DNA from: Tissierellia bacterium
GTDB lineage: Bacteria > Bacillota > Clostridia > Tissierellales > Sedimentibacteraceae
Length of the DNA: 64,000 nt
Direction of reading: 5' to 3'
NCBI GenBank assembly: GCA_028709465.1
Contig: JAQVWY010000005.1
Coordinates: 1 to 64,000, forward strand
The notes beneath the pieces were generated by a model. It was given only the letters and a program-made list of their open reading frames with translations. It made no database searches and was not told the DNA's origin. Numbering within the stretch: the stretch's first letter is position 1; each line of letters starts with the position of its first letter. A program made the translations under genes and the position numbers. Shown piece after piece: positions 1 through 64,000 of this stretch.

Positions 1-306
1 TTCTATAGCTCCCACAACTCTTTTATTATCTATAATAGGGTAAGTAGACCCGATTTGATTAACTACTTTACCATTTCTTGTCTCAAGTCCTTGTCTTAAA
101 TTTACTATAGATTTTCCAGTATTCAACGCATGAATCATGCTACTGTTACCACTATCTAAGTTACCATATAAACTTGTAATCTTTCTTTTTTCTGCTATAT
201 CATCCAACTCTAAATCATACACAGAAAGGTTATTGCTTGTAAAATAAACTACAGATCCTGTATTATCAATAATAACTACATTTTTAAAGTTATCTTCTCC
301 AAACAT
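1..306 (-). CDS. Partial CDS (N-terminus only, runs off left edge): PAS/sensor-like N-terminus, possibly of a sigma-54 activator
   Basis: Open minus frame from ATG at 306 to the window edge: MFGEDNFKNVVIIDNTGSVVYFTSNNLSVYDLELDDIAEKRKITSLYGNLDSGNSSMIHALNTGKSIVNLRQGLETRNGKVVNQIGSTYPIIDNKRVVGAIE; PAS-like pattern. Confidence 0.5.
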   Translation of the reverse strand, partial: MFGEDNFKNVVIIDNTGSVVYFTSNNLSVYDLELDDIAEKRKITSLYGNLDSGNSSMIHALNTGKSIVNLRQGLETRNGKVVNQIGSTYPIIDNKRVVGAIE

Positions 307-716
307 TTTATCTTCTCCAGTACAATGTTATTAACTAACAAAATATTACAAGAACAAAAATTAATAAATACAGATAATTTGCATAAACAATTAAAATCCA
401 TATTTTTTCAATTTTTAAAATGCACTTTATAAAAGTCGTTATATATATTAATTAAATTATAATATTATTTTTACACTTTGTCAAACTTAAATATAAATTC
501 TCTTTCCAAAATTACTTTCAGGGAAAATAAAGACAAAAAATAGTTTTTTATGTAACATAAAGCATCCCAAACAAAATTCTATATGAAAGAGAATACTAAC
601 ATGTGAATGTCTATTCATTGTGCTTAATTTTAATATTATATCTTTTATTTTTTCAGAAGTAAATTGACACTATCTATAAATTCAAATTTTCAGCTCTGGA
701 CAGTAAATAAATCTTT

Positions 717-771
717 GGGACACATCTTTAGGCGTCAATCTATATAGGTCTAGGGATAAAGGAGTGTCCCC
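717..771. repeat. Dispersed palindromic repeat, family A (GGGACACA...AAAGGAGTGTCCC)
   Basis: gggacacatctttaggcg...gggataaaggagtgtcccc; related copies at 12541, 21994, 23157, 42355. Confidence 0.7.
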
Positions 772-969
772 GAATGATAATAATTTAGACAAATTTATTT
801 TAAATTAGACAAAACTTTAAATATTAATTTATATAAAAGTAATTCATTGTTGTACTATTGATTTTATATACGCATATACATTTATAAAAGAATGCAAAGC
901 CGACCAAACCTTCATCTATTTGATCTAGGGTAATGTTAAAAATAAAGCATTTATAAAGGAGGAAATAAC

Positions 970-2514
970 TTGTTTAAATTATTAAATGATACTTTTATTA
1001 TTAGCGAAATTATAGGTTTTAATTCTACAGAAGCAATATTAGAAAGTGAGACCTCTATTTCTAATGACATGCCAAATATAGAAAAAATTATTTCTACAGA
1101 AGGAAAAATTAAAATAAATAGGGTTGACATTTCAGCTAATAAAGCAACTGTCAGTGGTGACTTAATTTATAATATTATATACCGCTCTAATGATGAAGAC
1201 ACATCTGTTTTTTCAATGTCTGGCAAAATTCCATTTACAGAAGAAATACAGGTTGATGGTGCAAAGGAAAACATGGAATCCCAAGTCACTTCATATTTAG
1301 ATTACATAGAATCAGAACTGTTGTCTGAAAGAGAATTTAAGATTAACGCAGTTGCAGACATAGGTGTAGATGTTGTTAATAAGCATCCTGTTGATTTTAT
1401 AAGCACCCTTGAATCAAATGGAAGCCTTCAAGCTAAAACAAAAAACATTAAATATACTGACATATTATTTGAAAGCACCGAAGAATTAAGCATAAATGAT
1501 GCTGTTGAAATTAGCAAATCTGCTAATGAAATAGCTAATATATTAAAAAAAGATGCGGATGTTTATATAACAAATATTGATGTGATGAATGATAGAATGT
1601 TAGTAGAAGGTATTTGCAAAGTAGGATTTTTATATTCAGAAAACAACAATATAGCTTCAACAGGTTATATAACAGAAGAATTTCCTTTTACTCATTATAT
1701 TGAGTTGAAAGATTCAAGAGAAGATAACATTAGAGAAGTAGACGTTGTATTAAATGATTTAACATGCAATATTGAAGGCAACTATGATAATGAACAAAAA
1801 ATAATATCATTTAAAACTTCATTTAATATTAATGCAAAACTTTACGGCACAGTTGAAAAAAATATCATTACGGATTGTTATTCAACTGAATCACTTCTTG
1901 ATATTGATTCAACAAAGCTAAACTTGGTTTCAACTAAAAAAGTTAAAGATGACATAATTAAGTACGAAAATGTATTTGATATTGGCTCTGGTTCAATAAA
2001 AGAAATATATTCAATGGATGTAAGCCCTAAAATATCTGATAAAAACATTGTTGACAATGATTATATTATTGAAGGATTCTTAGATGTAAACTTGCTGTAT
2101 TTAAATGGTGATGTTAATAAAATAGACAGAGCATTTTCATCTATGCCATTTACTGCAACGGTAGTTTTAAATGATGAAGATAAAAACTGTGATATAACTT
2201 CCGATATAAAAATTTCCAAGTGCAATGCATATAGGAAAAATAATAATTCCGTTAACGCAAGCTGCGAAATCAAAGTTACAGTAAGAATGAAGGAATCAGA
2301 TGAAGTATCTGTAATTAATACCATAACAGAAGCTGGACCAATTGACTACAACAAAATGCCAAGTTTAATTTTCAGAGTTGTACAACAAGGAGAAACAATT
2401 TGGGATATAGCAAAAAATTATAACGTATCAATAAACTACCTGAAAGAATTAAACGAACTATCCACCGATAATCTAGTACCAGGAAGCAAAATTATAATAG
2501 CAAGAAGAGTGTAA
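970..2514 (+). CDS. sipL: DUF3794/LysM spore morphogenesis protein (SipL-like)
   Basis: TTG start after aaaggagg; 514 aa, repeated DUF3794-like segments and C-terminal LysM (FRVVQQGETIWDIAKNYNVSINYLKELNELSTDNLVPGSKIII). Confidence 0.7.
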   Translation: MFKLLNDTFIISEIIGFNSTEAILESETSISNDMPNIEKIISTEGKIKINRVDISANKATVSGDLIYNIIYRSNDEDTSVFSMSGKIPFTEEIQVDGAKENMESQVTSYLDYIESELLSEREFKINAVADIGVDVVNKHPVDFISTLESNGSLQAKTKNIKYTDILFESTEELSINDAVEISKSANEIANILKKDADVYITNIDVMNDRMLVEGICKVGFLYSENNNIASTGYITEEFPFTHYIELKDSREDNIREVDVVLNDLTCNIEGNYDNEQKIISFKTSFNINAKLYGTVEKNIITDCYSTESLLDIDSTKLNLVSTKKVKDDIIKYENVFDIGSGSIKEIYSMDVSPKISDKNIVDNDYIIEGFLDVNLLYLNGDVNKIDRAFSSMPFTATVVLNDEDKNCDITSDIKISKCNAYRKNNNSVNASCEIKVTVRMKESDEVSVINTITEAGPIDYNKMPSLIFRVVQQGETIWDIAKNYNVSINYLKELNELSTDNLVPGSKIIIARRV

Positions 2515-2551
2515 TTTAATGCAGAATTGAAAATGCAGAATGCAGAATTAA

Positions 2552-2594
2552 AAAGGATTTTAAGATCGACTTATCAATCGACTTAAAATCCTTT
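2552..2594. terminator. Rho-independent terminator between convergent genes
   Basis: Perfect 13-bp stem AAAGGATTTTAAG/CTTAAAATCCTTT followed by gcttttttat. Confidence 0.75.
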
Positions 2595-2679
2595 GCTTTT
2601 TTATCAATTTGTCATCCTTAACGACAGTAAAGGATCTCTAAATGACAATTCCTGCATTCTGCATTAAATAAGTTCTGCA

Positions 2680-4011
2680 TTATTTTTGAATGTTTCCAAA
2701 CTTTGTATACTGCCCTATCCACGCCAAGTCTACTGTTCCAACTGGACCATTTCTTTGTTTTGTAATTATTACTTCTGTAATCCCTTTTTTAGTTGATTCT
2801 TCTTTAAAATAATACTCATCATTATACAGCATCATTACCACATCTGCATCCTGCTCTATGGCTCCAGATTCTCTTAAATCTGACATTATAGGTCTGTGAT
2901 CTGCTCTCATTTCTGGAGCACGTGACAACTGTGATAGTGCTATAACTGGACAATCCAATTCCCTGGCCATAGCCTTTAAACCTCTGGAAATTTCAGAAAT
3001 TTCCTGCTGTCTGCTATCATTTTTCCCACTGCCCGACATTAACTGCAAATAATCTATAATAATTAAATCTAATCCTTTTTCCATTTTGAGCCTTCTGCAT
3101 TTTGACATCATTTCAAACAATGTTATTGATGCTGTATCATCTATATATACCTTATAGTTAGAAATGGTACTCATTACAGTAAGAAGTCTGTTCCAATCAT
3201 CATCATCAAGATTGCCTGTCCTTAATTTACCGCTTTCAACCATTGATTCCATGCTTATAATTCTTTGAACATATTGCTCTTTAGACATTTCCAAACTAAA
3301 TAACGCGCAAGAAACTCCAGTTTTTACAGCATTAATAGCTATATTTAAAGCAAGAGCAGTTTTCCCCATAGAGGGTCTAGCAGCTAGCAAAATTAAATCG
3401 GACTTTTGTAAACCAGATGTCATTCTGTCAAGATCATCATAACCTGTGGTTATACCTGTAAGACTGCTTTTATTCATTGCTCTTTCTTCAAGCTGGTTAA
3501 ATACTTCTAATAGTACATCTTGTATATCTGTAAAAGCGTTAATATTCCTATTTTGAGAAATTGAAAAGATTCTTGTTTCAGCAAGCTCAATTATTCTTTG
3601 CACTTCTTCATTTTCTTTATAACCTTTTTCAATTATCTCATTAGAAACATTTATTAACTTTCTTAATGTAGATTTTTCTTTTATTATATTGCAATAAGCT
3701 TCTACATTTTTAGAAGTAATAATATTTTCAGTTAAGTTTGCAAGGTATTCAAATCCACCTACATAATCTATCTTTTCCCTTTTCTTCAACTCTTCAGTAA
3801 CTGTAAGAACATCAACAGGAATATTTTGCAGATGAACATTCTTTATACTTTCAAAAATTTCCCTATTAGCCTCAAAATAAAAATCATTAGTATCTAAAAG
3901 ATTAAGAATTTTTTCAACTGCTGAACTGTCTATTAATGCTGAAGCTAATACAGTTTGTTCAGCTTCAGTATTATGAGGAGGAACCTTCCCAAAATTAATT
4001 AAATCAGACAT
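2680..4011 (-). CDS. dnaB: Replicative DNA helicase DnaB
   Basis: Walker A ARPSMGKTAL, IIIDYLQLM, full length 443 aa; next to rplI. Confidence 0.96.
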   Translation of the reverse strand: MSDLINFGKVPPHNTEAEQTVLASALIDSSAVEKILNLLDTNDFYFEANREIFESIKNVHLQNIPVDVLTVTEELKKREKIDYVGGFEYLANLTENIITSKNVEAYCNIIKEKSTLRKLINVSNEIIEKGYKENEEVQRIIELAETRIFSISQNRNINAFTDIQDVLLEVFNQLEERAMNKSSLTGITTGYDDLDRMTSGLQKSDLILLAARPSMGKTALALNIAINAVKTGVSCALFSLEMSKEQYVQRIISMESMVESGKLRTGNLDDDDWNRLLTVMSTISNYKVYIDDTASITLFEMMSKCRRLKMEKGLDLIIIDYLQLMSGSGKNDSRQQEISEISRGLKAMARELDCPVIALSQLSRAPEMRADHRPIMSDLRESGAIEQDADVVMMLYNDEYYFKEESTKKGITEVIITKQRNGPVGTVDLAWIGQYTKFGNIQK

Positions 4012-4021
4012 TTTTATCCCC

Positions 4022-4468
4022 TTACTTTTCTGTAACTATTACATTCAACTTAGCTACTACTTTAGGGTGAAGTCTAACCTTAACTGAATATTCTCCTACA
4101 GATTTTATAGCTTCTTCAAGTTCAATTTTTCTTTTATCAATGCTGACTCCTTTTTCTGCTTCAAGATTATCAGCAATTTCTTTATTAGTAATAGAACCAA
4201 ATAGTTTTCCGTTTTCTCCAGCTTTTGATTTTATTACAATAGTGATTTTTGTCAATTCTTCTTCAAGTTTTTTAGCTTCTTCATATATTTCTTTTTCTTT
4301 TTCATCTTGTATCTTTTTAGCATTTTCTAAGTTCTTTAAATTAGATGGTGTAGCTTCTATAGCTAAATTTTTAGGAAAAAGGAAATTCCTTGCATATCCA
4401 TCTTTTGCATTAATAATATCTCCTTTTTTCCCTACATTCTTAACATCTTCTAGTAATATTACCTTCAT
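4022..4468 (-). CDS. rplI: 50S ribosomal protein L9
   Basis: [36 protein letters not shown] signature. Confidence 0.97.
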
Positions 4469-6473
4469 TATCATCAGTCTCCTTTTTATATCTTTTTATT
4501 GCTTCATACAATTGTGATTTTGCTACATCTATATCAGTAGTTTTAATTTGAGCACCAGCCATATTTAAATGACCGCCTCCGCCTAAATATTCCATTATTA
4601 TTTGAACATTTACCTGCCCCATTGATCTTCCGCTGATATTAATATAATCCTTGTTCCTAACCAATACAAAGCTTGCTTTAACATCCTTAATTGTCAGTAA
4701 TTCATCTGCACTTTGTGCAGCTATTACATTTGAATTTTCATCTAAATCATCAATATAAGAAATTGCCACATCGCCAAATTTGATTTCAGACTTTTCAATT
4801 ATTTCTGTCTTCTTTTTCATAGAATCAAGGCTTTCATTAAACAACTCCTTTACATCCACATTATCTGCACCATTTCTCCTTAAAAAGGATGCCGCCTCAA
4901 AAGTTCTAACTCCAGTTTTAAATGTAAATGAATTAGTATCAACCACAATACCTGCCATTAAGGCATCTGCCTCAAATTTACTTAATTTTATATGATCCTC
5001 CATATATTGAATAATTTCTGCCACTAATTCGCATGTTGAAGAAGCATATGGTTCAATATAATCTAGCAATGTATTTTCTATATATTCTTCACTTCTCCTA
5101 TGATGATCTATCAATATTATTTTTTCAATTTTATTTAATAATTCTGGGGCCTCGGTATAACTGCCTCTATGTGTATCAAGGACAACACAAATAGTATTTT
5201 GATCAACTAAACTAATAGCTGTATCTGTATCAATAATCGCTTCTAAATATTTAGGATCCTCCCTGCTCATTCTATCGTACATATTTTTCAATGCATAATT
5301 TATAGTATTTAAAACTATATAAGCTTTCTTTCCCCTACTTTTTGCTATGCTGAACAAACCAATAGAAGCTCCTAAACTGTCCATATCACCTATTCGATGT
5401 CCCATAATTATCACATTGGTACTTTGGTCTATAATTTGACGTAAAGCATAAGATATTATTCTCGCTCTTACTTTAGTACGCTTTTCAACAGCTTTAGTTC
5501 TTCCCCCATAAAATTTAACAGAATTTATCCTTTTTACAACTGCTTGGTCTCCTCCCCTTCCAAGAGCTACATCTAATGCTCCCTTAGCGTATTCAATAAG
5601 TTGGTTGTAGTTTTTAGCATAAGCTCCAACGCCAATACTTAAAGTAAAATAAAAGTCTCCATTGCCCTTTATGCTCTTAACATCCTCTAACATGGAAAAC
5701 CTTTTAGATTCAAAGGATTCTAAATATTTATTTTCTATCATAAAAAGAAATCTATAAGTATCATATCTGATTACAAAGCCTTCAACTTCTGATGCATACT
5801 TATTCAGAATTTTCTCTACTTCTGCAGTCATGGCAGATTTTTCGCCCTTATCAAGCTTTTCAGATATTTCATCGTAATTATCAATTTGAACTAACATTGC
5901 TATAGGTCGTTCATCATTGTACTTTACTTTTATATTAGAATAGAGTGTATTATCAACCCAATACATTATAAAGGATTTACCTTCACTAAATTTCCTATCA
6001 TCAACTACAGTGTACATAATGTTAAATATTTTATTGTCTTCTGCAATCTCAACATTATTTACGACTCCATCTTTATTTATATCAAATTGGTTAAGAGGAA
6101 ATTCAGAAGTATATTCTGTTATGTTTTTTATTTCTATTTTATCAACATCTAATAATTCCTTAAACTTTAGATTATACCAAAATATTTCACCTTTTTGACC
6201 TATAATACTTATTGGCATAGGGCAGTTATAAAGAGAGTTAACGGAAACATTGTCTATGTTATTTACACATTCAATTATATTATTTTTTAAATTTTTATTC
6301 CAAATTAATCGCTTTTGTAATGTAGTTAAAGAGATAATTAAAGAAATTAAAAAAGAAAATACAGCATACCAATACATCCCTTTTACTACAAAAATAAGGG
6401 TTAATAAAGTAATCAATAAGAAATATATAAGACTGTCATTTTTGAGAAATCTCGGAATTTTTTTATTATTCAA
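4440..6473 (-). CDS. gdpP: GdpP/YybT-type cyclic-di-AMP phosphodiesterase (degenerate GGDEF + DHH-DHHA1)
   Basis: [40 protein letters not shown]; overlaps rplI start. Confidence 0.93.
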
Positions 6474-6496
6474 ATCAATACCTCCTACATTACTAT

Positions 6497-7462
6497 TTAT
6501 ACAATCTTATGTCTTATTTTTCTAAAGTCAACAATTAAATCAATTGCCCCTAAAAAGGATAACAACTCACCCATTCCTGGTGAAAATATTATTAAAAACA
6601 ATATTAAAACCCTTGCTAATTTCACAACTTTAAATTTAATTAAGAAGAATTTCACAACTGCAAACCCCTGTAACAACATAGCCATAAGTAAAACTCTCAA
6701 AATATTTATCTGAATTAAATTTACATTAAAATTAAAAAATTTAAGCAAGAAAGAAATAAGTAAAAGTCCCGACATTGCAATTATAAACGTGCTTGGAAAA
6801 GAAAAATTACTCAATCCTTCATGTTTCCTTATTTTCACATTAAATCTGTGCCCTAATTTGCTAACAACAAAATAATTTATTGCAGAAACTATAACAGAAG
6901 ACATTATTATAATAGCAGGATATTGTGTTTTAATCATATCAATAAGCGCTTTTCCCATGTTGTCCAAGTAATTATTTATTTCACCAATATCAGCACTATT
7001 AGATTCAACTAATGTCTTATTAAAAATATCTTTATATATGTTAATACTTTCATTTGTCACTTGTACCATATCTTGAATAAAATTAATACCTAATACTAAT
7101 TGGGTTAATAATATCATTATCACAAATGAAATCATAAATGCTGCGGAACCAAGCATAATTGTTTTATTAGCTTCTTTGTCTTTGCATATACCATATGAAA
7201 GTGCAATTGCTAATGGTGTGAATAAAACTAAAAAATAAATTCCAGTCTGAAAGCCTAACAACATTGTAATTATTAATCCTGATGCAAACAATGACATAGT
7301 TGAATATTTAAGCCCTCTTCTCTTTGCCAATATAATAGCTGGAAAGGGATAAATAAATGTTAGTCCATAAAATAAAAACGTTGATAAATAAGCAAGTATA
7401 ACAAGTATACCTGATATCATTGCTGCTTCAGTCATACTCGATGTTTTAATATTTCTATTCAT
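6497..7462 (-). CDS. YybS family DUF2232 membrane protein
   Basis: Multi-TM 321 aa, position next to gdpP. Confidence 0.8.
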   Translation of the reverse strand: MNRNIKTSSMTEAAMISGILVILAYLSTFLFYGLTFIYPFPAIILAKRRGLKYSTMSLFASGLIITMLLGFQTGIYFLVLFTPLAIALSYGICKDKEANKTIMLGSAAFMISFVIMILLTQLVLGINFIQDMVQVTNESINIYKDIFNKTLVESNSADIGEINNYLDNMGKALIDMIKTQYPAIIIMSSVIVSAINYFVVSKLGHRFNVKIRKHEGLSNFSFPSTFIIAMSGLLLISFLLKFFNFNVNLIQINILRVLLMAMLLQGFAVVKFFLIKFKVVKLARVLILFLIIFSPGMGELLSFLGAIDLIVDFRKIRHKIV

Positions 7463-7596
7463 AATTCCCTCAATTCTATTTACCTAATTATTATATTTTA
7501 CTCCATATACTCTATAAAGTCAAAATTAATTTTACTTTACACTTACCTCTTTTTTAACTATACTATTTATAATACAAACTTTGAAAGAGGTGCATT

Positions 7597-8964
7597 ATGA
7601 AAAGAAAAATATGTCTTTTACTTGTTGTTTTTATATTACTTACAACAATAACTACATATGGACAAGTGCTAGATCAAGAAAAATTAAATACAGACTTAGA
7701 ATTTATGAAAAATGTAATAAACTTTGTAATTGGTAAATATAACTATGAAGTAGATCAAGATGATATTATTAATGGACTTTACGATGGTTTTTTTGGTGTA
7801 TTAGATGAATACAGTGTATATTACACAGCAGAAGAGTATAAATCATTGTTAACAGATACTGCTGGTGAATTTGTAGGAATAGGTGTACAAATTACAGATT
7901 TAAATGGACAAATAGTAGTACTAACACCTTTACCCAACTCCCCAGCTATTGAAGCTGGCATTAAAAATGGTGACATTATTAAATACGTTGATAATAAAGA
8001 TATATCAGGTTTGACATCTTCTGAAGCAGCAGCTCTCATTAAGGGCAAGGAAGGAACATATGTAAAAATAGGAATTATTAGAGATAATAAAGAAATTAAT
8101 TTTGATATAATAAGAAGAACGGTTATTACGTCTTCTGTCGAAGGTAAAATTTTAGAAAACGGTATTGGATATCTAAAAATTACAAGTTTTTCTGAAAATA
8201 TACCTTCCTTAGTTATGAAAGAATTATCAATCTTTGATAAAAATAAAGTAGAAAAAATTATAATAGATTTACGCAATAATGGTGGTGGTACACTAAATTC
8301 AGCAGTTGAACTTTTGAATTTATTCGTTACAAAGGGTCCTGTTCTGTACGTTGACTATGCAAATGGTCAAGAGGAAGTTTATTCAAGCGAATTGGAAGAA
8401 CAAAAATATGATCTTGCTCTATTAATAAATGGGGGAAGCGCAAGTGCCACTGAAATATTTGCTGGTGCTGTTAAATATAAAAACGAAGGTATAATAATTG
8501 GGACAAAATCTTTCGGAAAAGGAATAGTTCAATCTTTATATAAATTACCTAATAATTCTGGTGTAAAATTTACAACCGCAGAATATTTTTCAGTCGATAA
8601 AAAGCCTGTACATAAAGTAGGAATTACCCCTGATATAATTATAGAAAACCCAGTAATTGATTTATCTAAATATCCAACATTCAGCAAAGAAAACAAACCT
8701 AGTTTGGGAAATGTAAGCCTTGATGTATTAGGCGCTGAAATGATATTAGAAACCTTATCCTATGATATAAATAAACCTGATGGTATATATGATGAAATTT
8801 CTTTCGCACAAATTAAGAAATTCCAAAAGGATAATAAATTATATCCATATGGAACTATTGACATAGCTACGCAAAATGCACTCTATCAAGCATTAGTTAG
8901 TTATTCTTCAAATAATTTGGCGGATTTGCAGCTGGAAACAGCGATAGAACAATTGATTAAATAG
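7597..8964 (+). CDS. S41 family C-terminal processing peptidase (PDZ + peptidoglycan-binding)
   Basis: PDZ ITPLPNSPAIEAGIKNGDII, catalytic NGGSASATEIFAGAVK, GTKSFGKGIVQ. Confidence 0.93.
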   Translation: MKRKICLLLVVFILLTTITTYGQVLDQEKLNTDLEFMKNVINFVIGKYNYEVDQDDIINGLYDGFFGVLDEYSVYYTAEEYKSLLTDTAGEFVGIGVQITDLNGQIVVLTPLPNSPAIEAGIKNGDIIKYVDNKDISGLTSSEAAALIKGKEGTYVKIGIIRDNKEINFDIIRRTVITSSVEGKILENGIGYLKITSFSENIPSLVMKELSIFDKNKVEKIIIDLRNNGGGTLNSAVELLNLFVTKGPVLYVDYANGQEEVYSSELEEQKYDLALLINGGSASATEIFAGAVKYKNEGIIIGTKSFGKGIVQSLYKLPNNSGVKFTTAEYFSVDKKPVHKVGITPDIIIENPVIDLSKYPTFSKENKPSLGNVSLDVLGAEMILETLSYDINKPDGIYDEISFAQIKKFQKDNKLYPYGTIDIATQNALYQALVSYSSNNLADLQLETAIEQLIK

Positions 8965-9169
8965 AATGCAGTGAATTGAGATAATGCAAGTAATACAGGG
9001 TATTGTTGTCATTATGGAGATTCTTCAGGCTATGCCTTCAGAATTAATACTTATTTGAGTATTTGTTTTTATTATGGCAAACTGGTAATTTTATAACTGA
9101 ATTTTTTTTACAATTTATCTATTGACAAATTTTTTTTTCAATGTTACAATTCAAAAAATTAATAATAAA

Positions 9170-9437
9170 AGCTATGATGGAGAAAAAACTTTTCTATGTG
9201 ACTAGTTTCAGAGAGTCGGCGGTTGCTGGAAGCCGATACTGTCAAGAAAACACACTCGCTCCTGAGCTTATTTTCTGAAATTAGTAGGAAAATACGTATT
9301 CTACGTTACAAGAAAAGATTTGTTAGAATCTAGTGAGAGGTTTTCTTTTAATATAAAAGAATTCAATATGGGTGGTACCGCGGAAACTTAATCCGTCCCT
9401 GAAATATACATGTATATTTTGGGGGCGGTTTTTTTTG
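9170..9437 (+). promoter_or_regulatory. T-box leader (leucine specifier CTC at 9255-9257) upstream of leuA
   Basis: Stem I AGAGAGTCGGCGGTTGCTGGAAGCCGAT, specifier region acaCTCgctcctgagc, T-box ggGTGGTACCGCGG (9370-9383), terminator ccgtccc...gggggcggtttttttt. Confidence 0.93.
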
Positions 9438-9442
9438 TAGCT

Positions 9443-9500
9443 CTAACCCTATTTTTCAGAGTGTTTTTTCTGAAAAATAGTGGTAGGTCTCATGCAGCGC
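9443..9500 (+). repeat. Hairpin element, copy 1 (left of leuA)
   Basis: CTATTTTTCAGA-gtgtttt-TCTGAAAAATAG perfect stem; inverted homologous copy at 11306-11363. Confidence 0.7.
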
Positions 9501-9643
9501 AATCCCAATTTGCACGACCAGAGTGAATGAACAAATTGGTGAACGTAGACTGCGAATCTATCTACATTAAAACAAAACTTAATTTGAAGGAACAAAAAAC
9601 TTAAATAAAATTATAAAGTTAAATTAAAAAGGAGGATTTAAAA

Positions 9644-11158
9644 ATGGCTAAAAAAATAAAGATTTTTGATACCACATTACGAGACGGAGAACAGTCACCA
9701 GGCTGTAGTATGAATTTAAAAGAAAAAATAGAGATGGCTCAACAACTTGAAAGATTAAATGTTGATATTATAGAAGCAGGCTTTGCTGCTGCATCAACTG
9801 GAGATTTACATTCTATACAGGAAATATCAAAAAATATAAAGAATTGTGTTATTACTAGTTTAGCAAGAGCTAATAAGGAAGATATTGATAAAGCATGGGA
9901 AAGTTTAAAATACGCAACACATCCAAGAATTCATGTTTTTATAGCAACATCACCTATTCACATGGAATACAAGTTAAAATTAACTCCAGAACAAGTTATT
10001 TCAACGGCAGTTGAAATGGTTTCTTATGCTAAATTATACTGTAATGATATAGAATTTTCTGCAGAAGATGCAACAAGAAGCAATGTTGATTTTCTAGCTG
10101 AAATATTTGATAAAGTTATAAAAGCTGGTGCAACAACAATTAATATTCCTGACACCGTAGGATATACAACTCCTGATGAATACTATAATTTTTTAACTGA
10201 AATAATCGAAAAATGCCCATCATTAAAAACCATAGACATTTCGGTTCACTGCCATAATGATCTTGGTCTTGGAGTAGCTAACTCTTTAGCTGCATTAAGA
10301 GCAGGAGCAACTCAAATAGAGTGCACAGTAAATGGAATTGGTGAAAGAGCTGGAAATGCCGCATTAGAAGAGATAGTAATGGTTTTAAATACAAGAAAAG
10401 ATATATACGGATTTGAAACTAATATTGATGCAAAACAAATAATGAGAAGCAGCAATTTGCTTACAAGAATAACAGGAGTAAAGGTTCAGCCAAATAAAGC
10501 AATAGTTGGAGCGAATGCATTTGCTCATGAATCAGGAATTCATCAACATGGTGTGTTAAGCAATAAAGAAACTTATGAAATTATGACACCCGAATCAATT
10601 GGTCTTGATACTAATAAATTAGTTCTTGGAAAACATTCTGGTAGACATGCGTTTAATGATAAATTAAAACAACTTGGATATGAATTGACTAAAGAAGAAT
10701 TAGACATTGCTTTTGCAAAATTCAAGGATTTAGCTGATAAGAAAAAAGATGTTTTCGATAAAGATATTGATGCATTAGTATCAAGACAAAAAATTGAAGT
10801 TCCACAAACATTTGAACTTCAAAAGTATGTTATAAACAGCGGAAATATTATCACATCAACTGCAACAGTAACAATGGTAAAAGAAGGTTCTGTAATTGAA
10901 GAAGTTGCTGTAGGTGAAGGACCTATTTATGCTTCATTTAAAGCTATCGAAAAAATAGTAGGAAAAGAACTTGAATTAGATGATTTTTCATTGAGCTCTA
11001 TTACAGAAGGTGAAGATGCTTTGGGAGATGCTGTGATAAGATTAAAGGAAAATGATCATATCTATGTAGGAAGAGGACTAAGTACAGACATAATTGAAGC
11101 AAGTATAAAAGCATATATCAATGCTGTAAACAAAATTATGTTTGAGCAAAACAATTAG
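9644..11158 (+). CDS. leuA: 2-isopropylmalate synthase
   Basis: [54 protein letters not shown]; Leu T-box upstream. Confidence 0.95.
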
Positions 11159-11181
11159 TCAAAATTTATTAATTCAAAAGA

Positions 11182-11400
11182 TTGTCATCCTGAACAATAG
11201 TATATCATCCGAAACGATAATGAAGGATCTCCTAATATTAGTGGGAGATTACGCAGTCTCATTCACAAAAATATTTACTCCCTTTGGTGGTATATTTTTC
11301 GAATTCGCTGCGAATAACCTACCACCATTTTTTAGAAAAAACACTCTAAAAAATGTGGTTAGGCCATCTTCAGGCTACGCCTTCAGAATGCCAAGGAATT
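11182..11400. repeat. Family B repeat (gtcatcctgaac...ttcaggctacgccttcagaatg) interrupted by the inverted hairpin element
   Basis: attgtcatcctgaacaatag ... aaggatctcc ... ttcaggctacgccttcagaatgccaagg; matches 36089-36168. Confidence 0.65.
11306..11363 (-). repeat. Hairpin element, copy 2 (inverted relative to copy 1)
   Basis: Reverse complement cctaaccacattttttagagtgttttttctaaaaaatggtggtaggttattcgcagcg aligns with 9443-9500. Confidence 0.7.
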
Positions 11401-11450
11401 TAGTTATTAATATTGATGACAGAATAGTTATTAGGAGGTATCTATATATT

Positions 11451-12512
11451 ATGAATTTTAAAATAGCAGTTATTAAAGGTGATGGTATTGGTCCTGAAAT
11501 TGTAGATGAGGCTATTAAGGTATTAAATAAGGTTGGAGAAAAGTATTATCATAACTTTGAATTTACAGAGTTATTAGCAGGTGGAATTGCTATCGACAAA
11601 ACAGGACATAATCTTCCTGAAGAAACTTTAGAAGCATGTAAAAAAAGCAATGCTGTAATACTTGGAGCTGTAGGCGGTCCTAAATGGGATAGTCTTCCTG
11701 GAAATGACCGCCCTGAAAAGGCATTGCTGGGACTTCGAAAAGAATTAAACTTATATTCAAACATTAGACCAGCAATGATGTTTGATGTATTAAAAGATGC
11801 ATGTCCTCTAAAACCAGAATTAGTTAAAGGTGGCTTGGATATTGTAATAGTTAGAGAACTTACAGGTGGTATATATTTTGGAAAAAAATTTACTAAAAAT
11901 GATTATGCCTGTGATTACATGGAATATTCAAAATATGAAATTGAAAGAATTGCTCATCAGGCATTTAAAATAGCTGAGGCTCGAAATAAACATGTAACAA
12001 GTGTTGATAAAGCTAATGTTTTAGAAACTTCCAGACTATGGAGGAAAACTGTAGCAGAAGTTTCAAAAAGTTATCCTAATGTAAAACTTGACAATTTATA
12101 TGTAGACAATGCTGCAATGCAATTAGTTATAAATCCAAAACAATTTGATGTAATAGTTACAGAAAACATGTTTGGTGATATTCTTTCTGATGAAGCGAGC
12201 ATGATAACAGGTTCAATAGGAATGCTTCCCTCAGCCTCCCTTGGAGATAATAATTTTGGTATGTATGAACCTATACATGGTTCAGCACCAGATATTGCAG
12301 GTCAAGGAAAAGCTAATCCAATAGCTACGATACTGTCTATAGCTATGATGTTAAAATATACTCTTTCTTTGCATAAGGAAGCGGAGTCAATTGAAAATGC
12401 AGTTAAAAGGGCATTAGAGCAAGGAGCCCGAACTGCTGATATAAGGAAATATGAAGAAAAAATAATTACTACAGAGGAAATGGGTAATATTATAGCGGGA
12501 AATATTGAATAA
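11451..12512 (+). CDS. leuB: 3-isopropylmalate dehydrogenase
   Basis: RBS aggagg then [54 protein letters not shown]. The track's longer start (11142) runs through the repeat and is not used. Confidence 0.95.
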
Positions 12513-12540
12513 CAATAGATGAGCAGTTGGTAAATGGAAT

Positions 12541-12599
12541 AGGGACACACCTTTAAGTTAGTTAGTCATTTAAGGTATGGGGCTTAAAGGAATGTCCCT
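12541..12599. repeat. Family A repeat
   Basis: agggacacacctttaagttag...cttaaaggaatgtccct. Confidence 0.75.
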
Positions 12600-12604
12600 G
12601 ATTT

Positions 12605-13174
12605 TTATGTTGTTATAGTTGAGGAAACTAGTTCATTGCCCTCATATTCATCTTTTGATTCATTGATATTTATTGATATTAGAATACCTTCAGTAATTAC
12701 TTCTGCCATTTCATATATTAATGATAATCTTGTATCTTGAATCAATTCTTTAAATTCCTTTTCACTACTTTCAACAATTCCTATAATCGAAACATTTCCT
12801 ACTTCAGGTAAAAACTTTCCAATTCCCTTTCCAGGATTAATAGGACCACTTCTTACTTCTATAGCACCTTGAACTTTTTTTGTGCTTAGACATGCATCTA
12901 TAGCTAATATGTTTTTATAATTTTTACTTTTAATATTTTTAATATAATCTGTTAAATTCATTGCATGAACAGGTTTTTCTAAAGTTCCGTATATATCAAT
13001 CGATACATTTTTCCTAGACAACATGGTACCAATTAAAGGTCCTAAACTGTCTATTATACATTTATCAGTTCCTATGCACACAATTGCTGAATCTTCAGTT
13101 AAATAATCTGCTAAATAATAACCAATTTTCAGAGATGCCAAGCTATTTTTATAATTCACTTCTACTGAATCCAT
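12605..13174 (-). CDS. yyaC: Spore protease YyaC (DUF1256, GPR-like)
   Basis: IVCIGTDKCIIDSLGPLIGTML, ILAIDACLS, GPINPGKGIGKFLPEVG; start at MDSVEVNY with RBS. Confidence 0.88.
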   Translation of the reverse strand: MDSVEVNYKNSLASLKIGYYLADYLTEDSAIVCIGTDKCIIDSLGPLIGTMLSRKNVSIDIYGTLEKPVHAMNLTDYIKNIKSKNYKNILAIDACLSTKKVQGAIEVRSGPINPGKGIGKFLPEVGNVSIIGIVESSEKEFKELIQDTRLSLIYEMAEVITEGILISININESKDEYEGNELVSSTITT

Positions 13175-13303
13175 TAAGCCACCCCCTATTTTATTAGTAT
13201 ATACAGATAGGGGATTTTTATGAAAAAATAATATACAAATTTCTAGCAAACTATTATAGCCTATGATAGAATATAAATTGAATAATACAGAAAGGACATT
13301 TAT

Positions 13304-14215
13304 ATGAAAAGACAAGAAATTACCTCAGTTCTTCTCATGCTCTTAACTGCCGCAATATGGGGATTTGCATTTGTTGCTCAAAGAGTCGGCATGCAAAATG
13401 TTGGTGCATTTACATATAATGCGGTAAGATTTGCATTAGGAAGCATATCGTTGATTCCTGTTATATACTTTTTAGAAAACGGATCAAAAGAAAGTAATGG
13501 AAAAATAGAAAAAAACAATGAACAAAAAGAAGCTGATATTAAAACAACTATTAAAGCTGGATTAATTGCTGGTAGCGTATTATTTATGGCAGCATCACTC
13601 CAGCAAGTAGGACTTAAGTATACTACTGCTGGTAAGGCAGGATTTATAACAAGCTTATACATTGTGCTCGTACCAATCCTTGGAATATTTTTGAAACAAA
13701 AAACAAATGCTTCAACTTGGATAGGTGCTTTGGTTGCCGTAATAGGTTTATATTTTTTAAGTATAAATAAAAATTTTAAAATTGAATTTGGAGATTTGCT
13801 AGAAATCATAGGTTCGTTTTTTTGGGCGGCACATATATTGTTAATAGATAAGTTTGTAAAAAATGTTAATGCAGTTAAACTTTCTGGCGTTCAGTTTGCA
13901 GCTTGTTCTGTTTTAAGTTTAATGGTTGCTATTATATTTGAAGATATCATTATAAGTGGAATCTTAGAAGCAGCCGTTCCAATACTTTATGGCGGTTTAA
14001 TGTCGGTTGGTGTAGCATATACTCTTCAAGCTATTGCACAAAAGCATGCTCAACCTGCCCATGCAGCAATAGCATTGAGTATGGAAGCAGTATTCGCTGC
14101 AATTGGCGGTATACTTATATTACATGAACGTCTATCTCCAAGAGGTTATTTGGGATGTGTTCTAATGTTTGCCGGTATGATGATTGCTCAATTAAAAAAC
14201 TTAAAAAAGAGTTAA
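13304..14215 (+). CDS. DMT superfamily (EamA) transporter
   Basis: 10-TM pattern, TAAIWGFAFVAQRVGM, repeated EamA halves. Confidence 0.92.
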   Translation: MKRQEITSVLLMLLTAAIWGFAFVAQRVGMQNVGAFTYNAVRFALGSISLIPVIYFLENGSKESNGKIEKNNEQKEADIKTTIKAGLIAGSVLFMAASLQQVGLKYTTAGKAGFITSLYIVLVPILGIFLKQKTNASTWIGALVAVIGLYFLSINKNFKIEFGDLLEIIGSFFWAAHILLIDKFVKNVNAVKLSGVQFAACSVLSLMVAIIFEDIIISGILEAAVPILYGGLMSVGVAYTLQAIAQKHAQPAHAAIALSMEAVFAAIGGILILHERLSPRGYLGCVLMFAGMMIAQLKNLKKS

Positions 14216-14238
14216 GTTGAAGTTTTACTTAACTCTTT
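14206..14238. terminator. Rho-independent terminator
   Basis: AAAGAGTTAAGT/ACTTAACTCTTT then attttttatttt. Confidence 0.75.
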
Positions 14239-14320
14239 ATTTTTTATTTTAATCCACAATTTTTACTGTCCATAAGTTTCTCTACTCTATTATTTGTTTT
14301 AATATTCAAAGGTTAGAGCT

Positions 14321-15508
14321 TTAAACACTTCTCAAAGCATCAATTGGATTTAATTTGCTTGCTTTCCTAGCTGGAGCTGAACCAAATATTATTCCTACTG
14401 CTGCTGAAAAACCAAAACCCAATAACACAGCAGACGGCTCAAGGGCTAGTTTAATTCCAATTGCATTTGAAGCGATATATGATATTAAGCCTCCTATAAC
14501 AATGCCAACAAAACCTCCTAAAACTGATAAAAATATGGCTTCAATCATAAACTGAAGTTGAATACTTCTAGGCTGTGCTCCCAACGCTTTTCTAAGTCCT
14601 ATTTCTGTAGTCCTTTCAGTAACAGATACGAGCATCATATTCATTATGCCTATACCTCCAACCACCAAGGATATAGAAGCTATGCCCACAAGCATGCCTT
14701 TCATCATTTGTTGCGTAGTTTTCATAACATCTAGCAAACTATCCATCTCTATTAATATGTAAGAATCATCCTTATAATTAAATGCAGCATTTAAAACTGT
14801 TTTTACAGTTTGAGTAACAATTTCCTTATTAGCATCTTCTCTTGTGTACAATTCCAATGATACAATATTTTTCATACCTGAAATATTCATTAAGTTTTTA
14901 TAGGGTATCATGATATCTTCATCATCGGCTGACATCATAGTTGTAACTGAAACTACATTATCATCATTACCTAAAACACCAACAATTACATATTCAATGC
15001 CACCTATGGATATTGTTTTATTTACCCCATTTTCTCCAGGAAATAGCTTTTGCTCGAAATCAGAACTTATGACACATACATTATTTTTATTTTCTACATC
15101 TAATACATTAATACCTCGTCCTGACCTTATTCGATCTGCAAATTTATTAAAATATATATCGTTTCTTCCTTGAATATTAATATTTTCATATATGACGCCA
15201 TTATACCATATATCCATATTTAAAGATACATTTGGCCCTATTCCAGTAATACCCTCTATATTTTTTAGAGCTTCAATATCATAATCATTCAAACCAGATT
15301 TTAAAGGTGTACCTGATGCTTGTATAATCAATGTGTTTGCACCTAATTTATCAAACTGTTCATCAACATTATCAATAACACCTTGCACAATGGTAATTAA
15401 TGCAATAATAGCTGCTACACCTATTACTATACCTAGAATTGTTAAAAAAGATCTCATTTTATTATGTATAATATTTTTCCATGACATTATAATACTTTCT
15501 CTAAACAT
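14321..15508 (-). CDS. MacB-like ABC transporter permease (FtsX domain)
   Basis: MRSFLTILGIVIGVAAIIALITI, SVTERTTEIGLRKALGA. Confidence 0.93.
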   Translation of the reverse strand: MFRESIIMSWKNIIHNKMRSFLTILGIVIGVAAIIALITIVQGVIDNVDEQFDKLGANTLIIQASGTPLKSGLNDYDIEALKNIEGITGIGPNVSLNMDIWYNGVIYENINIQGRNDIYFNKFADRIRSGRGINVLDVENKNNVCVISSDFEQKLFPGENGVNKTISIGGIEYVIVGVLGNDDNVVSVTTMMSADDEDIMIPYKNLMNISGMKNIVSLELYTREDANKEIVTQTVKTVLNAAFNYKDDSYILIEMDSLLDVMKTTQQMMKGMLVGIASISLVVGGIGIMNMMLVSVTERTTEIGLRKALGAQPRSIQLQFMIEAIFLSVLGGFVGIVIGGLISYIASNAIGIKLALEPSAVLLGFGFSAAVGIIFGSAPARKASKLNPIDALRSV

Positions 15509-16193
15509 CAGTCTTCACCTCTTCAGATAAATTGCCATCTAATAATCTAACAATCCTTTGAGCATTTTTAGCAATTTCCTCATCATGAGTAATCATAATA
15601 ATAGTACGACCTTCCTTATGAAGATCTTTAAATAAATCCATAACCTGATGTCCAGTTTTTTGGTCCAGGGCTCCAGTAGGTTCATCGGCTAGTAATATAG
15701 TAGGCTGAGTAACTATTGCTCTTCCAATAGCAACACGTTGTTGTTGCCCGCCTGAAAGCTGATTAGGATAATGTTTCATCTTATCCTTAAGACCTACTTT
15801 TTCAAGTATATTTTCTGCCATTTCTTTTCTTTTTCTAGGGGGTACTTTAGAATATATCAAAGGAAGTTCAACATTTTCTAAAGCACTTAATCTAGGCAAT
15901 AACTGAAATTGCTGAAAAACAAAACCAATCTCCTTATTTCTTATCCTAGCTAACTCAACTTCATTTAACTCACTTACATTTTGACCTGATAACAAATAAT
16001 CTCCACTAGTTTGAACATCAAGACATCCAATTATGTTCATCATAGTTGATTTACCAGAACCAGATGGACCTAAAATAGATACAAATTCATTTTCCCATAC
16101 ATTAAAATTAATATGTTTTAAAATTTGTTGTTCCTCATCGCCCATATGATAAACCTTAACAATGTCTTTCATAACAAGAATTTCTTTTTTCAT
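15501..16193 (-). CDS. MacB/LolD-type ABC transporter ATP-binding protein
   Basis: GPSGSGKSTMMNIIGCLD, LSGGQQQRVAIGRAI, LLADEPTGALD. Confidence 0.95.
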   Translation of the reverse strand: MKKEILVMKDIVKVYHMGDEEQQILKHINFNVWENEFVSILGPSGSGKSTMMNIIGCLDVQTSGDYLLSGQNVSELNEVELARIRNKEIGFVFQQFQLLPRLSALENVELPLIYSKVPPRKRKEMAENILEKVGLKDKMKHYPNQLSGGQQQRVAIGRAIVTQPTILLADEPTGALDQKTGHQVMDLFKDLHKEGRTIIMITHDEEIAKNAQRIVRLLDGNLSEEVKTDV

Positions 16194-16197
16194 TTAA

Positions 16198-17451
16198 TCA
16201 CCGTCCCATATCGCCAAATGGATTATAATTAAATGATTTAGGAACTTGAATTACATCATTTTCATTTAATCCTTCAGTTATTTGAACAGTAATACCATCA
16301 TTTATTCCTATTTCAACATATTTTGTAGCTATTTCACCACTTTCATTTATATAATATACGTATGGCATATTTTCATTGTCTAATTGCAGTGCTTTCATAG
16401 AAATAGTAACTGCATCATCTGCTCTTTGGTTTAATGCCTTAACTTCCACCGACATTCCTGCATACAAATCAAAAGAATCCTCTATCTCAACATCCGCATT
16501 ATAATATGAAATTTGATTCAAAGAAACTCCTGCTTTTTTAATTACACTTTTAGATATTTTAGATATTATTCCTTTATATTCTTTACCTAATGCATCAATT
16601 CTTACGATAACTTCTTCACCTTCTGATACTGAATTAATATCATATTCATCAACCTTAACAACAGCCTTCATATCACTGTAATCAGCAATATTTAATATGG
16701 GTGTTCCCGCCATTATTGTAGAATTTTCGTCAGCAAATACATCTGTTATTTCACCAGTTATTTCTGCATAAACTTCTGTTTCCCCTAATTGGTTTTCAAC
16801 TGCTTCATAAGCTGCTTCAGCTTGCTTAAGCTGTGCTGCAGCCGCATCAATATTAACATTGATTTGCTTATCCTTAACTAAATTATAGTTTTTAACAGCA
16901 GATTCAAATTGTTCTTTTGCCAAATCATGCTGGGATTTAGCTTGTTCTAAACTTTGTTCTGCTATACCGCCTTCATCAAATAAAGCAGTAACTCTTTCCA
17001 AATTTTTAACAGCATCATCATATGCTAATTTTGCTGATGAAACTGCGCTGTCTAATTGATTTAATTGTTGAGCTGCCAATCCATTTTTTGCATTTTCATA
17101 ATTAACTCTTGCAAGCTCTACAGCTGCTGCAGCTTGCTTTAAACTAGCTGTGCCATCACTTATATCAATAGTATATATTAGATCCCCAGAGTTAACAATA
17201 TCACCTTCACTCACATGAATTTTATTAATTTTAATCATTTTATCAGCAACTACTTGTTTTTCATTTTTTGTTTCAATATTACCACTAAAACTATAATATG
17301 TAATAATATCTCCCTTTTTAACAGTTTCTCCAACATATGATGCAGCTGGATTTGTAGACTTTTTATTCACACTCAGGGCGATAGCAACTACTGCAATTAT
17401 AACTATAGGAATAATTATAAACCTTTTCTTGCTCTTTTTTTTGTTAATCAT
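16198..17451 (-). CDS. HlyD/MacA-like efflux periplasmic-adaptor-type subunit
   Basis: N-terminal TM, coiled-coil hairpin, operon with MacB-like pair. Confidence 0.9.
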   Translation of the reverse strand: MINKKKSKKRFIIIPIVIIAVVAIALSVNKKSTNPAASYVGETVKKGDIITYYSFSGNIETKNEKQVVADKMIKINKIHVSEGDIVNSGDLIYTIDISDGTASLKQAAAAVELARVNYENAKNGLAAQQLNQLDSAVSSAKLAYDDAVKNLERVTALFDEGGIAEQSLEQAKSQHDLAKEQFESAVKNYNLVKDKQINVNIDAAAAQLKQAEAAYEAVENQLGETEVYAEITGEITDVFADENSTIMAGTPILNIADYSDMKAVVKVDEYDINSVSEGEEVIVRIDALGKEYKGIISKISKSVIKKAGVSLNQISYYNADVEIEDSFDLYAGMSVEVKALNQRADDAVTISMKALQLDNENMPYVYYINESGEIATKYVEIGINDGITVQITEGLNENDVIQVPKSFNYNPFGDMGR

Positions 17452-17537
17452 AATCCCTCCATTAAAAATAGCTTCCATTATATTTCAAATTATAATTATA
17501 TCACATGAACTTAAAAAATACTTAAACTTTTGATAGT

Positions 17538-18203
17538 TTAAGCATTTTTTACGCATTGTTTACACTTTTTTAAGAACAAATTAATATTTTCTTTTTCCTT
17601 AACAACATCAACTTTTAATCTACCTAATCTATCGCAGTAACCTAGTAATGCAATTTCTTTTATATCCGTTTCTTCCTTCATAGATTCAATATCTGCAAAG
17701 GGTAAATTCCTCACAACATGAAGTATTTGCATATGCCATCTAATCAATCCAACCACTAATTCAATAAAATTTTTATCCGTTGTAAACTCACTCAAAAATT
17801 CTCTAGCTAATGCTGCACCAACTTTTTCATGATCATATGATGTAATCTTTCCCTTTTTATTTCTTGTTGTATCAGGTTTCCCTATATCATGAAGCAATGC
17901 AGCCCACATAAACACTTTTTCGTTCTTACTTTTATTTTTTAATCTAGCTGCTTGATCAACTACAAGCATAATATGATTCCAAACATTACCTTCAGGATGG
18001 TGAACTGGAGACTGTTCAGTTTCTCTTGTTTTGTATAACATAGAAAAAGGATATTCTTTAAATATAGGTGTATCTATAATTGAGTAAAAATAATTTGAAG
18101 GTTTGTCATCTAATAAAAGGTGATTGTTTATTTCATTCAAAAGATTTTCCTTTGTTTCTTCGTTTATAACATTATAATCTATTTTTTTCTGTTTAATATC
18201 CAT
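17538..18203 (-). CDS. HD domain phosphohydrolase
   Basis: HHPEGNVWNHIMLVVDQA, ALLHDIGKPDTT. Confidence 0.85.
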   Translation of the reverse strand: MDIKQKKIDYNVINEETKENLLNEINNHLLLDDKPSNYFYSIIDTPIFKEYPFSMLYKTRETEQSPVHHPEGNVWNHIMLVVDQAARLKNKSKNEKVFMWAALLHDIGKPDTTRNKKGKITSYDHEKVGAALAREFLSEFTTDKNFIELVVGLIRWHMQILHVVRNLPFADIESMKEETDIKEIALLGYCDRLGRLKVDVVKEKENINLFLKKCKQCVKNA

Positions 18204-18311
18204 AAAAATCCTTTCATCATTTAATATCCATATTTATAATACCACCACCATAAAAATTTATACAGTTATTACTGCTATCAATGTACTAAAAATTAATTTT
18301 TAAAAAACATA

Positions 18312-18340
18312 TTGACAGCAACTGTACCATGATATATAAT
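18312..18340 (+). promoter_or_regulatory. Consensus sigma-A promoter
   Basis: TTGACA - 17 nt - TATAAT. Confidence 0.85.
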
Positions 18341-18357
18341 ACAGTTAGCGTATTAAG

Positions 18358-18369
18358 TGTATTAATACA
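18358..18369. promoter_or_regulatory. Putative GntR (YtrA-type) operator
   Basis: Perfect palindrome TGTATTAATACA just downstream of the promoter and upstream of a GntR-containing operon. Confidence 0.5.
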
Positions 18370-18402
18370 GTTAAGTTAAATATTATGATTATGGAGTAAA
18401 AA

Positions 18403-18939
18403 ATGAAAGAAATAAATATAGTATTAACTCAAACCAATACAATAATATCTAAAACATTAAAATTTTTTTCCAAAAAACCTTATAATCATATATCAATATC
18501 CCTGACTGATGATTGTTCCACAATGTATAGCTTTGGAAGAAAAATAACATGGTTTCCATTCATCGGAGGTTTTGTAAAAGAAGATATAAATCATGGTGTA
18601 TTTAAAATGCATCCTGAAACTAATTGTAAAATTTATAAACTTGAGGTTACAGATGCAGAGTATTATACAATAATAAAAAGATTAAATAATTTTTTAAATA
18701 ATCCCAACAAATTTAAATACAGTATTTTAAATTTATTACTAATTTATTTTAATATACCATTTAAAAGGGAATATTATTATGTATGTTCTAGTTTTGTAAC
18801 TTATTTGCTGTGGGGTATAATCCCTTTAAAAAAAGAAATATCATTAATGATTCCCGACGATTTTAATGACATAGAACTTGAAACAATATATGAAGGAAAA
18901 TTATATAATTACATAAACAATTTTGCTTACAATAATTAA
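18403..18939 (+). CDS. Predicted papain-like/NlpC-P60-superfamily protein
   Basis: Conserved-looking H (KKPYNHISISL) and C (YYYVCSSFVTYLL). Confidence 0.5.
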   Translation: MKEINIVLTQTNTIISKTLKFFSKKPYNHISISLTDDCSTMYSFGRKITWFPFIGGFVKEDINHGVFKMHPETNCKIYKLEVTDAEYYTIIKRLNNFLNNPNKFKYSILNLLLIYFNIPFKREYYYVCSSFVTYLLWGIIPLKKEISLMIPDDFNDIELETIYEGKLYNYINNFAYNN

Positions 18940-18962
18940 TTGAATTGATTGGAGGTGTTAAT

Positions 18963-19334
18963 TTGATAAAAATAGATAATAATAGTTCAAAAGCTTTATA
19001 TGAGCAAATTTATGATGAAATATCAAGGCTTATATTATCAAGGGCTCTTAGACCAGATGAACAGCTACCATCTGTACGAGAACTTGCCTCTTTAATAAAA
19101 GTAAATCCAAACACAATTCATAAGGCATATAAATCCTTGGAGAATAATGACTATATTTATACAATTAAGGGTAAAGGTAATTTTGTAAAGAATGCTGAGG
19201 AATTGAGAAATTTACATATTAAAAATGTAAATGAAAAGCTCATTATTATAATTAAATCCCTAAAGGATTTTGGATTTAATAATGAAGAAATTTTAGATAT
19301 TATCAAAAATATATTAAATGAAAAGTTTAAATAA
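18963..19334 (+). CDS. GntR family transcriptional regulator (YtrA subfamily)
   Basis: TTG start after ggaggtg; YEQIYDEISRLILSRALRPDEQLPSVRELASLIKVNPNTIHKAYKSLE. Confidence 0.93.
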   Translation: MIKIDNNSSKALYEQIYDEISRLILSRALRPDEQLPSVRELASLIKVNPNTIHKAYKSLENNDYIYTIKGKGNFVKNAEELRNLHIKNVNEKLIIIIKSLKDFGFNNEEILDIIKNILNEKFK

Positions 19335-19344
19335 AGGAGGCCAT

Positions 19345-20247
19345 ATGCTTAAAATATCAGAATTAAATAAAACATTTGGAGATTTTAAAGTTTTGCATAA
19401 TATAAATATAACTGCCGAAAACGGTCAAATCTATGGATTAGTAGGCTCAAATGGCTGTGGCAAAACAACATTGTTAAAACATATAATGAACATTTATAAA
19501 CAAGACAGCGGAAATATTTATTTAGATGAAATGGAGGTTAAAGAAGGTTCTGAAATAATTAGGGATTTTTATTATGTCCAAGATAATTTATTTTTTCCAT
19601 ATCAATATTCATTAAAAAAATTATTTGAATACGAAAATCTAATGTACAAAAATATGTCATTAAATAAATTTGATTACCTTGTTAATTATTTTAATATTGA
19701 TAAATATAAAATTTTAAACAAAATGTCAAAAGGTCAAAAAAAGCAAGCCGCATTCGTATTAGCCATTGCAGCACAACCCAAAGTACTTTTGTTAGATGAA
19801 ATAGTTGATGGTTTAGATGCAGTAATTAAAAGAAAGTTTTGGGAAATATTGATACAAGAAATTATGGATAATGATATGATTGTTATAATATCTTCTCATG
19901 ATTTAAAAGAACTTGACAATATTTGCGACAAAGTAGGCATCATGCACGAAGGAAAAATATTAAAAGAAGAAAATTTAGAAAAAATGAAAAATGAAATAAA
20001 AAGAGTTCAATTTGCTGTAGAAGGTAACTTTGAAAAAATAGTAGACAATAAATTTAACATTATTAAAACAGTTAAAATAGGAAGTATATATATTTGCACT
20101 TTAACTGGAGATGTAGACGAATTTAAATCATATTTGGAAAGTAAATATAAATTATTGATTTTTGATAAGCTTTCAATGAATTTAGAAGAAATATTTATTA
20201 CAGAATTAGGAGGTGTAGGCTATGGAAAAGAAAATAACGAAATCTAG
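19345..20247 (+). CDS. ABC transporter ATP-binding protein
   Basis: GLVGSNGCGKTTLLKHI, MSKGQKKQAAFVLAIAAQPKVLLLDEIVDGLD. Confidence 0.93.
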   Translation: MLKISELNKTFGDFKVLHNINITAENGQIYGLVGSNGCGKTTLLKHIMNIYKQDSGNIYLDEMEVKEGSEIIRDFYYVQDNLFFPYQYSLKKLFEYENLMYKNMSLNKFDYLVNYFNIDKYKILNKMSKGQKKQAAFVLAIAAQPKVLLLDEIVDGLDAVIKRKFWEILIQEIMDNDMIVIISSHDLKELDNICDKVGIMHEGKILKEENLEKMKNEIKRVQFAVEGNFEKIVDNKFNIIKTVKIGSIYICTLTGDVDEFKSYLESKYKLLIFDKLSMNLEEIFITELGGVGYGKENNEI

Positions 20248-21976
20248 CAACTACTCATCTCTATTATTATATTCACTAAAAAACAAGAGAAGTTGGGTCA
20301 TTTTATCAACAGTTATTATATTTGTAACAACATTATTAGTTCCCTATATATTAAATGCAGATAAAGAGTTTTTTATATTATTCGGTATTGTAGAAACATT
20401 CATATTAGTTTTTTTAAATTGTTTAATAGATAACAACTTTTTACACAATGAATCAAAACTTGCATATTACAAATCAAAACCAGTTTCAATGAAGACTCAA
20501 ATTTCTATTAATATAATTGTAAATATTATGTATACAGGATTTTTGCTTGCTCTGATTTCCCTATCTGTATTCTTTCAGGAGGTAAACTATGAAATTTTTG
20601 AGTCATTTAAAATAATCATACCATGGTTATTAGTAGGAATAATGTTAGCTTCATTATCTTCTATACTTTCAGGAAATACGATTATGGCTGGCGCTATGAC
20701 TATTTTTAACTTTTGTTTACCATTAATAATATACTTAATTATTTTATTTATATTTACAATATTGGAAAATATTGTTATTGGATTCAGTGCCAAAGTATTG
20801 ATGGATTACTTCATAAATACAATCTATAAAATAGAATATATTTACTTTTTAAAATATGCAAATAAATCTATTGATATAATATATTTTGTAATACTTGCAG
20901 TAATAATAATATTCATCAGTTTATTGATAAATAAATTTGTTAAAAGAAGAAAAAATGAAAACACAGGTAATTTTATAGCATTTGACGGATATAAATATTT
21001 TGTTTCTGTATTAGCATGCTTAATAATTCCTGCTTCTTTCTCAATTATGTCATATTCTAACGATATGATAAGCAAAATTATTGTTTCATTAATATTGGCT
21101 ATATTGACGTATTATATAATAATTGCATTAATGGAAAAGTCCTTTAGAATATCTATGCTTTCGGCTAAGGTATTTATTGTAAGCATTGCTATATTTTCAG
21201 CAGTTGCAGGAGGAACGGTAATCTTTGCTAATCAATATAAAAATGTTGTTCCAGAGGCTGAAGATGTTAAAATGGCTTATATAGGAACTAATAGGTATGT
21301 GGCGACTGACGGATATATAATTAATCAATTACAAAAAAATGATAATGAATCTCTTAACAATATACTTGAATGGCAAAAAATCAATGGACACGTTATGTTT
21401 ACAGAAAAAGATAACATTGAAAATATAACAGATTTGCACAGAGAAATTTTAATAGATCAAAATTATGAGTTTTTAGATTATTACTTAAGCAATTTAGTGA
21501 TAGTTTATTGGATGAATGACGGCAGAGTAATAATAAGAGATTACAAATTAAATAGAACAGAACAAACAAATGAATCAGAAGCCAATAAAAATAAAGATGA
21601 AATAGCATATAAAATAATAAACTCACAGGAAATGAAACAACGAAAATACTTTTATTTATATGATAACAAGCATTACAATTCAACAAATTTAATTTGTTAT
21701 GTATCGTCTGATATTACTGGTGAATTAATTAAAAATATTGATATTGATGAAGTTCGTCCATATTTAATTAAAGATATTGAAAAAACTTTCACAGAGTTAG
21801 AAGATCCATTTTTGTTATTGGTATACAATTTTGATTTTTATCAAGATAAAGGTATGAAAACAAATAAGTATTATATAGCTATTGAAGAAATAGCTAATCA
21901 AAATCACAATAATAATTATAGATTTTATTTAAATGAAGATTTTGAAAATACATTAGAATACTTAAATCTAAAATAA
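20222..21976 (+). CDS. ABC transporter permease-like membrane protein
   Basis: Multi-TM N-terminal half, overlaps ATPase gene. Confidence 0.75.
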   Translation: MEKKITKSSNYSSLLLYSLKNKRSWVILSTVIIFVTTLLVPYILNADKEFFILFGIVETFILVFLNCLIDNNFLHNESKLAYYKSKPVSMKTQISINIIVNIMYTGFLLALISLSVFFQEVNYEIFESFKIIIPWLLVGIMLASLSSILSGNTIMAGAMTIFNFCLPLIIYLIILFIFTILENIVIGFSAKVLMDYFINTIYKIEYIYFLKYANKSIDIIYFVILAVIIIFISLLINKFVKRRKNENTGNFIAFDGYKYFVSVLACLIIPASFSIMSYSNDMISKIIVSLILAILTYYIIIALMEKSFRISMLSAKVFIVSIAIFSAVAGGTVIFANQYKNVVPEAEDVKMAYIGTNRYVATDGYIINQLQKNDNESLNNILEWQKINGHVMFTEKDNIENITDLHREILIDQNYEFLDYYLSNLVIVYWMNDGRVIIRDYKLNRTEQTNESEANKNKDEIAYKIINSQEMKQRKYFYLYDNKHYNSTNLICYVSSDITGELIKNIDIDEVRPYLIKDIEKTFTELEDPFLLLVYNFDFYQDKGMKTNKYYIAIEEIANQNHNNNYRFYLNEDFENTLEYLNLK

Positions 21977-21993
21977 TATTGGTCGTATACTTT

Positions 21994-22080
21994 TGGAGTG
22001 TCCCACACAAAAACGGGGACATTCCTTTAAGGATAGACCCCGTAGACTAACATTTTAAAAGGTGTGTCTCCACACCTTTT
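21994..22080. repeat. Family A repeat (compound copy)
   Basis: ggagtgtccc...ggggacattcctttaagg...aaaaggtgtgtctcc. Confidence 0.7.
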
Positions 22081-23029
22081 AAATCACTCTTATAGCAAAA
22101 CTTGGGCAAGAAGAAACACAATAACCACATTGAATACATTTAGACTGATCAATAAATGACTTCTTACTTTCATCAAAATTTATAGCACCACTGTGACATA
22201 CTTTAATACATTTACCACAGCTAACACATTGATGCTGTAAAACTCTTACTTGTTTTTTATTTTTAATTTTAATGATACCTTCTAAATCATGTTCACCATT
22301 AAAATATTTAACATTGTACAATACTTCTTCTTTACTTATCATTCCTATGGCAATAGATTGTTCACCTTTTAAATTTCTCGCATACTTCATTGCACTATCA
22401 TAATCATCTATTAAAGTTCCGCCGCCAAGTGCTTTCATAAGGTATATTCCCTTGCCATTATCATGACACAGTTCTATGGCTTTTTCCATATTTTCAACTG
22501 TACCTTCAAGTATTCCTCTTCCAACCTTATTTATTAATGGAAAAACTATATCTATATCTTCATTTGTGGCTGCTGCTTCAACTAATTTAACATTATGAGT
22601 AGAAATACCAATAAATTTTATAATGCCTTTAGCCTTGTAATCCTTTAAACATTGTATAGCACCTTTTCTAGCTTCAAAAACTTCCACTCCTATTCTTGCT
22701 GCATGCATGTGGAAAATATCGATATGTTCAACTCCCAAGTTATCTAATGCTTCCTTTATTGCTGCTTCCATATCTTCATATGATGACGCTGCTGATTTTG
22801 TTGCAATTATTGGCTTGTTCTTCCTGTTTCCCAACGCAATTTTAATATGTTCATATGTTTTATACATTTGAGCAGTATCAACAAAATTAATTCCTAAATC
22901 TAATGCATAAGATAAAACTTCTGCAGCTTCTTCAGGATTAAGATTTTTCTGCAAAGGTCCAAAAGGCAATGCACCAAAACAAATTTCTGTAACCTCAAGA
23001 CCTGTATTTCCTAACATAACCTTTTTCAT
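22079..23029 (-). CDS. Aldo/keto reductase with C-terminal 2x[4Fe-4S] ferredoxin domain
   Basis: AKR N-terminus MKKVMLGNTGLEVTEICFGALPFG; CVSCGKCIKVCHSGAI ... CIQCGYCVSSCPSFAI. Confidence 0.92.
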   Translation of the reverse strand: MKKVMLGNTGLEVTEICFGALPFGPLQKNLNPEEAAEVLSYALDLGINFVDTAQMYKTYEHIKIALGNRKNKPIIATKSAASSYEDMEAAIKEALDNLGVEHIDIFHMHAARIGVEVFEARKGAIQCLKDYKAKGIIKFIGISTHNVKLVEAAATNEDIDIVFPLINKVGRGILEGTVENMEKAIELCHDNGKGIYLMKALGGGTLIDDYDSAMKYARNLKGEQSIAIGMISKEEVLYNVKYFNGEHDLEGIIKIKNKKQVRVLQHQCVSCGKCIKVCHSGAINFDESKKSFIDQSKCIQCGYCVSSCPSFAIRVI

Positions 23030-23156
23030 GTAAATTCCTCCAAATATAAGCGTTAATTAAAATTATAGCACTAACATTCATAAAAATCTATATTTTAATG
23101 AAAAATTAGTACTCCTGTTATATTTATTGAATTAAGAACATCGTCTAAAAAGGAAC

Positions 23157-23213
23157 GGAGACACACCTTTATAATAACTAGTCTGTGAGGTCTAGTCTCA
23201 AAGGAATGTCCCC
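23157..23213. repeat. Family A repeat
   Basis: gagacacacctttataataactagtctgtgaggtctagtctcaaaggaatgtcccc; near-identical inverted copy at 42355-42400. Confidence 0.8.
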
Positions 23214-23217
23214 ATTA

Positions 23218-24147
23218 TTAAATACCTATTGTTAATTTATTTTGAGTTTTTAAAACACTAAATATATGCTTTAATAATTCTAAACAATTTTTTACAGTTT
23301 TATTATCAACGTCATCAAGTAACGGATTTAATTCAACAAAGTCCATTGAAGTTATAAATCCTGCGCCAATGAATTTAGAAAACAATTCCTTTCCTTCATC
23401 TAAATTAAATCCATTTTCAACAGGTGTTCCAGTTCCAGGAACAAGTCTTTTATCTAATGCATCAATATCAAAACTTAAATGCACACCATCAATATTAGAA
23501 TTATTAATATTGTTTATAATAGTTTCAATAATATTATTAAGTCCAAATTTTCGTATGTCATCCATAGTGTATAAATTTAAATTAATATCTCTTGCTAATT
23601 TTATTTCACCTGGATCTAGATCTCTTGCGCCAATAATATACACATTCTCTGGTTTTACCTTTTGCCCATTATAATATATATTGGTTAATAATGAATGTCC
23701 AATATTCATAGAAGCCGCAAGAGGCATACCATGTATATTACCAGATGGTGATGTATCTACTGTATTTATATCTCCATGGGCATCTATCCAAATTACAGCA
23801 ATTTCATCAAAATAATTGCTAGCACCTGCTATGCTTCCCATTCCTAATGAATGATCACCACCTATTACCAATGGAAACGCTCCATCATCTAATGAACTAT
23901 TTACTTCATAAGCTAATCTATTATTATAATGTACTATTGGATTTAAATATTTTAATTTTGTATGACTTGAGTATTTATCTTCTACAGAAACAATAGGAAT
24001 TGATATATCTCCCTTATCAAATACGTTAAATCCTTCATTTTTAATTAACTCAACAATTTTATTTTTTCTTAATATTGAGGGACCAAATTGAGCCCCATAT
24101 CTGTCACAGCCATAATTAACTGGCACACCTATTAAATCAATCTTCAA
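23218..24147 (-). CDS. rocF: Arginase
   Basis: GGDHSLGMGSIAGA, WIDAHGDINT, SFDIDALDKRLVPGTGTPVENG. Confidence 0.9.
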   Translation of the reverse strand: MKIDLIGVPVNYGCDRYGAQFGPSILRKNKIVELIKNEGFNVFDKGDISIPIVSVEDKYSSHTKLKYLNPIVHYNNRLAYEVNSSLDDGAFPLVIGGDHSLGMGSIAGASNYFDEIAVIWIDAHGDINTVDTSPSGNIHGMPLAASMNIGHSLLTNIYYNGQKVKPENVYIIGARDLDPGEIKLARDINLNLYTMDDIRKFGLNNIIETIINNINNSNIDGVHLSFDIDALDKRLVPGTGTPVENGFNLDEGKELFSKFIGAGFITSMDFVELNPLLDDVDNKTVKNCLELLKHIFSVLKTQNKLTIGI

Positions 24148-24221
24148 GACACTAACCCCCTTACTTTCTGTATTTATAATTATACATCCATTGTATAATT
24201 ATGTCAATAGGGTTAATGAGT

Positions 24222-24674
24222 TTAATATATATTTGTTCTGGTATTTATAACAACATTATTGCTTTCTGATTTTTGTTTTAAATAATCTTCAATTTGCTCT
24301 TCTAACTTCAAGCATAATTTATTAGCTTTAGCATTATCCTTATTTTCAACAAATATTTCAATTTTTGAATTTCTATCGTAAGATATATAACCACTATCAA
24401 CTAACTTTTCGACAGTTTCATTTATAGCTTTTGTGATTTCCATATTATTAATACGCAACTTTTTAACAATATCTTTCCCTATTTCATTAGTACCATTTAA
24501 TGAAATAACTCTGTCAAAATTATTCAAAGAATATTCAATTGTAGCATTTGCATTTAATGTAACACTGCTTATAGGAGTAATATACTTATAACCAAACATA
24601 GCAGAAATCAAAAAAATTGCAGCAATAACAGCTATGACAGCCAAAAACTTTCCTACTATTTTCAATATTTTCAT
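24222..24674 (-). CDS. Small membrane protein with RsgI-like middle domain
   Basis: TM helix then SSVTLNANATIEYSLNNFDRVISLNGTNEIGKDIVKKL, resembling anti-sigma RsgI middle domain. Confidence 0.6.
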   Translation of the reverse strand: MKILKIVGKFLAVIAVIAAIFLISAMFGYKYITPISSVTLNANATIEYSLNNFDRVISLNGTNEIGKDIVKKLRINNMEITKAINETVEKLVDSGYISYDRNSKIEIFVENKDNAKANKLCLKLEEQIEDYLKQKSESNNVVINTRTNIY

Positions 24675-24950
24675 TTTAATCACCTATATATAGTATTCTA
24701 TAAAAATAAATATAGTTATAATTTTATAAATTTTTAAAAAAGTTATGTCTCTTTTTTAATTGTATAATTCTATTATACAATTAAAATGAAATCCTAAACT
24801 TCTTATTACTTATTTCGTTAAATTAAGACTTATTTTTGGTGTCGCTTATTAATAAACATATTGACTAATACAAAGATACATGCGAAAATATTAATACAAA
24901 AATCATTAGATAACATGATTAATGTAATAAATTACTCAAGGAGATTATAA

Positions 24951-25634
24951 TTGGATGGGCATTTGAAAAGAATTTCAAAATTGTTATTTGGATTAATTTT
25001 ATATGCTTTTGGATTAGTGTTAAATATTCATGCTAATATTGGGCTTGCCCCTTGGGATACTTTTAATGTAGGAATTTCTCAAGTTACAAGTATTTCCATA
25101 GGTAATGCAAGTATTATAGTTGGAATAATAATACTAATCATAGTTGTAGCATTATTAAAAGAAAAAATTGGTCTAGGTACCATTTTAAATACCATATTAA
25201 TTGGAATTATTATGGATATTATGGAAACGTTAAATTTTATACCCTATATGAATAATTTTTTCTTTGGAATTTTAATGCTGCTATCTGGTCAAATCATTGT
25301 TTGTTTGGCTACTTATTTTTACATAAGTTCAGGGCTTGGCTGTGGACCTAGAGATTCGCTCATGGTAGCCCTTGGAAAAAAGTTTCCAAGCATTCCAATT
25401 GGTGCAATACGCGGAACAATAGAGGGAATCGTTCTCATAATAGGTTATATTTTAGGTGCAAAGGTTGGATTAGGAACTGTTATTGCAGTATTTGGAATAG
25501 GATTTATTATGCAAACTACTTTTAAATTATTACATTTTGATATTAGAGCAGTTGTACATGAAAGCATTTTTGAAACAACTGCTATACTCAAAAATATTTT
25601 ACTTAAAAAACAAGAAAAAGCAATGAACAAATAA
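24951..25634 (+). CDS. YczE/YitT-like multi-TM membrane protein
   Basis: FGLILYAFGLVLNIHANIGLAPWDTFNVGIS, GLGCGPRDSLMVALGKK. Confidence 0.85.
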   Translation: MDGHLKRISKLLFGLILYAFGLVLNIHANIGLAPWDTFNVGISQVTSISIGNASIIVGIIILIIVVALLKEKIGLGTILNTILIGIIMDIMETLNFIPYMNNFFFGILMLLSGQIIVCLATYFYISSGLGCGPRDSLMVALGKKFPSIPIGAIRGTIEGIVLIIGYILGAKVGLGTVIAVFGIGFIMQTTFKLLHFDIRAVVHESIFETTAILKNILLKKQEKAMNK

Positions 25635-25663
25635 TTCATTGCTATCATTAATATGAACTTTTA

Positions 25664-25721
25664 TGTCATTCTGAACCGTAGGTAAAAAATGCCCTATTCT
25701 TCACTATCGTTCGGCATGACA
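25664..25721. repeat. Family B repeat
   Basis: tgtcattctgaaccgtagg...tcactatcgttcggcatgaca. Confidence 0.65.
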
Positions 25722-25739
25722 TATATTTTTGTCATTATA

Positions 25740-26762
25740 TTATTTTCTATATTTTCCCCGCTCATATTGTAAGGGCCATTCAATATCATCTTTAAGCTGG
25801 TGAGCTGCATACAAAGGCCAATAAGGGTTTCTCAATAACACTCTGCCTAAAAATATCATGTCTCCTCTTTCATTTTTCAATATTTCTTCTGCCATGTTAG
25901 GATCAATAATTAATCCGCCTGTTACCACTGGAAGATTTGTTTTTGCCTTTATTATTTCAGCAAATTTTGTCTGATATCCTTGGAATGCTTTAGGAACAAT
26001 GCTCACAACTCCACCAGAACTAACATCAATTATATCTATTCCTTCATCTTTAGCTAAATTAATTATTTCTGCTAAATCTTTAGGATGATTTCCTTCCTCC
26101 ACATAATCCTCAGCAGTTACCCTTAACATCAATGGTTTATCTGTAGGCCATACTTCGCGCACAGCATGAACAATTTCCTTTAAAAATCTTGCTCTATTTT
26201 CTAAAGCTCCTCCATACTCATCATTTCTTTTATTGGTTAAAGGGGATAAGAATTGATTAATTAAATATCCATGAGCACCATGGATTTCAATTATGTCATA
26301 ACCAACTTCAACACATCTTCTAGCTGCATCTTTAAAAGCATTAATGACTGTTTTTATATCTTCCTTTGTCATTTCATTAGGAACTCTACTATCATCATCA
26401 AATGCTATAGGACTTGGGGCAATAATAGCTTCATTTTCTGCTTCACATTTTCTTCCAGCATGACCTAGCTGAATCCCCATTCTTGCACCGTAACTTTTAC
26501 AAGTATCAACTATTTTCTTAAGCCCTTCAATTTGCGAATCTTCCCATATTCCTAAATCATTGGCAGAAATTCTTCCTCTTGATTCAACTGCAGTTGCTTC
26601 TTGAATAATTAATCCAACACCGCCTATAGCTCTAGTTGCATAATGAATCTGATGCCATTCTTTTGCAATTCCATCATCTTCTGCTGTATACATACACATT
26701 GGAGCCATTACAATTCTGTTTTTAACTTCTAAATCCTTTAACTTAATACTATTAAAGAGCAT
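25740..26762 (-). CDS. namA: Old-yellow-enzyme family NADPH dehydrogenase
   Basis: NRIVMAPMCMYTAEDDG, EIHGAHGYLINQFLSPLTNKRNDEYGG. Confidence 0.92.
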   Translation of the reverse strand: MLFNSIKLKDLEVKNRIVMAPMCMYTAEDDGIAKEWHQIHYATRAIGGVGLIIQEATAVESRGRISANDLGIWEDSQIEGLKKIVDTCKSYGARMGIQLGHAGRKCEAENEAIIAPSPIAFDDDSRVPNEMTKEDIKTVINAFKDAARRCVEVGYDIIEIHGAHGYLINQFLSPLTNKRNDEYGGALENRARFLKEIVHAVREVWPTDKPLMLRVTAEDYVEEGNHPKDLAEIINLAKDEGIDIIDVSSGGVVSIVPKAFQGYQTKFAEIIKAKTNLPVVTGGLIIDPNMAEEILKNERGDMIFLGRVLLRNPYWPLYAAHQLKDDIEWPLQYERGKYRK

Positions 26763-26778
26763 CTCTACCTCCTTGTTA

Positions 26779-27000
26779 TTATAAATCCATTTTGTTTAAA
26801 ACATCTCTTAAAATTTTTGCTTCTTCCTTGCTTAATGTAACGCCTTTTCCCATTCTTTCATGTTCTGGTGACCACTCTCTAATATCAAATTTAGGTTCTC
26901 TGTCATTCCAACTAACTAAGTTTATTTCCTTCGTCCATCCTCTTGATGATTCTGAAAGAACGGATAATTCTTCAGTTATTTCATATTTAATATCTGCCAT
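26779..27000 (-). CDS. YdbC/PC4-family ssDNA-binding protein
   Basis: GWTKEINLVSWNDREPKFDIREWSPEHERMGKGVTLSKEEAKIL. Confidence 0.85.
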   Translation of the reverse strand: MADIKYEITEELSVLSESSRGWTKEINLVSWNDREPKFDIREWSPEHERMGKGVTLSKEEAKILRDVLNKMDL

Positions 27001-27244
27001 AATTACTCCCTTTATTTTTCTTAAAACTATTATAAAATATCATACCACATATTTTAATTTTTAAACATTTACTTTTTTTGGAGTCTTTCATACTTTGATT
27101 TTTAATCTGATTTTAAATCTTACAGATAGAGCACAATTTTATAATTTTATAGCAGTTTCGAGAAAATTAAATCGTATTCCTAAAAGTGTTAAATTTTTTC
27201 AATTTAATGAAGGGCATCGCCCTTCATTTTTAATTATTTTTCAA

Positions 27245-28498
27245 CTATTCCAATGTTGGATTTTCCATTATTCCAATAAACATAGGAATACCAGTGGTAA
27301 CATCAATTATACTATAAGTAAATGGTCTATCAAAAACTACACTAGGAACTTCAACGGGCATTGATGTAGCCTCTGGTGCTACAGAAGTAACGGCGGATGC
27401 TTCAGTTCCTTTTTCATCAACCTTGACATAAGTTTTATGTTTTACTTGACTTATGAATAAATCTTTATTACGATTTGTCTGCATCAATGAAAAATCAGCA
27501 TTGTATGAATCAAAAGCAATTTCCATACCTAGCTTAGAAAGTTCATCAATTAATCCATCCTCGTAACTGCTTTCAAATTTAGGAAGTGTTAACTCTATCA
27601 TTTTTTCTTCACTGCTTTTTATTAATAAACCTAAATCTATAGCATTATAATTGTTAATTAATTCTCTTGGCGATATACCTTTATCTGGCAATAGGCCAAC
27701 AAATGCGAATTGTTCATCCTTGTATGGCAGTATAACTCCTGTTACATTATTGCCCTTTAAATATTTGATTTCTCCTCTTCTATTCATAAAATCAGTTTCT
27801 ACTTCTCCATCTGGAGCATTAAAAATCATCTTTATTGTTTTGTTTGCACTAAACTCATACTTCCAATCACTCTTGAAGTATATTGCATTTATAAGATACA
27901 TCATTGTATTCTCACTTATTTGATCAACAATCTTTTCAATGGTACTGTTAGTAGAATCCTTAACCCATTTATTAATTTCATCAGCTGCCGACTTTTCATT
28001 AAAATCTAAACTTTTAGCAGTTACATTATAATAATCTGCATTTGTTTGTAGAAATGCTTTGTCAGCTTGGAAACCATCTCTATACCAAATTGAATTTGCA
28101 ATTGATAATTTCGAACCCCTATCCTTATTGGTTAAATAATTCATCCAATCATTCAGTCCAATATTTAATTCTTCTATAGACATTTCTTGAGCTGATAAAG
28201 CACTTAACATAGCATCTTTTGTTTCTCCATCAGAACCATTTAATGTCATTGCTAATGCTAGATAAATTGAAGGAGTAGAAATCATCACATTGCCTTCATT
28301 ATTACTACTTTCTTTAAACATGTTCCAAGTAAAATTTAAAATTGATTGGTTTAAATTTTCATCCATTTTTTCAGATAACCTTCCATCAATATTAGGCTTA
28401 ATATCATTCATCAAATCAGTAGATATAGAAGCACAGCCCGTTAAAATCAACATGAAAATCAACAAAAAACATATAATTAACTTTAGTCTTTTATTCAT
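27245..28498 (-). CDS. Serpin-family lipoprotein
   Basis: Lipobox LMLILTGCAS; serpin core (FMNRRGEIKYLKG), hinge VDEKGTEASAVTSVA, FDRPFTYSIIDVTTGIPMFIGIMENP. Confidence 0.93.
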   Translation of the reverse strand: MNKRLKLIICFLLIFMLILTGCASISTDLMNDIKPNIDGRLSEKMDENLNQSILNFTWNMFKESSNNEGNVMISTPSIYLALAMTLNGSDGETKDAMLSALSAQEMSIEELNIGLNDWMNYLTNKDRGSKLSIANSIWYRDGFQADKAFLQTNADYYNVTAKSLDFNEKSAADEINKWVKDSTNSTIEKIVDQISENTMMYLINAIYFKSDWKYEFSANKTIKMIFNAPDGEVETDFMNRRGEIKYLKGNNVTGVILPYKDEQFAFVGLLPDKGISPRELINNYNAIDLGLLIKSSEEKMIELTLPKFESSYEDGLIDELSKLGMEIAFDSYNADFSLMQTNRNKDLFISQVKHKTYVKVDEKGTEASAVTSVAPEATSMPVEVPSVVFDRPFTYSIIDVTTGIPMFIGIMENPTLE

Positions 28499-28700
28499 AC
28501 CATAAGCCTCCTTTATCTTTTTAGACGAATAAAGGTTAAAGATGTTCCAATTTTTAGAATTTTCTATACTTCTATTTAACAAATATTCTTAATTGAACTA
28601 ATTATTGAAATACATAATTCTTAGTTTTACTAATATTATTAATATGATATAATTTATTTTTGTATTGAATATGTAAGAATTATTAGAAGAGGTTAGTAAA

Positions 28701-29762
28701 ATGAAAAAAAATATAAAAATTATAATGATTATTTTATTATTTACTTTTATTCTATCAGCTTGTAGTATAAATTTTTCTCTCCCTGATATAAATATTAAAG
28801 AATCATCTGAAACTTCTGATTTATTAATATATTTCATTGATGTTGGTCAGGCGGATTGTACATTAATTGAATTACCTAACGGTGAAGAAGTCTTAATTGA
28901 TACAGGAAATACTGACGATGCTGATTTAGTAATAGATACAATAAACAGTTTAAATATAGATAAGATAGAATATCTTATTCTTACTCACCCCCATGAAGAT
29001 CACATGGGTTCAGCCAGCGACATAATCAAAGAAATAGAAATAGAAAAAATTTATATTCCAGATATAGAATCTGATGCTAAATTTTATGAAGATGCTAAAA
29101 AAGTAATTAAAAGTCAGAATATTCCTATAATTAAAGCTACCGCAGGGTTAACAATAATAGATATTCCTGATTTAACCTTTAAAGTACTGGCACCTAATAG
29201 TATGTATTACTCAGAAATGAATGAATACTCAATTGTTTCCAGGCTAGAATATAAAAATACTTCGTTTTTATTTACTGGTGATGCTGAAAGTGTATCTGAA
29301 TTAGAAATGGTAAATAAGGGATATTATTTAAAATCGGATCTTCTTCATGTTGGACATCATGGAGGAAGAACGAGTTCAAGCAAAAAATTTCTTGATTCTG
29401 TTAATCCTAAATATTCCATAATCTCTGTAGGAAAAGACAACATCTACGGTCATCCCCATGAGGAAACTCTAAAAAGACTTAAAGCTGTTGGTACTGAAAT
29501 TTACAAAATTAATGAACTTGGGACTATTATTGCAACATCTGATGGCAATAAAATTTCAATAATTAGTGACCAATTATCTATTAATGATAGCTCTGCAACT
29601 AATCAAAAAGTACAGTTTATTGGGAACAAAAATACTCGTAAATTTCACATACCTAATTGCAGTTCTGTAAAAACAATTAAAGAAGCTAATAGAGTTTCTT
29701 TCACCAAAAGAGAAAATGCAGTAAATCAAGGATATGAACCTTGTGGTAGCTGTAAGCCATAA
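28701..29762 (+). CDS. ComEC/Rec2-like metallo-beta-lactamase lipoprotein with C-terminal Ada-like zinc-binding segment
   Basis: Lipobox FILSACS; YFIDVGQADCTLIELPNGEEVLIDTG, LTHPHEDHMGS; C-term FIGNKNTRKFHIPNCSSVKTI...GYEPCGSCKP. Confidence 0.9.
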   Translation: MKKNIKIIMIILLFTFILSACSINFSLPDINIKESSETSDLLIYFIDVGQADCTLIELPNGEEVLIDTGNTDDADLVIDTINSLNIDKIEYLILTHPHEDHMGSASDIIKEIEIEKIYIPDIESDAKFYEDAKKVIKSQNIPIIKATAGLTIIDIPDLTFKVLAPNSMYYSEMNEYSIVSRLEYKNTSFLFTGDAESVSELEMVNKGYYLKSDLLHVGHHGGRTSSSKKFLDSVNPKYSIISVGKDNIYGHPHEETLKRLKAVGTEIYKINELGTIIATSDGNKISIISDQLSINDSSATNQKVQFIGNKNTRKFHIPNCSSVKTIKEANRVSFTKRENAVNQGYEPCGSCKP

Positions 29763-29900
29763 ACAAAGGGGCTGTTGCAGAATATGCTTCATGCACCACC
29801 CCTTATTTATGATTTTTGCAGGAGTTCATTAGTTTTGGAGTTTCTTTAATGCAATATGAAGGTACCACGCAAAAAAAACACATATAAAATATGTGGTTTT

Positions 29901-29929
29901 AGATCCTTCACTAACGTTCAGGATGACAA
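29901..29929. repeat. Family B repeat fragment
   Basis: agatccttcactaacgttcaggatgacaa. Confidence 0.6.
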
Positions 29930-29933
29930 ACAG

Positions 29934-31196
29934 TTAATCTTCTTTTACTCTTCTAATTTTAGCCCCTAAATTCATAAATTTATTTTCTATGAATTCATAG
30001 CCTCTATCAATATGGTAAATATCTATTATTTCTGTTATTCCTTCAGCTACTAATCCTGCTATTATCAAAGCTGCCCCTGCTCTTAAATCAGTTGCTCTAA
30101 CAATGGCACCTTTGAGGTTTTTCGTTCCTGAAATTTTAGCATGCTTTTTAGAATATTCTATGTTTGCACCCATTTTTTTAATTTCATTTACATATTTAAA
30201 TCTATCCTCTGAAACTCCTTCAACTACCATGCTTTCTCCATGTAATGAAGATAATAAAACGGTCATTGGCTGCTGTAAATCTGTAGGAAAGCCTGGATAA
30301 GGTAATGTTTGGATGTTAACAGGAGTAAGTTCATTTTCATAGAAAACCCTGATTGAATCGCCGTACTCTTCAATTCCCATACCCATTTCCTTTAATTTTG
30401 CCGTTATTGGTTCTAGATGTTTTGGAATAACATCATCAATGATTATATCTCCCTTTGTTGCAGCAGCTGCTATCATATAAGTTCCTGCTTCTATTTGATC
30501 TGGAATAACCCTGTATGTACACCCTCTTAACTTCTCAACACCATTAATTCTAATGACATCGGTTCCAGCTCCCTTAATATCAGCACCCATCGAATTAAGA
30601 AAATTTGCTGTGTCAACTATATGAGGTTCCTTTGCTGCATTTTCAATAGTAGTTTTACCTTCCGCTAACACAGCTGCCATCATTATATTTATTGTTGCAC
30701 CAACACTGACCACATCAAGATATATTTTATTTCCAATTAACTTGTCAGCTTTCACACTTATTCTTCCATCATCAGAAATATCAACTGTTGCACCTAAGGC
30801 TTCAAAGCCTTTAATATGTTGGTCAATAGGTCGATCTCCTATATCACACCCTCCAGGCAGCAATGTTGAAGCATTTTTAAATCTTCCTAATCCAGCCCCT
30901 AATAAATAATATGATGCTCTGATTTTTTTAGACAAACCATTTTTTAAATAGCACTCATTAATGTTAGACGTATCAATGGATATTGATGTATCATCTAAAA
31001 ACTCAACATCTGCTCCAATTTCGGTTAATATTTCACCCAGCACATTAACATCATCAATTAATGGAACATTTTGTATAATACATTTATCTTGACATAATAT
31101 TGTAGCAGGTATGATTGCTACAGCTGCATTCTTAAATCCACCAATATTCACTTTTCCTTTAAGCTTTGTTCCGCCTTCTATAACAAATTTTGACAT
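29934..31196 (-). CDS. murA: UDP-N-acetylglucosamine 1-carboxyvinyltransferase
   Basis: [44 protein letters not shown]. Confidence 0.94.
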
Positions 31197-31303
31197 ATAT
31201 CTTCCTCTCAATGATTATCAATATAAATTAAACATCCCTTAAACGATAGACCATTATACATTAAAAAATGTATTTTTACAATATAGAAGCTTATAAAAAT
31301 AAC

Positions 31304-32146
31304 TTAATCAAAATTAGGTAAATGTATTTGTGAACCATCACTAAATTCTACCATCCAAGTGGGATCTGCATTAGTTCTATAAATATTTCCCCAATTTTCA
31401 TCTTCTCTACTGAAATATGTCATTTTTATATCAGTTATTTCTTTATCTTTAATATCATATGTTAATAATCTTGGTAAAGCCTCTAATGCTGTAATTGTTT
31501 TCGTTTCATTTATTGTGTCAATAACTGAATCAGCTCTTTGCATTTCAAATTTATAAATGCCATCATTATCTATATAAAAACACATATACGAGTTATCAAT
31601 GGATATATTATTATAATTTTGTGTATATGTTATACGGATATCATTGTCAGATATAAATTCATAAGTCTTATTAAATCCAGTTGTGGTAATTTCATTAGTT
31701 AACAAAAAATCATTAATAATTTTTTCACTAAATTTATTCTTATCTTTATTACCTATTAAACCTTTAAATTTTTCCCTAATTGTGTATATTATTTTTTTGT
31801 TATTTACTATTTCCAATGTTTCATTTTTTTGATTACTATAAATAAAAACATCTTCCTGTACTTCAATTCCTTCACCTAAATACTTTTTAATTAATTCATT
31901 CGTTACATTAATTATTTCATAATCAATTTCTAAAACAGGAAGAATGTATTCATCTTTAGGAATTTCAGTACTTATTTTAATATTTTTATCTTCCAGCAAA
32001 TTTTCTACATTTTCAAGAAATTCTTCACTATTAATAACAGTGTTAGAACTTTCTGTAAAAACATCACTAAATACCGTAGTAATGAGAAAAATATTTAAAA
32101 TCACAAAAGCAACTATAAGTATTGTATTAGATTTATTCCAATCCAT
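31304..32146 (-). CDS. yycI: YycI-like WalK regulatory protein
   Basis: N-terminal MDWNKSNTILIVAFVILNIFL, position in wal operon. Confidence 0.85.
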   Translation of the reverse strand: MDWNKSNTILIVAFVILNIFLITTVFSDVFTESSNTVINSEEFLENVENLLEDKNIKISTEIPKDEYILPVLEIDYEIINVTNELIKKYLGEGIEVQEDVFIYSNQKNETLEIVNNKKIIYTIREKFKGLIGNKDKNKFSEKIINDFLLTNEITTTGFNKTYEFISDNDIRITYTQNYNNISIDNSYMCFYIDNDGIYKFEMQRADSVIDTINETKTITALEALPRLLTYDIKDKEITDIKMTYFSREDENWGNIYRTNADPTWMVEFSDGSQIHLPNFD

Positions 32147-32150
32147 TGTT

Positions 32151-33533
32151 TCACCACTCTTCTATTAATGATCCTCTTATAGCATTAAATATATAACTTC
32201 TGTTCCCAATCTCTACAACCCAGACTACCCTTAAAACCTGTTCTTTTGATATTCTTGACAAGTCAAAATAGCCAAGATAAACATTGCTAATATCTTTAAT
32301 CATTTCTTTTTTCAAAGGTTTAAGTTCTTCTTGTGAAGTTTCTTCGTTCTGAAGATTTTTATTTATCACTTCTATTGCAGGTAAAACTTGGATATCTTTC
32401 ATTTCATCTCTTTGAGATTCATCTATATTTCTTATAAATCTTTTATATGATACAACTCCATCGCCAATAACATCTATTTCTAATGCAGCATTTTCCCTGA
32501 CCTTGCTAAACATTATAGGTCTATTAAGAATCTTATATGAAAATGTGAATCTATATCCATAGGTCCCTTCATATTGAATAATCTCAATGTTGCTTAAATA
32601 TCCATCTTTAGGAAAGCCTAAAAAATCTTCTATAAATACAAGGGCGCTCATTAGGCTGTCATATACATCTTGACTTTTTTCTAAATCTATCATGGAATTA
32701 TAGAAATCTAGTAGACCTTCAGCTTGTATTTTAAGCACCTTCTCAGTTCTGTACATATATACTCTATTACCATTTAGCTCAACTGATTTTCTAACATATT
32801 CATAATTGTTTTTAAAATAGTTTTTGGCTATTTTATTTATTTCCTCTGTGTCAAATACATCCAATTCTGATTGTACAAATACTGGATTTAATGCATATTC
32901 TTCTAATGGCAATGGAATATTAATTTTATCTTCACCTATTTTTTCATCTATAGAATATTTGGTATGCTTATTAAAATCAAGATTTTCTATTGTTGTATTA
33001 ATACTTTCAGTATTAATAGTATCATTTTCAAATTTATAGGTATCAACACCATTATATATATATATTGTGTTTCTTTTATCTAAATCAATTATTATGTTTT
33101 TTATGTTATTAATATTATCAACTAATGATTCATTGTTAATACCCATATGCTTTGTAAATATTTTAATAGGCATATTAGTTGGAAAATCAAGCTTTAAATA
33201 TTGCGTTGGAAAAACAACAGAATCTGTATAACTTATATTACCTTCAGAATAACTTTTTAATCCTTCAGTCAGAATACTTACAGTTTTATTCCAAAAATTA
33301 TATTCATCTGTATAAAGCACTGTGTAATTATCTTTATATTTTATTATACTTTTTAATGGTTTTACTACATTCCATATGTTGGTTTCAGGTATCTCTTTTT
33401 TATTTGCCACATTATCTTTTTCTAAATCATAGTTTAGAAATTCAGGAAGTTTTAGCCATACTTGACTGCCCAATAATATACACAGCAAAACCATTAATAA
33501 TAAAAATAAATTTTTCATTTTTTGTAGTAACAT
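32151..33533 (-). CDS. yycH: YycH-like WalK regulatory protein
   Basis: Single N-terminal TM, position between walK and yycI. Confidence 0.85.
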   Translation of the reverse strand: MLLQKMKNLFLLLMVLLCILLGSQVWLKLPEFLNYDLEKDNVANKKEIPETNIWNVVKPLKSIIKYKDNYTVLYTDEYNFWNKTVSILTEGLKSYSEGNISYTDSVVFPTQYLKLDFPTNMPIKIFTKHMGINNESLVDNINNIKNIIIDLDKRNTIYIYNGVDTYKFENDTINTESINTTIENLDFNKHTKYSIDEKIGEDKINIPLPLEEYALNPVFVQSELDVFDTEEINKIAKNYFKNNYEYVRKSVELNGNRVYMYRTEKVLKIQAEGLLDFYNSMIDLEKSQDVYDSLMSALVFIEDFLGFPKDGYLSNIEIIQYEGTYGYRFTFSYKILNRPIMFSKVRENAALEIDVIGDGVVSYKRFIRNIDESQRDEMKDIQVLPAIEVINKNLQNEETSQEELKPLKKEMIKDISNVYLGYFDLSRISKEQVLRVVWVVEIGNRSYIFNAIRGSLIEEW

Positions 33534-33543
33534 GAGTATCCTC

Positions 33544-35334
33544 TTAATCTATTTCATATTCAGGAATAATAATGCATATTTCTGTTCCCTTTTGCACTTC
33601 ACTGTTTACCTTTATATCGCTGTTATGCGCATCTGCAATGTGTTTTGCAATTGAAAGGCCTAATCCAGTTCCACCTAATTCTCTAGTACGAGCTTTATCT
33701 ACTCTATAAAATCTCTCAAATATTCTCTTCTGATCTTCTTTTGGTATACCTATTCCATCATCTTTAATTATTATATTTATATTTTTATCTTGTTTTTTCA
33801 CATCAATCCATACGTTACCATGATTTGGTGTGTATTTAACAGCGTTTCCTAATATATTAAGTATAATTTGATCAAAGCCATCCTTATCAAACAATATATT
33901 CATATCTTTTGGAATATCAACAACGTGAATGCTTATATCCTTATTCTTTGCATATATCTTAAGTTTATTATATGTGTCTTGTATAGATTCTTTTACATTT
34001 AATTTTTCTTTAATCCATTTTGTTTGTTCATATTCTATTCTTGAAAGTCTTAATAAATCACTTACTAATCTTGACATCCTGTCACTTTCGCTATTTATAA
34101 CTTTCAAGAACTCTTCTGCTAAATTTGGCTCACACATAGCACCATCAAGTAATGTTTCTGTGTAACTCTTTATTGTAGTAATTGGTGTTTTTAATTCATG
34201 AGAAACATTTGCTACAAATTCCTTTTGCATTTTTTCTATTTTATACTGTTCTGTTACATTTTTAAATACAAGAATTACGCCGCCAATTTCATTTTGACTA
34301 TCCATAAACGGAGCAAAATCTACCTTATATGTTTCGTTATTTTTGTGTAATATAATGGTGCCATGATATTCTTTTTTTTCTATTTCAGACAATGTTATAT
34401 TTTCACTTATGTTTAACATAACATTATCAAAATTTTCATTATCATTATTAAGTGATATTATATTTCTGGCAACTGGATTTGCATGAATTATATTTCCTTT
34501 TTTATCAACGGTCAATACACCATCAGCCATATATTTAAATGTTGTTTCCATTTTACTTTTCTCTTGATGTAGTTTCGAAATACTAATTTTAAGTTCATCT
34601 ATTAAGAAGTTAAACATCTTGCCTAATTGTCCAATTTCATCATTTGATTTCACTTCAACTTTTTGATCAAAATTACCCTCTGACATTTGTTTTGCTTTTA
34701 CTGTTAAATCCTTAATTGGTCCTGTTATGCTTCTTGAGAGTATAAGCCCCAACAATATCGTTATTGTTAAAGCCATGGCAGTAGCCTGAGTCATGATTTC
34801 TTTGGATTTATCTACCGTATCATAAATATAATCTATATTTGTTTTAAGATAAATATAGCCTTTTATTTCTTCATCTTGCATAATGGGATATGACATATGA
34901 TGATACACGGATTCCTCATTTATTTCTGTAGGTACTATATCAACATAATTTCCTTCCATTGACTTTGTAAGGATATAGTTGTTTATTGTATTCAAATTAT
35001 AAGCGCTTTGACCTATTGTTTCCTCAACACTTCCAGCAATTATTGTTTTTATTTCATCGTTTAATATAACATATACATTTTCATTATATCCTATCTGTAT
35101 ACCATTTTTAAAACTGTTTTGTATTTCATCAATATTCTGACTCCAGTCATCACTCTGCTGCATTGCTGTTGTTGAACTAAATATAGTCTTAATTCTTGTC
35201 ACCATATTTTTAGAACTCATATCAAGCTGAATATGTTCAAGTTGAGTTATAATAAACAACCCAACTATTGACATAGCAAGCAAAACTAATAAAAAATAAA
35301 TTAAAACGAATCTCCATCTTATACTTTTAAACAT
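33544..35334 (-). CDS. walK: Sensor histidine kinase WalK
   Basis: Two TMs, HAMP, PAS, FVANVSHELKTPITTIKSYTETLLDGA, ELGGTGLGLSIAK; next to walR. Confidence 0.94.
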   Translation of the reverse strand: MFKSIRWRFVLIYFLLVLLAMSIVGLFIITQLEHIQLDMSSKNMVTRIKTIFSSTTAMQQSDDWSQNIDEIQNSFKNGIQIGYNENVYVILNDEIKTIIAGSVEETIGQSAYNLNTINNYILTKSMEGNYVDIVPTEINEESVYHHMSYPIMQDEEIKGYIYLKTNIDYIYDTVDKSKEIMTQATAMALTITILLGLILSRSITGPIKDLTVKAKQMSEGNFDQKVEVKSNDEIGQLGKMFNFLIDELKISISKLHQEKSKMETTFKYMADGVLTVDKKGNIIHANPVARNIISLNNDNENFDNVMLNISENITLSEIEKKEYHGTIILHKNNETYKVDFAPFMDSQNEIGGVILVFKNVTEQYKIEKMQKEFVANVSHELKTPITTIKSYTETLLDGAMCEPNLAEEFLKVINSESDRMSRLVSDLLRLSRIEYEQTKWIKEKLNVKESIQDTYNKLKIYAKNKDISIHVVDIPKDMNILFDKDGFDQIILNILGNAVKYTPNHGNVWIDVKKQDKNINIIIKDDGIGIPKEDQKRIFERFYRVDKARTRELGGTGLGLSIAKHIADAHNSDIKVNSEVQKGTEICIIIPEYEID

Positions 35335-35357
35335 GATTTATCCTTGGAATATTAGCA

Positions 35358-36044
35358 TTATTTACTTTTAAAGTAATATCCCATTCCTCTTTTAGTAATA
35401 ATATATTTATCATCTTCTGTTTCTATTTTTTCTCTCAAACGTCTTACGGTTACGTCAACTGTTCTTAAATCACCAAATTCATATCCCCAGACTTCTTTAA
35501 GTAGATGTTCTCTATTAAAAACTCTGTCAGAATTTTGGAATAAATATTTTAACAAATCAAATTCTCTATTTGTTAAGTCAATAATATTATTATTTTTACT
35601 AACCTCAAAAGTGTTTAAATCAATAGTTAAATTTCCTGCAGTAACTATCTTTGATTTCATTTCTTCTTCCACTTTCGATAGTTTAACTCTTCTAATATTT
35701 GCCTTGACCCTGGCCACTACTTCCTTTGTACTAAATGGTTTTGTTATATAATCATCAGCTCCAAGCTCAAGCCCAGCTATTTTATCGGACTCATCTTCTT
35801 TGGCAGTAAGCATTATTACTGGCATAACATATTCCATTCTTATCTCTTTTAATATTTCAAAACCATTTTTACCTGGCAACATAATATCTAATATAAGCAA
35901 ATCTGGTTTCATTTCATGAACCATTTTTATTGCTGCATCTCCATCATAAACAGTTTGTACTTCGTACCCTTCTTTTTGAAGATTATATTTTATAATTTCT
36001 GCAATAGGTCTTTCATCATCTACTACTAAAATTTTTTGACACAT
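35358..36044 (-). CDS. walR: Response regulator WalR (OmpR family)
   Basis: ILVVDDERPIAEIIKYNLQKEGYEV; HTH VWGYEFGDLRTVDVTVRRLREKIE. Confidence 0.95.
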   Translation of the reverse strand: MCQKILVVDDERPIAEIIKYNLQKEGYEVQTVYDGDAAIKMVHEMKPDLLILDIMLPGKNGFEILKEIRMEYVMPVIMLTAKEDESDKIAGLELGADDYITKPFSTKEVVARVKANIRRVKLSKVEEEMKSKIVTAGNLTIDLNTFEVSKNNNIIDLTNREFDLLKYLFQNSDRVFNREHLLKEVWGYEFGDLRTVDVTVRRLREKIETEDDKYIITKRGMGYYFKSK

Positions 36045-36088
36045 AAAAACTCCTCCAATCTATTTTAAATATTATCAATAAACAAACC

Positions 36089-36168
36089 CCTGTCATCCTG
36101 AACGGTAGTGAAGGATCACCCCAAATGGTATAGGGAGATTCTTCAGGCTACGCCTTCAGAATGACAGG
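36089..36168. repeat. Family B repeat with terminal inverted repeats (MITE-like)
   Basis: CCTGTCATCCTGAAcggtagtgaaggatc...gattcttcaggctacgccTTCAGAATGACAGG. Confidence 0.75.
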
Positions 36169-36222
36169 AAATTTAGTTGTTAATAACAATATTGTTATTA
36201 ATATAATGCATTTTTCACATTA

Positions 36223-36384
36223 TCTGCATTTCTTGCATTTCTGTATTCCTTGCATTCCTTGCATTTCTTGCATTTCTTGCATTCCTTGCATTTCTTGCAT
36301 TTCTTGCATTTCTTGCATTTCTTGCATTTCTTGCATTTCTTGCATTTCTGTATTCCTTGCATTTCTGTATTCTGTATTCTGCAT
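36223..36384. repeat. Tandem 9-bp minisatellite (tgcatttct)n with gtattcct variants
   Basis: About 15 units including seven consecutive perfect tgcatttct units from 36287 to 36349. Confidence 0.95.
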
Positions 36385-36462
36385 TATTTATTATATCATG
36401 TTTTGCAAAAATGAACACCATCTTTATTTTAAAGCATAAATTAATTTAGGAAGGTGAGTTTA

Positions 36463-37629
36463 ATGAAAAAAATAAATAGCAAAAATCTATGTCCTTTTAT
36501 TCAATCAAAATTAAATAACCAAGATAATGATATTATACCCATAATTATTAGTTATAAAGATAGTAAAAAAATGACAGATGGTAAAATTTCATCATTATCT
36601 ACTAAATTAAATCGTGAACTTCCTATTGTTAATGGGTATGCTTGTGAAATGAGCACTGAAGCTATACGAGAAATTATAAGAGACCCAAATATAGAATATA
36701 TTAGCTACGATACAAAAGTATTCGCTGTTATGGATATAGCAAGAAAAACAGTAGGAGCAGACAGAATTCCTAGATCTGGCTATACGGGTAAAGGAGTAAC
36801 CGTAGCAATAATAGACACAGGGGTATCTCCTCACTTAGATTTAATTTATCCACACAACAGAATAATTGGATTTAAGGATTTAATAAATAATGAAACTGTA
36901 GCATATGATGATAATGGGCATGGAACCCACTGTGCAGGCATATTAGGAGCAAGCGGATATTGTTCTAAAGGAAAATACAAAGGAATCGCACCTGAAGTAA
37001 ATATACTACCTATAAAAGTATTAGATGATAATGGCAATGGTAAATCATCTGATATTTTATCTGCAGTTCAATGGATTATAGATACAAAGGAGGTTCATAA
37101 AACAAGAATAATTAATTTTTCCCTGGGGGCTATTGCTGAATTCAGAGAGAGAAAGGATCCATTAGTTAAAGCTGCAAATAAAGCAATAGAAAATGGGTTA
37201 ATTGTAGTAGCAGCAGTTGGCAACAGCGGACCAAAAAGAAATACTATTTTATCCCCAGCAACAAGTAGGTACGTCATATCAGTTGGTGCATTAGATACAA
37301 ACAAAACTCCTGACATCAGTGATGATATGATTGCCAAATTTTCAAGCAGAGGTCCTACCATAGACAGAATTAAGAAGCCAGATTTAATAGCTCCAGGAGT
37401 TAATATTATGTCATTGTCACACAAAACTCTAGACAATTATACAGCTTTAAGCGGTACTTCAATGGCAGCACCTATTGTTTCTGGTGCTGCAGCACTTTTA
37501 CTAAATTCAAACCCAAATTATGATCATTTTGATATAAAACGAATATTAATAAATTCCTGCACAAAAATAAAAGCTCCTTCATATGATCAGGGAGCAGGTA
37601 TTCTAGACTTAAGCAAACTATTTTCATAA
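36463..37629 (+). CDS. S8 family subtilisin-like serine peptidase
   Basis: VAIIDTGVSPH, GHGTHCAGILGASG, LSGTSMAAPIVSGAAALLL; ATG 9 nt downstream of the track GTG. Confidence 0.94.
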   Translation: MKKINSKNLCPFIQSKLNNQDNDIIPIIISYKDSKKMTDGKISSLSTKLNRELPIVNGYACEMSTEAIREIIRDPNIEYISYDTKVFAVMDIARKTVGADRIPRSGYTGKGVTVAIIDTGVSPHLDLIYPHNRIIGFKDLINNETVAYDDNGHGTHCAGILGASGYCSKGKYKGIAPEVNILPIKVLDDNGNGKSSDILSAVQWIIDTKEVHKTRIINFSLGAIAEFRERKDPLVKAANKAIENGLIVVAAVGNSGPKRNTILSPATSRYVISVGALDTNKTPDISDDMIAKFSSRGPTIDRIKKPDLIAPGVNIMSLSHKTLDNYTALSGTSMAAPIVSGAAALLLNSNPNYDHFDIKRILINSCTKIKAPSYDQGAGILDLSKLFS

Positions 37630-37641
37630 ATAAAAACAAAA

Positions 37642-37685
37642 AGACTTTGAGATCCAAGTTAATAATTTATCGGGTCTCAAAGTCT
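37642..37685. terminator. Bidirectional terminator between convergent genes
   Basis: AGACTTTGAGA/TCTCAAAGTCT with flanking A/T runs. Confidence 0.7.
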
Positions 37686-37743
37686 AAAAATTCATTCTAG
37701 AATCCTACTTTATCCATCGCTCTATCAATTTTTACATCAATCC

Positions 37744-38634
37744 TTAAGAAAGTATACTGCCTTTTCCAAGAGTTTTTGCCTTATTAAGCTTTGACTCTGC
37801 TTCAGATAATAATACTTCTAAAGTTTGACCAGAAAATTCTATTAAAGAACCGCTGATCGTTACATTATACCCCAATATTTCCATTTTTTTATTTATATCA
37901 TGCTTTATTTTTTCTACCATTATTTTTGCTATATCTATACTAATATTATTAAGTATTAATATAAACCTATCTTTTTCAAGCCTTCCAGCTACATCAATTT
38001 TTCTTTCATTAGCTTTTAATATAAGTGCTACATTTTGAAGAATTTTATCTCCTACGCCTATACCATAATTTATATTAATAGTATTAAAATCATCAATATC
38101 TAAAATAAAAATACAAAAATTTGTTTTATCAACATTATAATTTTCTATATTATGCCTTAAACAATCCATTACAAATTGAAAATTATAAAGTTTAGTCAAC
38201 ATTTCTATATTAGCTTTCTCTTTAACCTCAGTTTGAAGCAACTTTATCTGCCTATCACGTTCTAGCAATTGTCTTTTAATCTCTTTTTTTTGTGTTAAAT
38301 CAGTTATTAATACATCAAAGCAACCATCTTTATAACCGAAAATAGTAAATCTTAAGTATTTTTCAAAAGCTACAAAGTATTGTTCTATTACCTTAAACTC
38401 ATTAGTCATTGCAGCTTCACAAAATATTTTAGGCCAATCAAATATTATATCATTCATTTTAGGAAATACATCAGTCATATTTCTATTAATTATTTTTTCA
38501 TTTGGCACATTAGTAATAAATTCCATCCTCTTGTTAGCATAAATGGCCTGCAGGTCAACTTTTTCATTATCTTCACGTTGAACAATCCTACATTTAATTG
38601 CTGCATCTGATATGTAATCAAAGAATTTTTCCAT
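37744..38634 (-). CDS. PAS-like + GGDEF-domain protein, possibly catalytically degenerate
   Basis: LTKLYNFQFVMDCLRHNI, FILDIDDFNTININYGIGVGDKILQNVA, AGRLEKDRFILIL; active-site position reads GRLEKDR rather than GG(D/E)EF. Confidence 0.85.
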   Translation of the reverse strand: MEKFFDYISDAAIKCRIVQREDNEKVDLQAIYANKRMEFITNVPNEKIINRNMTDVFPKMNDIIFDWPKIFCEAAMTNEFKVIEQYFVAFEKYLRFTIFGYKDGCFDVLITDLTQKKEIKRQLLERDRQIKLLQTEVKEKANIEMLTKLYNFQFVMDCLRHNIENYNVDKTNFCIFILDIDDFNTININYGIGVGDKILQNVALILKANERKIDVAGRLEKDRFILILNNISIDIAKIMVEKIKHDINKKMEILGYNVTISGSLIEFSGQTLEVLLSEAESKLNKAKTLGKGSILS

Positions 38635-38660
38635 AAAGCACCTACCTTTCATAATACTTG

Positions 38661-39296
38661 TTAGTCTATTTCATTTTTTATTAACCTGGATACTGTTTTA
38701 TTAACAGTATCATAATCAAAGCCCTTATTTATAAGAAAATTATATAATTTCATTTTCTTTTTTAATGGTTCATAATCTGATAAGGTTTGTAACTTTTTTT
38801 GGGATAATTCATAAGCTTTTTCTAATTCATCTTCATTAGTTATAACACATAATTTTTCTTCTATTATGCTTCTGTCAATTCCTTTGTTGTATAGTGCTTC
38901 CTTAATTTTTCTTTTTCCGTCTTTTGAAAAATTTATTTTGTCATGGATAAATCTTTCGCAATATTCCCTATCATTTATATAATTATTTGATTTTAATTTT
39001 TCAACTGTAATATTTATCAGTTCTTGGTCGTAACCCTTTTCTGTCATTTTTTGTATAATTTGTTTCTCACTTTTTGCCGCCCTTGACAAAAGTGAAATAG
39101 CATAATTATATGCCTTTGTTCTATTTTCTAATACTAAAAGTTCTAAAATAAAATCATCATCAATTATCATATTTTTATAAAGACCATACTTAATCATAGT
39201 ATCTAAATCTATACCAAATTCAAATTTATCATTTAAATAAATATTAACTCTATCTTTATTATTTTTCTGATATTCAATTCTGGTTACCTTTTTCAT
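38661..39296 (-). CDS. recX: Regulatory protein RecX
   Basis: AISLLSRAAKSEKQIIQKMTEKGYDQELI, LKSNNYINDREYCERFI. Confidence 0.9.
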   Translation of the reverse strand: MKKVTRIEYQKNNKDRVNIYLNDKFEFGIDLDTMIKYGLYKNMIIDDDFILELLVLENRTKAYNYAISLLSRAAKSEKQIIQKMTEKGYDQELINITVEKLKSNNYINDREYCERFIHDKINFSKDGKRKIKEALYNKGIDRSIIEEKLCVITNEDELEKAYELSQKKLQTLSDYEPLKKKMKLYNFLINKGFDYDTVNKTVSRLIKNEID

Positions 39297-39514
39297 TTTT
39301 CCTCCAAGGTTTATAAAAATAAATAATTATTAAATATAATTTTAACATATTTTACAAATATTATCAACTTAAGTCGAAAGAATATTATTATCTTATTTAT
39401 TATAATTCTAAAATCTAAATAATTACTTAACATTTTTAACACAATAAAACAGCATTAATATATCTTGATTAAATTTAAATAATATTAATGCTGCTTTAAT
39501 TTATAAAATAATAT

Positions 39515-39934
39515 TTATTTTAACTGTTTTGCTTTTTCTCTTATTTGTAATTCTAATTCATCTGTAATATCATCTAATACTAATCCATGAGTTAATTTAT
39601 TTCCTTCATCATCTATATATACAAAAGTTAAAAAACCATCAACTGGAATTATATTTGTTAACTCTGAACAAACATAGGTATAAACAGTAATACTAGTTTT
39701 TCCAAGCTTTGCTACCTTGCTTTTAAATGTAATAATGTCCCCTTTTTGAATAGGACTTTTGAATACTAATCCATGAATATTGATGCAAACAACTTTTTTT
39801 GGATCTCCTATTAAAGATGCTGCAGCAATAAAAGCAGATTCCACAAACCATTCAGCTGTTCTACCAGCAAAAAGTGTACCGTGATGATTTAAGTCTTCTG
39901 ATTTAACTAATCGTGAACATACATACTCTCTCAT
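39515..39934 (-). CDS. Hotdog-fold acyl-CoA thioesterase
   Basis: LNHHGTLFAGRTAEWFVESAFIAAASLIG. Confidence 0.88.
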   Translation of the reverse strand: MREYVCSRLVKSEDLNHHGTLFAGRTAEWFVESAFIAAASLIGDPKKVVCINIHGLVFKSPIQKGDIITFKSKVAKLGKTSITVYTYVCSELTNIIPVDGFLTFVYIDDEGNKLTHGLVLDDITDELELQIREKAKQLK

Positions 39935-39957
39935 TTTAACATCCTTTTATATTTATA

Positions 39958-40872
39958 TTAAGCTATTTTACTTTTTTTATACTTATGCCACATAACCATC
40001 ATTGGACCAGCTAAACATACTGTAGAGTAACAGCCGCTTATTATTCCAAAAAGCATTGGTAATGCAAAAGTTTTAATAGAATCAATATTGTACATAAATG
40101 CAAATATAGTTACAATTAATATACTTGCAGTTGTTGCAATACTTGTATTAATTGAACGAGATAATGTCTGATTTATACTGTCATTAATAAGCACTTCATA
40201 TGGTTTTTTTGTATATAATGGTGCATTTTCTCTAATGCGGTCATAAATTACAATAGTATCATTTATTGAATAACCAATTATTGTAAGAATTACCGCAACA
40301 AAAGAATCATTTATAGGAAATTTAAACAATGTAAAAGTGAAAAATACAATTAAACAATCATGTAACAACGCTAGAAGACCTATTACACCTGCTGATAGCC
40401 CTGATATCTTTTTAAATCTAAAACCTACGTACAAAATAATAAATAAAGAAGATAAGGCAATTGCAATTATACCATTTACCAAAAACCTTTTTCCTATGAA
40501 AGGTTCAACAACATTTGATTCTGAAAGTTGTAAATTAGCATCAGGATATTCTTGTTTTAACATTAAATCTAATTTCTCTTGTTCCGAAGCATCTAGCCCA
40601 CTTGTGCCAGATAAATTAAGAACAACTTTTTTTGTGTCTTTTGCCAAGTCCTCAGTGATTTGAGCTTCTGTATCTCTGCCTAACACATTTGTAACAAAAT
40701 CTCCTACTTTCTCTGTATTTAAATCTCCATTAAATGTATATTTTATTATTGCTCCACCTTTAAATTGTATAGACAAATTAACTCCATTAATAAATATTGA
40801 AGCAATTCCAATTACCATTAAAATTAATGAAATGGCAAAAAATATTTTTCTTTTCTCGTAAAATTTTATCAT
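39958..40872 (-). CDS. secF: Protein translocase subunit SecF
   Basis: LSIQFKGGAIIKY, GYSINDTIVIYDRIREN, LSRSINTSIAT. Confidence 0.95.
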   Translation of the reverse strand: MIKFYEKRKIFFAISLILMVIGIASIFINGVNLSIQFKGGAIIKYTFNGDLNTEKVGDFVTNVLGRDTEAQITEDLAKDTKKVVLNLSGTSGLDASEQEKLDLMLKQEYPDANLQLSESNVVEPFIGKRFLVNGIIAIALSSLFIILYVGFRFKKISGLSAGVIGLLALLHDCLIVFFTFTLFKFPINDSFVAVILTIIGYSINDTIVIYDRIRENAPLYTKKPYEVLINDSINQTLSRSINTSIATTASILIVTIFAFMYNIDSIKTFALPMLFGIISGCYSTVCLAGPMMVMWHKYKKSKIA

Positions 40873-42164
40873 TATTTTGCCTCCTTTAACTTTACACCAT
40901 ATAATGATTTACTTCTAAACATATCATTTCTACTTAACGATTTAGTCATAATTTTTGATGCGGTTACTCCTGATACAAAGTTTAGAATACATCCTATCAT
41001 AAGTGTATAGGCAAATGACAACATTGATCCTGTTCCAAAAATCATAAGTATTATTGAAGTTGCAATGCATGTTATATTGCCATCAAACACTGAAGAAAAT
41101 GCTTTATGATATCCAGAATCTATTGCCCCGCCTAAGGATTTGCCTTCATTAAGCTCTTCTTTAATTCTTTCAGATATAATAACATTAGCATCAACTCCCA
41201 TTCCTATGGATAAAATAATACCTGCTATACCTGGTAAGGTAAGGGTTATTTGTGGAACTGATAATGCCAAAAGTTGAACGGATACTTGAAGCAACAAAGC
41301 AAATGATGCTACAATTCCTAACAACCTGTAGTAAAAAATCATAAATAAGCATACAAATACAAAAGCAATTATGCCTGCCTTAACCATTACATCTAATGCT
41401 CCACTTCCTAATGTAGGAGTTATTGTACTATGATTTTTTGTAACTAATGAAAAAGGAAGTGCTCCTGAATTGATCTTGTCAGACAATTCTTTAGCAGCCT
41501 GAACGCTTATCATATTTGAAATAACAGATTTTCCATCTGGAATTACATCATTTACAATAGGAGATGATATCATTGTTTCATCCATATAAATAGAAATTTC
41601 CTGACCTATAAGTTTCTCTGTAGCTTCTGCAAAAAGTTTAGTTCCTTCTTCATTAAATTCTAGTGTTACAACAGGTTGGTTTGTCTTAGGATCAATTTGC
41701 ACCATACTTTTAACAACATCTTTACCTTCAACTATAATATTTCCTTCAGGAGCCCTAAAGGTTAGTCTTGCAGTTTCTCCTAACTCAGAAATAGCAGCCT
41801 GTGGATTAAAATCAGTTTCCCCCGATTTCCAAGGGAATCTGATAATAATTTGACCATTGTTTTTATCTACAGTAATTTCTCTGTCTAATATATTTTGTGC
41901 ATCAAGTCTAGATTCCATAATAATTCTTGCAGATTCTAGCTCTGTGTCTGTAGGTAATCTATCTAAATCCTTTGGTTCATACACAGCTTCTACTCCGCCT
42001 CTAATATCAATACCAAATCTAATATCCTTCACTCCTTTAATTTGTATAGGACCTGCATTTATTCCCAAAATAGATGTTAATGCAATACCTATAATAAGGA
42101 GCATAACTATAATATAAAAAAATTTGTTAATTTTCAATTTTGCCCTCCAAATTTTATTAAGCAT
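40872..42164 (-). CDS. secD: Protein translocase subunit SecD
   Basis: DIRFGIDIRGGVEAVYEP, GMGVDANVIISERIKEEL. Confidence 0.95.
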   Translation of the reverse strand: MLNKIWRAKLKINKFFYIIVMLLIIGIALTSILGINAGPIQIKGVKDIRFGIDIRGGVEAVYEPKDLDRLPTDTELESARIIMESRLDAQNILDREITVDKNNGQIIIRFPWKSGETDFNPQAAISELGETARLTFRAPEGNIIVEGKDVVKSMVQIDPKTNQPVVTLEFNEEGTKLFAEATEKLIGQEISIYMDETMISSPIVNDVIPDGKSVISNMISVQAAKELSDKINSGALPFSLVTKNHSTITPTLGSGALDVMVKAGIIAFVFVCLFMIFYYRLLGIVASFALLLQVSVQLLALSVPQITLTLPGIAGIILSIGMGVDANVIISERIKEELNEGKSLGGAIDSGYHKAFSSVFDGNITCIATSIILMIFGTGSMLSFAYTLMIGCILNFVSGVTASKIMTKSLSRNDMFRSKSLYGVKLKEAK

Positions 42165-42354
42165 TTATACCATATCCATATTAGCACTAAAAAAAAATTT
42201 TTACAATAATTATTATGTAAAAGGTAAAATCTTTAATAATCCACAATTAAAAATTAATGATATCTCTTAAAAATCTTATACAAATAGCAATACACTGCGC
42301 TATAATCAACATTACGCGACAGTGCATTCATTATAAATTAAATAGGGACATTCT

Positions 42355-42400
42355 TTTGAAACTAGTCCTCACAGACTAGATATCATAAAGGTGTGTCCCC
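42355..42400. repeat. Family A repeat
   Basis: gggacattcttttgaaactagtcctcacagactagatatcataaaggtgtgtcccc; inverted near-copy of 23157-23213. Confidence 0.8.
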
Positions 42401-42420
42401 ATACCCCATTTATTTACTTG

Positions 42421-42546
42421 TTATTTTTCTTTTGTTAGTTTTAACATTACATTAACTGATATATATATGATTAATATAACAACAAAAATTGCAGCCATTC
42501 CCATACCCATGAGCTTTAAGGATTTAATTACATTATCAATATTCAT
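42421..42546 (-). CDS. Very small OadG-like (sodium pump decarboxylase gamma) membrane protein, 41 aa; not in ORF track
   Basis: MNIDNVIKSLKLMGMGMAAIFVVILIIYISVNVMLKLTKEK*; follows oadB by 13 nt with RBS-like aggagg upstream. Confidence 0.75.
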   Translation of the reverse strand: MNIDNVIKSLKLMGMGMAAIFVVILIIYISVNVMLKLTKEK

Positions 42547-42559
42547 CAATCATTCCTCC

Positions 42560-43696
42560 TTACATTAACCCAGGTACTATTCCAATTATAACTCCCCCAG
42601 CTATAACTGATGCTATTTGTCCTGACACATTGGCTCCTACTGCATGCATTAATAAGTGATTTTGCGAATCAGCTTCAAGACCCATTTTTTGAATAACTCT
42701 TGCTGACATAGGAAATGCAGAAATACCAGCTGCTCCAACCATTGGGTTTATTTTTTCCTTTAAGAATAAGTTCAAAAATTTTGCAAATAAAACGCCAGCC
42801 ATAGTATCAAATACAAATGCTAAAAGACCTAGACCCATGATTAACAATGTATCTATTGAAATAAATGTATTTGCCTTCATACTTGCTGAAATAGTAAGAC
42901 CTAATAAAAGTGTTATTAAATTCACTAATGAGTTTTGTGCTGTTTCGGACAACGACCTTAAAACTCCGCATTCCCTGATTAAATTTCCAAACATTAAAAA
43001 TCCTACTAAGGAAATGGATGCAGGAGCTACGAGACCTGCTATTACTGTAACGACTATTGGAAATAATAATCTAGTCATTCGTGAAACACTTTTTGGATTG
43101 TAACTCATTTTTATTTTTCTATCTTTTTCAGTTGTACACAACTTTATTGCAAAGGGCTGAATAATTGGCACCAAAGCCATATATGAATAAGCTGCGACAG
43201 CTATAGGTCCTATGTAATTACTTCCCAGTACATGTGAAACTAATATAGATGTAGGTCCATCTGCTGCTCCTATTATACCTATTGCAGCTGAATCTTTCAA
43301 AGTAAATCCTAAAATGGATGCAACAGTTATTGTAGCAAATATTCCAAATTGAGCCGCTGCACCAAACAATAAAAGTCTTGGGTTAGAAAGAAGCGGTCCA
43401 AAATCTATCATTGCTCCTATTCCAATGAAAAGTAACAATGGCATCATTTCTGAAGCATTGATACCTACTTCAAAAAGCCAATCTATTATTCCCGCAACTG
43501 AACCAATGCCTGGTAAATTCTGATTTAATACTCCTGACATTGGAATATTTACTAATATTGCTCCGAAACCCATGGGCAATAATAAAGATGGTTCTAAATT
43601 TTTAGCTATTGCTAAATAAATAAGCAAACCACCTATACCCATCATTAAAATTTGTTTCCATGTAATTTGTATAATACCTTCAATTAAAAACTCCAT
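42560..43696 (-). CDS. Sodium-translocating decarboxylase beta subunit (OadB/GcdB/MmdB)
   Basis: GFGAILVNIP, IGIIGAADGPTSILVSHVLGSNYIGPIAVAAYSYMALVPIIQPFAIK, HAVGANVSGQIASVIAGG. Confidence 0.95.
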   Translation of the reverse strand: MEFLIEGIIQITWKQILMMGIGGLLIYLAIAKNLEPSLLLPMGFGAILVNIPMSGVLNQNLPGIGSVAGIIDWLFEVGINASEMMPLLLFIGIGAMIDFGPLLSNPRLLLFGAAAQFGIFATITVASILGFTLKDSAAIGIIGAADGPTSILVSHVLGSNYIGPIAVAAYSYMALVPIIQPFAIKLCTTEKDRKIKMSYNPKSVSRMTRLLFPIVVTVIAGLVAPASISLVGFLMFGNLIRECGVLRSLSETAQNSLVNLITLLLGLTISASMKANTFISIDTLLIMGLGLLAFVFDTMAGVLFAKFLNLFLKEKINPMVGAAGISAFPMSARVIQKMGLEADSQNHLLMHAVGANVSGQIASVIAGGVIIGIVPGLM

Positions 43697-43986
43697 TGCT
43701 ATTCTCCCTATTTTTATGATTTTATAGCCTTAAAAGCATTCTAATATAAAAGTCAATATTAATCAATCGCTTTTATTTGTGTTCTAAAGCAGTTAATTCA
43801 AATTTTTACATTGTTTTTTATCCCCACCTTAATATAACTCCTTAATTTTCTTGAAATCTATAAAATACTTCAAATTATAATTTTCAAAAAAATATTTTTT
43901 TGTCACATAAATAAAAATTTGCAGTTTAATTATTTAATCCTGCAAATCAAAAAATAATATATTGTTCAAAAAACATGCCAAGTATT

Positions 43987-46098
43987 TTATTTCTTTACAA
44001 TCTTATAGTTGACATATTTTGAAAAATCATTTAAAAACAATTCTAAATTCAATTCTTCAATACAAATACGCTTGTCTTCCAGTAACTTTTTTACAATTTC
44101 CTTTGTTAAAGTTATCCCATGTTCTTTTAATACTTTATCGTTTTTCCAAAAAGTAAAATTGCAAGCTGGAACATATTTATAGCCAGAACAGAAAAAACTT
44201 TTTTTACTTTCAAAAATATCATTTCCGCACTTTGGACATGTTCCAATTTTTTCCTTTTTACTTTTTTTGCTGGTATCTATAAAATTAACTTCTTTGGTAT
44301 TGCTTAGTTTCCCTTCTTTTATAATTTCGGCAACATATTTTTTTATATCAACTATGAAATCTCTTGAGGAAGCTTCCTTTTTTGCTATTTTAGAAAGTTC
44401 ACTTTCCCATTCGCCTGTTAAATCTGGCTTTTTTAGTTTATCATGGACTATTTCAATCAACTGTATTCCATTATTTGTTGGAACAAGATTTTTTTTATTT
44501 CTTTTAACATAACCTACAGATATAAGCTTTTCTATTATACCTGCCCTTGTAGCAGGAGTTCCTAATCCAATTGACTTCATCTCTTCTTTTAATTTTTCAT
44601 CTTCTATTTGCTTTCCTGCCGTTTCCATAGCAGTAAGAAGAGTCGCCTCTGTATAAGGTTTTGGTGGAGATGTTTTTTTTGTAAGAACTTTTATTTCCTT
44701 TGGAATTACTTTATCACCTTCAGAAATGTTGATTGTTATTTCTTTATCTTCTGAATCTTCCTTTACTTTCCCAAGCATTATATCTTCAACTTCTTTCCAA
44801 CCTGGAATAACTATTTTTTTGCCTCTAGCTTTAAATTTATCTTTTTCTATCTGCATTTCCAAATCAGTTTGATCATATTCTTGCTTTCTGTCTAATACGC
44901 TAATAAATCTTGCTACGATTAACCTCAATATATTTTTTTCCCTTTCAGGGAGATTTATATTAGAAACATTTCTTATGTTAGGTGTAACTATGATAGCGTG
45001 ATGATCCGTTACCTTAGAATCATCTATTACTCGTTTGTCTGCATTTATTTTTTGTTTTAGTACCTTATTAACACAGTATTCAGTACCCTCATAATCCTTC
45101 AAACCATCCCTTATATTTTGAAGGAGTCCAGGAATTTTCGGTTTCATATCCTTCGTTAAATATCTAGAATCTGTTCTAGGATATGTAGCAAGCTTATATT
45201 TTTCATATAAATTTTGTGCAGCATCAAGAGTTTGTTCTGCTGAATAGCCATATCGTCTGTTACCTTCTCTTTGTAATTCAGTTAAATCATATAACAAAGG
45301 TCTTTCAACAGTTGCCCTCTTTGTTTTTAATTTTGTTATTATTCCTTCTTTTCCTCTGCATCTATTGACTATTTCTTCAGCCTTTTCTAATTCATCTATT
45401 CTTGTACCACTTTTATTGAACCAAGTAGCTGTAAACATTTCACAATCTGCTGAAATTTCATAAAATGGCTGTGAAACAAAATTATCTATTTCCTTTTGTC
45501 TTGTAACTATAAGAGATAATGTGGGAGTTTGAACCCTGCCAATAGTGAGCATTTGATTATATTTAACGGTAAATAATCTTGTTGCATTTATTCCTACAAG
45601 CCAGTCTGCTTCAGAACGTGCCTTTGCAGATTGGTACAAACTGAAATAATCTTTATTATCCTTTAAAGTATCAAAACCTTCAGCAATGGCTTCATCTGTC
45701 ATGCTGCTTATCCAAAGCCTTTTAACAGGTTTATCACAGCCCACATTTGTATATACGTAGCCAAAAATTAACTGTCCTTCCCGCCCAGCGTCTGTTGCAC
45801 ATATAATTTCAGTTATTTTTTCATCTAACATTAATTTTTTTACTATTTCATATTGTTTAATTGTGGATGGATTTTCTGTTAGCTTAAATTTCCTCGGAAA
45901 AATAGGCAAATCATTCATGTTCCAAGTTTTATATTTAGGATCATATTCTTCTGGATATGATAGTTGAATTAAATGCCCTATGCACCATGTTACAATACAA
46001 TCTTTGCCTTCAATAAATCCTTCCCTTTTATTATTTATTTTTAATACTCTTGCTATATCTTTTGCAACAGAAGGTTTTTCAGTTACTATTAATTTCAT
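43987..46098 (-). CDS. topB: DNA topoisomerase III
   Basis: MKLIVTEKPSVAKDIARVL, TDAGREGQLIF, GRVQTPTLSLIV, TYPRTDSRYLT. Confidence 0.95.
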   Translation of the reverse strand: MKLIVTEKPSVAKDIARVLKINNKREGFIEGKDCIVTWCIGHLIQLSYPEEYDPKYKTWNMNDLPIFPRKFKLTENPSTIKQYEIVKKLMLDEKITEIICATDAGREGQLIFGYVYTNVGCDKPVKRLWISSMTDEAIAEGFDTLKDNKDYFSLYQSAKARSEADWLVGINATRLFTVKYNQMLTIGRVQTPTLSLIVTRQKEIDNFVSQPFYEISADCEMFTATWFNKSGTRIDELEKAEEIVNRCRGKEGIITKLKTKRATVERPLLYDLTELQREGNRRYGYSAEQTLDAAQNLYEKYKLATYPRTDSRYLTKDMKPKIPGLLQNIRDGLKDYEGTEYCVNKVLKQKINADKRVIDDSKVTDHHAIIVTPNIRNVSNINLPEREKNILRLIVARFISVLDRKQEYDQTDLEMQIEKDKFKARGKKIVIPGWKEVEDIMLGKVKEDSEDKEITINISEGDKVIPKEIKVLTKKTSPPKPYTEATLLTAMETAGKQIEDEKLKEEMKSIGLGTPATRAGIIEKLISVGYVKRNKKNLVPTNNGIQLIEIVHDKLKKPDLTGEWESELSKIAKKEASSRDFIVDIKKYVAEIIKEGKLSNTKEVNFIDTSKKSKKEKIGTCPKCGNDIFESKKSFFCSGYKYVPACNFTFWKNDKVLKEHGITLTKEIVKKLLEDKRICIEELNLELFLNDFSKYVNYKIVKK

Positions 46099-46220
46099 TA
46101 CATCACACCTTTAATATTTGAATTACATTAATTAATCAAATAATTATAACACAGGAAAAACAGATAATCAATCGAAAACCAAATGATTGCCTTGTCATTG
46201 CTATGAATTTCATATCTATC

Positions 46221-46262
46221 TTGTCATTCTGAACCGTAGGTGAAATATCGTTCAGGATGACA
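46221..46262. repeat. Family B repeat
   Basis: ttgtcattctgaaccgtaggtgaaatatcgttcaggatgaca. Confidence 0.65.
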
Positions 46263-46350
46263 TAACCAAGAATCTCGTAGATACATTAATTTTTAACATT
46301 TATAAATTCTTAACATATAATACAACTATACCATAATTAGGGGGTAAAAT

Positions 46351-47427
46351 ATGTTAAAAGAAAAGCATTATTTTGCTGGAAACAATACTTCAAAGGGTTT
46401 TTTTAGTTACTTTGAAAATATTTTTAATCCAGAAGAATTAAATCGTATTTTCATTTTAAAAGGTGGCCCTGGCGTCGGAAAAAGCTCATTTATTAAAAAA
46501 TTTGCAAAAAAGCTATCATTTCTCGGATACAATATTGAATATATTCACTGCTCTAGCGATGAAAACAGCTTTGATGGAATAATGGTACCAGAACTAAAAA
46601 TATCTGTTATCGATGGGACTGCTCCCCACACTATTGATCCAAAATTACCTAGTATTACCGATGAAATCATTAATTTAGGAGAATTTCTTAACCATAAAGA
46701 ATTATCAAAACACAAAAGTCAAGTAATCCAAATAAACAAGAAAAAATCACAATTTTATAAAAGTGCTTATAGATATTTAAAATGTGCAGGCATTGTTGAA
46801 GAAGAAATAAGTTCTATATATGACCGACTTACTGATGAAAAACAATTCTTAATGCTTGTAGATGAAGCTTTAAATAAAATATTTGAAGATAAGTATAACC
46901 ATTTATATGATAACTTTGGTAAACAGAAAAAATTATTTAGTGAAGCGTACACTGCAAGTGGTTACGTAAACTTTACTGATTCATTCTGTGAAGGTAAAAA
47001 GGTAATTGCTATAATAGGTGAAAGTACAAATTATATTGCCAAACTATTAGAAACTATAGCAAAAGAAGCTGTAATGAGAGGTTTTGACATTGAGTGCTTT
47101 TATAGACCATTGACACCAGAAAAAATGCAACACATCATAATTCCAGATTTGAATTTAATAATTAAGAGCGCAGAGAACCACATGAGCTGTGATTATGATG
47201 AAATAATTAATTTACACAATATTTTAGAATTAGAGAATCTAAAAACACATATTTCTGAAATAGAAAACAATTTGCATTTGTTTGATATTTTAATTAATAA
47301 TGCAATAGAAAAACTTTCTGAAGCTAAAAAGTATCATGAACTCCTTGAAGTTATTTATGTGAATGGAATGAATTTTAAAGGTATAGATGAATACTTTGAT
47401 AAATTTTTTGGATCCATTATTATTTAA
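46351..47427 (+). CDS. P-loop ATPase family protein (PRK06851-like)
   Basis: HYFAGNNTSKGFFSYF, ILKGGPGVGKSSFIKKFAKK. Confidence 0.85.
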   Translation: MLKEKHYFAGNNTSKGFFSYFENIFNPEELNRIFILKGGPGVGKSSFIKKFAKKLSFLGYNIEYIHCSSDENSFDGIMVPELKISVIDGTAPHTIDPKLPSITDEIINLGEFLNHKELSKHKSQVIQINKKKSQFYKSAYRYLKCAGIVEEEISSIYDRLTDEKQFLMLVDEALNKIFEDKYNHLYDNFGKQKKLFSEAYTASGYVNFTDSFCEGKKVIAIIGESTNYIAKLLETIAKEAVMRGFDIECFYRPLTPEKMQHIIIPDLNLIIKSAENHMSCDYDEIINLHNILELENLKTHISEIENNLHLFDILINNAIEKLSEAKKYHELLEVIYVNGMNFKGIDEYFDKFFGSIII

Positions 47428-47654
47428 AGATAAATTAAAAAGGAAGTTTTATATAATATTAACTTCAATGCATTATTTATACATCAATATGGTAGTAGTT
47501 ATTTTAAATATCATTCTCATGAAGAAAAATATAGTAATTCCCTTTGTTATAGGAATCTTGGCAATAGGATTACTTTCAAGTCCTCTGCGGTGTAGCTGTT
47601 AAAGTTGTATTAGCATTAATTATTTTTTAACAATTAATTAAAATATTTAATTCT

Positions 47655-47694
47655 AAAAACAAAAAATTAGGGAAAACCCTAATTTCTTGTTTTT
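47655..47694. terminator. Terminator
   Basis: AAAACaaaaaATTAGGG-aaaa-CCCTAATttcttGTTTTT. Confidence 0.7.
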
Positions 47695-47728
47695 AATTCT
47701 GCATTATTGTATTTCTGTATTATTTGCA

Positions 47729-50542
47729 TTATTTCTTAAGCATTTTCTTCAAATACTGTCCAGTGAAGGATTTTTTAACTTTTGCCACTTCTTCTGGTGT
47801 TCCTTTAGCAATTATTGTTCCTCCACCATCACCGCCTTCAGGACCTAAATCTATAATATAGTCCGCAGTCTTTATTACATCTAAATTATGCTCAATAATT
47901 ACAACTGAATTTCCTACTTCTACAAGTCTGTTTAACACTTCTATCAACATGTGTATATCTGCTATGTGCAAACCTGTTGTTGGCTCATCAAGAACATACA
48001 CAGTATTTCCAGTTCCTTTTTTACTTAATTCATAAGCTAGTTTAACACGCTGTGCTTCCCCCCCTGACAATTCCGTAGAAGGTTGACCTAATTTAATGTA
48101 TCCCAATCCAACATCCTGTAAAGTTTTAATTTTATTATATATTTTAGGGATGTTTTCAAAAAATTCTAATGCTTCATCTATTGTCATATTGAGAACATCT
48201 GAAATATTTTTTCCCTTATATTTTACTTCCAATGTTTCTCTGTTATATCTTTTACCTTTGCAAACATCACAAGGAACATAAACATCAGGAAGAAAATGCA
48301 TTTCTATTTTTAGAATACCATCTCCTCGACATGCTTCACATCTTCCGCCTTTTACGTTAAAACTAAATCTACCTTTTTGATAACCTCTTTCTTTAGCTTC
48401 AAGGGTCATAGCATAAACATCTCTGATATAATCAAAAACACCAGTATATGTTGCTGGATTCGACCTAGGAGTTCTTCCTATAGGTGATTGATCAATAGTA
48501 ATTATTTTATCAACATTTTCAACACCAAGCATCTCATCAAATTCACCAGGACGGTTAGAATTCCTAAATAACCTTTGATGTAAGCCTTTTGATAATATTT
48601 CATTTACTAGTGAACTTTTACCTGAACCTGAAACACCTGTTACACAGCACATAACTCCTAGTGGAATTTTAACATTAATATTCTTTAAATTATTTTCTCT
48701 TGCACCCTTAATTTCTATAAACTTTTCAGGAACTCTTCTCATTTCTGGAATTTCAATTTTTTTCTTACCACTTAAATATTGACCAGTAATTGAATTTTCA
48801 TTATTTTTAATATCATCATAGGTACCAAATGCTATAACTTCACCACCATGTATACCTGCTCCTGGGCCTATATCTAAAATATAATCTGCATTCTCCATCG
48901 TTTCTTCATCATGCTCAACAACGATTAAAGTATTACCTAAATTTGTTAGATTTCTTAGTGTTTTTATAAGCATGCTGTTGTCTCTTTGGTGAAGGCCTAT
49001 GCTGGGCTCATCTAATACATATAAAACTCCTACTAGACTTGAGCCAATTTGTGTTGCCAATCTTATACGTTGAGATTCCCCACCTGATAATGTGCTAGCG
49101 TTTCTTTCAAGAGTCAAATAGTTCAAGCCTACATCTGATAAAAATTGTAACCTTGAATTGATTTCTTTAATTATTTGACTACCTATTATCTTATTAATTG
49201 GACTTAATTCTAGTTCCTCAAAAAATTTCAAGCTTTTCACTACAGATAGTTGTGTTACTTCATATATGTTTTTATTCCCAACCTTTACAGCCAAACTTAC
49301 AGGGTTTAATCTTGCCCCATGACATTCAGGGCATGGGCTTTCATACATATAATCTTCTATCCATTCCCTCATTTCAGGAGATTTTGTTTCATTGTACCTC
49401 CTTTGAAGATTGTTTACAACACCTTCAAATTCTCTGGTATATTCTTTAGGTCCTTGAAATTTACTTGTAAATTCAACTGTAATCTCACGTCCATTTGTCC
49501 CATATAATATTTCATCAATAAATTCTTTCGGTGCTTCTGAAATAGGTTTTGATATATCAAATCCATGATAATGAGCTATTGACTTAAACATTTGATAATA
49601 ATAGCCATCTTCTTCTGCTCCATATGGAGCTATCGCTCTTTCTCCGATTGTTTTTGTAAAATCAGGAATTACTAAATCAACATCTATTTCTCTTTTAGAT
49701 CCTAATCCATTACATGTATTGCATGCGCCAATGGGGTTATTAAAGGAAAACATCCTTGGAGAAATTTCACCAAAACCAATTCCACAATCCGTACATGCAA
49801 ATTTCGTACTCATCAAAAGCTCTTCTTGTCCCATAACATCTATAAGAATCATGCCTCCAGAAAGTTCAAGAGCAGTCTCAACTGAATCAACAAGTCTTTT
49901 TTGAATTCCTTCTTTAACTATTAACCTATCAATTACAACTTCAATAGTATGTTTTTTATTTTTATCTAGATTTATTTCATCTTCTAATTCATACATTTCT
50001 TTGTCAATTCTTACTCTGACAAAACCTTCTTTTTTAATATTATCTAATAACCTTTTATGAGTACCCTTTGCTCCTCTAACCATTGGAGCTAATATTTGAA
50101 TTTTAGTTCTTTCTTCATATTCCAAAACCTTGTCAGTTATTTGATCAACAGTTTGAGTAGTGATTGGTTTACCACAATTAGGACAGTGTGGAATTCCCAC
50201 TCTAGCAAACAAAAGTCTGTAATAATCATAAATTTCTGTTACAGTTCCCACAGTTGAACGTGGATTTTTGTTTGTTGTTTTTTGATCTATTGATATAGCA
50301 GGGGATAAACCTTCTATAAATTCAACATCTGGCTTATCCATTTGCCCTAAAAACATTCTAGCATAAGAAGAAAGACTTTCTACATAACGTCTTTGACCTT
50401 CTGCATATATTGTATCAAAAGCAAGAGATGTTTTTCCAGAACCGCTTACTCCAGTGAAAACGATAAGCTTGTCTCTAGGAAGTTCAACATCTATGTTCTT
50501 TAGATTATTTGCCTTTGCTCCTTTTATAATTATTTTATCCAT
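47729..50542 (-). CDS. uvrA: Excinuclease ABC subunit UvrA
   Basis: [37 protein letters not shown], two ABC modules and zinc fingers. Confidence 0.98.
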
Positions 50543-50552
50543 TGTTATCCTT

Positions 50553-52526
50553 TCATATTGTTGTCTTTAATTCTTTAATTTCATCTCTTATTTTAGCTGC
50601 TTTTTCAAATTCTAGATTTTCTGCAGCAATTCTCATTTCTTGTTCAAGCTCAATGATATAAGCAGACATATCCTTAATTTTTTTCTTTTTATTTTTATTT
50701 GTTGAATAATCCCCTTCATCTTCAGCTGCTGTGGTAGCTTCAATAACATTACGTACTCCTTTGATTATAGATTTTGGAGTAATGTTATATTCTCTATTAT
50801 ATTTATCTTGTATTTCTCTTCTTCTATTTGTTTCATCAATTGCTCTTTGCATAGAACCAGTAATTTTATCGGCATACATTATTACCTTTCCGTCTACATT
50901 TCTTGCTGCCCTTCCTATTGTTTGAATCAAAGATGTATCAGAACGCAAGAAGCCCTCTTTATCTGCATCTAATATTGCAATCAAAGATACTTCTGGTAAA
51001 TCCAAACCTTCTCTTAACAAGTTAATGCCAACTAATACATCAAATTCTCCAATTCTTAAATCTCTAATTATTTCCATTCTTTCCAAAGTATCAATATCTG
51101 AATGAAGGTATTTTACTTTTATACCCGTATTTTTAAAGAATTGTGTTAAATCCTCCGACATTTTTTTAGTTAGTGTGGTAATGAGAACTCTCTGATTTCT
51201 AGCTGCAACTTCTCTTATCTCTTGCATAAGATCATCAATTTGATTTTCTACTGGTCTTACATCTATTGGAGGGTCTAAAAGTCCTGTAGGTCTAATAATC
51301 TGCTCTGCTACATTTTGGCTGTTTTCCTTTTCATAAGGTCCAGGAGTTGCACTAACAAAGACAACTTGATTAATAATCTCTTCAAATTCGTTAAATATTA
51401 ACGGTCTGTTATCAAGAGCTGAAGGTAATCTAAAACCATAATTTACTAATGTTGTCTTCCTTGCTCTATCTCCATTGTACATGCCCCTTACTTGGGGAAT
51501 TGTAACATGAGATTCATCAATTATCATGAGAAAATCCTTTGGAAAATAATCTAACAATGTAAATGGTCTTGAACCTGGTTTAAGATTGTTTATATGTCTT
51601 GAATAATTTTCTATACCGCTGCAATATCCCATTTCCTGCATCATTTCAATATCATAATTTGTTCTTTGTTCTATCCTTTGAGCTTCTAATAATTTATTTT
51701 CTGATTCAAAATACTTTATTCTTTCAGCTAATTCAACTTTTATATCTTCTACAGCTCTTTTTACATTTTCCTCTGTAGTTGCATAATGGGAAGCAGGAAA
51801 TATAGATACATGACTTCTTCTGCCTATTATTTCACCTGTGACAGTGTTTATTTCAGTTATTCTATCTATTTCGTCTCCGAAAAATTCTACTCTTATAGCC
51901 TTATCAGATGAAGACACTGGAAATATCTCTAATGTATCTCCCCTCACCCTAAATGTACCACGAGTAAAGCTTATATCATTTCTTTTATATTGTATTTCTA
52001 TTAATTTTCGTATTATTTCATCTCTATCTTTAATCATTCCTGGGCGCATTGATATGACTAGATTTTCGTAATCCATAGGACTTCCTAATCCATAGATACA
52101 AGATACACTTGCAACAATGATAACATCTTTTCTTTCAAATAAAGATGCTGTTGCTGAATAACGCAACTTATCTATTTCATCATTTATTGCAGCATCCTTT
52201 TCTATAAATGTATCACTGCTTGGTACATATGCTTCAGGTTGATAGTAATCATAATAACTTACAAAGTATTCTACTGCATTATCAGGAAAAAATTCTTTAA
52301 ATTCCGAACATAGCTGTGCTGCCAGTGTTTTGTTATGAGCTAACACTAATGTAGGTTTTTGAATCTTCTCTATAATATTTGCCATAGTAAAAGTTTTTCC
52401 TGAACCTGTAACTCCAAGTAATGTCTGATATTTTAAATTATTATTAATACCTTTAACTAACTTTTCAATTGCCTCTGGTTGATCTCCAGTAGGTTTAAAG
52501 TCTGATTTTATTTTAAATTCACCCAT
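50553..52526 (-). CDS. uvrB: Excinuclease ABC subunit UvrB
   Basis: [43 protein letters not shown]-terminal UVR motif. Confidence 0.98.
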
Positions 52527-52608
52527 AATCATTCACCTCACAACTCTAAACGTATGTTCGTTAACATTATATATCTAATGTATATTTTAGTCAACAAAAA
52601 AACTGTCT

Positions 52609-53088
52609 TTAGACAGCTTCTATTCTACTTGTAACTTTATTCCCTGAAATTTCAATAACTCCATAACTTGCACTTCCATTTTTGGGAAGTATGGTGCTTC
52701 CAGGATTAAAGTAGAGTATATTATTATCCATTTCATCATGAGATAAATGTGTATGACCATATAATACTATATCAGCATCCTTCTCTTGTGCTATTTCCTT
52801 CAAATCATCTAATCCATCCTTTACATGCTGAAGATGTCCATGAGTAACTAATATATTCTTATTTTCTATATCTAATAGAATAATATCTTCTCCATGACTA
52901 ACTCCATAATCACAATTTCCAACAACCCTGTAATAATTCTTAATTCCCAATAATTTAGCTAATTTAGGAACATCGTTGTATTTATCTCCACAATGAATTA
53001 GTAAATCTACATTTTTTTCGTTTCTTAAAGAAGCAATTATAGATTCAAATATAGCTCCATGGGTATCACTTACAACCAATATTTTCAC
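52609..53088 (-). CDS. YfcE/MJ0936-type metallophosphoesterase
   Basis: VVSDTHG, IHCGDKYND, VVGNCD, LVTHGHL, YGHTH. Confidence 0.93.
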   Translation of the reverse strand: MKILVVSDTHGAIFESIIASLRNEKNVDLLIHCGDKYNDVPKLAKLLGIKNYYRVVGNCDYGVSHGEDIILLDIENKNILVTHGHLQHVKDGLDDLKEIAQEKDADIVLYGHTHLSHDEMDNNILYFNPGSTILPKNGSASYGVIEISGNKVTSRIEAV

Positions 53089-53683
53089 TTAATACTTCCT
53101 CCAGCTTTTCCCTTAAATTTAACAAGGCATTAGCTCTATGACTAATTTTGTTCTTTTCATTATCAGACATTTCAGAAAATGTTTTACCTATTCCATCAAC
53201 AATAAAAAGAGGATCATATCCAAATCCATTTTTACCCCTTGGCTCAAAAGCTATTTTACCATTACATGTACCTTCTGCAATTAATGTTTCTCCATTTTCC
53301 AATACAACAGAAATAACAGTTTTAAAATATGCAGTTCTTTTTTCCATAGAAATATTATGAAGATTTCTTAGAAGCAATTTATTATTATCTTCATAGGAAC
53401 AATTTTCTCCTGCATATCTTGCAGAATAAACACCTGGTTCCCCATCCAATGCATCTACAAATAATCCTGTATCATCTGCAATAATTATTCCATCAACTAA
53501 TTTTCTTAATTCTTTAGCTTTTTTCATAGAATTTTCTTCCAGGGTTTTTCCATCTTCAACCACGTCAAATTCTTTTAACCCTATATCATTTTTTGAAATC
53601 ACTTCTATAGGTAATTTTTTTAATATATCTTTAATTTCTTTTATTTTATGTTCATTTCCGCTAGATAAAATAATTTTTCTCAT
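53066..53683 (-). CDS. rdgB: XTP/dITP diphosphatase (Ham1/RdgB)
   Basis: [47 protein letters not shown]. Confidence 0.95.
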
Positions 53684-54423
53684 TTAACAATTTCCTCACT
53701 TAATTCCTCGCCTAAGGTTTTTCTTTGAATTTCATACAATTCATTACAGCCCTTTGTAGCAAGTTTAATTAATTTTAACAATTCATCATATTTAAAAGGT
53801 GATTCTTCACCAGTTCCTTGCACTTCAATAAATTCATTCTTATCTGTCATAACAATATTCATATCTACAATTGCAGCGCTATCTTCTTCATAACACAAAT
53901 CCAACATTATTTCATCTTTAACTATACCAACGCTCACAGCTGAAACAAATGATTTAATAGGTAACTTATCAATTAACTTTTTATTTTTAATAAAATTAAA
54001 TGCGTCTGCCATTGCAACAAATGCACCTGTTATAGACGCTGTTCTCGTTCCTCCATCAGCTTGTATAACATCGCAATCTATTGTTAATGTCCTTTCGCCA
54101 AAACCATTTAAGTCAACCACTGATCTTAAACTACGACCTATTAACCTCTGAATTTCTTGGGTTCTTCCATCCATTTTTAATTTATTAATATCTCTAGCCT
54201 TACGTACATTAGTAGAACCTGGCAGCATAGAGTATTCTGCAGTAACCCACCCTTTGCCAGTACCTTTTAAAAATGGCGGAACCCTATCTTCTAAAATAGC
54301 TGTACAAATTACCTTTGTATTACCTACTTCTACTAAAACAGATCCATCAGGATGCATTAAATAATCTCTCGTTATTTTAACTTGTCTTAATTCATCAAAC
54401 AATCTATTGTCTATTCTATTCAT
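53680..54423 (-). CDS. rph: Ribonuclease PH
   Basis: [70 protein letters not shown]; track start is too long. Confidence 0.96.
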
Positions 54424-54505
54424 TTTTACTCCTAACCTTTTAATATAAATATTATTATACCCCTTATCTCTTAATTTTAACACAATATAATAAAAATTCG
54501 CAAAT

Positions 54506-54534
54506 AAAAATGAGATGCATCTCATCTCATTTTT
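54506..54534. terminator. Terminator closing the amidase/membrane-pair unit
   Basis: AAAAATGAGATG-catct-CATCTCATTTTT perfect 12-bp stem. Confidence 0.8.
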
Positions 54535-54589
54535 ATTTTACTACTTAATTAATTGAATTTAAAGTTTATAACATTAATATTTTTAATAA

Positions 54590-55267
54590 TCATTGTTGTT
54601 TTTGCATTTCTTTCTTACTAGAAAAAATAGCAAAGCCTATAGAGCTAAACGAACACATAGGAACAATTAACCAAGTAGGAAGCATTCCTAGAACTAATAC
54701 TATAAAACCTGATACTATAATTGCAAACATTCCATATTTCGGATATTTAACGGCAAATAAAGAAAATAGTGCTCCAAATATTGCTGGCAACACGTAATCA
54801 AAAGATTTTATAATAGATGGTGGAAAATATGAGATTAATTTATTTCCAGCAATAGCAGCAATAGTTAATATTATCATATTCATTATTGTTGAACCTACCA
54901 TTCCTAATGTACCCACTAATTCAGCCTCATGTGAACCTGGCTTTGTATCTAAAACATCCTGAGTTACAACAGCACATGGAACTTTCATGTTGGCTATATT
55001 ACCAGATAAAAAGGCCATATAGGTGCCTGATACTCCCAGTATCGGGAAATATGATAGAGGAGTCATAAAATATTCCACACCATAGATGGAAGCAATCATA
55101 AACCATCCTTTAAGTATTACTTGAACTGATGGGATTGCTCCATACTTAACCCAAAGATAGATTGCTGGAATAAAACATAATGGAATTGCACCTAATAGTG
55201 TCCATCTTCCTGCCTTAACAATTTTTTTGGTAAATAATTCTTCATAAGAATAACTATTCTCTGTCAT
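54590..55267 (-). CDS. Multi-TM membrane protein, candidate transporter subunit 2
   Basis: 225 aa, about 6 hydrophobic segments; 13 nt downstream of the partner gene. Confidence 0.7.
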   Translation of the reverse strand: MTENSYSYEELFTKKIVKAGRWTLLGAIPLCFIPAIYLWVKYGAIPSVQVILKGWFMIASIYGVEYFMTPLSYFPILGVSGTYMAFLSGNIANMKVPCAVVTQDVLDTKPGSHEAELVGTLGMVGSTIMNMIILTIAAIAGNKLISYFPPSIIKSFDYVLPAIFGALFSLFAVKYPKYGMFAIIVSGFIVLVLGMLPTWLIVPMCSFSSIGFAIFSSKKEMQKQQ

Positions 55268-55280
55268 AATTAAATCCCCC

Positions 55281-55991
55281 TTAATTTGATACTAGAACAG
55301 CAACGAACATTCCTGCTACCATAGATATTCCAAGATTATACTCTTTTAGTTTTGGCATTTTGTTCGATAATTTAGTAAGAAAAATCATAACTACTGCAGC
55401 TACCAATGCTGCAATAAATTTGTCCATACCAGACTTTGAATTGCTTATTACCAGATATGAAGATGTACCTAATACGGCCGCTCCACATATTTTTCCCATC
55501 ATATCTGCATTTCCACCTGCTATTTTATCCTGTAAATTGCTCATTTTATGTGTGAACAAACCACAAAATAACAACCAACCACAACCATTTAAAGCCATTG
55601 TCCATACTGAAGATGCAAAAGCAGTCGCATCATATTGTGCAGATCCAAATTCAATTTCCATTGCTTTAGCACCAATAGTAGATGCTGTTAATTCAGTAGG
55701 AGCAGCTCCAATCATAGACAATCTCATCCAAGTTATTGGAGCTCCAATAACGGCCATCATACCTAACATAACTACAAATACAGACAATGCAGGACCGATA
55801 GATGAAACAGCTCCCGTCTTAATCGCCTTAAAGCACTGTTCCTTTGTAAGCGAGGTTGCTTTAGTAGCTTGAAATGCATATTTAGAAAATATATAAGCTT
55901 GAATACCCACCACTGAAATAACTGGTAGTGCTGTCATCCAAAGTATAGGATCGTTTGCAATATCTAAATATTCTTTCATAATTTCCTCCAT
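55281..55991 (-). CDS. DUF5058-like multi-TM membrane protein, candidate transporter subunit 1
   Basis: 236 aa; WMTALPVISVVGIQAYIFSKYAF, GPALSVFVVMLGMMAVIGAPITWMRLSMIGAAPTELTAS; family name from memory. Confidence 0.65.
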   Translation of the reverse strand: MEEIMKEYLDIANDPILWMTALPVISVVGIQAYIFSKYAFQATKATSLTKEQCFKAIKTGAVSSIGPALSVFVVMLGMMAVIGAPITWMRLSMIGAAPTELTASTIGAKAMEIEFGSAQYDATAFASSVWTMALNGCGWLLFCGLFTHKMSNLQDKIAGGNADMMGKICGAAVLGTSSYLVISNSKSGMDKFIAALVAAVVMIFLTKLSNKMPKLKEYNLGISMVAGMFVAVLVSN

Positions 55992-56079
55992 TCATAATAA
56001 GATTGGTAAAAAAAAGGCATCCTCAATAATTTATATAAAAAGATGCCCCTCTCCTTGTAAAACTAATCAATCATATATA

Positions 56080-56793
56080 TTATCTTTTATATACGCTACT
56101 ATCAATTCCTTCTAAATATTTAACTACATTTTCCAATGGTTCAACATCAGCAAATTTTGCATCCATATCAAACAAGTTCCATTCAATAACTCCAGGTACC
56201 CTATCGCCTATTGTTCCTATTGGCACTATAGTTTTAAATCCATGTCCGGTTGAATCCATTACAGTATGTCTAACACATGCACAAGCAGTAGCTCCCATTA
56301 CTATTACAGTATCTACCCCTAATTTATAAAGTGTTTGAGCCAAATGTGTTCCAAAGAAGTTACTAGCGTATTTTTTATGAATAACTGGTTCTTCAGGTTG
56401 TGGATTTAATTTAGGATCGATATCCATCCATTCAGAGTTGATATCTAATGTATGCATAGGAATCTTTTCATCCCATCTAGGTAAATCCCATTGTTCTTTT
56501 CCTACGTAGCCAGTTGTTGTATGGAATATAGGAACTCCTGATTTTCTAGCTGCTTCCAATACTTTAAGTGCATTAGCGCAAATTTCGTTATTATTTTCAC
56601 AAGTAAACGGATGCCCGTCTGACATCCAAGCTTTAGCCATATCTACTGTTGTAATAGCTGGAGCCTTGCCATAGCCCATTCTTCTTTGGAATCCTCTTTC
56701 CTTGTAGATCTTGCTTGCTTCTGCAAAAGCTTCCTGCAATAATTTTTGATCAAATTGATATTTTCCACCTTTGTCCTTAAAAAGTTCTGACAT
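56080..56793 (-). CDS. N-carbamoylsarcosine amidohydrolase-like isochorismatase-fold hydrolase
   Basis: Cys-hydrolase triad candidates: D in TTVDMAKAW, K in HKKYASNFFGT, C in MGATACACVRHTVMDSTGHGF. Confidence 0.82.
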   Translation of the reverse strand: MSELFKDKGGKYQFDQKLLQEAFAEASKIYKERGFQRRMGYGKAPAITTVDMAKAWMSDGHPFTCENNNEICANALKVLEAARKSGVPIFHTTTGYVGKEQWDLPRWDEKIPMHTLDINSEWMDIDPKLNPQPEEPVIHKKYASNFFGTHLAQTLYKLGVDTVIVMGATACACVRHTVMDSTGHGFKTIVPIGTIGDRVPGVIEWNLFDMDAKFADVEPLENVVKYLEGIDSSVYKR

Positions 56794-56837
56794 CGTTGAA
56801 TCCTCCTAATTATTTTTATTGTTGTACCATTATATAT

Positions 56838-56854
56838 AGCAACAACCATGCCAA
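56838..56854 (-). promoter_or_regulatory. Sigma-54 promoter upstream of the amidase gene
   Basis: Minus strand TTGGCATGGTTGTTGCT: GG-N10-GC, -24 TTGGCAT, -12 TTGCT. Confidence 0.85.
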
Positions 56855-56908
56855 CTTGAAAAATGTGTAAATTAGGCATTTTTTAATTGTTAATCTATAA
56901 ATTAACTA

Positions 56909-57010
56909 TCGCAATTTTGCAACTGGGTCGTATATTTATCTGTGTATCACTGTACTTCACTGCGTTCTGCAGCTTTGCAATCGTTTTTATAACAGTCGCA
57001 AAATTGCAAC
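56909..57010. promoter_or_regulatory. Putative activator (UAS) sites for sigma-54 promoter
   Basis: TCGCAATTTTGCAAC (56909-56923) and GTCGCAAAATTGCAAC (56995-57010): inverted copies of GCAA-N2-TTGC palindromes, upstream of -24/-12. Confidence 0.65.
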
Positions 57011-57031
57011 GGTACCAAAACATAACCAAGA

Positions 57032-58459
57032 TTATTCTAAATTTGTTTCTATTTTTAATTTTTTTATCTTTCTAAACAAAGTTGAAGGGTGTACATCCAA
57101 TGTTTCAGCAGTATCTTTCACGGAACTGTGCTTGCTTAATGCAACCGTAATAATATTTTTCTCATACATATCTAAAATATATTTAAGCCTTGGAATGGAA
57201 TTATGCAATTCCAAGTTGCTGTTTTTCATTATGTGCTCAGTCAAAACCCAGGAAGGCAGCGACTCAATAGTTATTAAATCATTAATATTTACAATGAAAA
57301 GATATTCCACTAAATTTTCAAGTTCCCTTACATTGCCCGGCCATGAATAGTTTAGCAGCGCATCTTCGACTTCTGAGGTAACCCTTACATTTTTTTTGTA
57401 CTTTTTATTTAATTTCTTCATATAGTATGCTGCAATTTCCAGAATATCCTCTTGTCGCTCTCTCAAAGGTGGAATGTTTATTGGAACGACGTTCAATCTG
57501 TAAAAAAGGTCTTCTCTGAATTTTCCCTCTAAAACATCATTTTTAAGTTCTCTGTTTGTAGCTGCCAAAAGCCTGAAGTCCACGGGTATAGAAGTTTTAT
57601 CCCCCAACCTTTGAACTTCTCTCTCCTGTATAACCCTTAGAAGCTTTGGCTGCACATGCAGAGGAAGCTCTCCTATTTCATCCAGCAATATTGTTCCATT
57701 GTCGGCTAACTCAAACAATCCGGGCTTGCCATGCCTAGATGCTCCGGTAAAAGCACCCTCCACATATCCGAACAGTTCAGATTCAAACAAATCCTTAGGA
57801 ATTGCTGAACAGTTTACCTTAATGAAAGGTCCGTCCTTTCTTTCGCTTTCATTGTGAATATATTTTGCCAATACTTCTTTACCAGTTCCCGATTCTCCGC
57901 TTATGAGTACCGTAGTGTTGAAAGGCGCAACTTTAGATGCAAATTCCAATGTTTCATCCATTTTTTTGCTTTTAAAAATCAGACCGTCAGTGTTTATCTG
58001 ATCTTTTCGAAGTTGTGTCAATTCGTTCGAATATTTTTGCGTGAGCATTTTAGCATTCTCTAACTCTTTTTTTATATTGATGAGTTCCGTAATGTTTCTT
58101 GTGTTGCATATTACTCCTACAAAATTTCCGTTCTTTAAATATATAGGGGTTGCAGTGGTCAATGCAGACCTTCCCGTATAATATTTATGAATTACGGATA
58201 TGGGCTTTTTGTTTTCTATTACATTCAAAGAAAGCGAAGTATTAAATTTTTTTTCTTCCAATAAAATTTTTAAATTTTTGCCAATAATTTCATCTTTCTT
58301 TATACCCGTAGTATCTTCATAAGCTTTGTTGACGAACAAAACATTTCCTTTTTCATCAGAAATCAAAATTCCATCAGACGAGCACTCCAACGCTTCATGA
58401 AATCTATCACCGTAATCAATCTCTTTAGGTAGATTATTATCTATTTGATATTTCATCAA
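57032..58459 (-). CDS. PAS-domain sigma-54-dependent transcriptional activator
   Basis: PAS; GESGTGKEVLAKYIH, GYVEGAFTGASRHG, LDEIGELPLHVQPKLLRV; C-terminal HTH VKDTAETLDVHPSTLFRKIKKL. Confidence 0.95.
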   Translation of the reverse strand: MMKYQIDNNLPKEIDYGDRFHEALECSSDGILISDEKGNVLFVNKAYEDTTGIKKDEIIGKNLKILLEEKKFNTSLSLNVIENKKPISVIHKYYTGRSALTTATPIYLKNGNFVGVICNTRNITELINIKKELENAKMLTQKYSNELTQLRKDQINTDGLIFKSKKMDETLEFASKVAPFNTTVLISGESGTGKEVLAKYIHNESERKDGPFIKVNCSAIPKDLFESELFGYVEGAFTGASRHGKPGLFELADNGTILLDEIGELPLHVQPKLLRVIQEREVQRLGDKTSIPVDFRLLAATNRELKNDVLEGKFREDLFYRLNVVPINIPPLRERQEDILEIAAYYMKKLNKKYKKNVRVTSEVEDALLNYSWPGNVRELENLVEYLFIVNINDLITIESLPSWVLTEHIMKNSNLELHNSIPRLKYILDMYEKNIITVALSKHSSVKDTAETLDVHPSTLFRKIKKLKIETNLE

Positions 58460-58580
58460 CTATTCCTCCTTTTCCATAAAATTTCATTTATAGCTATTCT
58501 TGCTTGTAAAATTAAAATGAATGTATTCTTCATATTTTAACACAAATATTATAAAAATAAAATATTTTTATAAATCTCAA

Positions 58581-58619
58581 AAAATCGATTAATGCTTTTA
58601 TGTCATTAATCGATTTTTG
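58581..58619. terminator. Terminator downstream of the component B selenoprotein gene
   Basis: Perfect 15-bp stem AAAAATCGATTAATG/CATTAATCGATTTTT. Confidence 0.85.
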
Positions 58620-58646
58620 GAAATTAAAATTTATTATTAATATCTG

Positions 58647-59957
58647 CTAATTTTCAAATACGGTCTGATCAGTAACTTCTGTCTGTAATGCTTTAAGTGC
58701 TCTTTCAACTAAACTTCTTCTAATTTTCTTGCTCTTTTCTTCTCCAAGGTTAGGATCTCCCAATGGATACGGTATACCTACTGCAGGTATTATTCTGTTA
58801 GCACCAATTGTTAAGGATATTGGTACTACTGTACACATGTGAACAACTGGAATTCCAGCTCTTTCTATTTCTTTTACCATCGTTGCACCGCAACGAGTAC
58901 AAGTGCCTCAGGTTGATGTAAGAATAACTGCTCCAACTCCATCTTCAACTAACTTCTTGCTAAACTCTTCTCCAAAAGCTTTAGCGTTTCCAACTGATGT
59001 TCCTGTTCCTGTTGTTGTTACGAAGTAATTAGCTAATTCTCCTATTACTCCTTCCTTCTCCATTTCACGAAGTACGTCTAAAGGAACAACAAGGTTAGGA
59101 TTTTCTAATACATATGCTCTGTCATACCCTCCGTGAACAGTCATAAATTTATCCTTATTTAAGCTATCTAATCCTGTTATATCATATATGCCATATTTTG
59201 TAGCACTTGATGATTCAATTCTATCAGGATTTCCTTGAGGTACGATGCCTCCTGATGTTACAACAGCTAATTTGATTTTAGATAAATCTTTTATTGCTGG
59301 ATTTGGAGGAACTCTATCAAATACAGGCATTGGATATTCTGTAGTATATGGTCTTCCTGCAACCTTATCTAATAAAAGATCTACTGCTCTTTCAGAGCCT
59401 CTTCTTTCATTAAAATAGTTTACACGAATTCCTCTTTCAATATATCCTTCTTCTGCTGGAGATAATATTTCTTCTTTGTTAATCATCTTTTTAGCAAGCT
59501 TACATACTTTTGGCATTGCTTTTCTCATATCAGCAGCTGAAATTTTAGTTTCTATAATATATAAATCTTTTTTGAACATATCAACACCAGGATTTTCTGG
59601 ATACATTCCAGTTATAACAGGTATTTGAAGTTCATCTTCTACAGCCTTTGCTATAGTTCCACATGCTACCCCATATCTCCCAGCATTAAATGCAGGACCT
59701 GCTACAAACAAATCTGGTTTATAAGGTTTAATCATATTTAATATTGTTTTTTTTGCCTCTTCTATATGGCCACCAAAATATGTGTCTCCACATATTACAG
59801 TTGCCACGACTTCATAATTATCTCCAAGTCCTGACTGAAGAGCAAGACCAGGACCAACTATACCTTCTCTTACTTCTGGCTCTATATCAGCTTTTTCTTC
59901 TCCGCCTATATTTGCAAAGAATTGATTGATATAGTGAACCACTCTTATTTTATCCAT
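58647..59957 (-). CDS. Selenocysteine-containing component B subunit of a glycine/sarcosine/betaine reductase (probable sarcosine type, GrdF); UGA Sec codon at 58908-58910
   Basis: Two track ORFs are one frame: ...GVGAVILTST-U-GTCTRCGATMVKEIERAGIPVVHMCTVVPISLTIGANRI...; 436 aa. Confidence 0.95.
58880..58910 (-). promoter_or_regulatory. Bacterial SECIS element
   Basis: After UGA: GGCACTTGTAC-TCGTTGC-GGT-GCAACGA, a perfect 7-bp stem (58880-58896) starting about 12 nt after UGA. Confidence 0.8.
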
Positions 59958-59977
59958 ATTAGGTAACCCTCCTTTAA

Positions 59978-61264
59978 TTAATATCCTTTAGCCGAAAGCT
60001 TGTTATATCCATTTGCAATTGTAGAAGCTATAATTATTTGAAGTTCTGCTTCGATACTTCCATCAGGCTTTAAGCTTCCTTCATAACCACCTATCATTGT
60101 TTCAATAAAATCTAATGTACCAATAACTTTTTCCATTGGTGGAAAATTGATTATTACATTTCCATTTCCACAAGATACAAGTGCATCTCCTTCTTCAGTG
60201 GCATCTGCTAATGATTGAGATTTTCCATCTCTTCCTGGGAATTCATCTGTAATCAATACTACTTTTATACCTTTTTGACTAACTTTTCTGCAGTTCATCA
60301 TAAGGTCTGTATCAGGGTTACCATATCCTTCTTCAGTGATAATAACACCATCTAACCCTAAAAATTCACAAAGTTTAGCAGTCATATCTGAAGATCTTTC
60401 TTTATCTGCAAGAAATACATTTTCATTGGTTAAAACAACTCCTATGAAGTTTAAATCCACTCCATGTCTTTTATATAAATCTTCTATAACTGGATTATTT
60501 AAGTGGTGGAATGTTGTAACTTTATCACAAGGAGCAACGCAATTACCGCTTATAATAGCTCCATCCATGATTTCTGTTGGATACATAAATGTTGGAACCA
60601 TTACCTTGGCATCTACTCCATAATAATATGTGTCATGCAATAATCCTTGAGACTGCAACATATGAATATAACCAATTTTGGGCAAGTCAGGATATTGTTT
60701 TACTTGTTCTTGTAAAGGTTTAGTTTCATAAGTAACTATTTCATCAGGTTCTACATTTCTTCCAGCTTCACCAATATATGCAGCAACTCTTAATCCAACC
60801 ATTCTTCCTGCTGCTTCATAATCATGGGTTTCTAATCCTTCAACTGGCTCAATAACTATACAAACATTGTTTGTTTCTGAAAATGGTGTATATTTCGCTG
60901 CAGGTCCTGACATATCTATTACACCTTCCTGAAAACCTACTATTCTACCACAAGTAATTACAGTAGCTCCAACTAAAGCATGCGTTCTTCCGCTTCCTAC
61001 TTCTTTAACTTTGTTAATTGTTCCTGGGAATATTGCACCACTACCTGAAACTTTAACTCTTGGTTCTATAACATCCTTTACAGGTGCAATACGAACTGAC
61101 TCTCCAGGTCTTGCTAATTCTACATTGGCAGATAAAATTCTATCATCTTCAAGGACAAGCTTTATTATTTCATCTTTATTAACATAAAGCGTTCCTTTAA
61201 CAACTTCAGTTTTATCACCGAATTGGACATCACTAATTTTAATTTTTCCTAGTTCTAATTTCAA
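59978..61264 (-). CDS. Component B proprotein of glycine/sarcosine/betaine reductase (GrdE/GrdG/GrdI family, probable GrdG), autoprocessed at Asn-Cys
   Basis: TTG start after aaaggagg; 428 aa LKLELGKIKISDVQFGDKT...; processing site AIISGNCVAPCDKVTTFHH. Confidence 0.93.
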   Translation of the reverse strand: MKLELGKIKISDVQFGDKTEVVKGTLYVNKDEIIKLVLEDDRILSANVELARPGESVRIAPVKDVIEPRVKVSGSGAIFPGTINKVKEVGSGRTHALVGATVITCGRIVGFQEGVIDMSGPAAKYTPFSETNNVCIVIEPVEGLETHDYEAAGRMVGLRVAAYIGEAGRNVEPDEIVTYETKPLQEQVKQYPDLPKIGYIHMLQSQGLLHDTYYYGVDAKVMVPTFMYPTEIMDGAIISGNCVAPCDKVTTFHHLNNPVIEDLYKRHGVDLNFIGVVLTNENVFLADKERSSDMTAKLCEFLGLDGVIITEEGYGNPDTDLMMNCRKVSQKGIKVVLITDEFPGRDGKSQSLADATEEGDALVSCGNGNVIINFPPMEKVIGTLDFIETMIGGYEGSLKPDGSIEAELQIIIASTIANGYNKLSAKGY

Positions 61265-61332
61265 AATTACTACCTCCTTTTCTATTTCAATCCTATCAAT
61301 GTATTCAATTTTATAACAAAAACAATATCTTA

Positions 61333-61407
61333 TTGTCATTTCGAGAGCGTAACCTAAAGAATCTCATAATTTTAACACTAGAAATCCTTCGCTATGGGAT
61401 GGCAATA
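61333..61407. repeat. Family B-related repeat
   Basis: attgtcatttcgagagcg...agaatctc...aatccttcgctatgggatggcaat. Confidence 0.5.
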
Positions 61408-61452
61408 ATAGGATTTGCCAATAGTATGAATTCATAAACAGGATTATACACT

Positions 61453-61845
61453 TTAATAAATATTAAACATTGGGTTAACTATTACATTCTCTATTAATGA
61501 TAGATCTACTGTTTTAAAATCATTTAATATTTTCTCATTCCATTTTGGCGTAGACTTGTGCTTTAAAAATTTATTAGCCGCATCCAAACTATTTTCAATT
61601 AAAATTACGCTGCTATAATCTGTTTTTTCAGAGGTTTTGCCAATAATTACAGATTTATATGGTGTTTGATTTGGTTTTAAGCTTCCTGCCATAGGATGAG
61701 TAATTAATTTGCAGCCATTATGAATGTAATCTCTTGTTTCATTTAATACATCTGTATAGCTTCCTTTTTCTAAAAATACTATTTTGTATTTTCCCTTATA
61801 CTTTTTATAAACCTTGTCATTATTAGTAATAATAAACTTTTCCAA
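61453..61845 (-). CDS. grdX: GrdX-like protein
   Basis: TTG start after aaaggagg; LEKFIITNNDKVYKKYKGKYKIVFLEKGSYTDVLNETRDYIHNGCKLITHPMAGSLKPNQTPYKSVII; position first in grd cluster. Confidence 0.88.
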   Translation of the reverse strand: MEKFIITNNDKVYKKYKGKYKIVFLEKGSYTDVLNETRDYIHNGCKLITHPMAGSLKPNQTPYKSVIIGKTSEKTDYSSVILIENSLDAANKFLKHKSTPKWNEKILNDFKTVDLSLIENVIVNPMFNIY

Positions 61846-61889
61846 TGCTGTTCCTCCTTTATGCAAATTAATACCTCTATAGTTTGTTA

Positions 61890-61906
61890 AGCAATTTACA
61901 TACCAA
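61890..61906 (-). promoter_or_regulatory. Sigma-54 promoter upstream of grdX
   Basis: Minus strand TTGGTATGTAAATTGCT: GG-N10-GC. Confidence 0.7.
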
Positions 61907-61915
61907 TAATTAGTG

Positions 61916-62003
61916 TTAGTATAAATTTTATTATCGTATTAAAATTTCAATATAAAAATAATTTATACTAATATTATAAAGCTTCGATATTAAAATTTAA
62001 TAT
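61916..62003. promoter_or_regulatory. Palindrome/direct-repeat array between divergent grdX and sigma-54 activator (putative UAS)
   Basis: 12-bp IR TTAGTATAAATT (61916-61927)/AATTTATACTAA (61960-61971); CGTATTAAAATTTCAATATAA (61935-61955) repeated as CGATATTAAAATTTAATATAA (61985-62005). Confidence 0.55.
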
Positions 62004-62083
62004 AATTAATACTGAAATATAATTCTTGACCCTGCATCATTTTTCATTATATAATATTTATTATAAAACAATAAACTTTAGGA

Positions 62084-63442
62084 GTGGTTATTATTAGTGA
62101 TATAAAAATTTTAATTGTAAATAATGATAAGCAATATATTGATACGCTTTTAGCAGCTTTATCTAATATCTCAAAAAATGTTATAGTAAGTCACAACTTC
62201 AAAAAAGCAATTGTTGAACTATTAGATGAATCTTATGATTTTGTTATAACAGATAGTAACTTATTTAATCAAAACTATACTATGAAAAATTTTATAGAAT
62301 CTTACCCTAACACAAAATTAATCATAGTTGCATCTACTCCATCATACAGCGATGGAAGTGTATCATTACAAAATGGAGCAAGTTTATATATTGATTTAAA
62401 AGAAGAAATAAATTCATTATCTTATAAGCTTATGACTATTCTCAATGAAAAAATTAATATAGCAAATGAAAAAGAAAATTTACTTAAAGAATATTTGCTT
62501 GAAAGCAATAATGAAAGCTACAATAAAATGCTTAATCATTGTGAAAAAGTAGCAAAAACTAATGTAAATATTTTATTAACTGGCGAATCTGGAACTGGAA
62601 AAGAAGTTGCAGCTAAATATATTCATTTATGCAGCAAACGAGGAAATAATAGCTTTGTACCTGTAAACTGCAGCTCTTATACAGAAACATTATTGGAATC
62701 AGAACTATTTGGTTACGAGCAGGGTTCTTTTACTGGAGCCGTTAAAGCTAGACAAGGACGATTTGAAACTGCAAACAATGGTTCATTATTTTTAGATGAA
62801 GTTGGAGATATCGATTTACGTACACAAGTTAAGCTTCTTCGGGTATTGGAAACAAAAAAAGTTTCACGTCTTGGAAGCAATATTGAAAGATTAATAGATT
62901 TCAGACTTATATCTGCCACGAATAAGGATTTAATCAGGGAAATAATGCAAAATAATTTTAGAGAGGACTTTTTCTATAGAATTAGTTCTATAACGATTCG
63001 AGTACCCTCTATAAAGGAGCGAAAGGAAGATTTAGACAGGCTTATTGAATATTTCCTTAAAAAATCGCAAGAAGAAAATAATATAAAAATAATAGGTATT
63101 GATGATGAGCCTAAAAATTTTTTATATTCTTATGGGTATCCAGGTAATATTAGAGAACTAAAAAGCATCATTGATAGAATGGTTGTTTTATCTGTTAACG
63201 GAAAAATTACAAAGGACGGAATTCCTATTTTATATAAAATTAAAAACGATAGTAATTCTAATGAAATAACTAATTACGATAAAATTATAACTTTTAAAGA
63301 ATTTAAAATGAAAACTGAAGCAAATTATATAACATGGGTATTAGAAAAAACAGGAGGAAATGTCGCTGAGGCTGCAAGACATTTAGACATCAGTTCAAGA
63401 CAATTGTTTAATAAAATTAAAGAATATGATATAAAAAAATAG
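62084..63442 (+). CDS. NtrC-family sigma-54-dependent regulator with degenerate-looking receiver domain
   Basis: N-term KILIVNNDKQYIDTLLAAL...YDFVITDSNLF; GESGTGKEVAAKYIH, GYEQGSFTGAVKARQGRFE; HTH VAEAARHLDISSRQLFNKIKEY. Confidence 0.93.
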   Translation: MVIISDIKILIVNNDKQYIDTLLAALSNISKNVIVSHNFKKAIVELLDESYDFVITDSNLFNQNYTMKNFIESYPNTKLIIVASTPSYSDGSVSLQNGASLYIDLKEEINSLSYKLMTILNEKINIANEKENLLKEYLLESNNESYNKMLNHCEKVAKTNVNILLTGESGTGKEVAAKYIHLCSKRGNNSFVPVNCSSYTETLLESELFGYEQGSFTGAVKARQGRFETANNGSLFLDEVGDIDLRTQVKLLRVLETKKVSRLGSNIERLIDFRLISATNKDLIREIMQNNFREDFFYRISSITIRVPSIKERKEDLDRLIEYFLKKSQEENNIKIIGIDDEPKNFLYSYGYPGNIRELKSIIDRMVVLSVNGKITKDGIPILYKIKNDSNSNEITNYDKIITFKEFKMKTEANYITWVLEKTGGNVAEAARHLDISSRQLFNKIKEYDIKK

Positions 63443-63480
63443 AACAATTAGCTTTGCATATCTTATCATTCTATAAATGC

Positions 63481-63527
63481 AAAAAAATAAGAACTCTAAA
63501 ATTTATATTTTGAGTTCTTATTTTTTT
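63481..63527. terminator. Rho-independent terminator
   Basis: AAAAAAATAAGAACTC/GAGTTCTTATTTTTTT. Confidence 0.8.
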
Positions 63528-63623
63528 ATAGTAATATAAACTACCTTATTGTTAACAAGAATCTAAAAAAAGTGCTATATTTGCTCATATTCTATTCACA
63601 TATAAACATGAAATTCTATTTAC

Positions 63624-64000
63624 ATTGATGTACAAAAAACAGGATTCGGATATAAAAAATTCTTTGTGTGTCCTCATTGTGGGGAAAGAAGGACAAAGCT
63701 ATATTTGTTTAATATGCTTAATATTTATTGTAAAACATGCAGTCCTAAAGGACCATATGAGGGCATAACACATACTACCAGGGGAGGAACTGATGAGATA
63801 GAATACAGAATGTAACGAGTGGCATCTAAATATAAAACACACCGCTTAAATATCCGTTTATGTTCTATAATGTCATATGGCAACGACCTAAATATATGAT
63901 ATATAAAAAGTGGGAAGAAAGATTAATTAAATTACAGATATTAGAAAATATGAGAAATCAAACAATCTTTTTTAAAAAGAAATATAGTACTTCATTAATC
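63624..64000 (+). pseudogene. Degraded zinc-ribbon protein remnant
   Basis: IDVQKTGFGYKKFFVCPHCGERRTKLYLFNMLNIYCKTCSPKGPYEGI...EYRM*, then in another frame FMFYNVIWQRPKYMIYKKWEERLIKLQILENMRNQTIFFKKKYSTSLI. Confidence 0.6.

Follow-up and report, generated by a model that had tools for sequence, protein, structure and literature searches.

The window, by which we mean the whole stretch of 64,000 nucleotides that was analysed, carries a run of reverse-strand genes that includes sarcosine reductase components, a regulator, an N-carbamoylsarcosine (NCS) amidase and, directly after the amidase, two small membrane proteins, here called subunit A and subunit B (Table 1). A preliminary description of this DNA had noted the two as adjacent reading frames of similar size, 13 nt apart, lying downstream of the amidase and followed by a strong terminator, with one of them resembling DUF5058. 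These observations hold: both reading frames are real genes, the resemblance belongs to subunit A, and a stable hairpin follows subunit B.

Table 1. Features of the locus, in window coordinates
Feature	Position	Strand	Remarks
grdX	61453..61866	-	
grdG, sarcosine reductase component B alpha	59978..61339	-	NF040793 over its cut-off
grdF-like sarcosine reductase selenoprotein	58648..59957	-	in-frame TGA 58908-58910, then open to about 58648
PAS + sigma-54 activator + Fis-type HTH regulator	57032..58459	-	nearest PrdR
Sigma-54 promoter	56838..56854 (read 56854-56838)	-	TTGGCATGGTTGTTGCT; precedes NCS amidase
NCS amidase-like isochorismatase hydrolase	56080..56793	-	best solved relative 1nba, E 1.2e-63
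Intercistronic hairpin + U8 tract, amidase/A gap	~56008..56050	-	-14 kcal/mol, terminator-like
Subunit A	55281..55991	-	236-aa polytopic membrane protein, DUF5058 (PF16481)
Subunit B	54590..55267	-	225-aa polytopic membrane protein, no Pfam/NCBIfam family
Terminator-like hairpin after subunit B	54502..54538	-	16-bp stem, z -5.65

The amidase is assigned on its homology to 1nba and on an alignment in which the Asp, Lys and Cys positions are kept; these are the active-site residues of N-carbamoylsarcosine amidohydrolase. Its sigma-54 site is kept in every NCS locus that has a PAS/sigma-54 activator upstream, and this type of regulator precedes loci with a hydantoinase after the amidase and loci with A-B alike. 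The preliminary description had placed the membrane pair behind the same promoter, which is right in that the site exists and is conserved, but it had missed the hairpin with its U8 tract that intervenes. A-B therefore shares the sigma-54 promoter only via read-through, or has its own start. Almost every NCS locus of either type has a hairpin between the amidase and the next gene, L212 being the clearest exception. Most of these hairpins lack a U tract; the window has its U8. Across loci L199-L216 the hairpin sequences vary yet still pair, for example GGGGATAC/GTATCCCC and GGGGACACC/GGTGTCCC. Candidate roles include mRNA stabiliser, processing site and attenuator.

Subunit A matches PF16481 over the full model (E 6.5e-65; 219.3 bits against a gathering score of 28.2; model positions 1-222 of 222) and is thus a member of DUF5058, a family for which our search of 5.39 million papers found no mention. 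Its PHROG match, phrog_36725, is an entry without function. Profile searches of subunit B gave no Pfam or NCBIfam match, and neither did a Pfam search of 22 B homologs (E up to 0.1). Homologs of B with 20-56% identity nevertheless adjoin a DUF5058 gene in other genomes; this and the PF16481 match of A argue against chance reading frames. Both proteins are predicted to be almost wholly helical. In A, R90 and E100 are nearly invariant (99% each), and P67, G83, W88 and G95 are also conserved; in B the conserved residues are G20, Y83, G89-N90, N93, P97 and S126. Short broken helices are predicted at about 84-110 in A, which contains R90 and E100, and at 89-97 in B (GN..N...P), making these regions candidate places for a binding site.

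Two relationships were considered and rejected. The subunits are neither homologs of each other nor gene duplicates, as hhalign of the two alignments gave a probability of 2.7% over 35 columns. Weak DUF5058 matches to proteins of about 270 aa, which by eye rather than by profile are UppP-like plus one MFS protein, were judged compositional because Foldseek against the PDB gave no such match.

The pairing of A with B was surveyed in 87 neighbourhoods, window included, drawn by searches of relatives, class and phylum from the window's phylum (Bacillota). B directly follows A on the same strand in 86 of them, and the sole exception is a contig end. That the two form one two-protein unit, as first proposed from the window, is therefore strongly supported. 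The window's own genome (G000) holds a second, very divergent pair on another contig (locus L105, contig C147; A at 14030-14683, B directly after). This pair adjoins DegV-like and MATE-like genes and has no hydrolase neighbour.

Elsewhere in the family, the typical neighbour is a hydrolase. An M20 protein lies within positions -1 to +2 of the pair in 64/86 loci and at +1 in 55/86, while the same survey found none at positions 4-6 away. Pfam confirmed M20 for 64 of the 66 partner proteins scanned, which belong to several subfamilies (PM20D1-like PRK08262, TIGR01891 amidohydrolases, ArgE/DapE, CpsA and PepT-like). Six loci that lack M20 have a D-aminoacylase-like enzyme beside the pair, named by eye from sequence. 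In L166 the neighbour is an Xaa-Pro-dipeptidase-like amidohydrolase, accompanied by GrdF/GrdG-like genes, and in L242 an amidase of the hydantoinase/carbamoylase family (carbamoylase TIGR01879) directly follows B. What these partners share is a chemistry in which the amide at the nitrogen of an N-blocked amino acid is cleaved, and not the breakdown of creatinine; N-carbamoylsarcosine is a compound of that kind. The preliminary description had proposed creatinine-related substrates through guilt by association, on the understanding that occurrence of the pair apart from such catabolic genes would count against it. For the family this objection applies: M20 hydrolases dominate among its partners, it is not generally tied to creatinine or grd genes, and the whole family as a creatinine-specific transporter is rejected on the same evidence. 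An N-terminal hydrophobic segment is present in 30/66 M20 partners, including those of L099, L103, L108 and L112, which suggests that some may be tethered to the membrane near A-B.

The cargo of the window's own clade is narrowed by what occupies the slot after the NCS amidase. Close NCS amidases (77-93% identity) occur in 19 of 250 genomes of the window's order; 18 of these loci are informative, the contig ending behind the amidase in the other. The slot holds a hydantoinase in 13/18, A-B in 5/18 and both in 0/18; the hydantoinase of L207, for example, scores 472.5 bits against TIGR02033, whose cut-off is 393.25. Within one genus, L201 (A-B) and L204 and L207 (hydantoinase) have common flanking genes on both sides. 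If the pairs were placed at random, this exact complementarity would arise with a chance of 1/8568, but the genomes are related, so the number of switches is a better measure. On the NCS amidase tree, the A-B state requires at least three switches by the starred branches alone, and parsimony gives five.

The NCS-linked hydantoinase is also missing from the rest of the five A-B genomes, in which the best matches are 39%, 39%, 42% (in pieces), none and 48%. The genome without any match is G965, which is 90% complete. In G000 and G970 the remote hydantoinase paralogs belong to purine/xanthine-type clusters, and the 48% hydantoinase that G898 keeps lies next to a deaminase-like gene (L234). As a caveat, some A-B genomes such as G898 are thus not clearly without a hydantoin route. 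In G911 (L202, 4731-14430) there are two identical copies of the NCS amidase with near-identical IS-like genes (cluster c23) adjoining, and between the copies lie an MFS gene and a cytosine-deaminase-like gene that would fit creatinine use. This duplication placed a possible creatinine step beside the A-B pair, and the genes of both G898 and G911 could supply N-carbamoylsarcosine in other ways. In L199, L201, L207, L209 and L214 the sarcosine reductase genes adjoin a gene for an SNF-family sodium symporter (cluster c9; the L201 copy matches Pfam SNF), a candidate for sarcosine import that is distinct from A-B.

In the tree the NCS-linked pairs group as a single clade with an SH-aLRT of 100, and this clade is nested in the family with M20-linked pairs as its nearest sisters. 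Residue 69 of B is Thr in 5/5 of these pairs and in 0/85 others, where it is Glu (79), Gln (4), Asp (1) or Asn (1). In 11 further pairs, the carbamoylase-linked pair included, the motif was located by eye, and each one that could be located has Glu. Thr69 of B is accordingly a candidate cargo determinant, one that stems from a single evolutionary event.

Searches for a known transporter gave no lead. Neither subunit has a Pfam or NCBIfam match to known secondary carriers (MFS, APC, SNF and others), or a sequence match to any PDB entry. Foldseek of the A and B models against the PDB gave no match (best E 2.0; TM-scores of at most 0.26), although a remote fold match may be missed, since AF2 had 22 sequences to work from (model pLDDT 85.5 and 81.3). 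The window operon contains no dedicated ATPase gene of the ABC or ECF type, and an ABC-ATPase-like cluster (c2) in the neighbourhood survey is scattered over varying positions and strands.

On balance we favour, with modest confidence, the reading that A and B together make up a two-subunit importer, free of any ATPase, that takes up N-blocked amino acids and in the window's clade imports N-carbamoylsarcosine and replaces the hydantoinase. The pair with its constant order, the linkage to hydrolases, the slot swap, the clade and its marker residue are observed. Transport, its direction, its energy coupling and the exact cargo are all inferred, and transport itself rests on the polytopic nature of the proteins and on gene context, given the lack of sequence or fold homology to a solved transporter. 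An ion-coupled or facilitated carrier would be the simplest reading of a polytopic pair with two obligate subunits, no ATPase of its own and a substrate-supplying role. Across the family, A-B would bring in small N-blocked amino acids (N-acyl or N-carbamoyl) or short peptides for the amide hydrolase encoded with it. In the window's clade, N-carbamoylsarcosine would enter through A-B, the NCS amidase would convert it to sarcosine, NH3 and CO2, and the neighbouring sarcosine reductase would turn sarcosine into acetyl phosphate and methylamine. A-B would thereby take over from the hydantoinase, which in related species makes N-carbamoylsarcosine from N-methylhydantoin inside the cell. The swap of a creatinine-breakdown enzyme for A-B in one slot suggests this direct import.

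The same importer might instead carry creatinine, creatine or N-methylhydantoin, compounds from further up the pathway, which the cell would turn into N-carbamoylsarcosine with other enzymes. The pair does sit in a sarcosine/creatinine-type operon, and both the genes between the two amidase copies of G911 and the additional hydantoinase cluster of G898 agree with such a cargo. We nevertheless consider it unlikely, since the genomes with A-B in the slot are exactly those that lack the NCS-linked hydantoinase, G965 has no hydantoinase match of any kind, and the other partners of the family act on N-acyl amino acids and peptides rather than on rings. Of the uptake substrates initially offered for the pair, N-carbamoylsarcosine is therefore retained for the window's clade on the strength of the slot swap, and N-methylhydantoin and creatinine are disfavoured. 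Sequence cannot reveal direction, and a polytopic pair behind a hydrolase gene could be pictured as exporting a pathway product, either methylamine, as also proposed initially, or excess amino acid freed by the hydrolase. Hydantoinase-type loci, however, carry sarcosine reductase and yield the same end products with no A-B in that slot, which speaks against methylamine export. Since such fermenters draw their energy from amino acids, a general need to export them is unlikely, and we regard export of either kind as very improbable.

A role other than transport is also conceivable: embedded in the membrane, A-B could act as an enzyme or a receptor, or serve the adjacent hydrolase as a scaffold. 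The nearly invariant residues of the hydrophobic core region (R90 and E100 of A; Y83 and N90 of B) could be catalytic, the M20 partners with a hydrophobic N-terminus may dock at the membrane, and the models have no fold match to any carrier. Still, the same pair is kept with very diverse hydrolases, and its replacement of a substrate-supplying enzyme in NCS loci is better explained by an importer than by a scaffold, making this reading improbable in our view. Further points tell against the favoured import of N-carbamoylsarcosine by A-B: the U8 hairpin weakens simple co-transcription of the amidase and the pair, the second pair of the window's own genome (L105) is without a hydrolase neighbour, and the A-B-type NCS genomes found number only five, with pairs that share a common descent.

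A wider claim is plausible but rather more doubtful, namely that A-B founds a new heteromeric carrier class with a fold not described before. Such a class would be widespread in Bacillota and would supply the hydrolases encoded beside it with N-acyl, N-carbamoyl and peptide amides, and its NCS clade (Glu69 to Thr in B) would enable some species to scavenge N-carbamoylsarcosine that creatinine or hydantoin degraders set free. The proposal gives a function hypothesis, a partner and a cargo to DUF5058 and its constant unnamed companion, and the replacement of a hydantoinase in one operon slot singles out a particular cargo. If true, N-carbamoylsarcosine would be an intermediate common to different anaerobes in creatinine breakdown. 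This compound has been recorded as a metabolite in a metabolomics study of calf diarrhoea (PMC13185640).

DUF5058 itself, of which subunit A is a full-length member, is a Pfam family without function whose description does not include the obligate second subunit. The system closest in its workings is AbgT with AbgA/AbgB, in which p-aminobenzoyl-glutamate is taken up and hydrolysed by M20D enzymes, the importer being encoded beside the M20-family amidohydrolases. A-B resembles it as a putative membrane importer gene next to M20 hydrolases that would cut an imported N-acyl amino acid. It differs in having two short subunits, many hydrolase families as partners and no Pfam relation to AbgT: the AbgT-type profile in Pfam matched neither A nor B (E up to 1), nor any of the 22 B homologs (E up to 0.1). 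In Corynebacterium glutamicum, transport for the creatinine/N-carbamoylsarcosine pathway involves CrnT (creatinine) and CreT (proposed for creatine), the latter one MFS-type protein predicted to cross the membrane 11 times (PMC8864220), whereas neither A nor B matches MFS. Tissierella creatinophila has a D-hydantoinase-like/NCS amidase gene cluster (PMC5364220) with the same kind of amidase and hydantoinase-like gene as the hydantoinase-type loci described here; in the window the membrane pair follows the amidase where those loci have a hydantoinase.
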